From: Polynucleobacter sinensis
Lineage (GTDB): Bacteria > Pseudomonadota > Gammaproteobacteria > Burkholderiales > Burkholderiaceae
Direction of reading: 5' to 3'
DNA length: 64,000 nucleotides
Assembly (NCBI RefSeq): GCF_001595985.1
Contig: NZ_LOJJ01000003.1
Span: 186,001-250,000, forward strand
In this document: piece after piece, positions 1-64,000 of the stretch
How the letters are laid out: each line of letters starts with the position of its first letter
Numbering within the stretch: the stretch's first letter is position 1
The notes under the pieces: generated by a model
Seen by the model: only the letters and a program-made list of their open reading frames with translations
The model's database searches: none
Told to the model about the DNA's origin: nothing
Translations under genes and position numbers: made by a program

Positions 1-144
1 GGCGGAACGATCAAACGAGGTCAGGCTTTCAAACGCCATATCCTCACTAAGAAAACCACAAAGAACAAGCGTCATTTGCGTGGTTCCACTGAAGTTGCGA
101 AGGCAGACGTTAAGTCAATTCGCTCCATGCTTCCTTACGCTTAA
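1..144 (+). CDS. rpmI: 50S ribosomal protein L35, C-terminal part
   Basis: The frame is open from base 1 and ends with TAA at 142-144, giving the last 47 residues of L35; the N-terminus lies outside the window. The basic stretch [14 protein letters not shown] and the ending IRSMLPYA are typical of L35, a small rRNA-binding protein of the large subunit. It is followed 25 bp later by rplT, the usual infC-rpmI-rplT order. In many bacteria this operon is repressed by L20 acting on the leader upstream of rpmI, which is not in the window. Confidence 0.95.
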
Positions 145-169
145 CCTCAGACTAGATAGGAGAATTTAA

Positions 170-535
170 ATGCCAAGAGTCAAACGTGGGGTTACAGCAA
201 GAGCCCGTCATAAGAAAATCACCGATGCCGCAACAGGCTATCGTGGACGTCGTAAAAATGTATTCCGTATCGCTAAGCAAGCAGTTATGCGTGCTGGTCA
301 ATATGCATACCGTGACCGTCGTAACAAGAAACGTGTATTCCGCGCATTGTGGATTGCTCGTATCAACGCGGCAGTTCGTCAGCATGACATGACCTATAGC
401 GTATTCATGAATGGTATGAAGAAGGCTGCGATTGAACTCGACCGCAAAGTGCTTTCTGATATGGCCATTGCTGACAAAGCAGCATTTGCTGCTTTGGTTA
501 CTCGGATCAAATCCGTAGTAAACGCTGCAGCTTAA
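170..535 (+). CDS. rplT: 50S ribosomal protein L20
   Basis: A 121-residue basic protein starting [16 protein letters not shown] with the L20 signature region [16 protein letters not shown] near residues 23-38. L20 binds 23S rRNA early in 50S assembly and is known to repress its own operon in E. coli and Bacillus. The ATG at 170 is preceded by ATAGGAG. It sits between rpmI and pheS, the common order linking ribosomal proteins to phenylalanyl-tRNA synthetase. Length is close to the usual 117-120 residues. Confidence 0.97.
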
Positions 536-564
536 TTCTTAGTTCATTTAAAAACTAAGCTGCA

Positions 565-1611
565 ATGGTTTCTCTCGACCACATTGTCGAGGATGCTAAA
601 CGTGATTTCCTCGGAGCTGCCGATGCGGCAGCTCTAGAGGACGCGAAAGCCAAGTATCTCGGTAAGTCAGGTGTTCTCACTGAGCGTCTTAAGGCGCTTG
701 GTGGAATGTCGCCTGATGAACGTAAGAGTGCTGGCGCCCAAATTAATCAAATCAAAACTCAAGTAGAAGCTGCATTACAAGAGCGTCGCCAAGCGTTAGC
801 CGATGCTGTTTTGTCGCAACGCCTTGCGGCCGAATCGATCGACGTTTCTTTGCCTGGCCGTGGCCAAGCAGTAGGTAGCCTGCATCCTGTGATGCGTACC
901 TGGGAGCGCGTTGAAGAGATCTTTCGTTCGATTGGTTTTGATGTGGCTGATGGACCTGAAATTGAAACTGATTGGTTTAATTTCACAGCCTTAAATAGTC
1001 CTGAAAATCATCCTGCTCGATCAATGCAGGATACCTTTTATGTTGATGGCAAAGATTCCAATGGGAAGCCTTTGTTGTTGCGCACGCACACTAGCCCCAT
1101 TCAGGTTCGCTATGCAAGTGAGCACGTTAAAAAATATGCCAACACAGATGTTATGCCACCAATCAAAGTGATTGCGCCAGGCAGAACTTATCGTGTGGAT
1201 AGTGATGCTACTCATTCGCCGATGTTCCATCAGGTGGAGGGATTGTGGATCGCTGAGAGCGTTTCCTTTGCCGACCTCAAAGGCGTGTACACCGATTTCT
1301 TAAGAACTTTTTTTGAGACAAATGCCCTTCAAGTGCGTTTCCGTCCATCGTATTTCCCATTTACTGAACCTTCCGCTGAAATCGATATGGCTTTTGGAAG
1401 CGGTAAGCTAGCTGGCCGTTGGTTGGAAATTTCTGGAGCGGGACAAGTACACCCAAATGTATTGCGCAATATGGGTATTGATCCAGAGCGTTACACCGGT
1501 TTTGCTTTCGGCTCTGGCTTAGAGCGTCTAACTATGTTGCGTTACGGCGTTGATGATTTACGTCTTTTCTTTGAGAACGATCTCCGTTTCTTAGCGCAAT
1601 TCCCAGCTTAA
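565..1611 (+). CDS. pheS: Phenylalanine-tRNA ligase alpha subunit
   Basis: A 348-residue class II aminoacyl-tRNA synthetase subunit that activates phenylalanine as part of an alpha2beta2 cytosolic enzyme. The N-terminal helical coiled-coil arm (about residues 1-90) is followed by the catalytic domain, with motif-2-like [17 protein letters not shown] and the motif 3 region [13 protein letters not shown] near residues 316-328. The start ATG lies 29 bp after rplT. The gap contains a short inverted repeat (CTTAGTT at 538-544, AACTAAG at 553-559) without a T-run, so transcription probably continues from rplT. Confidence 0.97.
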
Positions 1612-1642
1612 TTAGCTAACCTTCTAATAGTAGATAGCGCAT

Positions 1643-4102
1643 ATGCAATTTTCTGAATCTTGGTTACGCCAATACGTCAATCCTTCCCTCGATAGCAATG
1701 CCTTAGGCCATGCAATGACTATGGCTGGTCTTGAGGTGGAAGAACAGCATTCAGTTGCACCTGCATTTACTAAGATTGTGGTGGCTCAGATTTTGTCGGC
1801 AGAGCAGCATCCTGATGCGGATCGTTTGCGTGTATGTAAAGTTGATGCTGGTACTGGCCAAGAGTTGCAAATTGTTTGTGGTGCGCCCAATGCGCGCGCG
1901 GGCATTAAGATTCCCTGTGCATTGGTAGGCGCGGAGTTACCCCCGGCAGAAGCTGGTGGCAAGCCTTTCATGATTAAGGTGGGTAAGTTGCGTGGAGTAG
2001 AGAGCCAAGGCATGTTGTGCTCTGGTCGCGAACTTGGACTCGGTGATGATCACGAGGGCATCTTAGAGTTACCCGCGGATGCACCAGTTGGACAAAACAT
2101 TCGTCAGTATCTTGATCTAGACGATCAAATCTTTGTTATCAAATTAACGCCTAACAAAGCAGATTGCCTATCGCTTATCGGTATGGCTCGCGAGGTTTCG
2201 GCAATTACTGGTGCTAGCTTATGCGCACCCCAGTGGACTTCGGCGCCAGTATCTATTCAAGATAAGCTGAAGGTTAGCATTGAGAGTGCCGACCTGTGTG
2301 GTCGCTTTGCGGGTCGCGTGATTCGCGGTGTAAATCCCCAGGCAAAAACTCCGGATTGGATTGTGAGACGTTTGGCACGTGCTGGCCAACGTAGTATCTC
2401 GCCTTTAGTAGATTTATCAAACTATGTCATGCTAGAAATGGGTCAACCAACCCATGTATTTGATATCGATAAGTTGACTGGTGATTTATCGGTTCGCTGG
2501 GCTAAATCCGGTGAAACTCTTGAGCTGTTAAATGGACAGACGGTGACCTTGCAGGGTCCTGACACGGCCGGCAAGATTCAAGATGCGGGTGTGGTGGCGG
2601 ATCAAACGGGTCCAGTTGCTTTAGCTGGAATCATGGGTGGCAATCACTGCGCTGTAAGTGATGACACAGAAAATATTTATGTGGAGGCGGCTTACTGGCA
2701 ACCTTCCGCAATACAGGGACGTGCTCGCCGCTTTAATTTCAGTACTGATGCTGCGCATCGATTTGAGCGTGGTGTCGATCCTCAAAATACTGTTAACTGT
2801 TTAGAATATTTAACCGCTTTGATTGTTGAGGTTTGTGGTGGCCAAGTAGGCCCTATAGATGATCATGTTTTGGCCTTGCCCGAACGCAAGCCCGTGCGAA
2901 TGAGGATGTCGCGTGCCATGAAGGTGATTGGCATCCAGTTGACCGGTGAAATTATCGCTGATGTATTTCAGCGTCTTGGATTTGAATTTAAGCACGAAGC
3001 TAATGACGTCTTTGTCGTCACGCCACCAAGCTATCGTTTTGATATTGAAATTGAAGAGGATTTAATTGAAGAAGTCGCACGTATGTACGGCTTTGAAAAT
3101 ATTCCTGATGTGCCACCAACCTCCTCTTTAAAGATGAGTGCAAAAGCTGAGGCAAAGCGTGGCATTCATCTATTGCGCCAACGTTTAGCTTTACAAGGTT
3201 ACCAAGAGGCGGTGAATTTTGGTTTTACGGACCTTGAGAGTGAGCAGCGCTTAGCAGGTGTCACAGAAAAAGATGTGATCGCTGTTGTTAACCCAATTGC
3301 CAGTCAATACGGTGTTATGCGCAGTAATCTTTGGGGTGGACTTTTAGCTAACCTCAAATCCAATTTAAATCGTGGTGCAAGTCGCGTCCGCTTGTTTGAG
3401 GCAGGTCGTGTATTTAAGCGAGACGCTCATGTTCAAGAAGGACCCGGGGTAGTGGCTAGCTTTTATCAGCCGCAGAGAGTCGGCGGTTTAGCTTATGGCA
3501 CATTTATTCCCGAGCAGTGGGCAAGTGTTACACGGGCTGTAGATTTCTTTGACGTAAAGGGCGATCTAGAGCGTGTACTGGATCCGCTGCATTTCACTAC
3601 TGAAGCCGCAGTTCATCCTGCGTTACATCCAGGACGTAGCGCCCAAATTCAATTGCTAAGCTCTAGTGGTAAGCGTAATATTGGCTGGATTGGTGAATTA
3701 CATCCAGCGCTTCAGCAAGTTTATGAATTACCGCAAGCGCCGGTGCTATTTGAGTTCGATCTGGAGGCTGTTCGTGAATTGGGCTTGCCTCAGCCTGAGG
3801 AGTTGAGTAAGTTTCCTGCAGTGCAACGTGACCTAGCAGTTGTAGTAAAGCAAAATGTTTCCGCTCAATCCTTGATGGATGCAATGGCATCAAGCAAACA
3901 GGCTTTAGTAAGGGCGGTGGAGCTTTTTGATGAGTTCAAGCCGAAGGCCGGTTCGAGTAGCATGGCTGACGATGAAAAGAGTTTGGCTTTCCGCGTTACT
4001 TTATTAAACCCCCAGGAAACATTGCAGGATGCCCAAATTGAAGCGGTTATGATGACCTTATTAGCCTCACTAGAGAAAAATTGCGCAGCTCGTCTGCGCT
4101 AG
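1643..4102 (+). CDS. pheT: Phenylalanine-tRNA ligase beta subunit
   Basis: An 819-residue beta subunit, full length for the long bacterial form. It carries the N-terminal EMAP-like tRNA-binding domain (about residues 40-150, with CKVDAGTGQELQIVCGAPNA), the B3/B4 editing domain in the middle, the B5 domain (about 400-480) and a C-terminal FDX-ACB domain (about 720-819, starting near KFPAVQRDLAVVV). It forms the heterotetramer with PheS and hydrolyses mischarged Tyr-tRNA(Phe). It starts 31 bp after pheS in the same operon. Confidence 0.97.
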   Translation: MQFSESWLRQYVNPSLDSNALGHAMTMAGLEVEEQHSVAPAFTKIVVAQILSAEQHPDADRLRVCKVDAGTGQELQIVCGAPNARAGIKIPCALVGAELPPAEAGGKPFMIKVGKLRGVESQGMLCSGRELGLGDDHEGILELPADAPVGQNIRQYLDLDDQIFVIKLTPNKADCLSLIGMAREVSAITGASLCAPQWTSAPVSIQDKLKVSIESADLCGRFAGRVIRGVNPQAKTPDWIVRRLARAGQRSISPLVDLSNYVMLEMGQPTHVFDIDKLTGDLSVRWAKSGETLELLNGQTVTLQGPDTAGKIQDAGVVADQTGPVALAGIMGGNHCAVSDDTENIYVEAAYWQPSAIQGRARRFNFSTDAAHRFERGVDPQNTVNCLEYLTALIVEVCGGQVGPIDDHVLALPERKPVRMRMSRAMKVIGIQLTGEIIADVFQRLGFEFKHEANDVFVVTPPSYRFDIEIEEDLIEEVARMYGFENIPDVPPTSSLKMSAKAEAKRGIHLLRQRLALQGYQEAVNFGFTDLESEQRLAGVTEKDVIAVVNPIASQYGVMRSNLWGGLLANLKSNLNRGASRVRLFEAGRVFKRDAHVQEGPGVVASFYQPQRVGGLAYGTFIPEQWASVTRAVDFFDVKGDLERVLDPLHFTTEAAVHPALHPGRSAQIQLLSSSGKRNIGWIGELHPALQQVYELPQAPVLFEFDLEAVRELGLPQPEELSKFPAVQRDLAVVVKQNVSAQSLMDAMASSKQALVRAVELFDEFKPKAGSSSMADDEKSLAFRVTLLNPQETLQDAQIEAVMMTLLASLEKNCAARLR

Positions 4103-4144
4103 GTTTAGTATTAGAAACATATACAGTACGAAAAGAGCTTAGTA

Positions 4145-4468
4145 ATGACTGAACTAGCGAACAATGACACCGTTACCAAAAACGAACTTTCAGAAGCACT
4201 TTTTGATCAGGTTGGCCTGAATAAGCGTGAAGCAAAGGACATGATTGATGCGTTCTTTGACCGTATTGGTAAATCCCTGGAATCGGGTGTTGAGGTAAAG
4301 ATTTCTGGTTTTGGAAACTTTCAATTGCGTAATAAATCTGCACGTCCTGGTAGAAACCCAAAAACGGGCCAAATGATTCCGATTGCTGCTCGTCGTGTAG
4401 TTACTTTTCATGCTAGTCAAAAGCTCAAGGATGTAGTTGAGTCACATGCTCGAGAAAACCGTATTTGA
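4145..4468 (+). CDS. ihfA: Integration host factor alpha subunit
   Basis: A 107-residue member of the HU/IHF DNA-bending family. The pattern [20 protein letters not shown] followed by [13 protein letters not shown] is the beta-arm region that enters the minor groove. IHF alpha pairs with IHF beta to bend DNA by roughly 180 degrees at promoters, origins and integrase sites. The pheST-ihfA-merR order is common in proteobacteria. The C-terminal tail overlaps the next gene by 23 bp. Confidence 0.96.
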
Positions 4469-4796
4469 TACTGGGTCGGCGCTGCCTAGTTCGCAGCTCC
4501 CCCCAATTCCTGCTAAGCGCTATTTCACAATTGGTGAGGTCGCAGAACTTTGCGGTGTGCGTTCCCATGTTTTGCGTTACTGGGAGCAGGAGTTTACTCA
4601 GTTAAGTCCCCAGAAGCGTCGTGGTAACCGTCGCTACTATCAACATCATGAAGTCGTCTTAATTCGCAAGATTAGGGCGCTTTTATACGAAGAGGGCTTC
4701 ACGATTAGCGGTGCCCGCAATCGCCTTGATGAGGCACGCGGCGAATTGCGTCTGCGTGATGAATTGCAGGCAGTTCTTCAAATTCTCTCTAAATAG
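4446..4796 (+). CDS. MerR-family transcriptional regulator
   Basis: A 116-residue MerR-type winged-helix protein. The motif [22 protein letters not shown] (about residues 26-47) is the MerR HTH, and [15 protein letters not shown] is the wing with helix. It lacks the long C-terminal effector domain of metal-sensing MerR proteins and matches the short MerR protein found downstream of ihfA in many beta- and gammaproteobacteria, whose target is not established. The ATG at 4446 is preferred; a TTG three codons upstream (4437) is also possible. It overlaps ihfA, so translation is probably coupled. Confidence 0.9.
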
Positions 4797-4821
4797 ATAC
4801 TGCTACAATTTAGTCTCTTGT

Positions 4822-4898
<77 letters not shown>

Positions 4899-4922
4899 TC
4901 TTCTTCGGTGCGATGATCTTCT

Positions 4923-5660
4923 TTATCTCGGCCTTAATTCACGATGAAAATTTAATTCACAATCGTATCTACCCTCTGGGTGGTAGCTTACGGTGATCTC
5001 AAACGCATTTTTTTGGACATTTTGGTAACTTCTCACGATTCGAAGAGCGGAGGAGTTGCTCGGGACATCAAGTTCTTTTGCCATCTCCGCATCTAATTTT
5101 GTGAGGCTAATTTTGACTTTAGCACTCTCAACTCGCTCTCCATAAAGCGCTTCTATTTGCTCGTGTACTGGAATGCTAAAGTGCGATTTATGTTTAACGA
5201 CATCAGAGTAGCGGGGCAGGATGTAAAAATCAGTCCAACATAAAGGTTGGGAGTTTCCATCAAGCCTTCTTAGTGCTCCGATCTTGAACCAAGGTGTGCC
5301 AATCGGGCAGTCTAGTAATTGCGACAGAATACGATCACTTACGACATGCTGTTGGAGAATGTTTTGACGAATTGTATTTTGTGGATAGCTAAATAGATGA
5401 CGCAGATCGCCCGCCACATGGGCAAAAACAGTGGGCTCACTTGCAGCAATGACTTTGGTGCCAGCCCCGGGACGGCGGCTAATCAGCCCTTTCTCAATCA
5501 AAAGTTTGAGCGCATCTCGAATGGTATGGTGACTGGCCTTAAATTCTTCGCATAAATTCGCCTCCGTTGGAAGGTTGGTACCAAGCGGGTATTCTCCACT
5601 GACAATGCGGTCGGAGAGAGTAGTGCTAATTTTTTGATACAGCGTTTGTTTGAGACTCAT
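4923..5660 (-). CDS. GntR-family regulator with UTRA domain
   Basis: A 245-residue transcription factor. The N-terminal GntR winged helix covers about residues 8-75 (GTNLPTEANLCEEFKASHHT, then IRDALKLLIEKGLISRRPG). The C-terminal ligand-binding domain of the HutC/UTRA type covers about 95-240 (LRRLDGNSQPLCWTDFYILP). It is the last gene of a minus-strand run of hydratase, CoA-transferase, Bug protein and regulator, so it most likely controls that run in response to a pathway acid or acyl-CoA. The stop is only 24 bp from tRNA-Pro. Candidate operators are the twin sites at 8886-8981. Confidence 0.88.
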   Translation of the reverse strand: MSLKQTLYQKISTTLSDRIVSGEYPLGTNLPTEANLCEEFKASHHTIRDALKLLIEKGLISRRPGAGTKVIAASEPTVFAHVAGDLRHLFSYPQNTIRQNILQQHVVSDRILSQLLDCPIGTPWFKIGALRRLDGNSQPLCWTDFYILPRYSDVVKHKSHFSIPVHEQIEALYGERVESAKVKISLTKLDAEMAKELDVPSNSSALRIVRSYQNVQKNAFEITVSYHPEGRYDCELNFHRELRPR

Positions 5661-5712
5661 TTATTGCAACTGGCTATTATCTTTAATCACTTTGGTCCAC
5701 TTGGTGCTCATA

Positions 5713-6705
5713 TTAGTCCGCCTTAATATTGCCGTCTTTTACAATCTTGCTTAAACGCTGCATTTCTTTTTGAAAGTAAATTTGACTTTCAGCAGGCGTT
5801 GTTAGATTCATCACATCACCTCCATCAGCAACCACTTTTTCCTTAAAGGAATTAGATGTAATGACTTGCTCAATAGTTTTGCTCAATTTACTCAGGATCG
5901 GTGCTGGCACTCCAGAGGGAGCCCATACTGCATAAACAATTGACATCTCATAGTCTTTTAGATTGCCAGCTTCGGCAATGGTAGGGACATCTGGTAAGAG
6001 CTTGGCCCTAGTGGAGCTGGTGGTTCCAAGGGCAACGAGTTTTCCGGCCTTAACGTGGGGTAGTGCTAATCCAAATGCTGAAAAACTCAGAGGTATCTGA
6101 CCGCTGATAGTATCAGTAATTGCAGGCGCACCTCCTTTATATGGAACGTGTGTCATTTTTATTCCTGCTTGATTGGTAAAGAGTGCGCCCGCTAGATGAC
6201 TTGCGCTGCCGTTACCAAAGCTTGCGTATGCAATTCCATCTGGATCCTTTTTTGCAAGGGCAATCAACTCATTAATGTTTTTTGGCGGAAAGCTGGTATT
6301 TGCAACAAGCAACATAGGTACTGAGCCAACAATAGCAATCGGAATAATATCTTTTTCTGTTGAATAAGGAGTCTTGCCATACATAGATGGATTGATTGCA
6401 TGTGAGGTAACCGACTGAAACATCAGGGTGTAGCCATCTGCTGGGGATTTGGCAACCAAATCAGCGCCAATCATTCCGTTTGCGCCACCGCGATTTTCAA
6501 CGACAACTTGTTGGCCTAAGAGGGTGGTCATTTGGGTTGCCAGCGCTCTTCCTAGGGTGTCTGCAAATCCACCCACAGGCCAAGTGATGACAAGTTTGAC
6601 CGGTCTATTGGGGTATGAGTCAGCTTGGGCCCAGGCTACCGAGGATATAGAGCTTAGGATGGTAAGTCCTACTAAAAAAAACTTTAAATTTGTGAAGCTT
6701 TTCAT
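5713..6705 (-). CDS. Bug-family tripartite tricarboxylate transporter solute-binding protein
   Basis: A 330-residue periplasmic binding protein of the TctC/Bug family. A signal peptide ends at SSVAWAQA (about residue 28). The mature part begins YPNRPVKLVITWPVGGFADT, with the family pattern VENRGGANGMIGADLVAKSPADGYT near residues 75-100 and PYKGGAPA near 190. Bug proteins bind small carboxylates. No TctA/TctB membrane genes lie nearby, as is usual in Burkholderiales, which carry many orphan receptors. AGAGAGAC-type SD (GGAGAG) precedes the ATG. It lies 29 bp after the CoA-transferase and probably delivers the substrate of this module. Confidence 0.93.
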   Translation of the reverse strand: MKSFTNLKFFLVGLTILSSISSVAWAQADSYPNRPVKLVITWPVGGFADTLGRALATQMTTLLGQQVVVENRGGANGMIGADLVAKSPADGYTLMFQSVTSHAINPSMYGKTPYSTEKDIIPIAIVGSVPMLLVANTSFPPKNINELIALAKKDPDGIAYASFGNGSASHLAGALFTNQAGIKMTHVPYKGGAPAITDTISGQIPLSFSAFGLALPHVKAGKLVALGTTSSTRAKLLPDVPTIAEAGNLKDYEMSIVYAVWAPSGVPAPILSKLSKTIEQVITSNSFKEKVVADGGDVMNLTTPAESQIYFQKEMQRLSKIVKDGNIKAD

Positions 6706-6734
6706 TGTCTCTCCGCAGGTAATTTTTAAGGCTA

Positions 6735-7961
6735 TTAAGAAACTATCTTTTTATTTTTTAATTCATTAATTTCATGTTCACTCAAATCGAGATACTGAGT
6801 TAAAACCTGCTCAGTGTGCTCTCCAAGAAGTGGGGGTGCGTATCGAATCGAGCTAGGGGTTTGATTCATCTTTAGAGGAGTGCCTAGTGTTTTGAATTTA
6901 CCGATCTTTTTATGCTCAAGCTCAATTACCATCTCTTTTGCCTGCGCCTGCTCTGTAGCAAGCGCTTCTTTGACGGTATTCACCTGTCCTACTGGAATGC
7001 CATTCTTACGAAGCAGTGCGATGAGTTGGCTGCTTGAGAAATGAATTAATTCTTTTCTAATTAACCCTTCAATAGCGGATCGATTATTCACTCTTGCTGC
7101 GTTTGATTTAAATCTTTCATCCTCCGCCCACTCAGGATGCTGGAGGATTTCAGAGAGCTTTACAAATTGCTTATCGTTACCAACAGCAAGCGCGATGACG
7201 CCATCGCTACAAGTAAAAGTAGTGTAGGGCACAATCGTGGGGTGGCCATTGCCATAGCGTCCCGCATCTTTTCCAGTGGCTAGATGGCTATTCCCTACGT
7301 TGGCAAGAAGAGCAATCGAAGTATCAAATAAGGACACCTCTACAGCTTGGCCTTTTCCAGTTCTATAGCGCGCCAATAAGCCAGCTTGAATGGCATTAGC
7401 AGCCATCATTCCTGTGGCGAGGTCGACAATGGCAACGCCATACTTTGATGATTCACCATTGGGATCGCCTGTGATGCTCATTAATCCCGATTCAGCTTGC
7501 AAAATAAAATCGTAGCCCGGAAGTCCAGCTTGAGGGCCGGCGCTGCCATATCCGGTAATGGAACAGCGGACAACTAAAGGGGCATTTTTTTCAAACCATG
7601 CGGAATCAAACCCCCATTTTTCCAGCGTTCCACTTTTAAAGTTCTCAAGCAGTACATCAAACCTTGGAATGAGTGACGCTAAGAGCTCTCGACCTTCGGG
7701 TTGTGAAAAGTCAATCGTAATGCCACGCTTATTTCGATTGCACCCCAGAAAGTAGGCGGATTCGCCTTCAAGGAACGGCGGCCCCCATCCGCGAGTGTCG
7801 TCACCACCGTTAGGAGACTCTACTTTGATAACTTCAGCGCCTAAATCACCTAAAAACTGGCCGCACCAGGGTCCGGCCAGAACTCGGCTGAGATCTAACA
7901 CTTTAAATCCTGCTAGTGCCCCAGTATTCACTGGCGAATTAGCGAGATTTTTTTCTTGCAT
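6735..7961 (-). CDS. CaiB/BaiF family CoA-transferase
   Basis: A type III CoA-transferase of about 408 residues that moves CoA between carboxylates. The N-terminal Rossmann region contains LDLSRVLAGPWCGQFLGDLG and EVIKVESPNGGDDTRGWGPP. The predicted catalytic aspartate is in VDLATG (about Asp180). It lies 17 bp after the hydratase gene in the same direction. Several in-frame starts exist (TTG 7976, ATG 7973, 7967 and 7961). ATG 7961 is chosen because GGGA lies 6 nt upstream. It probably activates the imported acid to its CoA thioester; the acid itself cannot be named from sequence. Confidence 0.9.
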   Translation of the reverse strand: MQEKNLANSPVNTGALAGFKVLDLSRVLAGPWCGQFLGDLGAEVIKVESPNGGDDTRGWGPPFLEGESAYFLGCNRNKRGITIDFSQPEGRELLASLIPRFDVLLENFKSGTLEKWGFDSAWFEKNAPLVVRCSITGYGSAGPQAGLPGYDFILQAESGLMSITGDPNGESSKYGVAIVDLATGMMAANAIQAGLLARYRTGKGQAVEVSLFDTSIALLANVGNSHLATGKDAGRYGNGHPTIVPYTTFTCSDGVIALAVGNDKQFVKLSEILQHPEWAEDERFKSNAARVNNRSAIEGLIRKELIHFSSSQLIALLRKNGIPVGQVNTVKEALATEQAQAKEMVIELEHKKIGKFKTLGTPLKMNQTPSSIRYAPPLLGEHTEQVLTQYLDLSEHEINELKNKKIVS

Positions 7962-7978
7962 ACTCATTCCCATCAATA

Positions 7979-8857
7979 TTAATCGCGCATATCTGGAGGT
8001 GCATTGAGGTTCTTGCGGAAGCCATCCATGTACTCTTCTAGAGCAGCTTTATTTTTTAAACGGAATTGTTGGAAATCTGGTTTGCGACCTTCTAAGAATG
8101 CATTCATTCCCTCGAGACTTTCCTCTGATCCCCAGACGTAAGCAAGTAGTTCCATGCCGTGTTGCCATGATGCATAGAGCTGATCAGATTCAAAATTCAA
8201 GCTCTTCTTAGTCATGCGAATAGTTTGTGAGCTATTGGACTTAATATTTTCACACCATGCTAATGTTTCAGTAAGGAGATCCTTTTCTGGAACGCATTTA
8301 TTAATCAAACCAATTCTTTCGGCTTCTTTTGCTTCAAAGCGTTTGGCAAGAAAAATCATTTCGCGAGCAATGCGTTCGCCAACAATTCGAGGCAGGTATT
8401 GCGTCGCACCTACGGTAGGACATGCTCCAACCTTAGCGCCAGTTTGTCCAAACACCGATTTCTCTGAGCCAATCACTAGGTCGCACCAAAGTGCTAATTC
8501 ATGACCTCCACCAACACACCATCCGTTTACCATGGCGATCACTGGAATTGGTATTCCGCGAATGGCCATTGCTAGCCCCAACATGCGATCATTCCACATC
8601 GAGCCATTAGTGAAGGTGAGGCGCTTCATTGCGTAAAAGTCACCACCTGCTGAGAAGGCTTTATCGCCTGCGCCGGTAAAGACTACGCATGCAATTGAAG
8701 GGTCTTCACGTGTTAACTTGACCGCATCAATCATCTCGTCCAAAGTTTGCTCGCGAAAGGCATTTAAGACTCTTGGGCGATTGATTGTGATCCAGGCAAC
8801 CTGGTCCTTCACTTCAAAAAGGATATCCTTGTAGGGTTTTTCTGGTTTGAGGCTCAT
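7979..8857 (-). CDS. Enoyl-CoA hydratase/isomerase family, MenB/BadI-like
   Basis: A 292-residue crotonase-fold protein. It has an oxyanion-hole region SAGGDF (about 69-74) and the block GWCVGGGHELALWCDL (about 112-127). FGQTGAKVG (136-144) resembles naphthoate synthase (MenB) and 2-ketocyclohexanecarboxyl-CoA hydrolase (BadI) more than fatty-acid crotonases. That suggests carbon-carbon bond making or ring cleavage on a 2-keto acyl-CoA, but simple hydration cannot be excluded. It is the first gene of the minus-strand operon, with GGAG before its ATG, and its leader holds one of the twin sites. Confidence 0.88.
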   Translation of the reverse strand: MSLKPEKPYKDILFEVKDQVAWITINRPRVLNAFREQTLDEMIDAVKLTREDPSIACVVFTGAGDKAFSAGGDFYAMKRLTFTNGSMWNDRMLGLAMAIRGIPIPVIAMVNGWCVGGGHELALWCDLVIGSEKSVFGQTGAKVGACPTVGATQYLPRIVGERIAREMIFLAKRFEAKEAERIGLINKCVPEKDLLTETLAWCENIKSNSSQTIRMTKKSLNFESDQLYASWQHGMELLAYVWGSEESLEGMNAFLEGRKPDFQQFRLKNKAALEEYMDGFRKNLNAPPDMRD

Positions 8858-8885
8858 GCTATCTCCAATGGTTAGGTTATACAGA

Positions 8886-8981
8886 TTATCCGAATAAAGT
8901 TTAAGAATTTATAATCTACTGGACTATCATAAGACCTAGTTATGTTTTTTTAACAATACTTTTTTTAAATATCCGAATAAA
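8886..8981. promoter_or_regulatory. Twin near-palindromic sites in the divergent promoter region
   Basis: The 12-mer TATCCGAATAAA occurs twice in the same orientation, at 8887-8898 and 8970-8981. The first copy lies in TTATCCGAATAA (8886-8897), whose two halves match in 10 of 12 positions. The copies are 83 bp apart, close to eight helical turns, so two bound dimers could face the same side. One copy lies 29 bp upstream of the minus-strand hydratase operon; the other ends two bases before the AGGAG of the thioesterase gene. The GntR protein at 4923-5660 is the obvious candidate ligand (inference). Confidence 0.55.
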
Positions 8982-8996
8982 TAGGAGAATATTTTT

Positions 8997-9416
8997 ATGA
9001 ACTTAGCTGATCCTAAGCCGGCTGGTGACCTTTCTACTGAATTTTTTGGGCTCAAAATTCCCTTTTTGGCCCATTTAGGTGTTGTGCCTGAATATGCGGA
9101 GGGTGGTAAGTCGCGGATCAGCCTCGTGGTGAGGCCAGAATTTGAGAATAGTTTTCAGATTGCCCATGGTGGGGTGGTGATGACACTGTTGGATTTTGCT
9201 ATGGGCGCAGCTGCACGCAGCACAACCAACCAGCCTTTGGGTGCCATGACGATTGATATGAGTGTGAGCTTTTTGCGCCCAAGCGTTGGAAATATTGCTG
9301 TTGAGGGTACGGTTCTAAAGGCCGGAAAGACTGTGAATTATTGTGAGGCTGTAGTTCTAAATGAAGCGGGCGAAGTGACTGCTAAAGCCAGCGGTACTTT
9401 TATGCTAAGAAAATAA
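8997..9416 (+). CDS. PaaI-family hotdog-fold thioesterase
   Basis: A 139-residue hotdog-fold protein. The central helix region FQIAHGGVVMTLLDFAMGAA (about residues 55-74) contains the HGG-and-Asp pattern of PaaI/YbgC-like acyl-CoA thioesterases, and DMSVSFLRP is the following strand. Such enzymes hydrolyse acyl-CoA or aroyl-CoA in the cytosol. It is transcribed divergently from the hydratase/CoA-transferase operon and shares its regulatory gap. A role in recovering CoA from dead-end thioesters of that pathway is plausible. AGGAG lies 9 nt before the ATG. Confidence 0.9.
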   Translation: MNLADPKPAGDLSTEFFGLKIPFLAHLGVVPEYAEGGKSRISLVVRPEFENSFQIAHGGVVMTLLDFAMGAAARSTTNQPLGAMTIDMSVSFLRPSVGNIAVEGTVLKAGKTVNYCEAVVLNEAGEVTAKASGTFMLRK

Positions 9417-9616
9417 GATTGCTAGCGCAATAATATATATATTATTTATAACGATTATATTATTAATGTAACTATTATGTATATAAACCTCTAATTTATA
9501 TGGTTTTTTGTTCATATTAAATATATTTACATAATCATAAATAAGCTAATATAATTCTCAGACGGGATAACCAGTTGTGGTTTTCTTATAAAACTAATAT
9601 TCGGAGAAACTCATAC

Positions 9617-9901
9617 ATGTCTTCATATAAAGAGCTATTAGCGCAGCGCGAACAGCTGGACAAGCAGATTAAAGAAGCTATTCAGCGTGAAAAGGCTGAT
9701 GGAATTGCCAAGGCAAAACTGATTATTGAGCAATATGATTTAACGGCTTCTGATCTATTTAGTCGTAAATCTGGTGCTCGCAGTGGCGGTGGTAAGGTGG
9801 CTCCAAAATACCGCAATCCTGCTACTGGTGAAACCTGGACAGGTCGCGGCAAAGCACCTAAATGGATCGAGGGTAGAGATCGCAGTAACTACTTGATATA
9901 A
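9617..9901 (+). CDS. H-NS family nucleoid protein
   Basis: A 94-residue protein. The N-terminal helical oligomerisation region (MSSYKELLAQREQLDKQ) is followed by the C-terminal DNA-binding motif KYRNPATGETWTGRGKAPKW, the BpH3/Bv3F type of H-NS found in Burkholderiales. These proteins bind AT-rich minor grooves and silence acquired DNA. The ATG at 9617 with CGGAGAAAC upstream is preferred over a start 14 codons earlier. The preceding 200 bp is very AT-rich, as expected if the protein binds its own promoter (inference). Confidence 0.92.
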   Translation: MSSYKELLAQREQLDKQIKEAIQREKADGIAKAKLIIEQYDLTASDLFSRKSGARSGGGKVAPKYRNPATGETWTGRGKAPKWIEGRDRSNYLI

Positions 9902-9929
9902 GTTATTGATTTAAATAAATTTTATTAGA

Positions 9930-9968
9930 AATAAGGCTGATGATTTAACCCATCAGCCTTATTTTTTT
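9930..9968 (+). terminator. Rho-independent terminator after the H-NS gene
   Basis: An inverted repeat ATAAGGCTGATG (9931-9942) / CATCAGCCTTAT (9951-9962) with an 8-nt loop, followed by TTTTTT. On the minus strand the arms are also flanked by T-rich sequence, so it may also stop transcription from the convergent gene ending at 9984. Confidence 0.88.
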
Positions 9969-9983
9969 ATCTTTATATTGCCG

Positions 9984-10688
9984 TTATTGAGTGCATTTTC
10001 TATTGAGGGCTTGAATGAAAACGGATTCCAGTAATTGGTGTCTATTTGCGTCACCAAGAATCAGTTCTGGGTCTGGATTGGTTGCTGGGTAGCCAATAAT
10101 GAGAGGGTTTTGATCGATTAACCCCGTTTCTAGCTCCTTTTTTAGGGTTTGGGGGTGACCAGACCTGACGCCCAAGGTATTTTCATCTGCTAATCCCATC
10201 ACACCCGGATGGAGTTTGATGAATTCTTCATCCACCAGTATCGGAATACGCTGTGTGTCCTTGTTTTTGCTCAAATAATGAATCAGATGCACTTGCTCTA
10301 CTGGTGGAATCAGGGCATCCAAAAATATTAAATCTGGAGTAATGGAAACTGCCTTCATCAGCCCCTCGAGACTATCTACCGAAACTTCCATGTCAACTTT
10401 TAATTGCCAGGACTGGATAGATTCAATTAATTCATGGCTATTTTCAATTCTCCGGAATATACCCATAGCAATGCAATTTTGAGTTGATTTTTGACGCATG
10501 GCTCTTTTTCGGCGTGCTAACTGCTGATCTAGGGAGCTTGCTAGTATGCGCCGATGGCCGCCACGGGTTTTCCATGCAATTAACTCTCCCAATTCAACCA
10601 TTTTTTGTACTGTTCCTAAAGAAACCTGTAACACCTTGGCGCTTTGTCTAGTGCTTAAATATTCCATTTCTGGAGTTATTGCTTTCAT
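9984..10688 (-). CDS. Excisionase-type HTH protein with receiver-like C-terminal domain
   Basis: A 234-residue protein. Residues about 9-60 form a MerR/excisionase-like HTH (YLSTRQSAKVLQVSLGTVQK, then ELIAWKTRGGHRRI). Residues about 75-200 look like a response-regulator receiver fold with LIFLDALIPP at the phospho-acceptor strand. The aspartate in FLDAL could be the acceptor site, but other receiver landmarks are weak. I do not recognise a named family member. It converges on the H-NS gene and lies 288 bp upstream of the sucA operon on the opposite strand. Confidence 0.7.
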   Translation of the reverse strand: MKAITPEMEYLSTRQSAKVLQVSLGTVQKMVELGELIAWKTRGGHRRILASSLDQQLARRKRAMRQKSTQNCIAMGIFRRIENSHELIESIQSWQLKVDMEVSVDSLEGLMKAVSITPDLIFLDALIPPVEQVHLIHYLSKNKDTQRIPILVDEEFIKLHPGVMGLADENTLGVRSGHPQTLKKELETGLIDQNPLIIGYPATNPDPELILGDANRHQLLESVFIQALNRKCTQ

Positions 10689-10740
10689 ATTTTATTAATC
10701 CCATTAATTCATTTGAAGATTTAGAGAATACGAATCAATA

Positions 10741-10887
10741 ATGAAGGAATCTGTCAGGAGCGGTTTAAATGAGGGTAGGAAAATTCTTATTCAGCCTCTA
10801 AATAGGGAAATACCCCCAACCCCCTATAAATCAGGGAAAGCCCTTTATGTGTCAAAGGGTAATCGTGTTAAATTAACGAGGTTGTAA
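10741..10887 (+). CDS. Possible 48-residue peptide in the sucA leader
   Basis: An open frame of 48 codons from ATG 10741 to TAA 10887, encoding a basic peptide ending YVSKGNRVKLTRL. No strong SD precedes it and I recognise no family. It occupies about half of the 288-bp gap before the sucA operon. The alternative is that this is simply an untranslated leader and promoter region. Downstream, at 10958-10970, TCGGG-AAA-CCCGA forms a small hairpin just before the sucA ribosome-binding site. Confidence 0.28.
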   Translation: MKESVRSGLNEGRKILIQPLNREIPPTPYKSGKALYVSKGNRVKLTRL

Positions 10888-10985
10888 CAGTATTCGCACA
10901 GATCAATTCGTTAAGCGGTATAGCCGTAGAGCGAATGGTTTTAACCACAGTTTTTATTCGGGAAACCCGATGAAAGGTGAGCATC

Positions 10986-13844
10986 ATGATGCAGGATCAA
11001 AGAGATAATTCCTATCTCTTCGGTGGAAACGCCCCTTACGTAGAGGAACTCTACGAATCTTACTTGCACGATCCGGCTTCCGTTGCCGATCATTGGCGAG
11101 ACTATTTTGATAATGTGAAGCAAAAGCCTGCAGCCGACGGTTCTTCTCGAACCGACGTTGCCCATGGTCCTATTGTTGCTTCCTTTGCGGAGCGCGCAAA
11201 GCAGGGTCCGATTAGAACGGTTTCTGCGGATTCTGCGGATTCAGAAATGGGTCGCAAGCGCGTAGCTGTTCAGCAGTTAATTGCGGCATATCGCAACGTT
11301 GGTAATCGTTGGGCGGATATTGATCCGTTAAAGCGCAGTGAGCGTCCTGATATTCCTGAATTAGATCCAGCTTTCTATGGCTTTACTGATGGCGATATGG
11401 ATATCGTCTTCAACACAAGCAATACCTTCTTTGGTAAGAATGAAATGAGCTTGCGTGATTTATTGCAAGCTCTGCGTGATACATACTGCGGCAAGATTGG
11501 TGCTGAGTACATGTATATCGCCGACCAGAAGATTAAAAAATGGTGGCAAGAAAAGTTAGAGTCGATTCGTTCGGCTCCAAGATTTAATGTTGATGAGAAG
11601 CGTCAAATCTTAGATCGCGTAACAGCGGCGGAAGGTTTGGAGCGCTATCTGCAAGCGAAATACGTTGGTCAAAAACGATTCTCACTAGAGGGTGGTGAAA
11701 GCTTCATTGCCTGTATGGATGAGTTGATTCGTGAGGCTGGTGCTAAAGGCGTTCAAGAGATTGTCATTGGCATGGCCCACCGTGGCCGTCTCAACGTGCT
11801 GGTAAATACTTTAGGCAAAATGCCTACAGATTTGTTTGCTGAGTTCGAGCACAAGGGCCCAGAGACATTGCCAGCAGGCGATGTGAAGTATCACCAAGGT
11901 TTCTCGAGTGATATTTCCACTCCGGCTGGTCCAGTTCATCTATCACTAGCATTCAATCCTTCCCACTTAGAGATTGTTAACCCTGTGGTTGAGGGTTCTG
12001 CGCGCGCTCGTATGGAGCGTCGCGGAGATATGTTGGGTGAGCAAGTGATGCCAGTGTTGGTTCATGGTGATGCGGCGATCGCAGGCCAGGGCGTGATGCA
12101 GGAAACTCTCGCGATGGCTGAGGTTCGCGGTTATTCCACAGGTGGAACAGTGCATATCGTGATTAATAATCAGATTGGATTTACCACCTCTGATCCACGC
12201 GATTTGCGTTCTAGCTTGTATTGCACCGACATCATGAAAGTGATTGATGCGCCGGTATTGCATGTCAATGGTGATGATCCTGAGGCGGTGGTATTGGCAA
12301 CAAAATTGGCTGTGGAATTCCGCACTCAGTTCCATAAAGATGTGGCGGTGGATATCGTTTGCTTCCGTAAATTGGGTCACAACGAACAAGATACGCCAGC
12401 AATGACTCAGCCCTTGATGTACAAAATTATTGCAGCCCATCCTGGCACGCGTAAGTTGTACGCCGATAAGTTAGAAGCCCAAGGCGTATTGCCAGCAGGT
12501 ACTGGCGACTTGATGGTCAAAGAATATCGTGCAGCCATGGATGCAGGTAAGCAGACATCCGACCCGGTTTTGAGTAACTTTAAGGGTAAGTTTGCAGTAG
12601 ATTGGGCACCATTCTTAAATAAAAAATGGACCGATGAGGCCGATACAGCAATTCCATTAACAGAGTGGAAGCGCTTGGCTGAGAAGATCTCTACGATTCC
12701 TGATGACTTTAAAGCGCATCCACTGGTTGAGAAGGTCTATAAAGATCGTGCTGCCATGGGTCGCGGTGAAGCCAATATCGACTGGGGCATGGGGGAGCAT
12801 ATGGCTTTCGCATCCTTAGTAGCTAGTGGCTACCCAGTGCGCCTATCTGGTGAGGATAGCGGTCGCGGTACATTTACCCACCGTCATGCTGTTCTGCATA
12901 ACCAAAATCGCGAAAAATGGGATACCGGAACTTATGTGGCGCTTCAGCACGTTACTAAAGATCAGGCACCATTTACTGTCATTGACTCCATTCTTTCCGA
13001 AGAAGCGGTTCTTGGCTTTGAGTATGGCTACGCAGCAGCAGAGCCAAATACTTTGACTATTTGGGAAGCGCAGTTTGGCGACTTTGCCAACGGTGCTCAA
13101 GTAGTTATCGACCAATTTATTGCTTCAGGCGAAGTGAAGTGGGGTCGCGCAAATGGTTTAGTCATGATGTTGCCTCATGGTTATGAGGGTCAAGGCCCAG
13201 AGCATTCATCTGCACGCTTAGAGCGCTTCATGCAGTTATGCGCCGACACCAATATGCAGGTGATTCAACCAACTACAGCATCGCAAATCTTCCACGTCTT
13301 GCGTCGCCAAATGATTCGTCAGTTCCGCAAACCCCTGATTTTGATGACTCCAAAATCATTGTTGCGTAACAAGGAAGCTGCTTCACCGTTGACTGAGTTT
13401 ACTAAGGGTGGATTCCAAACCATTCTGCCTGAGCGTGATGAAACCATTGATGCGAAAAAGGTGACCCGACTTTTGATGTGCTCTGGTAAGGTCTATTACG
13501 ACTTAGCTAAAACTCGTACTGAGAAGAAGCAGGACGAAGTTGCAATCATTCGCTTGGAGCAGTTGTATCCATTCCCGCATAAAGCTTTGGCTGCTGAGTT
13601 GAAGAAGTATCCAAATCTTGAAGAGATTGTGTGGTGTCAGGACGAACCACAAAATCAAGGCGCTTGGTTCTTTGTTCAGCACAATATTTTGGAGAACATG
13701 ACTGAGGGAATGAAGTTGGGATATGCCGGACGTCCTGCATCAGCTTCGCCCGCTTGTGGATATGCCCATCTTCACCAGGAACAATTGAAATCTCTTTTGA
13801 CAGCAGCATTTGCAAAACTCAAGGGTTATGTCATTACGAAGTAA
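10986..13844 (+). CDS. sucA: 2-oxoglutarate dehydrogenase E1 component
   Basis: A thiamine-diphosphate-dependent E1 of about 952 residues that decarboxylates 2-oxoglutarate in the TCA cycle. The N-terminus NSYLFGGNAPYVEELYE is the E2-contact helix. EIVIGMAHRGRLNVLVN and the HGDAAIAGQGVMQE / VINNQIGFTTSDPRDLRSS region form the ThDP site. LSGEDSGRGTFTHRHAVLH is the C-terminal pyrimidine-domain signature. A GTG at 10977 is in frame, but ATG 10986 or 10989 fits the AAAGGTGAG SD better. First gene of odhA-odhB-lpd-zapE. ThDP would be supplied by the thi genes at the other end of the window. Confidence 0.97.
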   Translation: MMQDQRDNSYLFGGNAPYVEELYESYLHDPASVADHWRDYFDNVKQKPAADGSSRTDVAHGPIVASFAERAKQGPIRTVSADSADSEMGRKRVAVQQLIAAYRNVGNRWADIDPLKRSERPDIPELDPAFYGFTDGDMDIVFNTSNTFFGKNEMSLRDLLQALRDTYCGKIGAEYMYIADQKIKKWWQEKLESIRSAPRFNVDEKRQILDRVTAAEGLERYLQAKYVGQKRFSLEGGESFIACMDELIREAGAKGVQEIVIGMAHRGRLNVLVNTLGKMPTDLFAEFEHKGPETLPAGDVKYHQGFSSDISTPAGPVHLSLAFNPSHLEIVNPVVEGSARARMERRGDMLGEQVMPVLVHGDAAIAGQGVMQETLAMAEVRGYSTGGTVHIVINNQIGFTTSDPRDLRSSLYCTDIMKVIDAPVLHVNGDDPEAVVLATKLAVEFRTQFHKDVAVDIVCFRKLGHNEQDTPAMTQPLMYKIIAAHPGTRKLYADKLEAQGVLPAGTGDLMVKEYRAAMDAGKQTSDPVLSNFKGKFAVDWAPFLNKKWTDEADTAIPLTEWKRLAEKISTIPDDFKAHPLVEKVYKDRAAMGRGEANIDWGMGEHMAFASLVASGYPVRLSGEDSGRGTFTHRHAVLHNQNREKWDTGTYVALQHVTKDQAPFTVIDSILSEEAVLGFEYGYAAAEPNTLTIWEAQFGDFANGAQVVIDQFIASGEVKWGRANGLVMMLPHGYEGQGPEHSSARLERFMQLCADTNMQVIQPTTASQIFHVLRRQMIRQFRKPLILMTPKSLLRNKEAASPLTEFTKGGFQTILPERDETIDAKKVTRLLMCSGKVYYDLAKTRTEKKQDEVAIIRLEQLYPFPHKALAAELKKYPNLEEIVWCQDEPQNQGAWFFVQHNILENMTEGMKLGYAGRPASASPACGYAHLHQEQLKSLLTAAFAKLKGYVITK

Positions 13845-13886
13845 TCGTAGACATCGCTCATATACAAACATTAAATAGGATTAATC

Positions 13887-15092
13887 ATGGCTATTTTTGA
13901 AGTTAAAGTTCCTCAGCTCTCTGAGTCAGTAGCAGAAGCTACTTTGTTGCAATGGAAGAAGAAAGTCGGAGATGCTGTTGGTCAAGACGAGATCTTGATT
14001 GAAATTGAAACAGACAAAGTGGTATTGGAGGTTCCAGCGCCTTCTGCTGGTGTATTGACAGAAATTGTTGTTGCTGACGGTGGCACTGTTGTTGCAGAGC
14101 AGTTGATTGCAAAAATTGATAGCACTGCGGTTGCTTCTGCTGCACCTTCTGCAACCGCGCCAGCACCGGCTGCTGCTCCTGCTGCCGTAGCGACTCCAGC
14201 TGCCGCTTCTGCTAAATCATCCGGGGCTTCTGCAGCACCTTCTGCTGCTAAAATTCTTGCGGAAAATAATATCAGCGCTGGTCAAGTTGCCGGCTCTGGC
14301 CGTGATGGTCGTGTTACCAAGGGAGATGCGTTGAATGCTGTTGCTGGTGGCGCAAAATCTGCTCTACCAAGCGCACCAATTCCTACTGGTGATCGCCCAG
14401 AAGAGCGCGTACCAATGAGCCGTTTGCGTGCACGTATTGCTGAACGCTTGCTTGAATCCCAGGCTAACAATGCCATCTTGACTACATTCAATGAAGTCAA
14501 TATGGCCCCAGTAATTGCGATGCGCAATAAGTACAAAGATCAGTTTGAGAAAGTTCACGGTGTGAAGTTGGGCTTTATGTCTTTCTTTGTTAAGGCAGCA
14601 ACTCATGCATTAAAGAAATTCCCATTGTTAAATGCTTCCGTTGATGGCAATGACATCGTGTATCACGGTTATTTTGATATCGGTATCGCAGTGAGTTCGC
14701 CACGTGGTTTAGTGGTACCTATTTTGCGCGATGTTGATCAAATGAATTTAGCTGATATCGAGAAGAAGATTGCAGAGTTTGGCGTGAAAGCGCGCGAAGG
14801 CAAGTTATCTATTGAAGAGTTGACTGGTGGCACCTTCTCCATCTCTAACGGTGGTGTATTTGGATCTATGCTTTCTACTCCAATTATTAATCCTCCGCAG
14901 TCTGCAATCTTGGGTATTCATGCAACTAAAGAACGTGCAGTAGTGGAAAACGGTCAGGTTGTCGTTCGCCCAATTAACTATCTTGCATTGTCTTATGACC
15001 ATCGCATTATTGATGGTCGTGAAGCTGTGCTTGGTTTGGTTGCTATGAAGGATGCTTTGGAAGATCCTTCACGTCTCCTTCTTGATTTGTAA
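13887..15092 (+). CDS. sucB: Dihydrolipoyl succinyltransferase (E2 of 2-oxoglutarate dehydrogenase)
   Basis: A 401-residue E2 core. The lipoyl domain (residues 1-78) has the lipoylated lysine in ETDKVVLE (Lys44). An Ala/Pro-rich linker spans about 85-125, the E3-binding domain about 120-155 ([19 protein letters not shown]), and the catalytic acyltransferase about 170-401 ends with [12 protein letters not shown]. It starts 42 bp after sucA. It transfers the succinyl group to CoA and passes electrons to Lpd. Confidence 0.97.
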
Positions 15093-15103
15093 GAGGGATA
15101 GTC

Positions 15104-16540
15104 ATGAGTCAATCATTTGATGTATTGGTTATTGGTGGTGGCCCCGGTGGCTACATCGCCGCTATTCGTGCTGCGCAATTGGGCTTTAAGGTAGCTTGCG
15201 CTGAATCGAATGCTTACGATGATCCAAAGGGTGAACCACGCCTAGGCGGCACTTGCTTAAATGTAGGCTGCATTCCTTCCAAAGCCTTGCTGGCCTCTTC
15301 TGAAGAGTTTGAAAAGATTAGTCATCATGTGGCTGATCATGGCATTACCGTTGGTTCGGTGAAGTTGGATTCTGGAAAGATGATCGCTCGTAAAGATGCG
15401 ATTGTTACCAAGATGACTGCGGGTATTCAATTCTTATTCCGCAAAAACAAAATCACTTTATTAAAGGGTCACGCTTCATTTGAAGGTAAGGGCGCTGATG
15501 GCTATCAGGTCAAAATTGATGGCAAAGATAAAGAGACTGTTACTGCGAAGAATGTGATTATTGCTACTGGCTCTAAGGCTCGTCATTTGCCGAACATTCC
15601 TGTTGATAACGTTCTGATTAGCGATAACGAAGGCGGTCTTAAATTTGACTCCATTCCTAAGAAGCTTGGCGTGATTGGCGCGGGTGTGATTGGCTTGGAA
15701 TTGGGCTCTGTGTGGCGTCGTGTCGGTTCTGATGTCACTATTCTTGAAGCTCTGCCAACTTTCTTGGGTGCTTGTGATCAAGGCATCGCAAAAGAAGCCC
15801 AGAAGATTTTTACGAAGCAGGGCCTAAAGCTCAATATGGGCGTGAAGATCGGTGAAGTGAAGGCCGATAAAAAGGGTGTTGTTGTTAACTACACCGATAG
15901 CGAAGGTAAGGCTCAGAAGCTTGAGTGTGATCGCTTAATTGTTTCTGTCGGTCGCGTTCCAAATACTGAGAAATTAGGTCTAGATAAGATTGGTTTGAAA
16001 GTAGATGAGCGTGGCTTCATTCCAATTGATGACCATACTTGCGCAACCGCTGCTCCTGGGGTCTATGCGGTAGGTGACGTCGTGCGTGGACCTATGTTGG
16101 CGCATAAAGCTGAAGACGAAGGCGTGTTGGTTGCTGAAGTTATCGCTGGCCAAAAACCTCATATCGATTACAACTGCATTCCTTGGGTTATCTACACTGA
16201 TCCTGAAATTGCTTGGGTTGGTAAAACCGAACAGCAACTCAAAGAGGCTGGTATTGCTTATAAAGCGGGCCAGTTCCCATTTGCCGCTAACGGTCGTGCT
16301 CTAGGTATGGATCGTGCCGATGGTTTCGTAAAGGTATTTGCAGATGCTAAGACCGATGAAATCCTGGGTGTTCATATTATTGGACCAAATGCTTCTGATT
16401 TAATTGCTGAAGCTGCTGTAGCGATGGAGTTCAAAGCGGCAGCTGAAGATATTGCTCGTATCTGTCATCCGCATCCAAGCTTGTCTGAAGTGATGCGCGA
16501 AGCCGCTTTAGCGACAGATTCACGCGCATTAAATATGTAA
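15104..16540 (+). CDS. lpdA: Dihydrolipoyl dehydrogenase (E3)
   Basis: A 478-residue flavoprotein disulfide reductase. The N-terminal FAD motif is VIGGGPGGYIAA (about 9-20), the redox disulfide GGTCLNVGCIPSK has Cys51 and Cys56, the NAD motif is GVIGAGVIGLELGSVW (about 187-202), and the C-terminal catalytic HPHPSLSE has the His-Glu pair. It reoxidises the lipoyl arm of E2. It lies 11 bp after sucB with AGAGGG upstream. Its TAA abuts the zapE start, and both genes use the same reading frame. Confidence 0.97.
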   Translation: MSQSFDVLVIGGGPGGYIAAIRAAQLGFKVACAESNAYDDPKGEPRLGGTCLNVGCIPSKALLASSEEFEKISHHVADHGITVGSVKLDSGKMIARKDAIVTKMTAGIQFLFRKNKITLLKGHASFEGKGADGYQVKIDGKDKETVTAKNVIIATGSKARHLPNIPVDNVLISDNEGGLKFDSIPKKLGVIGAGVIGLELGSVWRRVGSDVTILEALPTFLGACDQGIAKEAQKIFTKQGLKLNMGVKIGEVKADKKGVVVNYTDSEGKAQKLECDRLIVSVGRVPNTEKLGLDKIGLKVDERGFIPIDDHTCATAAPGVYAVGDVVRGPMLAHKAEDEGVLVAEVIAGQKPHIDYNCIPWVIYTDPEIAWVGKTEQQLKEAGIAYKAGQFPFAANGRALGMDRADGFVKVFADAKTDEILGVHIIGPNASDLIAEAAVAMEFKAAAEDIARICHPHPSLSEVMREAALATDSRALNM

Positions 16541-17644
16541 TTGAAAGCATTAGAGTATTACCATCAAGAGTTAAAGGCGCGCGGGTATCAAAGTGATCCC
16601 GCGCAGCTTGCTGCCATCGAGCGCTTGCAGCGTTGTGAAGATGAGTGGATTGCCTACAAAAAAATTCGCAGTAGTGGATTAAAAAAGAAACTCTTTAAGC
16701 CGAAGTTGCCTCGCGGTGTTTATCTTTGGGGCGGAGTAGGTAGAGGCAAATCATTTCTCATGGACTGCTTTTATGCGGCCTCACCTTTAGAGAAAAAAAT
16801 TCGTATTCACTTTCACGAGTTCATGCGTGAAGTTCATCGCGAGCTTCATGAGCTATCCGGCTTAGCCGATCCATTAGATGAATTGTCCAAAAGAATTGCT
16901 AAGCGCTATCGACTGATTTGTTTTGATGAGTTTCATATCAATGACATTGCTGATGCGATGATTTTGTATCGCCTCCTCAGCGCCCTGTTCGAGGATCGCG
17001 TGCAGTTTGTGATGACCTCCAACTATCAGCCAAGTACGCTTTATCCAAATGGCTTACATCGCGATCGTTTGCTACCTGCGATTAAGTTGCTAGAAGACAA
17101 GCTTGATGTGATGAACGTGGATGCTGGTAATGATTACCGTCGAGTGCAGATGGCCCAAGTGGAGGCTTATCTCACCCCTTTAACTGCTGAAACACATGTA
17201 ACCCTCATGCAAATGTTTCAAACGCTGATTGGCAATCAAAAGGAAACTTCTAGGCCTGTCCTTCGAATTGAGTCTCGCGAACTCAGGCCGCTTCATATGG
17301 CCGAAGGGGTCGTTTGGTTTGACTTTCAGACCCTGTGTTGTGGTCCTCGGTCACAAAACGACTATTTGGAGATTGCCAACCAGTTTCATACGGTCATTCT
17401 GTCGGGGGTGCCTTACATGCCCCCCAAAATGACCAATGAGGCCCGTCGCTTTATTTGGTTAATTGATGTTTTATATGACCATAAGATCAAATTGATCATT
17501 TCAGCGGAGGTTCCTGCCACGGAGCTCTATACAGAGGGCCAAATTACCGGGGAATTCTCCAGAACGGTCTCCCGCCTCATAGAAATGCAGTCCCGCGACT
17601 ATTTAGATGCTCCCCGTCGAGTGATTGACACCAGCTTGACCTAA
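16541..17644 (+). CDS. zapE: AFG1-family ATPase ZapE
   Basis: A 367-residue P-loop ATPase. Walker A is WGGVGRGKSFLMD (about residues 64-76) and Walker B is LICFDEFHIND (about 126-136). ZapE in E. coli associates with the division ring under low oxygen; the eukaryotic AFG1 homologue acts in mitochondrial protein quality control. The start is TTG at 16541, directly after the lpd stop, because no other in-frame start lies near the conserved N-terminus. This implies close coupling to lpd translation. Confidence 0.92.
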   Translation: MKALEYYHQELKARGYQSDPAQLAAIERLQRCEDEWIAYKKIRSSGLKKKLFKPKLPRGVYLWGGVGRGKSFLMDCFYAASPLEKKIRIHFHEFMREVHRELHELSGLADPLDELSKRIAKRYRLICFDEFHINDIADAMILYRLLSALFEDRVQFVMTSNYQPSTLYPNGLHRDRLLPAIKLLEDKLDVMNVDAGNDYRRVQMAQVEAYLTPLTAETHVTLMQMFQTLIGNQKETSRPVLRIESRELRPLHMAEGVVWFDFQTLCCGPRSQNDYLEIANQFHTVILSGVPYMPPKMTNEARRFIWLIDVLYDHKIKLIISAEVPATELYTEGQITGEFSRTVSRLIEMQSRDYLDAPRRVIDTSLT

Positions 17645-17653
17645 AATAGGGTC

Positions 17654-18502
17654 ATGTCTAGCAATTCCAGCATAAATGCTGATCTTCACTGCCATTCTGT
17701 CGTCTCCGACGGGACTTTAAGTCCTGAGGAGTTGGCTGAACGTGCGCATGCTAACGGGGTTCATCTTTGGGCGTTGACTGACCATGATGAGTTAGGCGGC
17801 CAGTCGCGTGCGAAGGGTGCTGCCGAAGCCTTGGGAATGAACTATCTCTCTGGGGTTGAGATTTCAGTCACTTGGATGGGGCAAACCATCCATATAGTCG
17901 GGCTTGGGATTGACGCTACCCATTCTGGGATTTTGGAGGGTTTGCGCCAAACTCGTGCAGGCCGCGGCAATCGTGCCAAATTAATGGCAGATCAATTACT
18001 CAGGGCTGGGATTCCAGGTGCTTATGAAGGCGCCCTGCATTTTGCCGGTAACCATGAGTTGATTTCGAGAACTCACTTCGCACGCTATTTAGTGGAGCAG
18101 GGCGTTTGCCGGGATACCGACCATGTTTTCAAAAACTATTTGGTTGAAGATAAGCCAGGTTATGTTCCACATTCGTGGGCTACCCTGGATGATGCCGTAG
18201 CTTGGATTAAAGGTGCTGGTGGTGTTGCTGTGATTGCTCATCCAGGGCGCTACAAGCTTAATGCCATGCAGATGGATGAGTTATATAAACACTTCAAGGA
18301 AATCGGTGGCGTGGCGATCGAAGTGATCACCGGAAGTCATAGTCCAAATCAATATCAGACTTATGGCAAGATTGCACAGCACTATGGATTTTTAGCTTCC
18401 CGAGGATCTGATTTTCATGATCCAGGTGAAAGTTATACCGATCTCGGAACTTTGCCGCATTTGCCCGAGCATTTAACACCGGTGTGGTCACTTTTTCATT
18501 AA
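17654..18502 (+). CDS. PHP-domain phosphoesterase (YciV/RNase AM type)
   Basis: A 282-residue PHP protein. Metal-binding motifs are DLHCHSVVSDGT (about residues 10-21), WALTDHDE (38-45) and, near the C-terminus, SRGSDFHDPG. In E. coli the homologue YciV (RNase AM) is a 5'-3' exonuclease acting on short RNA and on 5S/16S/23S rRNA ends, and other members hydrolyse 3',5'-bisphosphonucleotides. It starts 9 bp after zapE and is followed 31 bp later by trpS. Confidence 0.88.
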   Translation: MSSNSSINADLHCHSVVSDGTLSPEELAERAHANGVHLWALTDHDELGGQSRAKGAAEALGMNYLSGVEISVTWMGQTIHIVGLGIDATHSGILEGLRQTRAGRGNRAKLMADQLLRAGIPGAYEGALHFAGNHELISRTHFARYLVEQGVCRDTDHVFKNYLVEDKPGYVPHSWATLDDAVAWIKGAGGVAVIAHPGRYKLNAMQMDELYKHFKEIGGVAIEVITGSHSPNQYQTYGKIAQHYGFLASRGSDFHDPGESYTDLGTLPHLPEHLTPVWSLFH

Positions 18503-18533
18503 CCTTTTTTACTCTTAAATAATAAAGATCAAG

Positions 18534-19736
18534 ATGTTTGCTGAACGCGTTCTCTCTGGCATGCGACCAACTGGTAGTTTGCACCTAGGCCATTACCATG
18601 GTGTTCTTAAGAATTGGGTTCGCTTGCAGTCCGAATACCCTTGCTTCTTTTTTGTGGCGGACTGGCATGCGCTAACAACCCACTACGAGACGCCTGATGT
18701 GATCGAGCGATCTGTCTGGGATATGGTGATTGATTGGCTTGCTTGTGGAGTGGATCCCAATCAAGCAACGCTGTTTATTCAGAGCAAGGTTCCTGAGCAT
18801 GCAGAGCTGTTTTTATTGCTTTCTATGGGTACGCCATTGGGTTGGTTAGAACGTGTTCCCACCTATAAGGATCAAATTGAAAAGCTCAAAGAGAAAGATT
18901 TGCAGACCTTTGGTTTCTTAGGTTATCCATTGCTCCAGGCCGCTGATATTTTGATCTACCGCGCTCAATTTGTCCCTGTTGGTGAAGATCAAGTTCCCCA
19001 TGTGGAGATGACTCGTGAGGTGGCGCGGCGCTTTAATTATTTGTATGGTCGCGAGCCCGGTTTTGAAGAGAAAGCTTTGGAAGCTGTCAAAAAACTTGGG
19101 AGCAAGCGCGCCAAGATGTATGCGGAACTGCGGATCGCATTTCAGGAGCGCGGTGATGATGAAGCTTTGGAGCAGGCCAAGGCCTTGCTTCAAGAGGCGC
19201 AAAGTCTCTCAATGGCGGATCGCGAAAGATTGTTTGGTTTTCTAGAGGGTGCGCGCAAAATTATTCTGCCAGAGCCGCAAGCTTTGCTTACTGCTGCTTC
19301 TCGGATGCCTGGTATTGATGGTCAAAAAATGTCTAAGTCTTATGGCAATACGATCAGCATTCGTGAAAAGCCTGAGGAAGTCATGCGCTCAATTCGCACT
19401 ATGCCTACCGATCCAGCTCGAGTGCGTAGAACGGATGCCGGCGATCCATCCCGTTGCCCAGTTTGGCAGTTGCATACGGTTTATTCAAATGAAGAGACAA
19501 AAACCTGGGTTCAAAAAGAATGCAAGTCGGCAGGCATTGGTTGTTTGGAATGTAAGCAGCCCGTGATTGATGCCATTTTGGCAGAGCAGCAGCCGATGTT
19601 TGAGCGTGCCCAAAAATACTTAGATGACCCAAGTCTTTTGCGCTCTATCATCGCAGATGGTTGCGATAAAGCGCGCAAGGTTGCTCAAGAGACCATGCGT
19701 GAAGTGCGTGAGTCCATGGGTTTGGCATACGATTAA
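18534..19736 (+). CDS. trpS: Tryptophan-tRNA ligase
   Basis: A 400-residue class I aminoacyl-tRNA synthetase. The HIGH-type motif is TGSLHLGHYHG (about 13-23) and the KMSKS motif is GQKMSKSYGN. It is longer than the 330-residue Gram-positive type because of an insertion of about 70 residues (around RAKMYAELRIAFQERG) between the two motifs. Similar long forms are known in other Burkholderiales. It charges tRNA(Trp) in the cytosol. Confidence 0.96.
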   Translation: MFAERVLSGMRPTGSLHLGHYHGVLKNWVRLQSEYPCFFFVADWHALTTHYETPDVIERSVWDMVIDWLACGVDPNQATLFIQSKVPEHAELFLLLSMGTPLGWLERVPTYKDQIEKLKEKDLQTFGFLGYPLLQAADILIYRAQFVPVGEDQVPHVEMTREVARRFNYLYGREPGFEEKALEAVKKLGSKRAKMYAELRIAFQERGDDEALEQAKALLQEAQSLSMADRERLFGFLEGARKIILPEPQALLTAASRMPGIDGQKMSKSYGNTISIREKPEEVMRSIRTMPTDPARVRRTDAGDPSRCPVWQLHTVYSNEETKTWVQKECKSAGIGCLECKQPVIDAILAEQQPMFERAQKYLDDPSLLRSIIADGCDKARKVAQETMREVRESMGLAYD

Positions 19737-19758
19737 CCACGGACAAAACTTGCCGCAT

Positions 19759-20313
19759 ATGTCTGGTGTGACATCTGATGCTTCGCCTTGGGTGCATCGT
19801 TTTGCTCAAGCCATACCCAAAGAGGGGCTTGTCCTAGATATGGCCTGCGGTAGCGGTAGACATTCTGTTTTGCTGGCTAGCTTAGGGCACTCGGTGTTGG
19901 CGGTTGATCGTGATATTGCTGCCCTGCAAAATCTACAAGATCCACTAATTCAAGTTGAAAAGTACGATCTAGAGGGATCGGATTGGCCCCTCCATGACCT
20001 GCAACTTGCTGGCATTGTGGTGACCAACTACCTGTATCGACCTTATTTGGCTTTTTTGCCAAAAATGCTGATTGAGGGCGGTGTATTGATTTACGAAACC
20101 TTTGCTGATGGTAATGCTCAATTTGGCAAGCCATCTAACCCCGATTTTCTATTAAAACCCGGTGAATTGCTCACTTTGGCCCAAGAATCCAAGCTGAAGG
20201 TGCTGGCCTACGAGGATATTTACCTCGACCAACCCAAACCGGCTATGGTTCAGCGCATTTGCGCTGTAAAAGGCCATTTAAAAGGGCGCATTCCGTTACA
20301 ATTTCAAGGTTAA
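19759..20313 (+). CDS. SAM-dependent methyltransferase (small)
   Basis: A 184-residue class I methyltransferase. Motif I is [17 protein letters not shown] (about residues 22-38), the acidic residue after strand 2 is AVDRD, and motif IV is [12 protein letters not shown]. The frame is open upstream into trpS, but the ATG at 19759, 22 bp after trpS, gives the usual N-terminus for this family (related to TehB/SAM-binding proteins of unknown substrate). It lies between trpS and dapA; the substrate is not predictable. Confidence 0.82.
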
Positions 20314-20339
20314 TACAGCTAAAAATCGGTGCATATTCG

Positions 20340-21263
20340 GTGACAAATAAAGCTCAATCCTACGGTAGTAAAAAGCCCATCGCTGGCAGTATGCCGGCTA
20401 TCGTCACCCCAATGTTTGAAGATGGCAGCCTGGACTTTCCAGCATTACGCTCTTTATTGGATTGGCATGTTGCTGAGGGCTCTGATGGGATTGTGATTGT
20501 AGGCACTAGCGGTGAGTCCCCAACGGTTTCCGTTGAAGAGCATTGCGAACTCGTTAAAGCTACGGTTGATCATATTGCTGGACGCATTCCAGTAATCGCC
20601 GGTACTGGTGGAAATTCAACTACCGAGGCAATTGAACTCACTCAGTTTGCCAAATCAGTTGGTGCTGACGCGAGTCTTCAAGTGGTGCCTTACTACAACA
20701 AACCGACTCAAGAGGGAATGTATGCCCATTTCAAGAAAATTGCGGAGTCGGTTGATCTCCCAGTGATTCTTTATAACGTTCCTGGCAGAACCGTTGCGGA
20801 TTTGGCTGGCGAAACAGTTGTCCGTTTAGCCGGAGTTCCAGGCGTGATTGGAATTAAAGATGCGACTGGTAGTATCGAACGCGGTACTTTATTGCTTGCT
20901 GATCTGAAGCGTGCCGGCCATGCAGACTTTTCTGTGTTTTCTGGTGACGACTTAAGCGCCGCCATGCTGATGCTTATGGGTGGTAAGGGCAATATTTCGG
21001 TTACCGCAAACATCGCGCCTCGCCTGATGCATGATTTATGTCAAGCTGCTATGTCAGATGATGTGGTGAGGACGCGTGCAATTCAATATCAATTACTGGC
21101 TGTTCATAAGGCCATGTTTACCGAGGCAAATCCAATACCAGTGAAATGGGCCCTTCATGAAATGGGAAAAATTACTGCTGGAATTCGTTTACCTTTAACC
21201 CCTTTGAGCGTTGCTTTGCGTGAACCTTTAAAGATAGCAATGAAACAGGCCGGCTTACTATGA
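20340..21263 (+). CDS. dapA: 4-hydroxy-tetrahydrodipicolinate synthase
   Basis: A TIM-barrel aldolase of about 307 residues that condenses pyruvate with aspartate semialdehyde in lysine and peptidoglycan synthesis. GTSGESPT is the substrate loop. The tyrosine in [10 protein letters not shown] and the Schiff-base lysine in [10 protein letters not shown] are both present. The GTG at 20340 is chosen; the first conserved residues are [10 protein letters not shown] some 17 codons later, so the N-terminus is slightly long for the family. Its TGA overlaps the bamC ATG. LysC (33879) supplies the upstream pathway step. Confidence 0.94.
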
Positions 21264-22408
21264 TGAATTTGATGCAACTCTTGCGGCAGCATAGCGCTAC
21301 TGTACTTATTCTTGCTATGGCAACTACATCCCTTGTTGCATGCAAGTCGGTTACCACAAGTGATACCGTTGATTACAAGAGTGCAGGTGCAGTTCGCGGT
21401 CCAAACTTGGCTTACCCCCCTGACTTAATTACGGCCCAGGCCGACCGTCGTTACATTGTTCAGGATGGCTCGGCGACGATGTCTGAGTACAACGCCGCTG
21501 TGAAAAAATCTGTTCAGGCGCGCAAAAATGTGATGACAGGCATTCCTGGCATGCGTATCGCTCGTGACGGAGAACGTCGATGGTTGGTTGTGGAAAAGCC
21601 AGCCCCAGAGTTATATCCTCAGATTAAAGATTTCTGGCAAGAGAATGGTTTCTTATTGGTGATCGATTCACCATCTACCGGGATTATGGAGACTGACTGG
21701 GCCGAGAACCGCGCTAAGATTTCTCAAGACTTCATTCGAACACTTGTTGGTGGTGCGCTTGATTCGATCTACGATACTGGCGAGCGCGATAAGTACAAAA
21801 CTCGTTTGGAAGTTTCTAAGCCAGGTGAAACCGAGATTTATATTACCCAGCGGGGCGCAATTGAAAAATGTACTACCGATAATTCTGGCGCATGTATTTC
21901 TACTATTTGGACACCACGTCCGAATGATCCAGAGTTAGAGGCGGTGTTTTTGGCGCGCTTGATGGAGCGCCTAGGGATGACTCAAGAGCAGGCCAAGGCT
22001 CAAGTTGCAGTACCTTTGGGCCCCAAGACTCCTAAAGCGAAGTTGGTTCAAGAGGGCGTGAATACTGCGCACATTGAGATGGCTGCTGGATTTGATCGCT
22101 CTTGGCGTGATGTTGGTCTTGCGCTGGATCGCTCAAACTTCACTGTCGAAGATCGCAATCGCTCAAACGGTATTTACTACGTACGCTTTGTGAATCCCAA
22201 AGACTTGGGTGACACCAAAGGTTTCTTCTCCAATCTCTTTAGTAGCAAAGATGAATCCGGTTTAAAGGCTAAGAAATATTTAGTAGTGGTTAAATCCTCT
22301 AGCGAGAATGCATCGAACGTATATGTCCAAAATGCGGATGGTAAACCAGAGAATACTGCCGCCGGCTTGCAACTCCTTACCTTGCTTACAGAGCAGTTGG
22401 CGCGTTAA
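21260..22408 (+). CDS. bamC: Outer membrane assembly lipoprotein BamC
   Basis: A 382-residue lipoprotein with signal peptide and lipobox LVAC (Cys at about residue 28). The unstructured BamD-binding segment [20 protein letters not shown] follows, then two helix-grip domains. BamC is an accessory subunit of the BAM complex that inserts outer-membrane beta-barrels. Its start overlaps the dapA stop (ATGA-type junction), the classical dapA-nlpB arrangement. A strong terminator follows. Confidence 0.92.
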
Positions 22409-22435
22409 GTTTCCGGGTAAGCTATTTTTAGCCAA

Positions 22436-22467
22436 TAAAAAAGCCGCTTTTCAGCGGCTTTTTTTCT
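22436..22467 (+). terminator. Rho-independent terminator after bamC
   Basis: AAAAAGCCGCT-TTTC-AGCGGCTTTTT with a T-run on the plus strand and an A-run on the 5' side. It lies 28 bp after bamC and 13 bp before the convergent lipoprotein gene, so it probably serves both directions. Confidence 0.92.
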
Positions 22468-22479
22468 TCAAGGAGAAGA

Positions 22480-22659
22480 TTACTTCTTAGCGTCAGCAGC
22501 AGGAGCAGCTGGAGCAGCAGGTGCAGCAGCAGGAGCGTCAGCAGCTGGAGCAGCAGCAGGAGCAGCAGGAGCAGCTTCTACAGGTTTTGCTTCTTCTTTT
22601 TTACCGCAAGCGGCCAAGGCGATTGCCAACATTGCTACTAGTGCGAGTGACTTCTTCAT
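22480..22659 (-). CDS. Small Ala/Pro-rich lipoprotein
   Basis: A 59-residue protein. It has a signal peptide MKKSLALVAMLAIALAACG with lipobox ALAAC (Cys18), a short charged stretch KKEEAKPVEA, then an Ala/Pro-rich tail ending ADAKK. GAGG lies 9 nt before the ATG. The tail is encoded by imperfect GCAGCWGGAGC-type repeats, so its length may vary between strains. Cells often carry abundant small lipoproteins with such tails; I do not recognise a named one. It converges on bamC across a shared terminator. Confidence 0.82.
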   Translation of the reverse strand: MKKSLALVAMLAIALAACGKKEEAKPVEAAPAAPAAAPAADAPAAAPAAPAAPAADAKK

Positions 22660-22767
22660 TTGTAATTTCCTCTTAAAAAATTATCATTAGTTACCGGTAA
22701 TAAATGCATGGATTGCACAGGGAAACCCTTAGGTACTTTCCAGCAATGATTATAGCCATCTCCCAGC

Positions 22768-24003
22768 TCAGGGTTGGAAAACGATCCAACCGGCCATATA
22801 TGCCTGATAAAGACTATTTTCAGGGTCGATTTTGCCTTGCTTCATAGTCCTGAGTGAGTGTTTCCTGGCAAGGGAGTTCCAGGCGGTCTGGGTATCCTTG
22901 CTCTGGCCTGTGGTCATATTCTCACCATTGCAAAAGACGGTCTTTCCAGTGGCGAGAAGGCGTGTTTGAGGATGCGGGATCAGGACGCCTTTCGTGATAG
23001 CGGCCTGAAATTGCAGGGGAGATTGAATGGGTTCTGGACCATTAAAAATGGCTTGTGGCTTGGGTTCACTCAGATAAGCGGCAATTCCAGGTAAAAAGCT
23101 TTCCACTCGATCAAGGTGTAGTCCCTGCAGCTTTTGAGTAAGCTGCTGAACCATTTCATCTGGCAGTTGCTCTGGGCTATTGGTGGCAACCTGTTTTGGG
23201 TCGGCAAAGCGCTCTTCTAGCTCTGGAATAGTTTCTAAATGTTCTGCCAGGCGCCATAAACCTTCTTGTAGCAATTCCTTGTAGCTTTGGGCTCTAAAGC
23301 CTACAGACCAGGTTTGACATCCTGGATCAAGTGCGATGCCATCATGCGCTACGTGAGGGGGTAAGTAGAGCATATCGCCTGGCTCCAAATCCCACTCATG
23401 CTCAGCCTGAAAGTGCTGCAATATTTTTAGGGGGAGCTTTGGATTTAGGCTCAAATCGGTTTGCTTCGAAATACGCCAGCGCCTGCGACCCGACATCTGA
23501 ATCAAAAAGACATCGTATGAGTCAAAGTGGGGGCCAACGCCACCGCCCGGTCCTGCAATGCTAATCATCAAATCATCTAATCGGGCATCGGGTATAAAAC
23601 GGAACCAGGAAATTACCTTTGCCGCGGCGGGATGCCTTGCTTCCATACCCTGCAATAACAGTGTCCAGTCTTGGGCATTTAAAGCGGGAATGGTTTTTTT
23701 CTTAAAGGGACCGGATGTAAGACTCCAGGGTTTTGCTTTAATCAGTCTTGATTCGACATTTTCATCATTGGCTATAGCAAATAATTCAGCCGCTGAAATC
23801 GCACTTCCCAGGGGTTCGCCTAATTGCTTCGCCAAGCTAAAGGCAGGGATGGCGCCACGCACTAATAGAGGCTTCTTATGCCAATAGGATTTCATGAACT
23901 CTGTGGGGCTGCGATTGCCTAATAAAGCCCAGGGGAGGTCCAGAGGAAGGTTTTCGGGGGCGTGCGGTGGCTTGTAAGGCTTGCTCAAGTAAAATGAGTT
24001 CAT
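22768..24003 (-). CDS. roxA: JmjC ribosomal oxygenase (50S L16 arginine hydroxylase type)
   Basis: A 411-residue cupin of the YcfD/RoxA family, an Fe(II)/2-oxoglutarate-dependent hydroxylase that acts on an arginine of ribosomal protein L16 in E. coli. The iron ligands are seen in VGPHFDSYDVFL (His159, Asp161) and LPPHVAHDG (His219), and RRRWRIS is typical. The C-terminal winged-helix part spans about 270-411. It starts at 24003 and faces the SlyD-like gene across a 43-bp gap, leaving little room for two separate promoters. Confidence 0.9.
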   Translation of the reverse strand: MNSFYLSKPYKPPHAPENLPLDLPWALLGNRSPTEFMKSYWHKKPLLVRGAIPAFSLAKQLGEPLGSAISAAELFAIANDENVESRLIKAKPWSLTSGPFKKKTIPALNAQDWTLLLQGMEARHPAAAKVISWFRFIPDARLDDLMISIAGPGGGVGPHFDSYDVFLIQMSGRRRWRISKQTDLSLNPKLPLKILQHFQAEHEWDLEPGDMLYLPPHVAHDGIALDPGCQTWSVGFRAQSYKELLQEGLWRLAEHLETIPELEERFADPKQVATNSPEQLPDEMVQQLTQKLQGLHLDRVESFLPGIAAYLSEPKPQAIFNGPEPIQSPLQFQAAITKGVLIPHPQTRLLATGKTVFCNGENMTTGQSKDTQTAWNSLARKHSLRTMKQGKIDPENSLYQAYMAGWIVFQP

Positions 24004-24046
24004 ATGAGTAAAAAGACTGTTTTAAACAATGTTGAATGAATTACGC

Positions 24047-24652
24047 ATGAAGATCGAAAAAAATACCGTTGTATCCCTACGCTATAAGTTAACTGATGCG
24101 CAAAATAACATTATCGAGGAACCAGATTCTCCGATGGTATACCTGCACGGTGGGTATGAGGGAACTTTTCCTAAGATTGAGACATTGTTAGACGGTCAAG
24201 ATATTGGATACGAAGCTAGCATTCAGCTCGAACCCAATGAGGCGTTTGGTGAATACGATCCTGAGTTGCTCAAAATTGAACCTCGCGCGCGTTTTCCTGA
24301 GCCGCTTGAAGTAGGTATGCAATTTGAGGGCGTGCCCGATGCAGATTCAGAAGATGGCGGTCATGTCTCTGATGTAGATGATGAGCCTTTAATTTATACC
24401 GTTACTGACGTTGCTGATAGTCAAGTAGTGTTAGATGGCAATCATCCTCTTGCGGGAATGGCATTGCGTTTTTGGGTTCAAGTCGAGGACGTGCGAGCTG
24501 CGACTGATGAGGAAATTGAAAATCGCCATCCTGAAGGTGCCGAAAGTTTTACCTTTGGCATGCCTGATGATATGGACGCGGATGAAGATTCTGAGGATGA
24601 TTTCCCCGGGGATCAATCAAGATCAGGTGGCGCTTCACCGACGCTGCATTAA
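24047..24652 (+). CDS. FKBP-type peptidyl-prolyl isomerase, SlyD-like
   Basis: A 201-residue protein beginning MKIEKNTVVSLRYKLTD, the usual N-terminus of SlyD/FkpB-like isomerases; an in-frame ATG at 24029 is possible but less likely. The FKBP core (residues 1-70 and 130-160) encloses an insert-in-flap domain. An acidic linker (DADSEDGGHVSDVDDEP) and an acidic C-terminal tail replace the His-rich metal-binding tail of E. coli SlyD. It acts as chaperone and prolyl isomerase in the cytosol. Confidence 0.88.
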   Translation: MKIEKNTVVSLRYKLTDAQNNIIEEPDSPMVYLHGGYEGTFPKIETLLDGQDIGYEASIQLEPNEAFGEYDPELLKIEPRARFPEPLEVGMQFEGVPDADSEDGGHVSDVDDEPLIYTVTDVADSQVVLDGNHPLAGMALRFWVQVEDVRAATDEEIENRHPEGAESFTFGMPDDMDADEDSEDDFPGDQSRSGGASPTLH

Positions 24653-24666
24653 TTCCAATAAGAGAG

Positions 24667-24694
24667 TAAAGAAAAGGGCGCTGAGTGCGCCCTT
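24667..24694 (-). terminator. Terminator for cysE (minus strand)
   Basis: A perfect 8-bp stem AAGGGCGC (24674-24681) / GCGCCCTT (24687-24694) with a 5-nt loop. Read on the minus strand, it is followed by TTCTTT, so it fits termination of cysE, which ends at 24715. Confidence 0.75.
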
Positions 24695-24714
24695 ATCGTT
24701 GATAGCTTTATCGT

Positions 24715-25491
24715 TTACTCTTTTAGCCATTCCTTGAGAGCGCCTAGATCGCGCTTCGTATCACTTGCAGCACCGCTTGATTCCTCGCTAATCCCGGAGG
24801 TATTGGTAAGTTTCGCAAGCGCTTTTTCAAGTGATGCAATTTTGGCTTCTTGCTCTAAAGTCGCATCAATTAAACCTTTTAAAGCCATTGAGACAGGGTC
24901 ATCGACATTTGGTGTAACGCCATATGCAGAGAAATATTCCTTTGCTTTACTGTCAGGCTTGGTCGCTTGAGGCAAATCTGGGTGCAAGATACGCGCTGGT
25001 ATACCAACAGCTGTAGCGCCAGGCGGAATTTCTTTTAGTACCACCGCATTTGATCCTACTCTTGCGCCATCACCAACGGTAAATCCACCAAGAACTTTTG
25101 CTCCTGCGCTAATTACAACGCCTTTACCTAGGGTGGGGTGACGCTTAACACCTTTATACAGAGAGGTGCCACCTAAAGTGACGCCTTGATAGATAGTGCA
25201 GTCATCCCCAATTTCGGTGGTTTCTCCAATCACTATTCCTAGCCCGTGATCTAAAAAAACACGACGTCCAATTTTTGCGCCAGGATGAATTTCAATACCG
25301 GTAATCCAGCGCGAAACCATCGAAAGTAGTCGAGCAATCCATTTGAGACCTAAATTCCATAAACCATGTGATGCACGATGAATCCAAACAGCGTGCAAGC
25401 CTGGATAGCAGGTGATGACCTCTAGGCGATTTCTAGCGGCAGGGTCGCGGACAATGATGGAATCGACTTGGTCGAAAAGCGAATTAAACAT
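24715..25491 (-). CDS. cysE: Serine O-acetyltransferase
   Basis: A 258-residue left-handed beta-helix acetyltransferase making O-acetylserine for cysteine synthesis. Hexapeptide repeats begin at [19 protein letters not shown] (about residue 65), followed by [20 protein letters not shown] and [20 protein letters not shown]. It resembles the shorter EpsC/CysE type with a reduced N-terminal helical domain. The C-terminal segment (about 190-258) is helical and charged. It lies 32 bp downstream of trmJ in the same direction. Confidence 0.94.
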
Positions 25492-25523
25492 ACAGCGATT
25501 TTAACGGCAAAGCCTCAAAATGA

Positions 25524-26258
25524 TTATTTGAGAAGCATCTGCTTTGCAATTCCCCGCAGGAGATCGATTTCTTCTTGATGCAGGCGGCTTCTAGCAAATA
25601 GGGCCTCTAGACGGGGCATGAGTTTCTTGGGGTTAGCTGGATCCAAGTAGCCTATGGCCTCAAGACCATGGCGCCAGTGTTCAAGCATGGCGGCTACTGC
25701 TACAGGATCAGCATAGGCTGCTACATCGCTGAGCGCTTTCTCATTGCCATCGGCTAAAGCCTCTCTGAGGGTGTAGGCGCAAACCATGATCGCTTGAGCA
25801 AGGTTCAGGGAGGGGTAAGCAGGGTTGGCATCTAGCCAAACACGGTGAGTGCACAGAGAGAGGTGCTTGTTATCTAGTCCAGTACGTTCCGGCCCAAAGA
25901 GCAGGGATACTGTTTGTCCACCATTTACTGCTGCTTTAATAAGACCTCTAGCATCGACCCAGTCAAGGGCTGGGGGGCCAAACTCACGGTCGCGACTGGT
26001 TAGGCCTAGCACTAGAGGGCTGCCTTGAACAGCCCCCGCCAAAGAGCTTGATTCCTGGCTAGACTCAAGGATATCGACTGCGCCACTTGCTAAAGCGACT
26101 GCTTCAGCTTGTTGGGCAATGCCCCTAACTTTGGGGTTAATGAGGCGCAGATCGCTAAAACCCATCGTTTTGAGGGCGCGGGCTGCCGAACCCACATTGC
26201 CTGGATGGCTAGTTTCAATAAGTACCCAGCGCAATCGCTGGGCTTGTTCTGCATTCAT
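25524..26258 (-). CDS. trmJ: SPOUT RNA methyltransferase, TrmJ-like
   Basis: A 244-residue SpoU-type methyltransferase. Motif 1 is VLIETSHPGNVGSAARALKTMG (about residues 11-32), motif 2 is LLFGPERTGL (about 117-126) and motif 3 is NPAYPSLNLAQAIMV (about 140-154), forming the trefoil-knot SAM site. TrmJ methylates the 2'-O of residue 32 in several tRNAs. It is followed by cysE, a common neighbour order. It faces suhB across a 120-bp gap. Confidence 0.88.
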   Translation of the reverse strand: MNAEQAQRLRWVLIETSHPGNVGSAARALKTMGFSDLRLINPKVRGIAQQAEAVALASGAVDILESSQESSSLAGAVQGSPLVLGLTSRDREFGPPALDWVDARGLIKAAVNGGQTVSLLFGPERTGLDNKHLSLCTHRVWLDANPAYPSLNLAQAIMVCAYTLREALADGNEKALSDVAAYADPVAVAAMLEHWRHGLEAIGYLDPANPKKLMPRLEALFARSRLHQEEIDLLRGIAKQMLLK

Positions 26259-26378
26259 GGCGGCTAGCTTAGTAAGCGTTTAGAGAAGTAATCGTTTAGA
26301 ATCAAGGTATTCGCTCCATATTGTCATGCAGTTTGCAATTTAACGAGCCCGTTCTTATTTAATTTGTCCATCGATACT

Positions 26379-27167
26379 ATGCATCCCATGTTAAATGTGG
26401 CCGTTAAGGCTGCCCGTCGTGCCGGAACCGTGATTAATAGAGCTTCGCTTAATTTAGAGCGTTTGCAGGTTGATCGCAAACAACATAACGACTTTGTTAC
26501 AGAGGTGGACAAACAGGCCGAAGCGGCCATTATTGAAACTTTGAGCGAGGCCTATCCAAGCCATGGTTTTTTGGCTGAAGAAACTGGCGCACAAAATGCC
26601 GACGCAGAAAATGTTTGGATCATTGATCCATTGGACGGCACTACCAACTTTATCCATGGATTTCCGCAATATGCGATCTCTATCGCACTGTCTGTGAATG
26701 GCGTGACTCAGCAAGCGGTGGTGTATGACCCAAACCGTGATGAACTATTTACTGCAACTCGTGGCGCTGGTGCCTATTTGGATCGCCGGCGTTTGCGTGT
26801 GGCTACACAAGACCGTTTAGCAAATTCTTTACTCGGTACGGGCTTTCCTTATCGTGAAGATCAAGATCTCGAAAAATATTTAAAGATCTTTGCTGATATG
26901 TCTCGACAGTGCGCTGGACTTCGTCGTCCTGGTGCCGCTTCCCTTGATCTCGCCTATGTCGCTGCAGGGCGTTACGATGGTTTTTTTGAGAGCGATCTTA
27001 AACCTTGGGATATGGCTGCAGGTGCTTTACTGATTACTGAAGCTGGCGGCCTCATTGGCAACTATCGTGGTGAAGAAGGGTATTTGCAAAGCGGTGAAGT
27101 GATGTGTGCAAATCCACGTATCTTTGCGCAAATGGTCCAGTGTCTTTCTAAATACTCCAACTGCTAA
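26379..27167 (+). CDS. suhB: Inositol monophosphatase family protein SuhB
   Basis: A 262-residue Mg-dependent phosphatase. Metal-site motifs are EETGA (about 68-72), [17 protein letters not shown] (about 82-98) and [11 protein letters not shown] (about 208-218). SuhB hydrolyses inositol phosphate, and in E. coli it also joins the rRNA antitermination complex. ATG 26379 ([16 protein letters not shown]) is the usual start; a TTG five codons upstream is in frame. Confidence 0.92.
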
Positions 27168-27186
27168 AAACTGACTAGTATTCACG

Positions 27187-27220
27187 GGATCCCGAGGGAA
27201 CTATAGGGATCCTGAGTTTT
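27187..27220 (+). terminator. Possible terminator after suhB
   Basis: GGATCCC (27187-27193) and GGGATCC (27206-27212) can pair with a 12-nt loop and are followed by TGAGTTTTT. The 3' arm overlaps the tail of the convergent lpxH gene. The moderate stem makes this uncertain. Confidence 0.5.
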
Positions 27221-27992
27221 TAATCAAATCGGCGAAACGTGCGCCATTGGCATCTATGAGTAGTGCGCTTGCTCTAGGACGACCACTCTCGGGATGGTCT
27301 AAGTCCCAGTCGGATAGAACCCATCTTTGCCATTCTTGATTTTGGAAAGTCTCATGATGATGGGCGGATAAGTGTGTATGTCCATGAATCAAATTGACAC
27401 CAGACTGATCGCGTAATACAGCTGCGCAAGCTGCCAAGGTGACATTGGTTTTGGTTTGCGCTGAAGCTGGCGTCATGCGTTGATACTGCGCGGTGCTATT
27501 GCTACGTAAGTGATTCGCAATAGAGCGCCGCCAACGTAATGGCAGTTTCAAGAACAATTTCTGAGCCCAGACTTTGCGCGTCCACGCGCGAAAGACTTGA
27601 TACCCCACATCTGCTGTGCAGAGTGAGTCCCCATGACAAATGACGTACTCAGCATCGGCGACACTAATTTTGCTTGGATCGGCAAGCGCAGTCATGCCTG
27701 TTTTATTGAGGAAATCCTGACCCAGTAAAAAGTCGCGATTGCCGTGAATATAAAAAACTTTTACCTTGGTAGAAAGGGTGGCCAGAGCGCGTCTGACCTC
27801 TTGCTGGAACGGCGAGTGAAGGGCTGCATCATCACCAACCCAGTACTCAAAGAGGTCGCCCAAAATGAATACTGCTTGTACCTTCGGAGCATCTTTTTCA
27901 CAGAAGTCAAAGAAGCGCTGCGCCGTTAAAGGCATTGACGGCGTAAGGTGCAGGTCGGAGATGAGCAGAGCGCTCGCGTATGACGGCATCAT
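27201..27992 (-). CDS. lpxH: UDP-2,3-diacylglucosamine diphosphatase
   Basis: A 263-residue calcineurin-like phosphoesterase making lipid X in lipid A synthesis, at the inner face of the cytoplasmic membrane. Metal motifs are ISDLHL (about 11-16), [13 protein letters not shown] (about 43-55), [10 protein letters not shown] (about 82-91) and [12 protein letters not shown] (about 196-207). Its ATG overlaps the ppiB stop codon by 4 bp, so the two are translated together. Confidence 0.94.
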
Positions 27993-28492
27993 TCTTCGAG
28001 AACGCTGGCCTTCTCAATCACCACATCTTCAGTGGGAACATCTTGATGAAATCCGGAGCTGCCAGTCTTCACCCTGCGAATGGCGTCGACTACATCAAGT
28101 CCATCAGTGACTTTGCCAAAAACGGCATAACCCCAGCCTTGTGCATTTGGTGCAGTGTGGTTCAAGAAATCATTGTCATTCACGTTAATGAAAAATTGTG
28201 CAGTGGCGGAGTGAGGATCACTGGTTCGCGCCATGGCTACAGTGCCACGCTCGTTCTTTAAACCATTATTTGCTTCATTTTCAATTTCAGCGCCAGTAGG
28301 TTTTTGCTTCATACCAGCGATCATGCCACCACCTTGAATCATGAAGTTGTCGATCACACGATGAAAGATGGTGCCATCGTAATGACCGCTCTTAACGTAC
28401 TGTAAAAAATTCGCAACACTCTTTGGTGCTTTAACGGCGTCGAGCGTGAGGGTGATATCACCCTTATTGGTTTTCAGAAGAACTTTGGCCAT
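27989..28492 (-). CDS. ppiB: Cyclophilin-type peptidyl-prolyl isomerase B
   Basis: A 167-residue cytosolic cyclophilin. Its signatures are [18 protein letters not shown] (about 37-54), [22 protein letters not shown] (about 83-104) and [18 protein letters not shown]. It catalyses cis/trans proline isomerisation. No signal peptide is visible. Its stop overlaps the lpxH start, as in other Burkholderiales. Confidence 0.95.
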
Positions 28493-28550
28493 GATGGAAT
28501 CTACTTTCTAATTTCTAATGGGTTAATAAAAAAATGGGGAATCGAATACT

Positions 28551-29363
28551 TTACTTGCTGGGGGTGGGTGCCCCGCCTCGTTTAGGGGTTTGCACAATCT
28601 CCAATAAAGCCTTTGCGCGATTATTGTATTGGCGTTGATTCAGTTGTGAATTCTTGGCTGCATCTTCGTAGGCGCCTGCGCCAAGACGTACATATACTTC
28701 GCCTAAATTAGCCGAGGCAATCGCGTAGCTAGGGCGTAATTTCAGCGCAAGCTCTAAATAATCTCTTGCTTCAATCCAATTGCCCTGATTGGCCGCAAGT
28801 GCTGCTAAGTTGTTGTAGGGCTCTGGTAGCTCTGGAAATTGTTGGGTAATTTCAATCAATGTCTTTTTGGCCTGATCCGTTTGACGCAATTCTATTTGTA
28901 GGCGTGCTTTGACGTAGCGCAGTTGTACGTTGCGCGGGGTCTTCTTGAGTTGTTGATTAATGAGATCAATCGCTTCTGGATATTTTTTGGCTTTGACCAG
29001 CTTTTCTACATCAGACGGAACCGCATTTTTTGTCACAGGGTCGGGTTCGATGATTAAAAAGGATAAAAAGGGGACCGCTACAGAGTCTGAAAGTTCTGGA
29101 TTAAATTGATCGAATCCTGAGTTGCTACCTGCTAGTCGTGGCGGATCCATGGGGCCATAAGAGCCAACATAGGGCGCCGGGGTATTGCCTGGAGGGGAGG
29201 CTGTATTCAGCGCCTGGATTTCTGCTTCCGCCAATTGCTGACCCGGTGTGCTGCAAGCACCCAAGGCCAATAGCATGAGAAGCGGGCTCAATACCCCAAA
29301 AAGGGCTGAAAGTCGTACAAAACGGGTGGCTTGCATATTGGGAAGGGTAGAAAACTGGCTCAT
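28551..29363 (-). CDS. TPR-repeat lipoprotein
   Basis: A 270-residue protein. It has an N-terminal hydrophobic signal and lipobox ALGACS (Cys at about residue 37), a Pro/Gly-rich linker to about residue 100, then three or more tetratricopeptide repeats (YPEAIDLINQQLKKTPRNVQ, ELPEPYNNLAALAANQGNW, and EARDYLELALKLRPSYAIA). TPR proteins mediate protein-protein contacts; the partner is not evident. A second start (ATG at 29336) would shorten the signal region. It lies 58 bp upstream of ppiB on the same strand. Confidence 0.8.
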   Translation of the reverse strand: MSQFSTLPNMQATRFVRLSALFGVLSPLLMLLALGACSTPGQQLAEAEIQALNTASPPGNTPAPYVGSYGPMDPPRLAGSNSGFDQFNPELSDSVAVPFLSFLIIEPDPVTKNAVPSDVEKLVKAKKYPEAIDLINQQLKKTPRNVQLRYVKARLQIELRQTDQAKKTLIEITQQFPELPEPYNNLAALAANQGNWIEARDYLELALKLRPSYAIASANLGEVYVRLGAGAYEDAAKNSQLNQRQYNNRAKALLEIVQTPKRGGAPTPSK

Positions 29364-29424
29364 TCGATATACTCAGCGCTCAGTCTAACAAATTGGCGCT
29401 ACTTGCCCACCTTTATAGCCCTTT

Positions 29425-30846
29425 ATGCTGCAAATCTATAACACCCTCAGTCGTTCAAAGCAGATCTTTAAGCCCATCGAGCCAGGCAAAGTGAAGTTGT
29501 ATGTCTGCGGCATGACGGTTTATGACTTTTGCCACATTGGCCATGCTCGAGTCATGATCGTATTTGATATGGTGGTGCGCTGGTTGAGAGCTAGCGGCTA
29601 TGAGGTCACATACGTGCGCAATATTACCGATATTGACGACAAAATTATTCAGCGCGCCGTGGAAAATGGCGAGCCAATTGCTGCTTTGACCCAGCGCTTC
29701 ATCGATGCTATGCATGCTGATTCCGATGAATTGGGTTTAATGCACCCCGATCAAGAGCCTCGCGCCACTGATTTCATTCAACAAATGCAAGGGATGATTG
29801 GTAAGCTCATTGAGAAAGAGTTGGCTTACCAAGGTGATGATGGAGATGTGAACTTTGCAGTGCGTTTGTTTCCTGAGTACGGGCGTCTCTCTGGTAAGTC
29901 TTTAGATGAGCTCAATGCGGGTGAGCGCGTTGCTATTGGTGGCGGTAAGCGGGACCCATTGGATTTTGTCTTGTGGAAAAGCGCCAAACCAGAAGAGCCT
30001 GCAGATACTCGATGGGCTTCCCCTTGGGGTGAAGGGCGGCCTGGTTGGCATATTGAATGTTCAGCGATGTCCTGTGATTTGCTGGGCGAGCATTTTGATA
30101 TTCATGGTGGTGGTGCGGATCTGCAATTTCCTCATCATGAAAACGAGATCGCGCAAAGCGAGGGAGCTTTGTACGGTCAGTCCCATACAGCCCGAGACCA
30201 ACCAATGGTGAACTATTGGATGCATAACGGTCATATTCGGGTAAATGAAGAAAAGATGTCCAAATCTCTTGGAAATTTTTTCTTAATTCGTGACGTACTC
30301 AAGCGTTTTGATTCAGAAGTCTTGCGATTTTTCATGCTGCGCGCTCACTACCGCAGCCCCATAAATTACAGTGATACTCAGCTAGAGGAGTCTCGCGCTG
30401 GCCTGGTTCGTCTCTACACCGCATTGGCTCAAGCGCCAGCACAGTCCTTACCTTTGGATGCTCAGTCTCCATGGGTGCAGCGCTTTACCCAGGCCATGAA
30501 TGATGACTTCAATACGCCTGAAGCAGTTGCAGTTCTGTTTGATTTAGCAAGCGAGGTCAATCGTGCTCAAGGCGATGAAAAAATTCAGCTGGCGAGCACC
30601 TTAAAGGCGCTTGCCAATACTCTGAACTTTTTACAACGCGATCCCACTGTATTTTTACAAGCAGGATCTCGCGGTGATGGCGCGACTTTAACGGCTGAGC
30701 AAATTGAGACGCAGATTGCCGCACGTGTGGCGGCTAAGTTAGCAAAAGATTTTGCCAAAGCCGATTTAATTCGTAAGGAATTATTAGAGCAGGGCGTAGT
30801 ATTAGAGGATCGACCAGGCGGAGTGACCGAATGGCGTCGCAGTTAA
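29425..30846 (+). CDS. cysS: Cysteine-tRNA ligase
   Basis: A 473-residue class I synthetase. The HIGH motif lies in [11 protein letters not shown] (about 33-43), the zinc-binding Cys is seen in YVCGMTVYD, the WHIECSAMS signature is present, and KMSKS is in [12 protein letters not shown] (about 278-289). It charges tRNA(Cys). It is divergent from the TPR lipoprotein gene across a 61-bp gap. Confidence 0.97.
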
Positions 30847-30873
30847 CGTATTAAGGTAGCGAGTGGATTTATT

Positions 30874-31533
30874 TTGAGTAAAGAAGTGGCAGATCAGCCG
30901 ATGATTGAAGCAATAGCCCCAGATTATTGGGAGCAGGCATGTGCCGAGCTCATGAAGCAGGACCGTATTCTTAAAAAACTGATTCCCAAGCTTGGTCCAG
31001 GCTTTTTAATGACGCGCGGAGATCCCTTTAGCACTCTTGCTCGGTCAATTGTTGGGCAGCAAATTTCTGTAGCAGCGGCGCAGTCAGTCTGGAATAAGGT
31101 GTTGCTGACTCTCAAAAAGAGGGTTACACCGAAAAACATATTGGCACTAACGGTTGATGAGCTCCGTGCGGCTGGTTTGTCTGGTCGTAAGGTCGAATAC
31201 ATTAGAGATTTAGCCGAACACTTTGTTTCTGGGCGCTTGCATGCCAATCAGTGGAAGGGCATGGAAGATGAGCTCATTATTAAAGAATTGACCGAAATTC
31301 GGGGGATTGGGCGCTGGACCGCTGAAATGTTCCTGATTTTCAACATGGTTCGCCCTAATATCCTCCCCCTAGACGATGTGGGTCTAATTAAGGCGATTTC
31401 CTTGAATTACTTCAGCGGAGAGCCTGTCAGTAGGCATGAAGCCCGCGAGGTGGCCGCAAATTGGGCCCCTTGGCGCACCGTTGCAACCTGGTATATGTGG
31501 AGAAGTATCGACCCCATCCCCGTTGAATATTAA
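30874..31533 (+). CDS. DNA-3-methyladenine glycosylase, HhH-GPD family
   Basis: A 219-residue base-excision repair enzyme, shorter than E. coli AlkA because it lacks that protein's N-terminal domain. The helix-hairpin-helix is at IRGIGRWTAEMFLIF (about residues 142-156), followed by the catalytic aspartate in LPLDDVGLIKA (about Asp168). SIVGQQIS near 58-65 is typical. The start is TTG at 30874; the next in-frame ATG (30901) would remove nine residues. It lies between cysS and accA in the same direction. Confidence 0.88.
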   Translation: MSKEVADQPMIEAIAPDYWEQACAELMKQDRILKKLIPKLGPGFLMTRGDPFSTLARSIVGQQISVAAAQSVWNKVLLTLKKRVTPKNILALTVDELRAAGLSGRKVEYIRDLAEHFVSGRLHANQWKGMEDELIIKELTEIRGIGRWTAEMFLIFNMVRPNILPLDDVGLIKAISLNYFSGEPVSRHEAREVAANWAPWRTVATWYMWRSIDPIPVEY

Positions 31534-31542
31534 AATTACCCT

Positions 31543-32514
31543 ATGAAAACGACTTTCCTGGATTTTGAGCAGTCAATCGCTGAACTAGAGTCAAAGATTG
31601 AAGAGCTGCAATTTGTGCAAGATGAATCATCAGTAGATATCTCTGATGAGATCAAAACGCTCACTGAAAAAAGTCAGCAACTTACTAAAGATGTTTATGC
31701 CAATCTCACACCTTGGCAGGTTTCCCAAGTTGCCCGTCATCCACAGCGTCCTTACACCTTAGATTATGTGAGCGCCTTATTCACCGATTTTCATGAACTA
31801 CATGGCGATCGTAATTTTGCAGACGACCAATCCATTGTTGCTGGTTTAGCCCGATTTGATGGTCAGGCTTGCATGGTGATTGGCCATCAAAAGGGGCGCG
31901 ATACCAAGGAGCGTGCATTGCGTAACTTTGGTATGAGTCGTCCAGAGGGGTATCGCAAGGCTAAGCGCTTGATGCGCCTTGCGGAAAAATTCCAGTTACC
32001 CGTATTTACATTCGTAGATACGCCAGGTGCTTTCCCGGGAATTGATGCGGAAGAGCGTAACCAATCAGAGGCGATTGGCCATAATCTCTATGTTCAAGCA
32101 GAGCTTGAAGTACCCATCATTGCTACGATTATTGGTGAGGGTGGCTCAGGTGGCGCCTTGGCAATTGCGATGGGTGATGTAGTCTTGATGTTGCAAAACT
32201 CGACATACTCCGTTATCTCTCCAGAAGGCTGTGCCTCTATTTTGTGGAAGACGGCAGAAAAAGCACCGGAAGCTGCAGAGCAATTGGGTCTTACCGCACA
32301 ACGTTTAAAGGCGCTGGGTTTGATTGACAAAATTGTCGCCGAACCAACAGGTGGAGCGCATCGTGATTACGACACTATGATGAGTAATATGCGCAAAGCC
32401 TTGTCTGAATCCTTGAAAACGTTTGATGGCATGAAGGTCGATGCGTTACTTGAGCGTCGCCATGAGCGTCTAATGAGCTATGGCAAGTTCAAGGAAATCG
32501 AAGCCAAGTCCTAA
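31543..32514 (+). CDS. accA: Acetyl-CoA carboxylase carboxyltransferase alpha subunit
   Basis: A 323-residue crotonase-fold subunit that, with AccD, carboxylates acetyl-CoA for fatty-acid synthesis. Its characteristic segments are [38 protein letters not shown] and [16 protein letters not shown]. It starts 9 bp after the glycosylase stop. Its C-terminal 35 bp overlap the start of tilS. Confidence 0.97.
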
Positions 32515-33784
32515 GAAGCCAATCAAGCGGATTGCAGTTGCCCTTAGCGGCGGCTTAGATTCGGTTGTATTGCTCGACACTGTTTGCAAGGCTGCGCAGG
32601 CAAACACAGCAATCATTTCTGAAATTTGGGTGTTCCACATTCATCACGGACTACAAAAGCCTGCTGATCAGTGGCTTGAGTTTTGCGAAAAGCTTGCCAA
32701 AAAGTATCGGGTGCAATTTGACTTTCGTCTCTTGCATTTTGCTGATAAATCACAGGGCAATATAGAGGCAAGAGCACGAGCTGCGCGTTATGAGGCTCTA
32801 GCCGATCTTTGCGCAGATCATGAGATTGAAGACCTCATGCTGGCTCATCATCAAAATGATCAAGCAGAAACAGTCCTTCTCCAATTATTACGTGGGGCTG
32901 GTGTAGCGGGTCTTTCTGGTATGCCGGAGCAGCGCATGATGACAAGTTTGGGCCAGTCAATTTCGCTATGGCGACCACTTCTCAATCAAAGTCGGTCTGA
33001 TCTGGAGGCTTATGCCAAGCAACATCGATTGCGGTGGGTTGAAGATCCCTCCAATCAAAGCGTGCTGTACCGTCGCAATGCGATTCGTAAACAAATCATT
33101 CCTAGGCTGGCAAAAATTCAACCCGAGGCAATCGCGAACTTAGCTCGTAGCGCTGAACTCTTGGCACAGTCGCAAAAATTGCTTGATCGCTTGGCTGCTA
33201 TAGATGGTGAGGCAATTCTTCAAGATGCAGCATTAAAGCTAAAACCTTTTATTGAGTTAGCAAAGCGTGATTTGCCGGCAGCTAATAACTTGATGCGATA
33301 TTGGTTAAGGATGAGCGGGCTAGCTATGCCCTCTCAAGAGCGCCTAGATTCATGGTGGCGGGACCTGCTTGCGGTTAAGGCAGATTCCCAGCTGGAGTGG
33401 CGACATGATGCTGCCAGTATTCGTCTATGGCGCGGTCTCTTGCAGGTAGCGAAATCAGTAGCAGGGGAGTGGGTTTTTGAGTCTATACCCGCCAACAGTA
33501 AGAAACTTGGCCTATCAGCCCAATGGGTGGCCCATTGCCATCAGAATGGCCTCATCGAGCAAAGGCAGCGCCAGGGTGCTGAAAAAATCCAAATCAAAGC
33601 GAATACACCACGCAAAACCCTGAAGAACCTTTTTCAGGAGGGTGACATTTCCCCATGGGAGCGTCAAACGCCTTTGCTGTATCTCGATGGAGAGTTGGTT
33701 GCCGTGGCAGGGGTGGGGGTTAGTTACCCTCATTTAGTATCTTCTGGAAAGCGAGTCTTTCCTCGGTGGCTGGAGAAGCCTTAG
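32480..33784 (+). CDS. tilS: tRNA(Ile)-lysidine synthetase
   Basis: A 434-residue N-type ATP pyrophosphatase that converts C34 of tRNA(Ile2) (CAU) to lysidine so it reads AUA. The PP-loop is [14 protein letters not shown] (about 20-33). The [11 protein letters not shown] segment and the C-terminal substrate-binding domain (about 360-434) are present. The ATG at 32480 lies within the accA 3' end in another frame (35-bp overlap), and the accA-tilS order is widespread in betaproteobacteria. Confidence 0.94.
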
Positions 33785-33878
33785 CGTCAGCAAAAACCCT
33801 GTAAAATAAGCCCCTTTTAGACCCTTGGCAATGTCTTAGTTAAGAAATTGCCTGTAAATAGATTTTTCGACAGTTTTT

Positions 33879-35129
33879 ATGGCTCTTATCGTTCATAAAT
33901 ATGGCGGCACCTCAATGGGCTCGGTTGAGCGCATTCAGAATGTTGCGAAACGCGTTGCCAAATGGATGCGGGCAGGTCACCAAGTGGTGGTGGTACCTTC
34001 GGCTATGTCTGGTGAAACCAATCGCTTGCTTGGTCTAGCAAAGGACATTAATCCCGATGCCAATCCACGCGAGCTTGATCAAATCGCCTCTACCGGTGAG
34101 CAGGTGAGTTCGGGGCTTCTGGCCTTGGCATTGCTACGCGAAGGTATCGACGCTGTTAGCTATGCTGGATGGCAGGTAACAGTACATACCGACTCTTCTT
34201 TTACTAAAGCGCGCATCAAGAGTATTGATGATAAAAAAATATTAGCTGATCTCAATGCAGGTCGCGCTGTTGTGGTTACTGGTTTCCAAGGGGTAGATCC
34301 TCATGGCAACATCACCACATTGGGCCGCGGCGGTTCCGATACTTCCGCTGTTGCTATGGCTGCAGCATTAAAGGCCGATGAGTGCCTCATTTACACCGAT
34401 GTCGATGGCGTATACACAACAGATCCGCGTGTTTGCGAAGACGCGCGTCGCTTAGACAAGATTACCTTTGAAGAAATGCTGGAGATGGCTAGTTTGGGCT
34501 CAAAGGTATTGCAGATTCGCTCGGTTGAATTTGCTGGTAAGTACAAAGTTAAAACCCGTGTTCTGTCATCACTGACAGATCCATTGATGCCCTTAGATCT
34601 CGAGATGAAGTCGGGCACCTTGATTACATTTGAAGAGGACAGCACTATGGAAGCCGCAGTTATTTCCGGCATCGCCTTTGCGCGTGATGAAGCAAAAATT
34701 ACCGTACTCGGGGTTCCTGATCGCCCTGGTATCGCTTATCAAATTTTAGGTCCTATTGCTGATGCCAATATTGATGTGGATATCATCATTCAGAACCAAT
34801 CTTTTGAAGGCAAGACAGACTTTACGTTTACCGTGCCGCGCGCCGATTATCAAAAAGCTTTGGATTTGCTCAAGAACAATGTTCAGTCTCACATTGGCGC
34901 CAAGGAAATTAATGGTGATCCTAAGGTCTCTAAAGTTTCTGTGGTCGGAGTTGGTATGCGCTCCCACGTCGGTATCGCAAGTAAGATGTTCCGCACCTTG
35001 TCGGAGGAGGGCATCAATATCCTCATGATTTCTACGAGCGAGATCAAGATTTCAGTCGTAATTGATGAGAAGTACATGGAGTTAGCTGTGCGTGCTTTGC
35101 ATAAGGCTTTCGAGCTCGATCAGAAGTAA
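33879..35129 (+). CDS. lysC: Aspartate kinase
   Basis: A 416-residue monofunctional aspartokinase. Its segments are KYGGTSMGSVERI (about 6-18), TLGRGGSDTSAVAMA (about 148-162) and DVDGVYTTDPR (about 174-184), with two C-terminal ACT domains (about 265-416) that bind feedback inhibitors. The length and ACT pair match the alpha2beta2 type, in which an internal start can give a separate regulatory subunit; whether that happens here is not shown. It starts the aspartate family pathway, feeding DapA. Confidence 0.96.
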   Translation: MALIVHKYGGTSMGSVERIQNVAKRVAKWMRAGHQVVVVPSAMSGETNRLLGLAKDINPDANPRELDQIASTGEQVSSGLLALALLREGIDAVSYAGWQVTVHTDSSFTKARIKSIDDKKILADLNAGRAVVVTGFQGVDPHGNITTLGRGGSDTSAVAMAAALKADECLIYTDVDGVYTTDPRVCEDARRLDKITFEEMLEMASLGSKVLQIRSVEFAGKYKVKTRVLSSLTDPLMPLDLEMKSGTLITFEEDSTMEAAVISGIAFARDEAKITVLGVPDRPGIAYQILGPIADANIDVDIIIQNQSFEGKTDFTFTVPRADYQKALDLLKNNVQSHIGAKEINGDPKVSKVSVVGVGMRSHVGIASKMFRTLSEEGINILMISTSEIKISVVIDEKYMELAVRALHKAFELDQK

Positions 35130-35219
35130 AAACAGCATCAAAAAGCACTAAAAATTGTTGTAAAACCCTGTAGCTTGCGGAATCCGTTAAACTGTGGGGC
35201 GTTGTATAAGCATCAATAC

Positions 35220-35314
35220 GGAGACGTGGCCGAGCTGGTCGAAGGCACTCCCCTGCTAAGGGAGCATCGGGGCTAAAACTCTGATCGGAGGTTCGAATCC
35301 TCTCGTCTCCGCCA
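35220..35314 (+). tRNA. tRNA-Ser (anticodon GCT)
   Basis: A 95-nt class II tRNA with acceptor stem GGAGACG/CGTCTCC. The anticodon stem CTCCC/GGGAG encloses loop CTGCTAA with anticodon GCT. It has a long variable arm, T-arm GGAGG-TTCGAAT-CCTCT and encoded CCA at 35312-35314. Confidence 0.96.
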
Positions 35315-35326
35315 ACACTACTGCAT

Positions 35327-35356
35327 AGCCCCTTACCAAAGGGGCTTTTGCTTTTC
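35327..35356 (+). terminator. Terminator after tRNA-Ser
   Basis: A perfect 8-bp stem AGCCCCTT (35327-35334) / AAGGGGCT (35339-35346) with loop ACCA, followed by TTTGCTTTT. It lies 12 bp after the tRNA 3' end. Confidence 0.85.
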
Positions 35357-35469
35357 TAGCCCTCTATTTTTATTCGCTTTCATTTCCTTGGCGTCCTTTG
35401 CGGGCGTCATTTTCTTTTTCCTTCGCATTTCCATTCTGGCGTGACGTCAATACAACATCATTACTAAAG

Positions 35470-35499
35470 TTCACAACTTCACAACTTCTGTGGTATAGT
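35470..35499 (+). promoter_or_regulatory. Candidate sigma-70 promoter of the small-gene pair
   Basis: TTCACA (35470-35475) and TATAGT (35494-35499) are separated by 18 bp, and TGG directly before the -10 gives an extended -10. The start codon of the 59-residue gene follows at 35518 after GGAGGTGAA. TTCACAACTTCACAACTTC around 35470-35488 is an 8-bp tandem repeat that could also bind a regulator. Confidence 0.5.
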
Positions 35500-35517
35500 A
35501 CTTGGACTGGAGGTGAA

Positions 35518-35697
35518 ATGAGAAGAGCGATACCAAAAACGCATCAAGCTTTAGATTGGATAGGGAAGGGGATGACCGCAGCTCAAGCTGCTAGAAAGAT
35601 GGAGATATCAGAATCTAGTGTCTATGCTGCCCTCAGAAAAACTAGAGCAAAAGATTCGGGTTGTTGTCCAACGTGCGGTCATAAATTAAGGAAATAA
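35518..35697 (+). CDS. Small HTH protein with C-terminal CxxC
   Basis: A 59-residue basic protein. Residues about 18-42 (GMTAAQAARKMEISESSVYA) form a recognisable helix-turn-helix of the resolvase/sigma-like kind. The C-terminus holds CPTCGHKL (Cys50, Cys53), half of a zinc ribbon. GGAGGTGAA precedes the ATG. The frame is open upstream, but the strong SD decides this start. It lies 2 bp before a secreted-protein gene. Function is unknown; a small DNA-binding regulator is likely. Confidence 0.72.
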   Translation: MRRAIPKTHQALDWIGKGMTAAQAARKMEISESSVYAALRKTRAKDSGCCPTCGHKLRK

Positions 35698-35699
35698 AA

Positions 35700-35996
35700 A
35701 TGAAAAAAACTTTATTAGCTGTAGCCTCAATATCCGTTGCAGCCTTTGCCTATGCGAGCACGACATCTGATTCATCGGAATTGGTAAGTCAGCAATGCAA
35801 GATTTCTGCCGAAGCAGTTTCTACTCTGAAGAGCTTGCGTTACGGTAATACATCGATTAGGAAAGATGTAGCCAGCCTAATCAATGTGAGCTTAAAGGTT
35901 CAAGAAAATAAAGATGCCGCTCAGGCTACCTTAAACCGCATGGTTGATGACTCTGTTGCGACTACCTCTGCGTTGGAAGCGAAATATTGTTCTTAA
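35700..35996 (+). CDS. Small secreted protein of unknown function
   Basis: A 98-residue protein with a signal peptide MKKTLLAVASISVAAFAYAS and a mature part of about 78 residues. That part carries two cysteines (QQCKIS and the penultimate residue, KYCS) that could form one disulfide. Predicted to be helical. No family recognised. It begins 2 bp after the small HTH gene stop and is probably cotranscribed with it. Confidence 0.65.
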   Translation: MKKTLLAVASISVAAFAYASTTSDSSELVSQQCKISAEAVSTLKSLRYGNTSIRKDVASLINVSLKVQENKDAAQATLNRMVDDSVATTSALEAKYCS

Positions 35997-36039
35997 TTGA
36001 TTTTGGCGGCAGTCTGCTTAAGACCGCGCTAAGGTAGTG

Positions 36040-36501
36040 ATGGCGCATACATTTGAGTGTCCTGAGTGTGGAAATCCTCGGGGCATGCAGGGGGCTTGTC
36101 GTCAGTGCGGCAGCGAAGAGATGCCTCAAGCCCATGGTGATACGCTAGTCCTCAATCTTAAACACGATAATCCTAGGGCTGAAGAGGCATTGGATCGACT
36201 GACTCTGGCGTTACGTCGTGCGACTGAGGTTGGCATTAAAGTCATGATTGTGATTCATGGTTATGGCGCTAGCGGCGAGGGCGGCCGTATTAAGTGGGTG
36301 ATTCATGATGCACTTGAAAATAATTATTTTTCAGACCGTGTCCATGAATACCGTTTTGGAGAGGAAATTGCGTTTGGTACTGAGGCCTATCATGCTCTGC
36401 TACGTCGAAGACCTAGTCTGAAATCACACCTAAAGCACTTTAAAGAAGGTAATGCAGGAATGACGGTATTAATACTGGGCTCTCATGCCAGAATTGCTTA
36501 G
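36040..36501 (+). CDS. Zinc-ribbon plus Smr-like domain protein
   Basis: A 153-residue protein. An N-terminal four-cysteine ribbon (Cys7, Cys10, Cys20, Cys23 in CPEC and CRQC) is joined to an Smr-like domain at about residues 35-115 (LNLKHDNPRAEEALDRL, then VIHGYGASGEGG). In Smr proteins the LDLHG and HGxG motifs act in nucleic-acid cleavage or binding; here the first His motif is changed to LNLKHDN. AAGG lies 5 nt before ATG 36040; a GTG one codon upstream is also possible. Confidence 0.7.
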   Translation: MAHTFECPECGNPRGMQGACRQCGSEEMPQAHGDTLVLNLKHDNPRAEEALDRLTLALRRATEVGIKVMIVIHGYGASGEGGRIKWVIHDALENNYFSDRVHEYRFGEEIAFGTEAYHALLRRRPSLKSHLKHFKEGNAGMTVLILGSHARIA

Positions 36502-36542
36502 AATAGGCTCATTGAGCGAATCTTTATAGGCGAGGAGTGGTG

Positions 36543-36878
36543 ATGACCGCTAAAAAATCTACAGCAGTTCACGAGGATCTTCAAATTAGTACCGAGCACT
36601 TGATTGGAGATTTTAAGGCTTTGATGGCTGATGCTGAGGAGCTAATTAAGGCTACCGCTCATCAGGAGGATGGAGCGCTCAGTGCGATTCGTTCAAAAGC
36701 CCTTGATACCCTTGCTAATGCTAAAGAAAGCCTTTCTTCGGTCGAGAGTACTGTCGCAGAAAAGGCTAAAGTGATTGCTACTGGTACAGATGAGTTTGTG
36801 CATCGCAATCCTTGGGAAGCGGTGGGCGTAGCCGCTGGGTTGGGTCTATTGATTGGCCTTTTTATTGGTCGTCGTTAA
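36543..36878 (+). CDS. DUF883 family membrane-anchored protein (YqjD/ElaB-like)
   Basis: A 111-residue protein. It has a long amphipathic helical region (about residues 10-85) and a C-terminal transmembrane segment after HRNPWEAVGVAAGLGLLIGL, ending in GRR. E. coli YqjD and ElaB are tail-anchored inner-membrane proteins that bind stationary-phase ribosomes. GAGGAG precedes ATG 36543. It heads the yqjD-yqjE-yqjK set seen in E. coli. Confidence 0.87.
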   Translation: MTAKKSTAVHEDLQISTEHLIGDFKALMADAEELIKATAHQEDGALSAIRSKALDTLANAKESLSSVESTVAEKAKVIATGTDEFVHRNPWEAVGVAAGLGLLIGLFIGRR

Positions 36879-36884
36879 GCTGCT

Positions 36885-37256
36885 ATGTCACAAGAAAATC
36901 TTCTATCCGCGCTGAAGAATCTAGTCTCCACTGGAGCCTCCATAGCGCAAACCCGCCTGGAATTAATTTCTACGGATGTGCAGATTGCACGCACTAAGTT
37001 TCTGAGTCTTTTGGTGATGGTGATCTTCACCTTATTCTTCTTATTCTTTGGTTTAGTCATGCTAGCTCTGCTGATTGTGATTTATAGCTGGGAGAGTGAT
37101 CGCATGTTGGCACTGAGTTTACTGACTAGTGGATTTTTGGCGGTCGGCCTTATTCTGGCGCTTGTGGTGCTACGTTCATTAAAGACTATGCCAAAACTTT
37201 TTGAAGCGACTATTACTGAATTGAGTAAAGATCGCCAAGAGTTGAGTAAACGGTGA
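36885..37256 (+). CDS. Phage-holin-family membrane protein (YqjE-like)
   Basis: A 123-residue protein. It has an amphipathic N-terminus (LKNLVSTGASIAQTRLELIS) and two transmembrane helices (about 45-70 and 77-103: LLVMVIFTLFFLFFGLVML, then ALSLLTSGFLAVGLILALVV). It belongs to the holin superfamily III/DUF1469 group. It lies 6 bp after the YqjD-like gene, suggesting one membrane-associated stress unit. Confidence 0.85.
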   Translation: MSQENLLSALKNLVSTGASIAQTRLELISTDVQIARTKFLSLLVMVIFTLFFLFFGLVMLALLIVIYSWESDRMLALSLLTSGFLAVGLILALVVLRSLKTMPKLFEATITELSKDRQELSKR

Positions 37257-37263
37257 TCGCTTG

Positions 37264-37545
37264 ATGAGTAAGACTCTGGGAGATTTAGAGGCGCGGCAGC
37301 GTCAATTGCAAGCAAAGGCCGCAAAAGAGCGCGAAGAGTTTGCGGCGCACTTTGAGCCCCTGGAAAAACCTCTATCGTGGGCGGATAAAGGGATGGACGC
37401 CTTTCATTTTTTAAAAAGCAATCCCGTGCTGTGGACTAGCGCTTTTGCTGTTTTGGCGCATTACCGCCCCAAGTTGGCTAGTAAGGCGCTAGCAGTAGGC
37501 TGGGGCGCAATGAAGCTACTGAAAAGTGCCAAAAATCTGATTTAA
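37264..37545 (+). CDS. YqjK-like protein
   Basis: A 93-residue protein, third of the yqjD-yqjE-yqjK set. It has a charged N-terminus rich in Arg/Gln/Glu (LEARQRQLQAKAAKEREEF) and a weakly hydrophobic segment near 55-65 (VLWTSAFAVLAHY). ATG 37264 directly follows an in-frame TTG. It ends 10 bp before the convergent apt stop codon. Confidence 0.78.
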   Translation: MSKTLGDLEARQRQLQAKAAKEREEFAAHFEPLEKPLSWADKGMDAFHFLKSNPVLWTSAFAVLAHYRPKLASKALAVGWGAMKLLKSAKNLI

Positions 37546-37555
37546 GATTGAAGTC

Positions 37556-38074
37556 TTACGCTATTAGCACCGCATAATTGGCAATGCCTTTTTGACGAAG
37601 TGCATCCCCGCCATGCAAATCCGCTATTTCTAGAAAAGTGAGCGCACCTGCTACCTCAAACCCTGCCTTTTCCAATAATTGGCTTGCCGCAATAATGGTC
37701 CCCCCAGTGGCAAGTACATCGTCAAGGATGAGTACCTTGGCATCGGCTGGTAGAGTTGATTGTTGAAGTTCTAGAGAGTCTGAGCCATATTCCAGGCCAT
37801 AAGACTCTCGATGGCTAGCGAGCGGTAGCTTATTGGGTTTTCTGGCCAAAGCTAGCCCTTTATGGGCATGGTGCGCTAAGGCCGACCCAAAGATGAAGCC
37901 ACGAGATTCAATTCCTAGAATATGGGTATAGTCGAAGTGTTTGGTCAAGGCCTCCAATTGCAGTACCGCCTCTCGGAATGCCGCTGGATTGGCAAGTAGA
38001 GGAGAGATATCTCTAAATAAAATCCCAGGCTTTGGAAAGTCTGGTACTCCGGGTAGATAATCTAATAAATTCAT
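37556..38074 (-). CDS. apt: Adenine phosphoribosyltransferase
   Basis: A 172-residue purine salvage enzyme making AMP from adenine and PRPP. The PRPP-binding motif is VLILDDVLATGGTIIAA (about 113-129), and the family segments PDFPKPGILFRDISPLL and LGIESRGFIFGSALA are present. It is divergent from the nucleosidase gene, which would supply adenine if it acts on methylthioadenosine or S-adenosylhomocysteine. Confidence 0.95.
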   Translation of the reverse strand: MNLLDYLPGVPDFPKPGILFRDISPLLANPAAFREAVLQLEALTKHFDYTHILGIESRGFIFGSALAHHAHKGLALARKPNKLPLASHRESYGLEYGSDSLELQQSTLPADAKVLILDDVLATGGTIIAASQLLEKAGFEVAGALTFLEIADLHGGDALRQKGIANYAVLIA

Positions 38075-38085
38075 TTTTTGCCATT

Positions 38086-38643
38086 ATGAAAACTGATCTA
38101 CTCATTATCACCGCATTGGAATCCGAACTGGGGTCAGGCGAGTTGCCGCCTGAGATTAAGATTGTCTACTGTGGGATTGGCAAGATTAATGCAGCCATTG
38201 CTAGCTATAAAGCAATGCATGAATATGAGCCAAAGAGGGTGTTGAATTTTGGCACTGCGGGCGGGATAAATCCCGGGCTGACTGGTTTACTCGAGATTGG
38301 TAGGGTGCTTCAGCGCGATATGGTGACCGAGCCTTTGGCGCCTAGAGGGCGAACTCCCTATTGCACTAAGCCGCATGAGTATTTTTCGATTGGTGGCAAG
38401 CATGTCTGTGGCTCCGGGGATAGTTTTGTTACCGCTCATGATCCTTGGTTATTAGAACAAGGTGTCGATGTGGTTGATATGGAGCTCTTCGCTATCGCGG
38501 CCAGCGCTCATCACTTTGGCATTCCGTGGCAATCCTTTAAATACATTACAGATGACGCTAATGAAAACTCCGGCGATGATTGGCGCGATAAAGTCAATCA
38601 TGGTCAAGAATTGTTTCTTCATAAGCTAAAAGAGTTGATCTAG
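38086..38643 (+). CDS. MTA/SAH nucleosidase-like phosphorylase-fold protein
   Basis: A 185-residue member of the PNP/UDP family. The segments IVYCGIGKINAAIA (about 24-37), VLNFGTAGGINPGL (about 51-64) and VDVVDMELFAIAASA (about 127-141) match the substrate sites of MTA/SAH nucleosidases, although the chain is shorter than the usual 230 residues. It is divergent from apt, and 11 bp separate the two start codons, consistent with linked adenine salvage. Confidence 0.82.
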   Translation: MKTDLLIITALESELGSGELPPEIKIVYCGIGKINAAIASYKAMHEYEPKRVLNFGTAGGINPGLTGLLEIGRVLQRDMVTEPLAPRGRTPYCTKPHEYFSIGGKHVCGSGDSFVTAHDPWLLEQGVDVVDMELFAIAASAHHFGIPWQSFKYITDDANENSGDDWRDKVNHGQELFLHKLKELI

Positions 38644-38655
38644 TATTGGCGCATT

Positions 38656-40326
38656 ATGAATCCTAGATTACCTTGGTTAAACCATTACCCCCAGGGCGTT
38701 CCGCACGAGATTTCTCTTGGGCAATATTCTTCATTGGTAACGCTGATTGAAGAATCGTTTGCGCAACTCCCCGACAGAGTTGCTTTGGAGTTTATGGGCT
38801 GCTCCATCAGCTATCGCGAACTCGATGCCTTATCTCAAGAATTCGCGGCTTATCTGCAAACATTAGCGCTAGAGTCAGGTGCGCGGGTCGCCATTATGCT
38901 GCCCAACGTCCCTCAGTATGTGATTGCAATGCTAGGCACTTTGCGAGCAGGCTATACGGTGGTCAATGTCAATCCACTTTATACCGCGCGCGAGTTAGAA
39001 CATCAGTTACGTGATAGCGGTGCCAATATTTTGGTCGTCCTAGAAAACTTTGCTCATGTGTATCACGAGATTGCTGCCCAAGCTCCCATGAAAAAAGTGA
39101 TTGTTACCAGTTTAGGGGGGTCAATTGGACCCAAGGGTGTGATCGTGAATTTGATTGCGCGCCACATCAAGAAAATAGTGCCTCACTGGGATTTTCCTTG
39201 TGTGAAATTCAATGCAGCGCTCAAAATTGGTAAAGGCCATGGTTTTAGAGCTACGACAGTGGGTCTTGATGACATTGCCTTCTTGCAATATACCGGTGGT
39301 ACCACTGGCGTATCTAAGGGCGCTGTATTGTTACACCGCAATATCTTAGCGAACATCATCCAAATTGATGCATGGCTAGAGCCTGCTATGCGACATCAGC
39401 AACTGCAGCCATTAGTCTTTTTATGCGCATTGCCTATGACCCATATTTTTGCTCTAACCGCATGTGCTTTGTTGGGAATACGCAAGGGCGGAAAGTTACT
39501 TTTGGTTGCTAATCCTCGGGATATCAGCGGTTTTATCAAGCTACTTTCCAAGCATCCAGAGATCTCGATATTTCCAGGGGTGAACACATTGTTTCATGCA
39601 TTGATTCATCGGCCTGAGTTCTTAAGAGTAAAGTTTCCAAACTTGCTGGTTACGATTGGCGGCGGTATGGCGGTGCAAAAAAAGACTGCTGATTTATGGA
39701 AAAAAATGACGGGTGTTCCAATTGCTCAAGGCTACGGGCTATCTGAAACTTCACCTGTCGTGTGCGTCAACACACCTTTGGTTACTGAGTTCACAGGCTC
39801 AATTGGCATGCCCGTTCCCGGTACCGATGTCTTGATATTGGACGACCATGGCAACGAAGTGCCGTTTGGGGTTGCTGGTGAAATTGCCATCAAAGGGCCT
39901 CAGGTAATGGCCGGTTATTGGAATCAACCTGAAGCTACTACTGAGTCAATGACTGAGAGTGGCTACTTCAAGTCGGGGGATATTGGCATCATGAGTCCCG
40001 ATGGCTATGTGAAGATAGTCGATCGCAAGAAAGACATGATTGTCGTAGCAGGCTTTAAAGTATTCCCCAATGAGATTGAAGAAATTATTTCTCAAATGCC
40101 TGGTGTAAAAGAGTGCGCTGTGATTGGTTTGCCCCATCGCAAGTTGGGGGAAATTGTGAAGGCCTATATCGTTAAAGCCGATGAGAGCTTAACGGAAGCG
40201 CAGGTTGTGCGCTATTGCAAGGAGCAAATGACGGCTTACAAGCGCCCACGAAAAATCACATTTATTGATGAGATGCCAAAGTCAATTGTAGGAAAAATAC
40301 TGCGTAGACAATTACGGGATTTATAG
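38656..40326 (+). CDS. fadD: Long-chain fatty acid-CoA ligase
   Basis: A 556-residue acyl-adenylate-forming enzyme. The ATP-binding P-loop is LQYTGGTTGVSKGAVL (about 214-229), with GYGLSETSPVVCVN (about 356-369), the FACS signature GYFKSGDIGIM and the C-terminal catalytic lysine in PKSIVGKILRRQLRDL. It activates fatty acids at the inner membrane for beta-oxidation or phospholipid synthesis. Its last 6 bp overlap the tail of the convergent outer-membrane-protein gene. Confidence 0.94.
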   Translation: MNPRLPWLNHYPQGVPHEISLGQYSSLVTLIEESFAQLPDRVALEFMGCSISYRELDALSQEFAAYLQTLALESGARVAIMLPNVPQYVIAMLGTLRAGYTVVNVNPLYTARELEHQLRDSGANILVVLENFAHVYHEIAAQAPMKKVIVTSLGGSIGPKGVIVNLIARHIKKIVPHWDFPCVKFNAALKIGKGHGFRATTVGLDDIAFLQYTGGTTGVSKGAVLLHRNILANIIQIDAWLEPAMRHQQLQPLVFLCALPMTHIFALTACALLGIRKGGKLLLVANPRDISGFIKLLSKHPEISIFPGVNTLFHALIHRPEFLRVKFPNLLVTIGGGMAVQKKTADLWKKMTGVPIAQGYGLSETSPVVCVNTPLVTEFTGSIGMPVPGTDVLILDDHGNEVPFGVAGEIAIKGPQVMAGYWNQPEATTESMTESGYFKSGDIGIMSPDGYVKIVDRKKDMIVVAGFKVFPNEIEEIISQMPGVKECAVIGLPHRKLGEIVKAYIVKADESLTEAQVVRYCKEQMTAYKRPRKITFIDEMPKSIVGKILRRQLRDL

Positions 40327-41217
40327 GCCGCCACCAAAACGATACTGCCAAGATATACCCAATAAATCATAGTTATTATTCGTGCGAGAGTATGCACCGG
40401 TACTCGCCGTTAGGCGAATCGAGTTGTGTTTATTAACCGGTAAGGACATCGTCGCCCCAAAGCGCCAGTTCTCTTGAGTGCCGCTAATTAGGTTGCCATT
40501 GAGATAGGATTGTCCGCCAGTAAAGTAAGTGGCATCGACAGAAGCCCAAGCGGTATTTTGAAAATAGTAAATCGCGTGGGTTTGTGCTGAGTACACGGGA
40601 TTTTGGGATAGTGAATTGGTGCCCATGAAATTGGTGTTGCTGGTGTAGAAAATCCCCGATCCAGCCAATTCAAATCTCCAGGGTCCAATGGCCTTTGACG
40701 CACCAATGCCTGGTTGCACAAACCAACGATTGGCACCTACATTAATGAGTTGGTTGTCATCATATTTACCCCAGGGAATAGAGGCGGTTAAGGTGGCACC
40801 AATAATCAAATCTTGTTGATAGCTTTTGAACTCATCGAGGGTGAGAGCGGGTGCTCCATAGAGATTAATAGCCGCTTTAATTAATGGATCTGATAGACCC
40901 TCGGTCGAGGCATTGACGGTTCTACCACCCAAGGTGGTTGATCCTGTTAATTGACCATAGGGAAGTACCAGGGTTAACTTGCCAGATTGGCCGCCAACAT
41001 CAATGATGTGCGTAACGCTCATTGCCTCGCTTGTGAGAGTGTAATTTCCTGCTTTGGCTTGAGCGACACCTGCGCTGATAAAGGTGATGCCAATAGGCGC
41101 ATTCGAGTAGGTGCGAGCCTCTATCTCTTGCGCACGAATAGACTGACTAAATAACGATGCGTAGACTAGTAAGCAAAAAAATGCATATTGCCACAGTCGT
41201 TGAGCATCGCTAGGCAT
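40321..41217 (-). CDS. Outer-membrane channel-like protein (phenol-degradation MetA family)
   Basis: A 298-residue protein with a signal peptide ending at SIRAQE. The rest is made of alternating beta-strands (VTHIIDVGGQSGKLTLVLPYG, with STEGLSDPLIKAAINLYGAP) and ends in an aromatic strand WQYRFGGGL. It resembles the Phenol_MetA_deg/transporter family, thought to form uptake channels for aromatic or organic acids. It lies 5 bp downstream of a membrane-protein gene and may provide outer-membrane entry for the acid locus at 41780-47478 (inference). Confidence 0.72.
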   Translation of the reverse strand: MPSDAQRLWQYAFFCLLVYASLFSQSIRAQEIEARTYSNAPIGITFISAGVAQAKAGNYTLTSEAMSVTHIIDVGGQSGKLTLVLPYGQLTGSTTLGGRTVNASTEGLSDPLIKAAINLYGAPALTLDEFKSYQQDLIIGATLTASIPWGKYDDNQLINVGANRWFVQPGIGASKAIGPWRFELAGSGIFYTSNTNFMGTNSLSQNPVYSAQTHAIYYFQNTAWASVDATYFTGGQSYLNGNLISGTQENWRFGATMSLPVNKHNSIRLTASTGAYSRTNNNYDLLGISWQYRFGGGL

Positions 41218-41222
41218 TGCAA

Positions 41223-41723
41223 TTACGACTGAGTCTTTTTGCGTGGGCCAAAGAGTAGTTCAATAGTGGCGACATTACCCAAAGAAAGTTTTAATCCGCA
41301 ATAGAGCAGGTATGGCCAAACAATGAGCCAATACACAATGCACATCGCTACCACTCGCAGAGGATTGGATTTGCCGAATTCAGCCATCGAAGGAATGAAC
41401 TCTTTTCCATGGATCAAGCCGTGTACACCTGCTTCTATGTAATTGAGTGATAGGACTATCAAGAGGTAGACCACGGACTCCAGAATGAGAGAGCTCACAA
41501 TGCCATGATTTTTGCTCACTTTAATTGGAAACACCATTTGTCCAACCATCAGGAATTTGGCGCATACCGCCGCTTTAATAATGGCGAAACCAAAAATCGA
41601 TAAAGGAATGGGGCGCTCATCTAAAGAGGTGGCAGCCAAAAATGCTAGGGCGCAAAACCATGAGCCAAAATAAAGAGTCAGGGTAAATGCAGTTTGAACT
41701 TCTTCTTTTAATTTACTTAGCAA
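41223..41723 (-). CDS. Four-helix inner-membrane protein, unknown function
   Basis: A 166-residue protein with about four transmembrane helices (near 14-34, 42-62, 75-95 and 122-148). The start appears to be TTG at 41723, with GGAG about 11 nt upstream; the next ATG would remove the first two helices. No family recognised. It is cotranscribed with the outer-membrane protein gene (5-bp gap) and follows the lyase gene by 56 bp. Confidence 0.65.
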   Translation of the reverse strand: MLSKLKEEVQTAFTLTLYFGSWFCALAFLAATSLDERPIPLSIFGFAIIKAAVCAKFLMVGQMVFPIKVSKNHGIVSSLILESVVYLLIVLSLNYIEAGVHGLIHGKEFIPSMAEFGKSNPLRVVAMCIVYWLIVWPYLLYCGLKLSLGNVATIELLFGPRKKTQS

Positions 41724-41779
41724 GGCTGATTTACTCCAGGATGGTAGATTGCGTTGTTATAGATGAATCGGTATATGAA

Positions 41780-42676
41780 TTACGCCTTATTGCTAAACTG
41801 TGCCTCCCAGGCATGAATCTCTGGAAGACCTAAGGCATCACTGTACTGCGTTGGGGTGAACATATTTTCAGTGTAGTTGCCTAATTTTTCATGGGACTGC
41901 AAGTGTTTTAATGCGAGCTCCATTGCATGGCCAAATACGCCACGGGCAAGGCTTGGGTGAATCGCGATATCGATACCATGCTCTTTAAGCTCAGACGCTT
42001 TCAGCAATGAAATCGGGCCGCCGACATCCACATTAAAGAGGCAAGGCGCTTTAACTTCGCGCTTAATCAACTCAATCATTGATAAAGCATTCTCATTGGC
42101 CTTGAGCTCTACAAATACGGCATCTGCTCCAGCGGCAACGAATGCCTTAGCGCGATGAATTGCTTCATCTAAACCAAAGGCACCAGCACTATCGGTGCGC
42201 GCTATGAGCATGAGTTGGGGGTCGGACCGCGCTGCAACAGCTGCCTTTATGTGATTTAGGGCATCGGTAAAGCTTAAGACCGATCTTGATCCCTCAAATT
42301 GCGCACATTGCTTAGGAAAGGTTTGGTCTTCAATATGTAGAGCTGCAACGCCAGCCGCCTCAAATTCTTGTATGGTGCGCTTGATGTTTAATACACCGCC
42401 ATAACCAGTATCTGCATCACAAATGAGGGGGATGTCAATACAGGCTGCAACCCTTCGAGCATGATCGGACATTAAAGTTAAATCAATCTGACCAATATCT
42501 GGTGTGCCAAGTAGGGCGGCTGAAACACCATTACCAGTCATATAGGCAGCTTTAAAGCCCGCGTTTTGCACTAATCGTGCGCCATAGCCATCGTAAATAC
42601 CGGGAGCAATCACCGCCTGATTCTGCTGTAGAAGTTCACGAAGTTTTGCTCGCTTTTGAGTGGCCGTTGACGACAT
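41780..42676 (-). CDS. Isocitrate lyase/PEP mutase superfamily lyase
   Basis: A 298-residue TIM-barrel protein. Metal/substrate residues are CDADTGYGG (Asp87, Asp89) and HIEDQ (Glu116). The catalytic-loop cysteine is retained in PKQCAQ (Cys124), changed from the PKKCGH of isocitrate and methylisocitrate lyases. Family members cleave 2-substituted malates (methylisocitrate, dimethylmalate, citramalate) or decarboxylate oxaloacetate. It overlaps the LeuD-type gene by 1 bp (TAATG), so it is coupled to a hydratase. A hydration-then-cleavage pair is therefore likely. Confidence 0.85.
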   Translation of the reverse strand: MSSTATQKRAKLRELLQQNQAVIAPGIYDGYGARLVQNAGFKAAYMTGNGVSAALLGTPDIGQIDLTLMSDHARRVAACIDIPLICDADTGYGGVLNIKRTIQEFEAAGVAALHIEDQTFPKQCAQFEGSRSVLSFTDALNHIKAAVAARSDPQLMLIARTDSAGAFGLDEAIHRAKAFVAAGADAVFVELKANENALSMIELIKREVKAPCLFNVDVGGPISLLKASELKEHGIDIAIHPSLARGVFGHAMELALKHLQSHEKLGNYTENMFTPTQYSDALGLPEIHAWEAQFSNKA

Positions 42677-43194
42677 TATGCAAATTTCCAGTCGGGATGT
42701 GCTTTTAGAAAAGGAATTAAACCACCGTATTCAATCAGGCGAATCATTTCCTTGGGTAGGGGCGGTGCATTTAAGATCATATTGCCAGTAGCGGCAATAG
42801 TGCCTGTTGCAAAATTCACAGTCAGAGATGATCCGTCGAGAATGGTCGAGGTATCGCACTCAAGAACTGGCATGCCATTATTGATTGCATTTCTAAAGAA
42901 CTGGCGACCAAAGGATTTAGCAATAATCCCTCTGATGTTCATAATTTGCATAATGTGTACTGCTTGCTCGCGCGAAGAGTTGATACCAAAGTTTTCTCCT
43001 GCGACCAAAATGCCGCCTTGGGCAGCGGCTATGCGAAGCGCTATTCCTGGCGATAGTTGATCAAATGCAACCGTAGCAATGGCTTCGGCAGTTTTATTTG
43101 GCAAGTATTTTCCAGAGCAATTGACATCAGTATTGACGTGATCACCTAAAACAAAAGCCTGACCCTGCACTTGAGAGAGGTCGATATTGCTCAT
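42676..43194 (-). CDS. Aconitase-family small (swivel) subunit, LeuD/DmdB type
   Basis: A 172-residue swivel domain protein. GENFGINSSREQAVHIMQ (about 64-81) is the substrate-binding GSSRE region. The length matches the short LeuD2/HacB/dimethylmaleate-hydratase B type rather than the roughly 215-residue LeuD of leucine synthesis. Its ATG overlaps the large-subunit stop by 4 bp. The longer upstream open frame is a shadow of the large-subunit gene. Confidence 0.86.
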   Translation of the reverse strand: MSNIDLSQVQGQAFVLGDHVNTDVNCSGKYLPNKTAEAIATVAFDQLSPGIALRIAAAQGGILVAGENFGINSSREQAVHIMQIMNIRGIIAKSFGRQFFRNAINNGMPVLECDTSTILDGSSLTVNFATGTIAATGNMILNAPPLPKEMIRLIEYGGLIPFLKAHPDWKFA

Positions 43195-44474
43195 GACAGT
43201 GCCCTCCATTGACCGCCATTTACTGTGCGTGGGTCGGTGATGAAGCCGGTTAATGCGGAGGCTGCTACGGTGGCTGCTGAACCCAGCCAAATGTCAGCAT
43301 CTGGATTAGAGAGCCTGCCCTTAAAGTTTCTGTTGGCAGTAGAGATGATGGTGTCGCCATCACCCGGGACGAGGTGATTAGTGATGCCAACGCAAGTGCC
43401 ACAGCCTGCTGATTCAAAGGAGGCTCCAGCCATGGTTAGGATTTCAATAAGGCCCTCGCGTAATGCCGCCAAATAGATTTGACGCGAAGCTGGGGTCACG
43501 ATCATTCGTACGCCAGAGGCCAGTTTCTTACCTTTGAGAATGGCTGCCGCTTGACGAATGTCATCTAAACGTCCGTTGGTGCAGGTACCAATGAGGGCAA
43601 ATTGAATTCTTTGTTTAACCACCTCGTGTGCAGCAACTATGTCATCGACTTCGTGCTTGCGCGCAACTTGCGGAGCTAATTGACTGGCGTCTATATCAAG
43701 GGATTGTGCGTAGACTGCATCAGCATCGGCGAAGACTGGTTTTGGTGTTTGTGCTCCATGGGTCTTTAGCCAATCGATGGTCTTTTGATCTGCTTCTAGT
43801 ATCGCTGCCTTGGCACCTAACTCCGCTGCATGATTGCAGAGTGTCATGCGGTCATCAATATCCATCGCCGAGACCGCATCACCTGCATATTCAATTGCTT
43901 TGTAATTGAGGCCTTCGGCACCAAACTTACCAAGCATGTATAGCGTAATGTCTTTGGCCCAAACACCAGGCTGAAGAACATTATTTAGTTTGACGTGTAC
44001 CGTCTCGGGAACGCGAAACCATAATTTTCCAGTGGTCATCACAGCCGATACATCAGTGCCCTCAATGCCAGTACCGAAGGCATTAAATGCCCCGTAGGTG
44101 GTGGAGTGGGTATCAGTACCAACAATCAGGTTACCAGAGGTCAAATGCCCGCCTTCCGGTAATACCTGATGACAGATGCCATCACCAATATCGTAGAGTT
44201 GCGTTCCTTCTTTTTGAGAGAAAGCGCGCATCTCCGTGTGAATTTGCGCCGCCTCAAGATTGGGTGGCGGCGAGTAATGATCAAGTACCAATGCGGTCTT
44301 GTTGGCAAACTGAAGTTGTTTGCTACCAATACGATTGATCATTTTGATCGAATTAGTTGCCCTTGTATCGGTCACCATTGCAAAGTCAACATCACAGACA
44401 ACAACATCACCTGCTTTGACGGATTGACGCTGCGCATGAGCAGCCAAGATTTTTTCGCTAATCGTAGAGCCCAT
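43191..44474 (-). CDS. Aconitase-family large subunit, LeuC/DmdA type
   Basis: A 427-residue [4Fe-4S] hydro-lyase subunit. Cluster cysteines are seen at GTCTN (Cys298) and GCGTC (Cys358, Cys361). VGTDTHSTTYGAFNAFGTG is the substrate region. At 427 residues it is the short LeuC2/homoaconitase/dimethylmaleate-hydratase type, not the roughly 470-residue biosynthetic LeuC. With the small subunit it should add water to an unsaturated dicarboxylate or isomerise a hydroxyacid. It lies 1 bp upstream of the next gene's stop, forming one tight operon with the Bug protein and lyase. Confidence 0.87.
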   Translation of the reverse strand: MGSTISEKILAAHAQRQSVKAGDVVVCDVDFAMVTDTRATNSIKMINRIGSKQLQFANKTALVLDHYSPPPNLEAAQIHTEMRAFSQKEGTQLYDIGDGICHQVLPEGGHLTSGNLIVGTDTHSTTYGAFNAFGTGIEGTDVSAVMTTGKLWFRVPETVHVKLNNVLQPGVWAKDITLYMLGKFGAEGLNYKAIEYAGDAVSAMDIDDRMTLCNHAAELGAKAAILEADQKTIDWLKTHGAQTPKPVFADADAVYAQSLDIDASQLAPQVARKHEVDDIVAAHEVVKQRIQFALIGTCTNGRLDDIRQAAAILKGKKLASGVRMIVTPASRQIYLAALREGLIEILTMAGASFESAGCGTCVGITNHLVPGDGDTIISTANRNFKGRLSNPDADIWLGSAATVAASALTGFITDPRTVNGGQWRALS

Positions 44475-44475
44475 A

Positions 44476-45480
44476 TTATTGGCGGGGAAGGTTAATATTT
44501 TTGATGAGTTTTCCCCAGAGTTCGTATTCTGATTTCACAGTATTAGAAAGTTCTTGAGGTGTGGAGGGTGATGGCTCTAAGTCCACTTTGCGCAAGCGCT
44601 CAGCCGTTCCCGGATCCTTTAAAGTGGCCACAATCGCCTTATTGATCTTGTTAACTAGTTCTGGATTCATCTTGGGCGGTGCAATGAACGCATACCAATT
44701 TAAAGCTTGGTAACCAGGGTAGCCTTGTTCGGCAATTGTCAGAACATTTGGGAGTCCAGGTAGACGCTTTAAGCTGGTGACAGCCAAGGGTCTAATTTTG
44801 CCACCTTCAATTAAAGGGACGGCGGTAGGGGTGCTGGCAAAAATTGCAGTAATGTTGCCACCGAGAAGGTCTGTCATTGCTGGTCCACCCCCTTTGTAGT
44901 TAATATGCTCTCCCTTCATTCCAGCGCGCGCTTTTAGAAGTTCGCCAGCAAGATGCCCGGTGCTTCCATTTCCAGATGAGCCAAAGGTCACAAATTCATC
45001 TTTATTCTTTCCGGCCGCCACAAAATCACTGAGATTTTTAATGGGAGAATCCGCTTTTACGACCAAAATATTGGAGAAAGTGACACCCTGAGATAAAGGG
45101 GTGAAGTCGGTTAATGGGTTAAAGCTGGTGCCGCCTGGCATATGGGGATTAATAGCCATGGAGCCAACGGTAGTGAGCATGAGGGTGTATCCATCAGGAT
45201 CCGCTTTCAGAAGCTGTTCGCTCGCTAAATTACCTCCAGCGCCAGGACGGTTTTCAATCACAATCGGCTGGCCCATTTTTTCCCCCAGTTTGGGTCCTAA
45301 AATTCGGGCCGCGCTATCAGCTCCACCACCAGGAGCAAAGCCAACAATAAGACGAATGGGCTTATTGGGATAAGTACTTGCTTGGGCGTTGCAAATTGCT
45401 GGAATGCCCAATAAGGTAAGAGCTAGAGGGGCTAGAATCTGAAAAAATGAACGGCGTTGGTTTTGATGTATTTGTCTCAT
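44476..45480 (-). CDS. Bug-family solute-binding protein (possible Tat signal)
   Basis: A 334-residue TctC/Bug receptor. The N-terminus NQRRSFFQILAPLALTLLGI contains a twin-arginine motif, and the mature part starts at about STYPNKPIRLIVGFAPGGGAD. The VIENRPGAGGNLASEQLL and INYKGGGPAMTDLLGG segments are typical. It is the first gene of the minus operon and therefore the likely receptor for the substrate of the hydratase/lyase. A start 17 codons upstream (45531) is in frame but would give an atypical signal. Confidence 0.9.
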   Translation of the reverse strand: MRQIHQNQRRSFFQILAPLALTLLGIPAICNAQASTYPNKPIRLIVGFAPGGGADSAARILGPKLGEKMGQPIVIENRPGAGGNLASEQLLKADPDGYTLMLTTVGSMAINPHMPGGTSFNPLTDFTPLSQGVTFSNILVVKADSPIKNLSDFVAAGKNKDEFVTFGSSGNGSTGHLAGELLKARAGMKGEHINYKGGGPAMTDLLGGNITAIFASTPTAVPLIEGGKIRPLAVTSLKRLPGLPNVLTIAEQGYPGYQALNWYAFIAPPKMNPELVNKINKAIVATLKDPGTAERLRKVDLEPSPSTPQELSNTVKSEYELWGKLIKNINLPRQ

Positions 45481-45628
45481 ATTTTTTGTAAAAAAGTGTT
45501 TGTGCAATATTAACTGAATCGGGCTAGTCATGGCATGGTGCGGGTAATGGGATTGAGTCGTGCTAAATCAAGCCAAAAATCATAGATAATCGATTTTCAA
45601 TAATAAAAACTGATGATGGAGATCAATT

Positions 45629-46606
45629 ATGGGTATGTCTAGAGGTGGGGTGCTAGCAATATTAGTGTCATTGCTGTCGGCCGTTTGGAGTGTTGGAGCC
45701 AATGCGCAAAGCTGGCCTCAAAAACCGATCAAATTTATCGTGCCATTCTCAGCGGGTGGCGCAAATGATTTGATGGCAAGGGCTGCTGCTGAAGGTGCAG
45801 CTAAGGTCTTGGGTCAAGCGATTGTGGTTGAAAACAAACCCGGGGCTGGCGGTACTCTTGGTACCGTATTCGTAAGCAAAAGCGTTCCAGATGGTTACAC
45901 GTTCCTGATAAGCGCGGCAGGTGTTGTTTCAAACAACATGATTAAAAAAACGACTAACTATAAAGATAGCGATTTAGTGCCAGTGGTCATGATTGGTTTG
46001 GCTCCGTCAGTCATTGTGGTGCCTGCTAATTCGAACTATAAAAATTTACGCAATTTAGTGGATGCATCCAAAGAGGGGGCTGGGCTTCATTTTGCTACCG
46101 CAGGCACTGGCAGCACACCCCATTTTGTTGCGGAGTTACTTAATACTCGATACGGTGCGAAATTTATTCCGGTTCCTTACAAGAGTGGCTCAGAAGGTGC
46201 CGCTGCGGTGATGGGTGGTCAAGTTGCCGCCACCTCTGAGGCGAGCATTGTGGCGCTCCCCCATATTAAGCAAGGTGGAAAATTTAAAGCCTTGGCTACG
46301 ACATGGACTAAACGTATTTCTGCATACCCTGAGCTGTCCACCGCAACAGAGCAAGGATTTCCAGAGTTGCAAATTGCTCATTGGGCAGGCATTCATGCTC
46401 CTGTAGGTGTTCCGCCAGAGATCATGGACAAGTTAGCTGCTGCTGTAGATGTCGCTATGAAATCTCCACAAGTAGCTGATCGCTTAAAGAGTCAAGGGAT
46501 TGAGCCTGTAGGAGGTACGCGAGCTTCGTTTAATGAATTTGTTGATGCGGAGCGCGCGCGTCTTGGAAGTATTGTCAAAGCAGCCAATATGAAAGACGAC
46601 CAATGA
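45629..46606 (+). CDS. Bug-family solute-binding protein
   Basis: A 325-residue TctC/Bug receptor. A Sec signal peptide ends at VGANAQS, followed by WPQKPIKFIVPFSAGGANDLMA, VENKPGAGGTLGTVFVSKS and PYKSGSEGAAAVMGGQ. GGAG lies 8 nt before the ATG. It is divergent from the other Bug gene across a 148-bp gap and overlaps the following lyase gene by 4 bp, an explicit receptor-enzyme pairing. Confidence 0.92.
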   Translation: MGMSRGGVLAILVSLLSAVWSVGANAQSWPQKPIKFIVPFSAGGANDLMARAAAEGAAKVLGQAIVVENKPGAGGTLGTVFVSKSVPDGYTFLISAAGVVSNNMIKKTTNYKDSDLVPVVMIGLAPSVIVVPANSNYKNLRNLVDASKEGAGLHFATAGTGSTPHFVAELLNTRYGAKFIPVPYKSGSEGAAAVMGGQVAATSEASIVALPHIKQGGKFKALATTWTKRISAYPELSTATEQGFPELQIAHWAGIHAPVGVPPEIMDKLAAAVDVAMKSPQVADRLKSQGIEPVGGTRASFNEFVDAERARLGSIVKAANMKDDQ

Positions 46607-47478
46607 AGTCTGATCACGAGTATGGCGCCATTCTGCGCAAAAAGATCTCAGCGAAATCAGGCCTTCTGGTAGCGGGCGCTTCTAATGCATTGGCTGCTCG
46701 AGTGATTGAGCAGCAGGGCTTTGAAGCGGTTTATCTCAGTGGTGCCGGTTTAACCAATGCCTTTTATGGAATCCCGGACCTCGGTTTCGTAGGTCTAGGG
46801 GATTTAGTGCAGCACACTTCGGCAATTCGGGATGCGATTGCACTGCCGATCATTGTTGATGCCGATACAGGATTTGGCAATGCCCTCAACGTGCGACATA
46901 CCATTCGCTCGCTTGAGCGTGCTGGTGCCAATGCGATTCAGCTTGAAGACCAAGTCATGCCCAAAAAATGTGGGCACTTTACGGATAAGTCCGTGGTTGA
47001 TGCGCGGGAGATGGTATCGAAAATTCGCGCCGCTGTTGATGCGCGTGAGAGTGCAGACTGCCTGATTATTGCGCGTACTGATGCGCGAGCTATTTATGGT
47101 TTAGATCATGCGCTTGAGCGCGCACAACTTTACGCTGAGAATGGTGCCGACATTACTTTTGTCGAGGCGCCTGAAAGTATTGAAGAGCTCGAGCGAATCG
47201 CAAGTGAATTAGCTTGCCCACAAATTGTCAATGTAGTGATTGGTGGTAAAACACCCAGCCTTTCTCAAGCAGAATTTGCACGCATGGGTTTTGGAATGGT
47301 GCTGTATGCCAATGCCGCTTTACAAGGCGCGATGCGCGGTATGACAAATGCCTTATCGCATTTAAAGCAGCATGGGGAACTTAAGGAAGATCCCAATCTC
47401 GTTGCTACTTTTGAAGAGCGTCAAAAGTTTGTGCAAAAACCTTTTTTTGACGAGTTAGATAAGCGCTATCGGGAGTAA
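46603..47478 (+). CDS. Isocitrate lyase/PEP mutase superfamily lyase
   Basis: A 291-residue TIM-barrel protein. It has VDADTGFGN (Asp86, Asp88), QLEDQ (Glu115) and the canonical loop MPKKCGHF (Cys123) of methylisocitrate-lyase-like enzymes. It differs from the paralogue at 41780-42676 mainly in keeping KKCGH. Likely reactions are retro-aldol cleavage of a 2-methyl(iso)citrate-like or 2-substituted malate, or oxaloacetate decarboxylation. ATGA overlap with the Bug gene couples translation. Confidence 0.86.
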   Translation: MKSDHEYGAILRKKISAKSGLLVAGASNALAARVIEQQGFEAVYLSGAGLTNAFYGIPDLGFVGLGDLVQHTSAIRDAIALPIIVDADTGFGNALNVRHTIRSLERAGANAIQLEDQVMPKKCGHFTDKSVVDAREMVSKIRAAVDARESADCLIIARTDARAIYGLDHALERAQLYAENGADITFVEAPESIEELERIASELACPQIVNVVIGGKTPSLSQAEFARMGFGMVLYANAALQGAMRGMTNALSHLKQHGELKEDPNLVATFEERQKFVQKPFFDELDKRYRE

Positions 47479-47519
47479 TCTTCCTGATTGCTCCGTCAAG
47501 TTTTTGGCCATTCAGCGAC

Positions 47520-48776
47520 TCAGACGTAGCGCGCAATAAAGGCTTTATCCCCCTTGATCGGCGCCTTAATCCAAACAATATGACCTGAACCAGGGGCTAC
47601 ATCAATTGGTTCACCCTTGAGATTCCACATGGCATCGAGGGTTAGGTCCTGATTACCAGTTGGTTCAATGATTTCCAGTTTATCGCCCAAGGCAAAATGA
47701 TTTTTCACATCCACCTTCACGCGGCCCGAAGCTTTATCAAACTCCAAGGTTTCACCAACGTACAGACTTCTTCCTGATAAAGAGTGACCTCGCATATAGA
47801 GTTGGTACTCTTTATCGTGGTGACGCTCATAAAAACCGTCTGTATAGCCACGATTTGCTAAGCCCTCTAAATTACCAATAAGAGAGGTATTCATAGGCCG
47901 GCCTGCAACCGCATCATCAATAGCGGTGCGATAGGCTTGACAGGTTCTTGCAACGTAGTAGGGTGATTTAGTGCGGCCTTCAATCTTGAAAGAATCCACG
48001 CCCATCTTGGTCAATCTCTCAATATGTTCAATGGCTCGTAGATCCTTAGAGTTCATGATGTAAGTACCATGCTCATCCTCTTCCATAGGCATAAGATCGT
48101 CTGGCCTTCTTGCTTCTTGAATCAGCACCACATCTCCACTGGCGTTTTCCTCGGCCGGTTTGACTTGGTAGTCCCAGCGACAGGCATTAGTGCAGGCGCC
48201 TTGGTTGGAGTCGCGATGAGACATGTAACCAGATAAGAGGCAGCGCCCAGAATAAGCAATGCACAATGCGCCATGAACAAAGACTTCTAATTCCATTTCA
48301 GGACAGTCTTGACGTACTTCTTCGATCTCATCGAAAGACAATTCGCGGGACAAAATGACACGACTAATACCCACTGAACGCCAGAATTTGGCTGAAGCAC
48401 CATTTACTGTATTGGCTTGAACGGATAAGTGGATCGGCATATCAGGCCAAGCTTCTCTAGCCATCATGATGAGACCAGGATCGGACATGATGAGTGCGTC
48501 AGGCTTTAATCCTACGACTGGATCCATATCCTTAATATAGGTGCGGGTCTTGCCGCCGTGCGGAAGCAAATTAGAGACTAGATAAAACTTCTTGCCAAGT
48601 TGGTGGGCAGTGTCAATTCCTTCTTTGAGGGTTTCCATCTTGCCAAAGTCATTGTTTCTGACTCGCAGAGAATAACGGGGTTGTCCTGCATAAATGGCAT
48701 TCGCACCGAATTCAAATGCGGTACGCAGCATATTGAGGCTGCCTGCGGGGGCTAGTAGTTCTGGAATTTTGGTCAT
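47520..48776 (-). CDS. trhP: U32 family tRNA hydroxylation protein TrhP (YegQ)
   Basis: A 418-residue U32 protein. It has an N-terminal TIM-barrel part (PELLAPAGSLNMLRTAFEFG) and a cysteine-rich centre (VHGALCIAYSGRCLLSGYMS, then GACTNACRWDY), consistent with an iron-sulfur site. The C-terminal OB-like domain is preceded by FKIEGRTKSPYYVART. TrhP hydroxylates U34 of certain tRNAs using prephenate. ATG 48776 is chosen over a TTG seven codons earlier. Confidence 0.88.
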   Translation of the reverse strand: MTKIPELLAPAGSLNMLRTAFEFGANAIYAGQPRYSLRVRNNDFGKMETLKEGIDTAHQLGKKFYLVSNLLPHGGKTRTYIKDMDPVVGLKPDALIMSDPGLIMMAREAWPDMPIHLSVQANTVNGASAKFWRSVGISRVILSRELSFDEIEEVRQDCPEMELEVFVHGALCIAYSGRCLLSGYMSHRDSNQGACTNACRWDYQVKPAEENASGDVVLIQEARRPDDLMPMEEDEHGTYIMNSKDLRAIEHIERLTKMGVDSFKIEGRTKSPYYVARTCQAYRTAIDDAVAGRPMNTSLIGNLEGLANRGYTDGFYERHHDKEYQLYMRGHSLSGRSLYVGETLEFDKASGRVKVDVKNHFALGDKLEIIEPTGNQDLTLDAMWNLKGEPIDVAPGSGHIVWIKAPIKGDKAFIARYV

Positions 48777-48800
48777 GAGTGCTATTTTAGTGCTCAATCT

Positions 48801-48820
48801 TTTAAATCGATAGATTTAAA
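48801..48820. repeat. Inverted repeat upstream of trhP
   Basis: TTTAAATC (48801-48808) and GATTTAAA (48813-48820) are perfect inverted arms around GATA. It lies 25 bp upstream of the trhP start and could be an operator or a leader hairpin. The rest of the 48798-49082 gap shows no gene or RNA that I recognise. Confidence 0.4.
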
Positions 48821-49082
48821 GTCTTTTATGGACTAGCACAGCGCTTTAAAGCTCCAACGGACCGACTCTAGTGCTCCTTTTAGCAACGATTCTTAGATTA
48901 GTTTTGACGCTCACTTTGAGTGAACTTCATCTGCAAGTCGAGGCAAGGCCCGCTACTTGGAGTTCAATTTTTATTGCCCTAATTCAAAAAGGGTTATTTT
49001 CTATTATGTTGATAAATTTTCAATATAAAAGTTGTTTTCGATTCACCTAGGTAAATCTATGGCTTAGTAATATTATCCCGTC

Positions 49083-49430
49083 ATGCCGCCGCTTTACCTT
49101 TCTTATCTTCATCTCGCAAGCTCCATTAGGGAGGTCAATAAAAGCTATCGGCTGACTGATGGCAAGCAAGTGATGGTGCTTGAGGCCATTCTTATGGCGT
49201 ATTCGCAAGATAAGCCCTTTTCTATGTTGGACTTAGTGTTACTAAATGAAATTGCCTCACAAGTAACCCTGCATTCAATTGCAAAGCAATTAATACAACT
49301 GAAGTTGATTCAGGCCCATACGTCCAAAACTGATGCAAGGCGAAAATATATCCATCCAACAAAATTAGGGTTAAGTTGGTTAGATGATTGCGCGAAAGTT
49401 TTAAGTTCGCTAAATATGAGTCACGAATAA
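49083..49430 (+). CDS. MarR-like winged-helix protein
   Basis: A 115-residue protein with a winged-helix core. FSMLDLVLLNEIASQVTLHS (about 45-64) is followed by IAKQLIQLKLIQAHTSKTDARRKYIHPT (about 65-92), whose DxRxK wing pattern is typical of MarR. It lacks long dimerisation helices, so the family placement is loose. It is followed 27 bp later by a gene of unknown function, both just outside the integrated element. Confidence 0.65.
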   Translation: MPPLYLSYLHLASSIREVNKSYRLTDGKQVMVLEAILMAYSQDKPFSMLDLVLLNEIASQVTLHSIAKQLIQLKLIQAHTSKTDARRKYIHPTKLGLSWLDDCAKVLSSLNMSHE

Positions 49431-49457
49431 AGAGGCTAAATTTGTTTAGCTTTTTAT

Positions 49458-49982
49458 ATGCGGAAATTCTTCAGCAAGCTTTATAAATACTTCTGTCAGG
49501 TTGCGACTGATAAAACTCTTTTGATATCTATTTATGAGTTCCCAAGACCGAGATTTACCGGTATTTTTGAGATCTGTTTGGGTAAAGTCATCGTTTTTCA
49601 TACTCCATATGATTTTTTGAGCACAACACTTGATGAACTAAAGTCACGGATTGATGCTCAAGGTATAAATTTGACCGGCCTAAAGTTTAATAAAATTAAA
49701 TACCGCAATATCAGTCCACTTGCCATTCAAGGAATTCAAGATTGGTTTGAGGTTAAAGATTCAGATGGCATAAGTGAAGCTTATCTTGCGGGGCCGGCTA
49801 TTTCGATGGAGGCTCCTAGCGAAGCAAAGGCTCTTGAAGATGCTGTGCTTGAACTGCGTGATTTGGCTAAACGACTCGACTCTTATACTTTATCTAAATA
49901 CTTGGCGCTTAAGACAAACATTTTGGCCGATGAAATTGCTGAATGTAAGTCCTCCATATACGACTCAAAATTATTGCCTTAA
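49458..49982 (+). CDS. Hypothetical protein, 174 residues
   Basis: No family recognised. The protein is mixed alpha/beta, with aromatic and basic residues at the N-terminus (MRKFFSKLYKYFCQ) and a helical C-terminal third (ALEDAVLELRDLAKRLDSY). No signal peptide or membrane helix. It follows the MarR-like gene by 27 bp and ends about 100 bp before the terminator next to the att repeat. Confidence 0.55.
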   Translation: MRKFFSKLYKYFCQVATDKTLLISIYEFPRPRFTGIFEICLGKVIVFHTPYDFLSTTLDELKSRIDAQGINLTGLKFNKIKYRNISPLAIQGIQDWFEVKDSDGISEAYLAGPAISMEAPSEAKALEDAVLELRDLAKRLDSYTLSKYLALKTNILADEIAECKSSIYDSKLLP

Positions 49983-50085
49983 ATTCTCTTTTTTGGGTGC
50001 AGTCTTTTTGTGCCAACTTGCTAGTCATCAACCCTCGACTCTATCTGCCTCGCAAGAGGTATGTTGTCTGTGGATTAGAAGGTAA

Positions 50086-50120
50086 AAAAGCCTTCGGAGC
50101 GATTAACTCTGAAGGCTTTT
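50086..50120 (-). terminator. Terminator beside the left att repeat, probably the original tRNA-Asn terminator
   Basis: AAAAGCCTTC (50086-50095) and GAAGGCTTTT (50111-50120) form a 10-bp stem. On the minus strand it ends in TTTTTT. It lies 7 nt beyond the point where the tRNA-Asn CCA would end in the left repeat copy, so before insertion it would have followed tRNA-Asn directly (inference). Confidence 0.78.
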
Positions 50121-50123
50121 ACT

Positions 50124-50172
50124 TATTTGGCTCCTCGACCTGGGCTCGAACCAGGGACCTACGGATTAACAG
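50124..50172. repeat. Left attachment repeat (tRNA-Asn 3' fragment)
   Basis: All 49 bases are identical to 57879-57927. The match starts just outside the tRNA 3' end and runs to the anticodon loop; the bases then diverge (AGATG here, TCCGG in the intact tRNA). The fragment lacks the 5' half and cannot make a tRNA. Confidence 0.93.
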
Positions 50173-50253
50173 AGATGTTCTTAACGCTTCAGCTCTCATT
50201 CTTACACAGACTTACACATTCATGCAAGAGGGAAAAGCTACGGATTTGACATC

Positions 50254-50499
50254 CTATTTTGAGGTTTTGGCTTCAGTAAGTTTGATCATTTTCGATGGCT
50301 CAATATTCAAAGCCTTAGCCAACTTAAATATGACGCTAATCGTAGGTTGATTTCTGCCTAGTTCTATGAGGCTTACATAGTTACGCTCGATACCAGCCTC
50401 AAAAGCGAGATTTTCTTGGGTAAATTCCGCTTTTTTTCGTAATTCACGCAGAACAATGCCAAATGCTTTGCCAGGAGAGGTGTCTTTATATTTGCCCAT
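50254..50499 (-). CDS. XRE-family regulator
   Basis: An 81-residue single-domain HTH protein. The HTH spans about residues 13-68 (FGIVLRELRKKAEFTQENLA, then GIERNYVSLIELGRNQPTI), like the small controller proteins of restriction-modification systems. ATG 50499 is preferred; a TTG four codons upstream is in frame. No SD is seen, and the start codon lies inside a 22-bp palindrome, which suggests self-repression and possibly a leaderless message. It is divergent from the Mrr-type nuclease operon. Confidence 0.83.
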   Translation of the reverse strand: MGKYKDTSPGKAFGIVLRELRKKAEFTQENLAFEAGIERNYVSLIELGRNQPTISVIFKLAKALNIEPSKMIKLTEAKTSK

Positions 50500-50512
50500 T
50501 ATGTTGGGCAAA
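50491..50512. promoter_or_regulatory. Palindromic operator over the XRE start codon
   Basis: Perfect 8-bp arms TTTGCCCA (50491-50498) and TGGGCAAA (50505-50512) with a 6-bp centre TTATGT. The XRE start codon (complement of 50497-50499) is inside it. The position and symmetry suit an XRE dimer repressing its own gene (inference). Confidence 0.65.
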
Positions 50513-50606
50513 CTTTGACCTAGATGCTATTCTGTGTCTTCACAATATATTATGAATTTTATTACTGTTTATCTTCTCGCTGTCCAATAAATAAGGGTTA
50601 TCAGTT

Positions 50607-52322
50607 ATGCACTCCGAAATTGAGGAATTTAAAATTCGACACTCAATCTCAGGAATCCCTTTATGTTTTTATTCGATTGTGGATGGAAAGACTTTAGATA
50701 GAAAAGCAAAAGTAAGTAGTCGACAGGAATTGGATGTTGTACTAGAGACAAATGGATTGCGCTCAAGTTGGGATCAACAGTGGGAGGAAATTTCAAGACT
50801 CACTAATCCCGAGACAAATCAATATGTTGATCGGGGGCACATAAACAAATTTTTTGTTGCTCTTGCTAAAGAGTTAACCGAAGAGGCTGAGGAAAAGGTT
50901 GGCAAAATCCAATCTATATTGGTAGATGGGATAGATTCATCGGAGGGTTCTATTTGGGATATATTATGGAACTTTTATTTCTTCAATGATCCTGCGCTTA
51001 AGAATTCTAGTAATGAGGAATTAAGCGAGCCAATTGCCACTCTTTCAGAGCCAGAGCCGAATATTTCGGATCAAAAATATAAAGTAAGCCTTGGTTTAAT
51101 TGACAGATTGATTGGCAAATCTAGCCAAAAAAGCAACTTCAATACTGCATTATTTGAATCAGATCATTCCTCTTGGCTGGAGAGAAGGAGGTTGGCTGAG
51201 GCTAAGGTCAAGTCAGCCAATGAAGCTCTTCAAAAATGGGAGCAGAGGGAGGCTGAGAATGCAAGGCTATTGAAGGCTAGATCTAAGGCTATCGATGAAT
51301 TAAAGTCTCAATATGAAGCTGGAAACGCTGATGCAATAGTGGAGTATTGCGATATAGCATTAGGAATGTCGAACTTTCCAGATTGCATTCAAAATATTTA
51401 CGATCTTGAATATACGCCATCAACTCAAACTCTTTTGATTGAGTTTTTACTACCTAATGTTGAGGATCTTCCTAAAATAAAGGAGTGGAAATATACGGCA
51501 ACAAAAGGTCTTCTATCTGCAAAGGAATTGAGTGTAGCCGACCTCAATAAGCTATACGATGAGGCTATTTATCAAATATCTTTAAGGGTCATTCATGAAA
51601 TATTTGACTCGGATAAGGGTAACTATATTGATGGGATAGTCTTCAATGGTAGGGTTGTGTTTACTAATAAAAGCACAGGGCATGAAGAATCAGCCTGCAT
51701 AATTTCCATACAGGCATCAAAAGATGAGTTTTTAGCTATCAACCTATCAAAAGTCGTTGCTAAGGACTGCTTTAAGTTGCTTAAGGGTGTTGGGAGCTCA
51801 AAGTTGCACGGAATGTCTGCAATTGCCCCAGTTATGAGTATGAGGCGTGAAGATGGTCGTTTTGTGTCGGCTCAAGAGGTGGCAAGTACTGTCAATGAAT
51901 CGACAAATTTAGCTGCAATGGATTGGCAAGACTTTGAGCATCTCATTAGGGAAATCTTTGAAAAAGAATTTTCAATCAATGGGGGTGAGGTCAAGATTAC
52001 TCAAGCCAGTAGAGATGGTGGGGTGGATGCTGTTGCCTTTGATCCTGATCCAATTAGGGGTGGGAAAATTGTTATTCAAGCTAAGCGATACACCAATACT
52101 GTGGATGTATCAGCTGTCCGTGATTTGTGGGGTACTGTAGATCATGAGGGGGCAATGAAAGGAATTCTTGTTACCACTTCCGATTATGGCCCTGATGCGT
52201 ATAACTTTATTAAAGGTAAGCCTCTTGTTCTTTTAAATGGTGCGAATTTATTACATCTTTTGGAAAAGCATGGGCATAAGGCTCGTATTGATATTCAAGA
52301 AGCAAAATTAATGAACGGATAA
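50607..52322 (+). CDS. Coiled-coil plus Mrr-type PD-(D/E)xK nuclease
   Basis: A 571-residue protein. Residues 1-190 form an N-terminal region I do not recognise. Residues about 195-245 are a charged coiled coil (WLERRRLAEAKVKSANEALQ). Residues about 250-430 are a mixed alpha/beta middle domain. Residues 438-555 are an Mrr catalytic fold with FEHLIREIFE (Glu444), SRDGGVDAVAFD (Asp470, Asp474) and VIQAKRY (Gln491, Lys493). Mrr-type nucleases cut DNA, often modified DNA. No methyltransferase is present, so a modification-dependent or otherwise regulated defence nuclease is likely. It starts the cargo operon. Confidence 0.82.
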   Translation: MHSEIEEFKIRHSISGIPLCFYSIVDGKTLDRKAKVSSRQELDVVLETNGLRSSWDQQWEEISRLTNPETNQYVDRGHINKFFVALAKELTEEAEEKVGKIQSILVDGIDSSEGSIWDILWNFYFFNDPALKNSSNEELSEPIATLSEPEPNISDQKYKVSLGLIDRLIGKSSQKSNFNTALFESDHSSWLERRRLAEAKVKSANEALQKWEQREAENARLLKARSKAIDELKSQYEAGNADAIVEYCDIALGMSNFPDCIQNIYDLEYTPSTQTLLIEFLLPNVEDLPKIKEWKYTATKGLLSAKELSVADLNKLYDEAIYQISLRVIHEIFDSDKGNYIDGIVFNGRVVFTNKSTGHEESACIISIQASKDEFLAINLSKVVAKDCFKLLKGVGSSKLHGMSAIAPVMSMRREDGRFVSAQEVASTVNESTNLAAMDWQDFEHLIREIFEKEFSINGGEVKITQASRDGGVDAVAFDPDPIRGGKIVIQAKRYTNTVDVSAVRDLWGTVDHEGAMKGILVTTSDYGPDAYNFIKGKPLVLLNGANLLHLLEKHGHKARIDIQEAKLMNG

Positions 52323-52325
52323 GCT

Positions 52326-52763
52326 ATGAATGCAATAAAGTATTTTTTGGTTCTTGTATTTTTCGCTTTGAGTGTTGGTTGCTCGACAACACCAACGCCA
52401 TCCTCCGAAGCTATCCCCACTCCCAAGGATCGAGTTCTAGCCTTTCAGGATAAGTCAGCAGATAAAACATCTGTCATAGTGGTTACGAGAGATCAAGGAT
52501 TTGTGGGTGGCGGGTGCTTTTATGCCGTCTCAATTGATTCAATCCTCTCTGCTAGGTTGGATGTCTCTGAAAGAGCGCAGTTTTATTTAGCTCCAGGAGA
52601 GCATTTATTAAAGGCAGGAAGAGACCCGCAGGGTGGTGGTTTGTGCGGTCTTGGTTCAGATATGTGGGTGCAAAGAGAGACTACACTTAAGGCTGGGGAG
52701 ACTAAATATTTTCGCTTCTCCATTGATATGAATGGAACGCCTGATATACATAGGGCAGATTGA
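52326..52763 (+). CDS. Lipoprotein in the nuclease operon
   Basis: A 145-residue lipoprotein with signal peptide MNAIKYFLVLVFFALSVGCS (lipobox SVGC, Cys19). The mature part holds FYLAPGEHLLKAGRD and a Gly/Cys-rich turn GGGLCGLG, resembling DUF2846-like envelope lipoproteins. It starts 3 bp after the nuclease stop, so it is almost certainly cotranscribed. A lipoprotein downstream of a DNA nuclease is unusual for a restriction system. Confidence 0.72.
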   Translation: MNAIKYFLVLVFFALSVGCSTTPTPSSEAIPTPKDRVLAFQDKSADKTSVIVVTRDQGFVGGGCFYAVSIDSILSARLDVSERAQFYLAPGEHLLKAGRDPQGGGLCGLGSDMWVQRETTLKAGETKYFRFSIDMNGTPDIHRAD

Positions 52764-52764
52764 T

Positions 52765-52992
52765 ATGGCAAATGATAATAATGACAAGTCTGAATCCCAG
52801 TTACTTTGGGATACAGTTGCTACGGCAGGAAAAATTGCAATGGTAGTTGTCTTATTGATTGGTGGATGCATATATCTCGGTAGCGACGATAAGCGCCCAG
52901 CATGGGATAAGGCGGTTGCAGAAAAAAATAAAAATTGCTCAGTCGCTAAACAGATAGGAAATATTAAAAATATTTCTCTTTACTGCAATTAG
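52765..52992 (+). CDS. Small single-span membrane protein
   Basis: A 75-residue protein. It has a charged N-terminus (MANDNNDKSESQ), one transmembrane helix (about 23-43, IAMVVVLLIGGCIYLG) and a basic C-terminal part ending in ISLYCN. ATG 52765 lies 1 bp after the lipoprotein stop. Function unknown. It is the last gene of the nuclease-lipoprotein operon and converges on the small genes at 53128-53735. Confidence 0.62.
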   Translation: MANDNNDKSESQLLWDTVATAGKIAMVVVLLIGGCIYLGSDDKRPAWDKAVAEKNKNCSVAKQIGNIKNISLYCN

Positions 52993-53102
52993 TTTTTTTA
53001 TTCAATTTATTTCTAAAGTAGATAAATTCAAAATATCGTTTTCGGACATGCCTTCACAGTAGTGGGCGACATCCCCCCCTAGTCGGCTGAGTGGGCTACT
53101 CC

Positions 53103-53127
53103 CTACTCGGATATACAAACCGAGTAG
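53103..53127 (-). repeat. Hairpin directly after the 57-codon gene
   Basis: CTACTCGG (53103-53110) and CCGAGTAG (53120-53127) are perfect inverted arms around a 9-nt loop. On the minus strand it begins at the base after the stop codon of the 53128-53301 gene. There is no T-run, so it may be an RNA-stabilising 3' hairpin rather than a classical terminator. Confidence 0.5.
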
Positions 53128-53301
53128 CTAAAGTGTCTTCAAATAGCGGAGTAATTCAGCCTTATCAATACAACATACAAGCCCTGTAGAAGTAATGGCT
53201 TTGTAGCCTCCTGTAGCCACAAAGTCGATGTTGGTCTTCCTTCTTGACGGCTTACCCTTACTTTTTCTTTCGTGGCTTCTTGGTTCGTTTAATTGAGTCA
53301 T
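53128..53301 (-). CDS. Possible 57-residue protein overlapping the next gene's tail
   Basis: An uninterrupted frame of 57 codons from ATG (complement 53299-53301) to TAG (53128-53130). It has a basic, hydrophilic N-terminus (QLNEPRSHERKSKGKPSRRK) and a more ordered C-terminal half (VATGGYKAITSTGLVCCIDK, AELLRYLKTL). It overlaps the 3' end of the 53258-53491 gene by 44 bp in the +1 frame. The composition looks protein-like and it fills an otherwise empty stretch. No clear SD; translation would depend on coupling. No family recognised. Confidence 0.5.
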   Translation of the reverse strand: MTQLNEPRSHERKSKGKPSRRKTNIDFVATGGYKAITSTGLVCCIDKAELLRYLKTL

Positions 53302-53491
53302 CTTCTATGCCCATCTGCTTAGCAAAAAAGCTAATCACTAGCCTGCCAATCGCTTGTGCCTGCCTGCTTTCAATTAAATCCTCTTCGGTAGGCTTTTCAC
53401 CTACTGCGTAAAATTTGATCAATGCAGGCTTCTGAAATAAGCGTTTGTGGCGGATTTCAAGTAGCTCTAAGCGTCTATCAAGCCTAGGCAT
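53258..53491 (-). CDS. Small hypothetical protein, element-encoded
   Basis: A 77-residue basic protein. It has an N-terminal helix with heptad-like leucines (RLDRRLELLEIRHKRLF) and a Lys/Arg-rich C-terminus (KRTKKPRKKK). It overlaps the upstream gene by 8 bp (53484-53491), indicating coupled translation. I do not recognise the family; the basic tail suggests nucleic-acid contact. Confidence 0.6.
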   Translation of the reverse strand: MPRLDRRLELLEIRHKRLFQKPALIKFYAVGEKPTEEDLIESRQAQAIGRLVISFFAKQMGIEDDSIKRTKKPRKKK

Positions 53492-53735
53492 TGCGTTGAT
53501 CTTCCAAAGCTTTGATGCGTGATTCCACAGTACTACCTTCGATGACTCTGCCGATCAAACTGAGTATGTTTGCGAGCTTTGAGGCGTCTCCAATTTCTAT
53601 CGATTGGTCACGGCTAGCTCGATAAACCTTACTTAATTCTTGCCTCACTTGTTCCATGGTCTTGAGTGGGCGGTGTCTGCGGGCAGGGGCTTTTTGTTCT
53701 AGGGTCGGTAATTTAACGACTTTTTGGGTATTCAT
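53484..53735 (-). CDS. Small hypothetical protein, element-encoded
   Basis: An 83-residue protein. The segment RPLKTMEQVRQELSKVYRAS (about 22-41) with ASKLANILSLIGRVIEGSTV (about 50-69) resembles small helical proteins often found beside terminase or packaging genes in prophages. No terminase is present here, so the resemblance is only suggestive. It is predicted to be helical and overlaps the following gene by 8 bp. Confidence 0.6.
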   Translation of the reverse strand: MNTQKVVKLPTLEQKAPARRHRPLKTMEQVRQELSKVYRASRDQSIEIGDASKLANILSLIGRVIEGSTVESRIKALEDQRNA

Positions 53736-53780
53736 GATGTTTTTCCGTAGAGTTAAGGGGCTTAAAAGCCCCTATAAGTT

Positions 53781-54494
53781 TTAGATTGAAGCCTTTAAAG
53801 CGCCAACTAATTCGGCTTGTGCGTTATCGGCTAACTCTTGCTCTCGCTCAATCTCACGCATTCGCTTGGAGTCCATAAATGCCTTTAATCCATTTTGATA
53901 AGCCCTCATGAATGAGACAACGGATGAGCTATAAATATCGTCCAAGTTTTTTCGCTCTTTAAGAAGTTCATGAGCATGCTGTCCGAAGTAAATGCTGAAA
54001 TGGGATTCTTTCTCTCCTTCGGCCAATCCTGAAAGAAAAGCGGGGGCTTCATAGATTGCACCTAAGACTGATGATTCATTCTTTTTAACCAAGTCGAGCA
54101 TTTTGTTTGTCCTATGCTCGGATGACATTTCCTTAAGAGATCTGCGGATTTCATCCCCAAAATTTGAGGGTGCCGATAAACCTGTAGAGCGCAAAATCTC
54201 ATTTTCTACTTGCAAGTAATAGGATCGATAGAACTCAAAGAGTTGATCGTTATCTTTTTGCCATTTTTGTAGAAGCATATTTGCTTGATTGCTGACACGC
54301 AGAAAGTGGGATTCTGGCGTCTCTCGTGGTGATTTAAGCTCTGCTGATTTGGCTAGTGCATCGAATAGGCTGGTTAGGTTATTGACCTTGGCTCGGATAC
54401 CCTGAGCGCCTTGCCGATTTGTATAGCCTTCTAAATTGCTGTCAATGCGGTTAGCAATGAATTTTAATGCTCCGGTTTTGTGATTAACTACCAT
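53781..54494 (-). CDS. Helical hypothetical protein, element-encoded
   Basis: A 237-residue protein that is almost entirely helical by composition, with charged and Gln-rich stretches (KWQKDNDQLFEFYRSYYLQV) and a C-terminal coiled-coil-like region (MREIEREQELADNAQAELVG). No signal peptide. GGAGAAGTAAAC precedes the ATG. Its leader contains the 9-bp repeats at 54594-54629. No family recognised. Confidence 0.6.
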   Translation of the reverse strand: MVVNHKTGALKFIANRIDSNLEGYTNRQGAQGIRAKVNNLTSLFDALAKSAELKSPRETPESHFLRVSNQANMLLQKWQKDNDQLFEFYRSYYLQVENEILRSTGLSAPSNFGDEIRRSLKEMSSEHRTNKMLDLVKKNESSVLGAIYEAPAFLSGLAEGEKESHFSIYFGQHAHELLKERKNLDDIYSSSVVSFMRAYQNGLKAFMDSKRMREIEREQELADNAQAELVGALKASI

Positions 54495-54593
54495 GTTTAC
54501 TTCTCCTGTATAAATTTGACTTCCGAAAATATTGCCGTAAGACTTGTAAAGTTTGTTTTGACTCTGTTCCCCCGTTAAGTATTAATGTATGTA

Positions 54594-54629
54594 AAGTAAG
54601 CAAAGTATGAAAAGTTTGTTAAGTACGCA
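54594..54629. repeat. Four tandem 9-bp iteron-like repeats
   Basis: Four consecutive units fit AAGTNNGNN with no spacing: AAGTAAGCA, AAGTATGAA, AAGTTTGTT and AAGTACGCA (54594-54629). A further exact copy of the third unit lies at 54549-54557. They sit just downstream of the RepA-like ATPase gene and in the leader of the 53781-54494 gene. They could be a replication-initiator site or an operator (inference). Confidence 0.5.
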
Positions 54630-54681
54630 TGGATATTGGCTTGCAGGGCGATCAAGTAGTGCTGATAAGTGATAAATGAAT

Positions 54682-55686
54682 TCATACTTCGCAACTTTGC
54701 AGGTGTGCGGAAGCCTCTGCACTTATCAATGAATATATGAGGCCGTTTTTGGGTGCTTTAGTTGCAATCCATAAAGGTGCATCCCCACTTGAGTAAGCTC
54801 TTAAGACCTTATCGATATTTCTTCGTGTGAAGCCATTTCCCATAGTCTTGGCTACTGCCTCTAACTCTGTAGGGGAGCGTTCTTTAATCATTAAGCTCTT
54901 TTTAATGAAGTTGATCATGGGCTGATCTTTTGCGAGTTGGTCAGAGAGAGCCTTTTTTAACTTTATGTCTTCATAGGGAATTATTTGAATTATTCGATCC
55001 TTGCCATTAATAGTGAAGGTTATATCTTTCACCTCGGCACGGCACTTATCCATATCAGTTGATACTCTTAGTCCCCCATCAATTTTTTCACTTACAAGGT
55101 AATACAGTTCATCCACATCATTGCGGATATCCCCAGTCCCCTCGAATACCAACTTTCCAGCGTTGTCCTGATGTTTATTTGTATGTCCGAGGCAAATAAC
55201 TGTGACTCCCTTCGCAGTTAAGGCTCTAAGGGTTTTTAGAAATCCCTTTACCTTATTCTTTCCAATTACATCCACAAACTTTTTAATTGTGTCAATCACA
55301 ATCACAAGGTAATTAAAATCCTCGTTGGATTTAGCCATCTCCTCTAAAATTTTGACCACACCCTCACTCGATAGATTGTTTAGGTCAGGGGCAATCAGTC
55401 TGTACCCATTTGCCATTGCATGATTGTGATAAAACTTTAAGTCAGGGGCTGAGGCATCTGCATTGATATACATAACCTCAAAACCTGCTCTAACCATCTC
55501 AGCCGAGGCGTGAATCGCAAATGCTGTTTTACCCGTATTGCCTGGCGCACAAATCATGATGAGATGACTCATGGGTATCAACCTCAAATAGCAATACCCT
55601 GTATCTTGAATATTTTTCATCATGGCGTCTGTGGTCTGTTGTTCATAGAATTTTTCTAGGATGCTCCGAGGCTCTGTATTTGACAT
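54682..55686 (-). CDS. RecA-fold ATPase, RepA/AAA_25-like
   Basis: A 334-residue P-loop ATPase. Walker A is APGNTGKTAF (about 47-56) and Walker B YLVIVIDTIKKF (Asp132), with a sensor-like CLGHTNKHQD (about 165-174). This architecture matches RepA-like hexameric helicases of plasmids and integrative elements (RSF1010 RepA/AAA_25). The C-terminal third (about 250-334) has a winged-helix feel (RSPTELEAVAKTMGNGFTRR). A replication role for the excised element is likely. A TTG three codons upstream is in frame. Confidence 0.8.
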   Translation of the reverse strand: MSNTEPRSILEKFYEQQTTDAMMKNIQDTGYCYLRLIPMSHLIMICAPGNTGKTAFAIHASAEMVRAGFEVMYINADASAPDLKFYHNHAMANGYRLIAPDLNNLSSEGVVKILEEMAKSNEDFNYLVIVIDTIKKFVDVIGKNKVKGFLKTLRALTAKGVTVICLGHTNKHQDNAGKLVFEGTGDIRNDVDELYYLVSEKIDGGLRVSTDMDKCRAEVKDITFTINGKDRIIQIIPYEDIKLKKALSDQLAKDQPMINFIKKSLMIKERSPTELEAVAKTMGNGFTRRNIDKVLRAYSSGDAPLWIATKAPKNGLIYSLISAEASAHLQSCEV

Positions 55687-55691
55687 GGTGA

Positions 55692-55910
55692 TCAATCGCC
55701 CTGTAAGGCTCTCTGACCTATGATCACGACTGCATTGTCAAATGCGAGCTCGTTCACCATAAGTTTTCGAGTTGGCCATGAGAGGGCATTCAATTCCATT
55801 AAGGTTTCCCTTTGTGTTCTTACAAACCACTCAAGCGATGCCTTTGACGGAAAAATATGACTCCTAGATTTTTGATAATCCTCCATACTGAGTAAGTTAT
55901 TTAATGCCAT
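55692..55910 (-). CDS. Small hypothetical protein upstream of the ATPase
   Basis: A 72-residue protein (starts MALNNLLSMEDYQKSRSHIF) with GAGGAAAG before the ATG. Its stop is 5 bp from the ATPase start, so the two are translated together. No clear HTH, although its position matches small regulators or excisionases in other elements. Function unknown. Confidence 0.6.
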   Translation of the reverse strand: MALNNLLSMEDYQKSRSHIFPSKASLEWFVRTQRETLMELNALSWPTRKLMVNELAFDNAVVIIGQRALQGD

Positions 55911-56024
55911 TTGCTTTCCTCATTTCTTCTCGTAGTTATTACTTCTTTTTCTGCTTACCATTTACCTGTTGACGGGCTTTTCCGAGCCTCATGTTGAGTT
56001 TCAATTAATTGAGTGATTTAGATG

Positions 56025-56050
56025 CTGAGGATTCTGATCAAAATTCTCAG
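56025..56050. promoter_or_regulatory. 26-bp imperfect palindrome in the ATPase operon leader
   Basis: The sequence from CTGAGGATTC to AAATTCTCAG is symmetrical around TGATCA, with 22 of 26 positions matching. It lies 115 bp upstream of the 55692-55910 gene and 15 bp from the terminator at 56065-56092, so it is placed to control the replication operon. The cognate protein is not known. Confidence 0.5.
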
Positions 56051-56064
56051 AGTTAATTTTTGGG

Positions 56065-56092
56065 TAATAAAAAACCGCCAATTAAGGCGGTT
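56065..56092 (-). terminator. Terminator after the integrase-56118 gene pair
   Basis: AACCGCC (56073-56079) and GGCGGTT (56086-56092) form a 7-bp stem with a 6-nt loop. On the minus strand the stem is followed by TTTTATTA. It lies 26 bp after the stop of the 56118-56771 gene and insulates the replication operon from integrase transcription. Confidence 0.82.
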
Positions 56093-56117
56093 GTATAGGT
56101 TGGATCTTAATATGACA

Positions 56118-56771
56118 TTAGTCTTTTAAGTAATAGACCCTTACAGGTTTCATTCGTTCAAACAAATCATGTTTTGGTGGATTCTTTGCATCGCCTAAAA
56201 GATATTTTCTTGGGGTGGTGGGATTCGGCATGGTATCTTGCCTGACCCATGCATTATTTTTTCCGTCACCCAATTTATTCCCATTTAAGTCTTTATATTC
56301 GGATAGAAATTTGAAGAAATGTTTTGGTGGATCAATTTCCTCAATTCGCAAGCTCTCACTTATAGCCCTATGTTCTTTGGCTAAAAAATTAGCTGTTATG
56401 TAGTAATCAGGCTTTCCCCCAGCTTCTTGATATTCTTTTAAAGCGATGGTCTCTCTGTGCATCCAGCCCTGAAGATGAGCCCAAATTGAAGGAAATCTTT
56501 TTTCATAAAGCTCATCCCACTCTCTAGGTGGGTTATCTGCCTCATATTTTTTGATCCTTTCACTTTGATTCTTTATAACCTCAACTTGGTACAAAAGAAA
56601 TGTCTTTAGGTGGGGATAATCAGCCTGTAGGCGCTTGCTTTCTTTAATTGCAGTAAGTAGGCTATCTTCAATATTATTGGGCGTTATGTTGGTCAAATTA
56701 ACTCCCAATTCCTCCAGCATATCTAAAAATAGGGCAGGGCAACCACTCTGTTCAAAATTTAGTACTCTCAT
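56118..56771 (-). CDS. Hypothetical protein cotranscribed with integrase
   Basis: A 217-residue protein of unknown family with helical N-terminal two thirds (LEELGVNLTNITPNNIEDSL, QVEVIKNQSERIKKYEAD). It has an aromatic middle (EKRFPSIWAHLQGWMHRE) and a Pro-rich C-terminus (MPNPTTPRKYLLGDAKNPPK). Its ATG follows the integrase stop by 9 bp with AGGAG between, so it is translated after integrase. A role in integration, excision or directionality is possible but not shown. Confidence 0.6.
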   Translation of the reverse strand: MRVLNFEQSGCPALFLDMLEELGVNLTNITPNNIEDSLLTAIKESKRLQADYPHLKTFLLYQVEVIKNQSERIKKYEADNPPREWDELYEKRFPSIWAHLQGWMHRETIALKEYQEAGGKPDYYITANFLAKEHRAISESLRIEEIDPPKHFFKFLSEYKDLNGNKLGDGKNNAWVRQDTMPNPTTPRKYLLGDAKNPPKHDLFERMKPVRVYYLKD

Positions 56772-56780
56772 AGTTGCTCC

Positions 56781-57800
56781 TTATCTAATTTCACCTAGAA
56801 CACGATTAATCAATTTCGTCTTGTGATCCGAACAGAGATGCGAATATCTCTTCGTCACATTAAGTTGCCTGTGACCCAAAACTTCGCCTATCTCCAATAA
56901 AGTACATCCGTTCTGAGCCAGCATCGAGGCGCATGTATGTCTGAGATCATGGAATCTAAAGTTTTTAATATTAGCCATCTTCAAGGTTTTATACCAAATA
57001 TCAACAAAACTAAAAGCTGAGTCTGGCCTTCTTTTTGAGGCAAATACCAACTCTTGTGGATTGCTTGTTTTGAATTTGTTTAGTTCATCAATCACTGAAG
57101 GTATTAAAGGAAGATTCTTTTTATCTCCGTTCTTGGTTTGATGAACAGAGGCGATTTGACGCTCAAAATCAATGTCGCCCCAGGTAAGCCTAAGAAGCTC
57201 TCCACGCCTTGCGCCTGTTGTTAGGGCAACCATCACAAGTAGATAGAGTTTGTCCCATGTAGAAGCTCTACAAGCGTTTAATAAGGCAGTGCGCTCACTC
57301 TCGCTTAAAAATCTAACAACCTCATTATTTTCAGGTCTTGATTCGATTCCCTTGCAAGGATTCTCATAGCCTTTAGGGGTGAGCCTTTTCTTAATGCACC
57401 AAGTGAATAGACCTCCAATAGAGGCGCTGTAGCGGTTGATTGTGGCAGGCGAGAGGGTCTTGCCCTTAGCCTTGTGAATATCCCTGCCATCAGCATCCTT
57501 GCCAGCATAAAAGCGACTCTTTTGGGTCTGTAATTCCTCTAGGGCAAAGAAAATATGGTCTTCATCGACTTCGGCAAGGGTGAGGTGACCTAGCTTTACG
57601 CTCCACCATTGCATACGCTGGCCTCTGCTGGTATCTCTACCTGCATAGCTTTGCATAAACAAATTAATTGCTTCTCTAATCGTGATTTGCCCAGTGCGTA
57701 GCATGCCCAAAGGCACGCTACTAGGGACTTCTAGACTACTTTGCGCTGTGCCGGAAAACACTAACGCTGTATTACCAACGGACTGAAAATTACTTTCCAT
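56781..57800 (-). CDS. Tyrosine recombinase (integrase)
   Basis: A 339-residue phage-type integrase. It has an N-terminal SAM-like core-binding domain (about 35-140). The catalytic domain has Arg198 (TTGARRGELLRL), Lys223, His284 and Arg287 (FHDLRHT), His310 (LGHR) and nucleophile Tyr319 (KRYSHL). AGGAG precedes ATG 57800; a start 13 codons earlier is also open. The gene begins 83 bp downstream of tRNA-Asn on the same strand, with no terminator between, so readthrough from the tRNA may drive it. Confidence 0.93.
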   Translation of the reverse strand: MESNFQSVGNTALVFSGTAQSSLEVPSSVPLGMLRTGQITIREAINLFMQSYAGRDTSRGQRMQWWSVKLGHLTLAEVDEDHIFFALEELQTQKSRFYAGKDADGRDIHKAKGKTLSPATINRYSASIGGLFTWCIKKRLTPKGYENPCKGIESRPENNEVVRFLSESERTALLNACRASTWDKLYLLVMVALTTGARRGELLRLTWGDIDFERQIASVHQTKNGDKKNLPLIPSVIDELNKFKTSNPQELVFASKRRPDSAFSFVDIWYKTLKMANIKNFRFHDLRHTCASMLAQNGCTLLEIGEVLGHRQLNVTKRYSHLCSDHKTKLINRVLGEIR

Positions 57801-57878
57801 TTTTAAGCTCCTGTTCCAATCTCCGTGAAATTCACCCACGGATTAAGTGGAAGCCTAAGAAATGCCCGCCAATATAGG

Positions 57879-57927
57879 TATTTGGCTCCTCGACCTGGGC
57901 TCGAACCAGGGACCTACGGATTAACAG
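57879..57927. repeat. Right attachment repeat within tRNA-Asn
   Basis: The 49 bases identical to 50124-50172, here forming the 3' part of the intact tRNA-Asn (from the anticodon loop to the CCA) plus 4 bases beyond. Identity stops in the anticodon region, consistent with strand exchange there. Confidence 0.93.
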
Positions 57928-57958
57928 TCCGGCGCTCTACCGACTGAGCTATCGAGGA
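57883..57958 (-). tRNA. tRNA-Asn (anticodon GTT)
   Basis: A 76-nt cloverleaf on the minus strand. The acceptor is TCCTCGA/TCGAGGA and the anticodon loop CTGTTAA gives anticodon GTT. The T-arm is CCTGG-TTCGAGC-CCAGG, with encoded CCA. Its 3' half is the element's att sequence, so integration regenerates a complete tRNA. It lies 21 bp from the divergent thiD start. Confidence 0.96.
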
Positions 57959-57979
57959 ATAAGCCGATATTATAGCAAG

Positions 57980-58864
57980 ATGAAATCACCTACTCCAACT
58001 TCTATACAGATCCCTAGAGTATTGACCATTGCCGGCTCGGATAGCGGGGGCGGGGCAGGCTTACAGGCGGACCTCAAGGTCATTACCGCCCTTGGTGGGT
58101 ATGGGATGTCAGTCATTACAGCAATTACCGCCCAAAACACCTTGGGGGTTAGCCGTATTCAGGATATTGACCTTGATGTCGTTGAAGCTCAGATAGACGC
58201 GGTATTTCTAGATATTGGGGTTGATATTGTCAAAATAGGGATGCTGGCCAGTCCAGAAATTGTACGTACTGTGGCGAGGGCTCTAAAGCGCCATGGAGCA
58301 AAGCAAATCATCTTAGACCCTGTTTTAAGGGCAACGTCAGGCGCTAGCTTGGGCGGCGACGATACAGCTCAAGCCATGATTGCGGAGCTGTTTCCGATGG
58401 CAAGCCTGATAACTCCGAATCTTGAGGAGGCATCTCTATTATTAGGTCGAGATATTACAGGTCCCAATGATTTCAAGTTAGCCGCAGAAGAGTTGCTGGA
58501 TATGGGGCCTCAGGCCGTACTGATTAAGGGTGGGCATCTAGACTCATCTCATACTCAATTAACGGATTTCCTCATGTGGCGCACCATTGAGGATGGTCTT
58601 GAAGTAGTTCAGTCAAAAGAATTTAAACACTATCGCGTGAATACTCCCAATACTCATGGGACGGGTTGTTCATTGGCCTCTGCGATTGCTACTTATTTGG
58701 CCGATGGTCATGATCTGCCGCATTCAGTTGCTAAAGCCATCTCTTTTGTGGAAGCCGGATTGGAGGCGGGACGTTTTTTAAGTATTGGGGAAGGTCCTGG
58801 ACCCTTATGGCATATGCATGAGTTTTATAAAACTGCATTACCTGATGAAGGCGGCAAATACTGA
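57980..58864 (+). CDS. thiD: Hydroxymethylpyrimidine/phosphomethylpyrimidine kinase
   Basis: A 294-residue ribokinase-fold enzyme giving HMP diphosphate for thiamine. Its segments are [17 protein letters not shown] (about 16-32), [12 protein letters not shown] (about 141-152) and [15 protein letters not shown] (about 226-240), the last an anion-hole motif. It starts 21 bp from tRNA-Asn and converges with the thiE end of the thiazole operon, grouping the branch steps together. Confidence 0.94.
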
Positions 58865-58889
58865 GCACGTCATCAATGAATACTTCTAC

Positions 58890-59816
58890 TTAGGTCTTCA
58901 TTAACTCTTGTAAGCGTTTCACTGCCGCCTTGGGGTCGCTTGCGCCATTGATTGCCCTGACAACAGCAACGGATCCAACACCGCTTTGCGCAACCGCATG
59001 AATGCTCTCTTCGTTGATCCCACCAATTGCCACCAAGGAGTAGTGACTCATTAATTTTGCGTACTGATATAAGCGCCCTAAACCCTGAGGCGCAGTCGCC
59101 ATCTTCTTGAGGTTCGTAGGGAAAATAGCGCCCATAGCGATATAGCTAGGGCAGAAGCGATCTGCATAAACCATTTCTGCATAGCCATGAGTGCTGAGAC
59201 CTAAGCGCATACCAGCGGATCGAATGGCATCTAAATCAGCGAGCTCTAAATCTTCTTGCCCCAGATGAACACCATATGCCTCAGCCTCGATGGCTTCTTG
59301 CCAAAAGTCATTAATGAAGAGCAGAGTCTTACTACCTTTAACCGCTTCAACCGATTGGGCAATTTGTTGTCGAATTAATTGTTGATCATCCGACTTCAAG
59401 CGCAGTTGCACTGTCGGAACTTCAGCCTCTACCATACGTTTTACCCAATCAGCATCGGGCATGACAGCATAAAGTCCCAGTCGTTTTGGGCAAGAGGGGA
59501 AGGCCTGGGGATTCATATCCCGAGTCCATGGGAGTAGATCAAAATACTCAGGTCTAGAGGGCCATTTCAATGGAGAGAAGCCGCCATCTTGATGAACCAT
59601 GCGTGACCAAGCTTTGCCAAGTACTTTGGCATCAGCCTCTATAAACCCCATTTGAATAGCGGCGACCATACCAGCTAGTTCGTAATGATCCGAGGCATGC
59701 TCGTTATCAATCATCGGCGGTGGTGATGTGAGGCTAAATTTAGGAATGGGGATGCACAAGTCATCCTTGCGATGAGCTGCAATAATTTGATCTGCTAGAT
59801 CGCGCACTAAGCTCAT
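58890..59816 (-). CDS. thiE: Thiamine phosphate synthase with N-terminal extension
   Basis: A 308-residue protein. The ThiE TIM barrel covers about residues 110-305 (LGLYAVMPDADWVKRMVEAE, then LRLKSDDQQLIRQQI; YGVHLGQEDLELADL and GLSTHG later). The first roughly 110 residues (DNEHASDHYELAGMVAAIQM, then IEADAKVLGKAWSRM) have no counterpart in the typical 210-residue ThiE. ThiE joins HMP-PP with thiazole phosphate. It is the last gene of the thiC-O-S-G-E operon, 12 bp after thiG. Confidence 0.88.
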   Translation of the reverse strand: MSLVRDLADQIIAAHRKDDLCIPIPKFSLTSPPPMIDNEHASDHYELAGMVAAIQMGFIEADAKVLGKAWSRMVHQDGGFSPLKWPSRPEYFDLLPWTRDMNPQAFPSCPKRLGLYAVMPDADWVKRMVEAEVPTVQLRLKSDDQQLIRQQIAQSVEAVKGSKTLLFINDFWQEAIEAEAYGVHLGQEDLELADLDAIRSAGMRLGLSTHGYAEMVYADRFCPSYIAMGAIFPTNLKKMATAPQGLGRLYQYAKLMSHYSLVAIGGINEESIHAVAQSGVGSVAVVRAINGASDPKAAVKRLQELMKT

Positions 59817-59828
59817 CGATATTCTTCT

Positions 59829-60647
59829 TTAACTCTGATGCCAGAAGGGGGTGCCAACCAAGGGAGTGCTTGCTTGTGCAGAATCTTGGGCCTGCATTGC
59901 TCCTGATTGATAGGCGGTGCGGCCAGCTTCCACAGCCATAGCAAAAGCTTTAGCCATAGCTACAGGATCATCAGCAAGGGCAACCGCAGTGTTCAGAAGA
60001 ACGCCATCAAACCCCCATTCCATAACTGTACAAGCATGTGAAGGTAGTCCCAATCCAGCATCCACTAATAAGGGCACATTTAAACGATCGCGAAGTAATT
60101 GCAAGGCATAGGGATTTAAAGGGCCCCTGCCAGTCCCGATGGGGGCAGCCCAGGGCATCACCGCTTGGCAACCAACATCAACTAAACGTTGGCACAAGAT
60201 GAGGTCTTCGGTGCAATAGGGCAGCACTTTAAAGCCATCTTTAATTAAGGATTCTGCTGTAGAGGCTAAGCGCAAAACATCTGGTTGCAAAGTGTAGTCA
60301 TCGCCAATGAGTTCAAGCTTGATCCAGTTGGTTTCAAATACTTCTCTAGCCATTTGTGCCGTCGTGATTGCTTCTTGAGGGCTGTGACATCCAGCGGTAT
60401 TGGGCAGCACGGGAACGGCCATCTTTTTGAGTAAATCCCAAAATCCAGAGTGTGCCTCTGTAATCGATGTGCCTTGCCTGCGAAGGCTGACTGTAATCAT
60501 TCCGGGATTTGAAACCGCTACGGCATTTTCTAATACCTGTGGAGAAGGATAGCGCGATGTCCCCAGTAGGAGGCGGCTCGCAAACGTTTCTCCATAGAGA
60601 ACTAATGGGTCTGCAGTATTGAGTGAATAAGGTAAAGGTGCTGTCAT
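59829..60647 (-). CDS. thiG: Thiazole synthase
   Basis: A 272-residue TIM-barrel enzyme that builds the thiazole ring from DXP, ThiS-thiocarboxylate and dehydroglycine. [20 protein letters not shown] near the N-terminus and [16 protein letters not shown], containing the Schiff-base lysine, are typical, with [20 protein letters not shown] and [18 protein letters not shown] later. It lies 27 bp after thiS. The C-terminal extension (about 255-272) is short and variable. Confidence 0.95.
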
Positions 60648-60674
60648 GAATATTTATCTTGTTCTGTACTTGGC

Positions 60675-60872
60675 TTAGCCACCTGTTACCGGCGCAATCA
60701 CTTCCATTTCATCACCGTCACGCAAGATCTCGTCAGCATGTTGAGTTTTAGGAACGAATTGGTAATTAATCGCTACGGCGTAGGGTGGTTTAGCATCAAT
60801 CATCAAGAGCACATCATCAATGGTGCTATTTTCAGGGACATCTCTCGGGATTTGATTGACCATTATGCGCAT
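60675..60872 (-). CDS. thiS: Sulfur carrier protein ThiS
   Basis: A 65-residue ubiquitin-fold sulfur carrier ending in the required VTGG terminus, which is thiocarboxylated by ThiF and donates sulfur to ThiG. The start MRIMVNQIPRDVPENST overlaps the thiO stop by 10 bp; an alternative start at 60863 gives a 1-bp overlap but trims the first beta strand. No thiF is visible in the window. Confidence 0.93.
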   Translation of the reverse strand: MRIMVNQIPRDVPENSTIDDVLLMIDAKPPYAVAINYQFVPKTQHADEILRDGDEMEVIAPVTGG

Positions 60873-62011
60873 AAGCTAAGCTCGCTCAGATCTTTAGCAA
60901 AACCAACATGTAGACCAAGATCATTTGCAGTGGCGCTTTGGCCACTAGCAAGAAGTTCTAATGCGCAATCTAATATCGCTGGTGAAATCATAAAGCCATG
61001 GCGATAGAGGCCATTGATGGTCATCAATCCGGTTTTACCAGCTTGATGTTGGATGGTGATCTCGGGAAGATTGTCTTTGAGAGTAGGGCGACATTGGGTG
61101 GCCATTTCTAAGATGCGAGCCTCAGCAAAGCCGCTATGCACGGTATAAACCGCACTTAACAGTTCCATTGCTGAGCGTACGCTGATAGGGGAGAGATCCT
61201 CTGACTCAATCTCGGTTGCACCTACAACATAAACATCATCTTCTTTTGGGGCAATATAAATCGGATAGCGCGGATGAATTAAACGGGTAGGACGACGTAG
61301 CTTTACCTCTGGAGCATGAAGGCGAATGACTTCACCCCGCACGCCACGCAAATTGCTTAAAGCGTCTTTGGCACCTAAGCCACGACAATCGATTACCCAA
61401 TCAAATTTTTGTAGCTCTTTGCCATTAGTGTTGCGCAAGATCTCTGGTTCAACTGCCTCATTCCAGTGGCACGGTACTCTCATTAAATGTAATTCAACCT
61501 GTAAAGCTTCTAACAATTGGCGGTTATCCAATTGACCCTCATTGGGAAGATAGAGCCCCTGTGTAAAGCGATCTGCTAGTGCAGGCTCGATTTCACTAAG
61601 TGTTTGCTTATCTAAGCGTTGCGGGGAAGGTAGCGATATGTTGAGGGCGCTATTGTGCTCTAAATGCGATGTGAAACGTTCGGCATTGGCGGCATCTTGG
61701 CGATGCCACAAAATGAGGGTGCCATCCTGTTGAAAATAGACGGGTTTAGCTAATTCATCAATCAGTTGCTTCCAGCGTGGCAAACTATATACACCCATGC
61801 GTACGACATTACTTTCAGTGATGGCGGATTCTGCTAAGGGGGCTAGCATTGCAGCAGCAATTCGGGCTGGAGAGCCTAAACCATCGGGCCCTGATTTTTC
61901 AAATACAGTGACCTCAGCGCCACGTTTGGCAAGCGAAACCGCAAGCAACCGACCTATCAGGCCGGCGCCAACGATTGCGTATTTCTGACCTGCAAACACG
62001 GGGCTCTTCAC
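60863..62011 (-). CDS. thiO: FAD-dependent glycine oxidase
   Basis: A flavoprotein of about 382 residues that oxidises glycine to iminoacetate for thiazole synthesis. The FAD motif is YAIVGAGLIGRLLAVSLAKR (about 10-29), the C-terminal substrate domain includes ATQCRPTLKDNLPEI, and GLYRHGFMISPAI is typical of ThiO. GTG 62011, 17 bp after thiC, gives the usual N-terminus; a longer frame runs back into thiC. Use of an oxidase rather than ThiH marks an aerobic route. Confidence 0.88.
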   Translation of the reverse strand: MKSPVFAGQKYAIVGAGLIGRLLAVSLAKRGAEVTVFEKSGPDGLGSPARIAAAMLAPLAESAITESNVVRMGVYSLPRWKQLIDELAKPVYFQQDGTLILWHRQDAANAERFTSHLEHNSALNISLPSPQRLDKQTLSEIEPALADRFTQGLYLPNEGQLDNRQLLEALQVELHLMRVPCHWNEAVEPEILRNTNGKELQKFDWVIDCRGLGAKDALSNLRGVRGEVIRLHAPEVKLRRPTRLIHPRYPIYIAPKEDDVYVVGATEIESEDLSPISVRSAMELLSAVYTVHSGFAEARILEMATQCRPTLKDNLPEITIQHQAGKTGLMTINGLYRHGFMISPAILDCALELLASGQSATANDLGLHVGFAKDLSELSLCA

Positions 62012-62027
62012 TAAATCAAATGGTTGA

Positions 62028-63998
<1,971 letters not shown>

Positions 63999-64000
63999 CT

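What the first reader, a model, noticed from the sequence alone, without database searches (positions are those of the whole stretch)
50607..52992. Mrr-type nuclease operon with lipoprotein and membrane protein, no methyltransferase: possible new defence system
The cargo operon encodes a coiled-coil plus PD-(D/E)xK nuclease with a new N-terminal and middle region, then a lipoprotein (3-bp gap) and a single-span membrane protein (1-bp gap). A DNA nuclease tied to two envelope proteins is not a pattern I know from restriction or type IV systems. The envelope proteins could sense infection or exclude superinfecting phage while the nuclease cuts DNA.
Basis: inference. Interest (0 to 1): 0.72.

Follow-up and report, generated by a model that had tools for sequence, protein, structure and literature searches.

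The report
Anti-phage nuclease cargo in mobile island
A small mobile DNA island in a bacterium carries a DNA-cutting enzyme of a known, widespread family next to an envelope protein whose relatives are carried by phages; the three genes are not a conserved machine, but look like swappable anti-phage cargo under a shared switch.

Summary
The three-gene operon is real: a 571-aa Mrr-type nuclease, a lipoprotein (3-bp gap) and a single-span membrane protein (1-bp gap). It lies in a 7.8-kb integrated island bounded by a perfect 49-bp repeat at tRNA-Asn. It is not a conserved three-part system: none of 81 loci fetched for nuclease relatives has a lipoprotein or membrane-protein homologue. The nuclease belongs to a widespread family that PADLOC labels type IV (PDLC03663, E 2.9e-53). 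In 7 of 13 viral-contig loci it sits just downstream of a phage-type repressor. The lipoprotein has relatives in 63 phage records. The island's replication protein groups it with islands of the same genus, several with terminase or capsid genes, so it may be a phage satellite. Their cargo slots swap restriction-type nucleases and lipoproteins; one has a homologous lipoprotein directly behind a different nuclease (HNH-HIT). A palindromic operator beside the XRE gene is shared. Best reading: repressor-controlled anti-phage cargo, nuclease and exclusion-type lipoprotein acting separately. Defence activity is inferred, not shown.

The parts
50124..50172 (.). distal attachment repeat (49 bp, identical to 57879-57927)
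   Evidence: the repeat finder D1, 100%
50254..50499 (-). XRE/C-protein-like regulator, divergent from the cargo operon
   Evidence: HTH_3 E 8.2e-14; PADLOC HTH_VI 4.9e-15, Control_protein 8.5e-13; 76% and 73% identical to XREs of sibling islands L130 and L135; the listed ORF starts at TTG 50511, ATG at 50499
50491..50512 (.). putative operator 1, perfect 8-bp arms, overlapping the XRE start codon
   Evidence: 1 match in the window with up to 2 mismatches, chance mean 0.02
50536..50557 (.). putative operator 2, conserved in sibling islands and in two viral contigs beside XRE homologues
50607..52322 (+). Mrr-type nuclease: N-terminal domain, coiled coil, middle beta-rich domain, PD-(D/E)xK domain
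52326..52763 (+). lipoprotein, phrog_890; DUF2846 only below its cut-off (E 0.01)
52765..52992 (+). 75-aa single-span membrane protein, no convincing relative
53258..53491 (-). small island protein, unknown
53484..53735 (-). small island protein, unknown
53781..54494 (-). 237-aa island protein, unknown
54682..55695 (-). AAA_25 replication-type ATPase (RepA-like), marker of the island family
   Evidence: AAA_25 E 4.1e-9; relatives at 39-45% identity in 12 other genomes of the genus
55692..55910 (-). 72-aa island protein, unknown
   Evidence: no PHROGs hit
56118..56771 (-). 217-aa island protein, unknown
56781..57839 (-). tyrosine integrase
   Evidence: Phage_integrase E 1.3e-30
57879..57927 (.). 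tRNA-side attachment repeat, overlapping the 3' part of tRNA-Asn (57883-57958, -)

Best explanation
The operon is accessory anti-phage cargo of a small integrated, probably phage-satellite-like island. The nuclease is a stand-alone, type IV-like enzyme: a coiled coil probably makes it a dimer, the N-terminal and middle domains recognise the target, and the C-terminal Mrr domain cuts foreign (probably modified or incoming phage) DNA without a partner methyltransferase. The lipoprotein is a separate phage-type exclusion lipoprotein working at the envelope; the small membrane protein is an accessory of unknown role. An XRE regulator of the restriction-controller kind binds the two palindromes between itself and the operon and times cargo expression. 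Shown: the operon, the island boundaries, conserved catalytic residues, family memberships, the shared operator-like sequence, the repressor-adjacent position of about half of the viral relatives. Inferred: defence activity, substrate, dimerisation, the exclusion role of the lipoprotein, control by the XRE.
For: Perfect 49-bp repeat at tRNA-Asn plus integrase. Mrr_cat 2.6e-31 with D474, Q491, K493 invariant in 24 of 24. Nuclease domain matches AspBHI Z 11.2, rmsd 2.7, 123 aligned, and MspJI Z 10.4, rmsd 2.6, 120 aligned. PADLOC mREase_IV 2.9e-53. Relatives beside a helix-turn-helix repressor in 7 of 13 viral-contig loci and directly after a gene annotated as LexA-family regulator on a Pseudochrobactrum plasmid. 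Lipoprotein relatives in 63 of 50,697 phage records: among tail genes in three phages looked at, directly after the repressor in Vibrio phage H20. Lipoproteins encoded in the structural cluster of other phages exclude phages (PMC11893012, section 3.7 read whole and passages), though homology to those was not shown. Sibling islands carry terminase or capsid genes and different nucleases in the cargo slot. Operator-like palindromes shared; a scan of the viral contigs for one of them hit 2, both next to XRE homologues.
Against: No packaging or capsid gene was recognised in the window's own island, so 'satellite' rests on its relatives. No activity has been measured. 6 of the 13 viral loci lack a Pfam-confirmed repressor within two genes upstream. 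The Bacillota loci in genome contigs, L004 apart, show no repressor neighbour by eye. No nuclease relative was found in the 50,697 phage records. A tight operon could mean joint function, and L128 repeats a nuclease-lipoprotein pair. A distant (about 25% identical) form occurs in 28 genomes of one genus of the family sample, which could be a resident function.
Confidence: 0.6

Rival explanations
1. The three proteins form one entry-exclusion device: lipoprotein and membrane protein hold or sense an incoming phage at the envelope and the nuclease cuts its DNA as it enters.
For: 1- to 3-bp gaps. A homologous lipoprotein again directly follows a nuclease in L128, with two further exported or membrane proteins behind it. 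Six distinct nuclease relatives of 54 full-length ORFs have a predicted N-terminal transmembrane helix, two of them in the same genus. The membrane nuclease SNIPE is a precedent (PMC13190303, passages).
Against: None of 81 loci fetched for nuclease relatives has lipoprotein or membrane-protein homologues. The L128 nuclease is of another kind (HNH-HIT). The lipoprotein occurs in phages without an annotated nuclease neighbour.
Confidence: 0.18
2. The nuclease is an abortive-infection effector: an internal sensor (middle domain) detects a phage protein and the nuclease degrades host and phage DNA.
For: Middle domain conserved but without a clear solved match (best Z 7.4); control by a controller-type XRE would suit a toxic enzyme; repressor-linked position in viral relatives.
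Against: The nuclease domain is closest to those of modification-dependent restriction enzymes; no toxicity data.
Confidence: 0.13
3. The nuclease serves the island itself (replication, excision or packaging) or cellular DNA repair, not defence.
For: Some viral relatives lie near integrase-like genes; the nuclease domain also resembles the repair nuclease EndoMS (Z 8.5).
Against: Six other delimited sibling islands lack this nuclease and carry other cargo; only 7 of 186 genus genomes have any match, 4 of them beyond the Mrr domain.
Confidence: 0.08

Closest known systems
PADLOC mREase_IV (PDLC03663), predicted type IV methyl-directed restriction enzymes
   Same: Residues 192-559 match profile positions 165-530 of 544; a Ureibacillus relative matches 35-531.
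   Different: The first 190 residues are not aligned to the model; no substrate known; the model's label may itself be a prediction.
MspJI / AspBHI modification-dependent restriction endonucleases
   Same: Nuclease domain fold, Z 10.4-11.2 over 120-123 residues; no partner methyltransferase seen.
   Different: Their recognition domain (SRA-like, recalled) was not recognised here; this protein has a coiled coil and an unassigned middle domain.
SNIPE membrane-bound anti-phage nuclease (PMC13190303, passages)
   Same: Variable N-terminus with or without a transmembrane helix, elongated middle, conserved C-terminal nuclease.
   Different: Different nuclease (GIY-YIG there); no profile match of the middle domain to DUF4041 proteins (hhalign probability 0.8%, 9 columns); the window's protein has no predicted transmembrane helix.
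Anti-phage hotspots of phages and their satellites (P2/P4; PMC9122126, abstract and outline seen)
   Same: Small island with integrase, replication protein, regulator and a variable cargo slot holding restriction-type genes.
   Different: Other gene set and host; no packaging gene found in this copy.
Phage superinfection-exclusion lipoproteins (PMC11893012, section 3.7)
   Same: Lipoprotein relatives encoded inside phage tail or repressor regions.
   Different: Homology to the tested Lpp021/Lpp010 not shown; here the gene is on an island without tail genes.

Membership tests
Type IV (modification-dependent) restriction enzyme | nuclease domain with conserved catalytic residues | tested here: met
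   Mrr_cat 2.6e-31; D474, Q491, K493 invariant in 24 of 24
Type IV (modification-dependent) restriction enzyme | no cognate methyltransferase in the operon or island | tested here: met
   none among 10 island proteins scanned, nor the eleventh
Type IV (modification-dependent) restriction enzyme | cuts modified but not unmodified DNA | not testable with these tools
   needs biochemistry
Type IV (modification-dependent) restriction enzyme | recognisable modified-base reader domain | tested here: inconclusive
   no Pfam domain above cut-off in residues 1-430; middle domain best Z 7.4
SNIPE | DUF4041 plus GIY-YIG nuclease | tested here: not met
   DUF4041 not reported by Pfam at E <= 1; hhalign of the middle domain with 3 DUF4041 proteins 0.8%; nuclease is Mrr type
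SNIPE | predicted transmembrane helix (66% of SNIPE homologues per the paper) | tested here: not met
   none in the window's protein; 6 distinct relatives have one
Phage satellite (PICI-like) | integrase, att repeats, regulator and replication-type gene, no full phage structural set | tested here: met
Phage satellite (PICI-like) | packaging or capsid-redirecting gene | tested here: inconclusive
   none recognised here; terminase or capsid hits above cut-off in siblings L128, L133, L136, L138
Phage satellite (PICI-like) | mobilised by a helper phage | not testable with these tools
   needs induction experiments
Superinfection-exclusion lipoprotein | lipoprotein signal and phage distribution | tested here: met
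   lipobox Cys19; 63 phage records
Superinfection-exclusion lipoprotein | blocks phage adsorption or DNA entry | not testable with these tools
   needs phage assays
Conserved three-gene defence system | homologous genes recur together | tested here: not met
   0 of 81 loci fetched for nuclease relatives with a lipoprotein or membrane-protein homologue, 0 of 27 lipoprotein loci with the nuclease, at E <= 0.01

The most novel reading that the evidence does not exclude
A two-layer exclusion cassette of phage satellites: an interchangeable DNA nuclease is paired with an exclusion lipoprotein and small envelope proteins under one controller-type XRE switch with a conserved double operator, so the satellite blocks rivals at the envelope and cuts what gets in. 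Within the same nuclease family some members have the membrane anchor built into the enzyme, giving an Mrr-based counterpart of SNIPE.
Probability: 0.2. Interest if true: 0.72.

Novelty: new member of a known kind. Interest (0 to 1): 0.45.

Why it matters
It puts a large family of coiled-coil Mrr nucleases, for which I found no functional study in my searches, in a testable setting: beside phage-type repressors and in satellite-like cargo slots, with a shared regulatory switch. If the nuclease and lipoprotein protect together, it would show satellites assembling envelope and DNA-level exclusion as swappable modules. It also suggests that tethering nucleases to the membrane may have arisen in a second nuclease fold.

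Tried and rejected
Rejected: a conserved three-gene system. Rejected: relation of the middle domain to DUF4041 of SNIPE (a profile of only 3 close sequences, so a weak test). No solved structure matches the nuclease by sequence at E <= 1. Structure search of the middle domain gave only middling matches, best CamS-type Z 7.4; absence of a family from such a list is not evidence. The viral structure library's hits at E <= 0.001 were entries named restriction endonuclease, unnamed or uncharacterised. No nuclease relative in the phage collection. XRE and lipoprotein queries found nothing in viral contigs. Sigma-70 and terminator scans gave no more sites than shuffles. Literature searches for Mrr type IV with coiled coil, Ter-linked Mrr proteins, DUF2846 with exclusion and mEp390 with exclusion showed no direct report on these proteins in the listings. 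A post hoc count of predicted lipoproteins in cargo ORFs that I picked by hand (6 of 25; the script's seventh, in the membrane protein, I discounted) against other ORFs (5 of 99) gave p 0.009; I treat it as weak.

Rows dropped or missed: four loci (L055, L059, L060, L061) gave no tblastn hit at 1e-5; of the 61 loci L002-L062, 57 matched and 55 of those have at least 700 bases downstream of the match. L066 and L097 gave no clean ORF. Part of the output was cut; L016-L020 were shown again. L035/L089, L036/L091, L034/L090, L037/L092 and L039/L096 are the same genes and are counted once in '6 of 54', while the 81 loci include these repeats. L159 looks like the same locus as L004 (same ORFs), and L002 and G406 look like the same genome (coordinates agree); from the latter I infer that the genus is Polynucleobacter. 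The list was cut, so its count is a lower bound.
Full report
Observation. They lie inside an island bounded by a perfect 49-bp direct repeat, 50124-50172 and 57879-57927. The right copy overlaps the 3' part of tRNA-Asn 57883-57958, next to a tyrosine integrase. The island is 7.8 kb. The same tRNA-Asn is an integration site elsewhere: at least 8 of 41 genomes of the genus examined, own included, have a second exact copy of this repeat (in one of them, 48 of its 49 bases) on the same contig, about 4 to 43 kb away (list cut).

The nuclease. Mrr_cat covers residues 436-552 at E 2.6e-31. The PADLOC model mREase_IV PDLC03663 covers 192-559 at E 2.9e-53. In an alignment with 23 relatives, whose record titles name Bacillus-type, Polynucleobacter, planctomycete, Bradyrhizobium, Granulicella and other bacteria and one archaeal MAG, D474, Q491 and K493 are invariant. 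The AlphaFold model (pLDDT 80.5, pTM 0.58) shows a small N-terminal beta-alpha part, a long helix 172-237, a beta-rich middle domain and the nuclease domain. The nuclease domain matches AspBHI (Z 11.2, rmsd 2.7, 123 aligned) and MspJI (Z 10.4, rmsd 2.6, 120 aligned). The middle domain folded alone (pLDDT 82.7) has no match above Z 7.4. So the protein is a member of a broad family with a known nuclease domain and an unassigned recognition region.

Is it a three-gene system? No homologue of the lipoprotein or membrane protein was found at E <= 0.01 in any of 81 loci fetched for nuclease relatives: L002-L062, 13 viral loci, two plasmid loci and five larger stretches of genomes already counted. 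Flanks are up to 8 kb in L002-L033 and about 1.5 kb in L034-L062. The nuclease was not found in 27 loci around lipoprotein relatives. In the family sample 67 of 299 genomes have a nuclease match, many only to the Mrr domain, and 14 of 299 a lipoprotein match; five genomes, own included, have both, and in G082 the two are 24 kb apart on one contig. In the genus the nuclease has a match in 7 of 186 genomes, in 4 beyond the Mrr domain, and the lipoprotein in 3 of 186. The membrane protein has no convincing relative in 186 genomes (best E 0.0024, to part of an 815-residue frame).

What recurs. Relatives of the island's RepA-like ATPase at 39-45% identity in 12 other genomes of the genus led to sibling islands (one more distant locus, 33%, was fetched too). 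Several carry phage packaging or capsid genes: Terminase_4 in L128 and L133, Sf6_terminase in L138, Terminase_6N in L136, Phage_capsid in L133 and, just under cut-off, in L131. Repeats delimit six of them: L128, L130, L132, L135, L136 and L137 (in L135 the exact repeat is only 16 bp). Cargo slots hold different nuclease-type proteins: HNH-HIT in L128, MrcB_N plus NOV_C in L132, HSDR_N in L135, an RNase_T exonuclease and a NUMOD3 protein in L136, SAD_SRA-HNH in the undelimited L139. In L130 and L137 none was recognised among the proteins scanned; L137 has a formyltransferase. Predicted lipoproteins lie in the cargo of the window, L128, L130, L132 and L135, 5 of 7 delimited islands. In L128 the lipoprotein is a 31%-identical homologue (E 1.8e-14) that overlaps the end of the HNH-HIT gene by four bases and is followed by an exported and a two-span protein. 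Thus the pairing 'nuclease, then lipoprotein, then small envelope proteins' recurs once with the homologous lipoprotein and more loosely with unrelated parts.

The switch. The XRE gene of the window is 76% and 73% identical to those of L130 and L135 and resembles restriction controller proteins (PADLOC Control_protein 8.5e-13). The XRE-cargo spacer keeps two palindromes in the window, L130 and L135 and, degenerately, in L136; L137 shows neither. Each occurs once in the window, with chance expectation 0.02 and 0.00 at the mismatches allowed. A scan of the viral-contig collection for the second palindrome gave 2 hits, and both lie next to an XRE homologue, 62% and 56% identical. This supports an operator of the XRE, with different cargo behind it.

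Where the nuclease sits in viral contigs. Thirteen loci encode relatives. In 7 of 13 a helix-turn-helix regulator above the Pfam cut-off lies within two genes upstream on the same strand: L159, L163, L164, L165, L166, L167 and L169; I tested candidates in eight loci, the other five having none by eye. In L159 and L166 it carries Peptidase_S24 (CI/LexA type), and in L167 an IrrE-type peptidase (Peptidase_M78) lies between. L162 looks alike by eye but had no Pfam hit. On a Pseudochrobactrum plasmid the nuclease follows a gene annotated as LexA-family regulator. No relative was found in the phage collection. That lysogeny-expressed genes beside the repressor often serve superinfection immunity is established knowledge, recalled here.

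The lipoprotein. It is phrog_890 and has relatives in 63 of 50,697 phage records. In mEp390, CharmingMan and phiAH14a it lies among tail genes, in phiAH14a between genes annotated K and I; in Vibrio phage H20 it directly follows the repressor; in SSU5 it is behind a helicase gene and a hypothetical gene, near partition genes. PMC11893012 (section 3.7 read whole; passages of the rest) reports that lipoproteins encoded in the structural cluster of mEpimmI phages exclude phages. I did not show that those are homologous to this one.

Mechanism. I therefore read the operon as satellite- or prophage-type exclusion cargo. The nuclease probably acts alone on modified or incoming DNA; the lipoprotein probably acts at the envelope; the XRE probably sets timing. 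Steps shown: sequence anatomy, families, contexts, conserved operator-like sequence. Steps inferred: every biochemical activity. The bolder reading, a coupled envelope-plus-nuclease device, is kept alive by the L128 pair and by six distinct relatives (L029-L032, L035, L036; of 54 full-length ORFs, window included) with a predicted N-terminal membrane helix, two of them in the same genus. That layout resembles SNIPE (PMC13190303, passages), although DUF4041 was not found.

Novelty. The nuclease family is already in a defence database by label, satellites with defence hotspots are known (PMC9122126, abstract and outline), and exclusion lipoproteins are known. The listings showed no paper on this island family. 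New here are a group of satellite-like islands in this genus with a shared double operator and interchangeable nuclease and lipoprotein cargo, and the frequent repressor-linked position of this Mrr family in viral contigs. I score it a new member of a known kind.

Noticed in passing
L168 1782-7077: A 405-aa Mrr-family protein with a predicted N-terminal membrane helix is encoded directly after a phage tape measure gene (TMP_3, 1.4e-20).
   Followed up: no
L035/L089 and L036/L091 (same genus): Relatives with an N-terminal transmembrane helix sit beside a small exported protein that resembles one in the sibling locus L131, 7871-8179 (by eye).
   Followed up: partly
L128 6069-7073 (-): An HNH nuclease fused to a HIT domain, in the cargo slot of a terminase-bearing island.
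   Followed up: partly
L139 880-1836 (-): An SRA-HNH protein (SAD_SRA 1.2e-49), a modification-dependent restriction layout, in a locus with a sibling RepA.
   Followed up: no
L158 4937-8013: A nuclease relative is followed by a second protein with a weak Mrr-domain match (1.6e-4) and a small HNH-like protein (by eye), suggesting a defence cluster.
   Followed up: no
L016 10146-11150: A patatin-like gene (by eye) lies two ORFs downstream of a nuclease relative, possibly a neighbouring defence gene.
   Followed up: no
L095 3620-7600: The lipoprotein homologue in G247 lies beside a 1019-aa gene that looks like Cas9 by eye; no domain search was run.
   Followed up: no
L070, L071, L077-L079, L098: Lipoprotein homologues lie 35 bp behind a porin-like gene (by eye), possibly an independent envelope role of this lipoprotein family.
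   Followed up: no
L038-L062: A distant form (about 25% identical, middle plus nuclease domain) occurs in 28 genomes of one genus of the family sample and may be a resident gene there.
   Followed up: partly
window 57879-57958: tRNA-Asn is a recurrent integration site in the genus: second exact repeat copy on the same contig in at least 8 of 41 genomes.
   Followed up: partly
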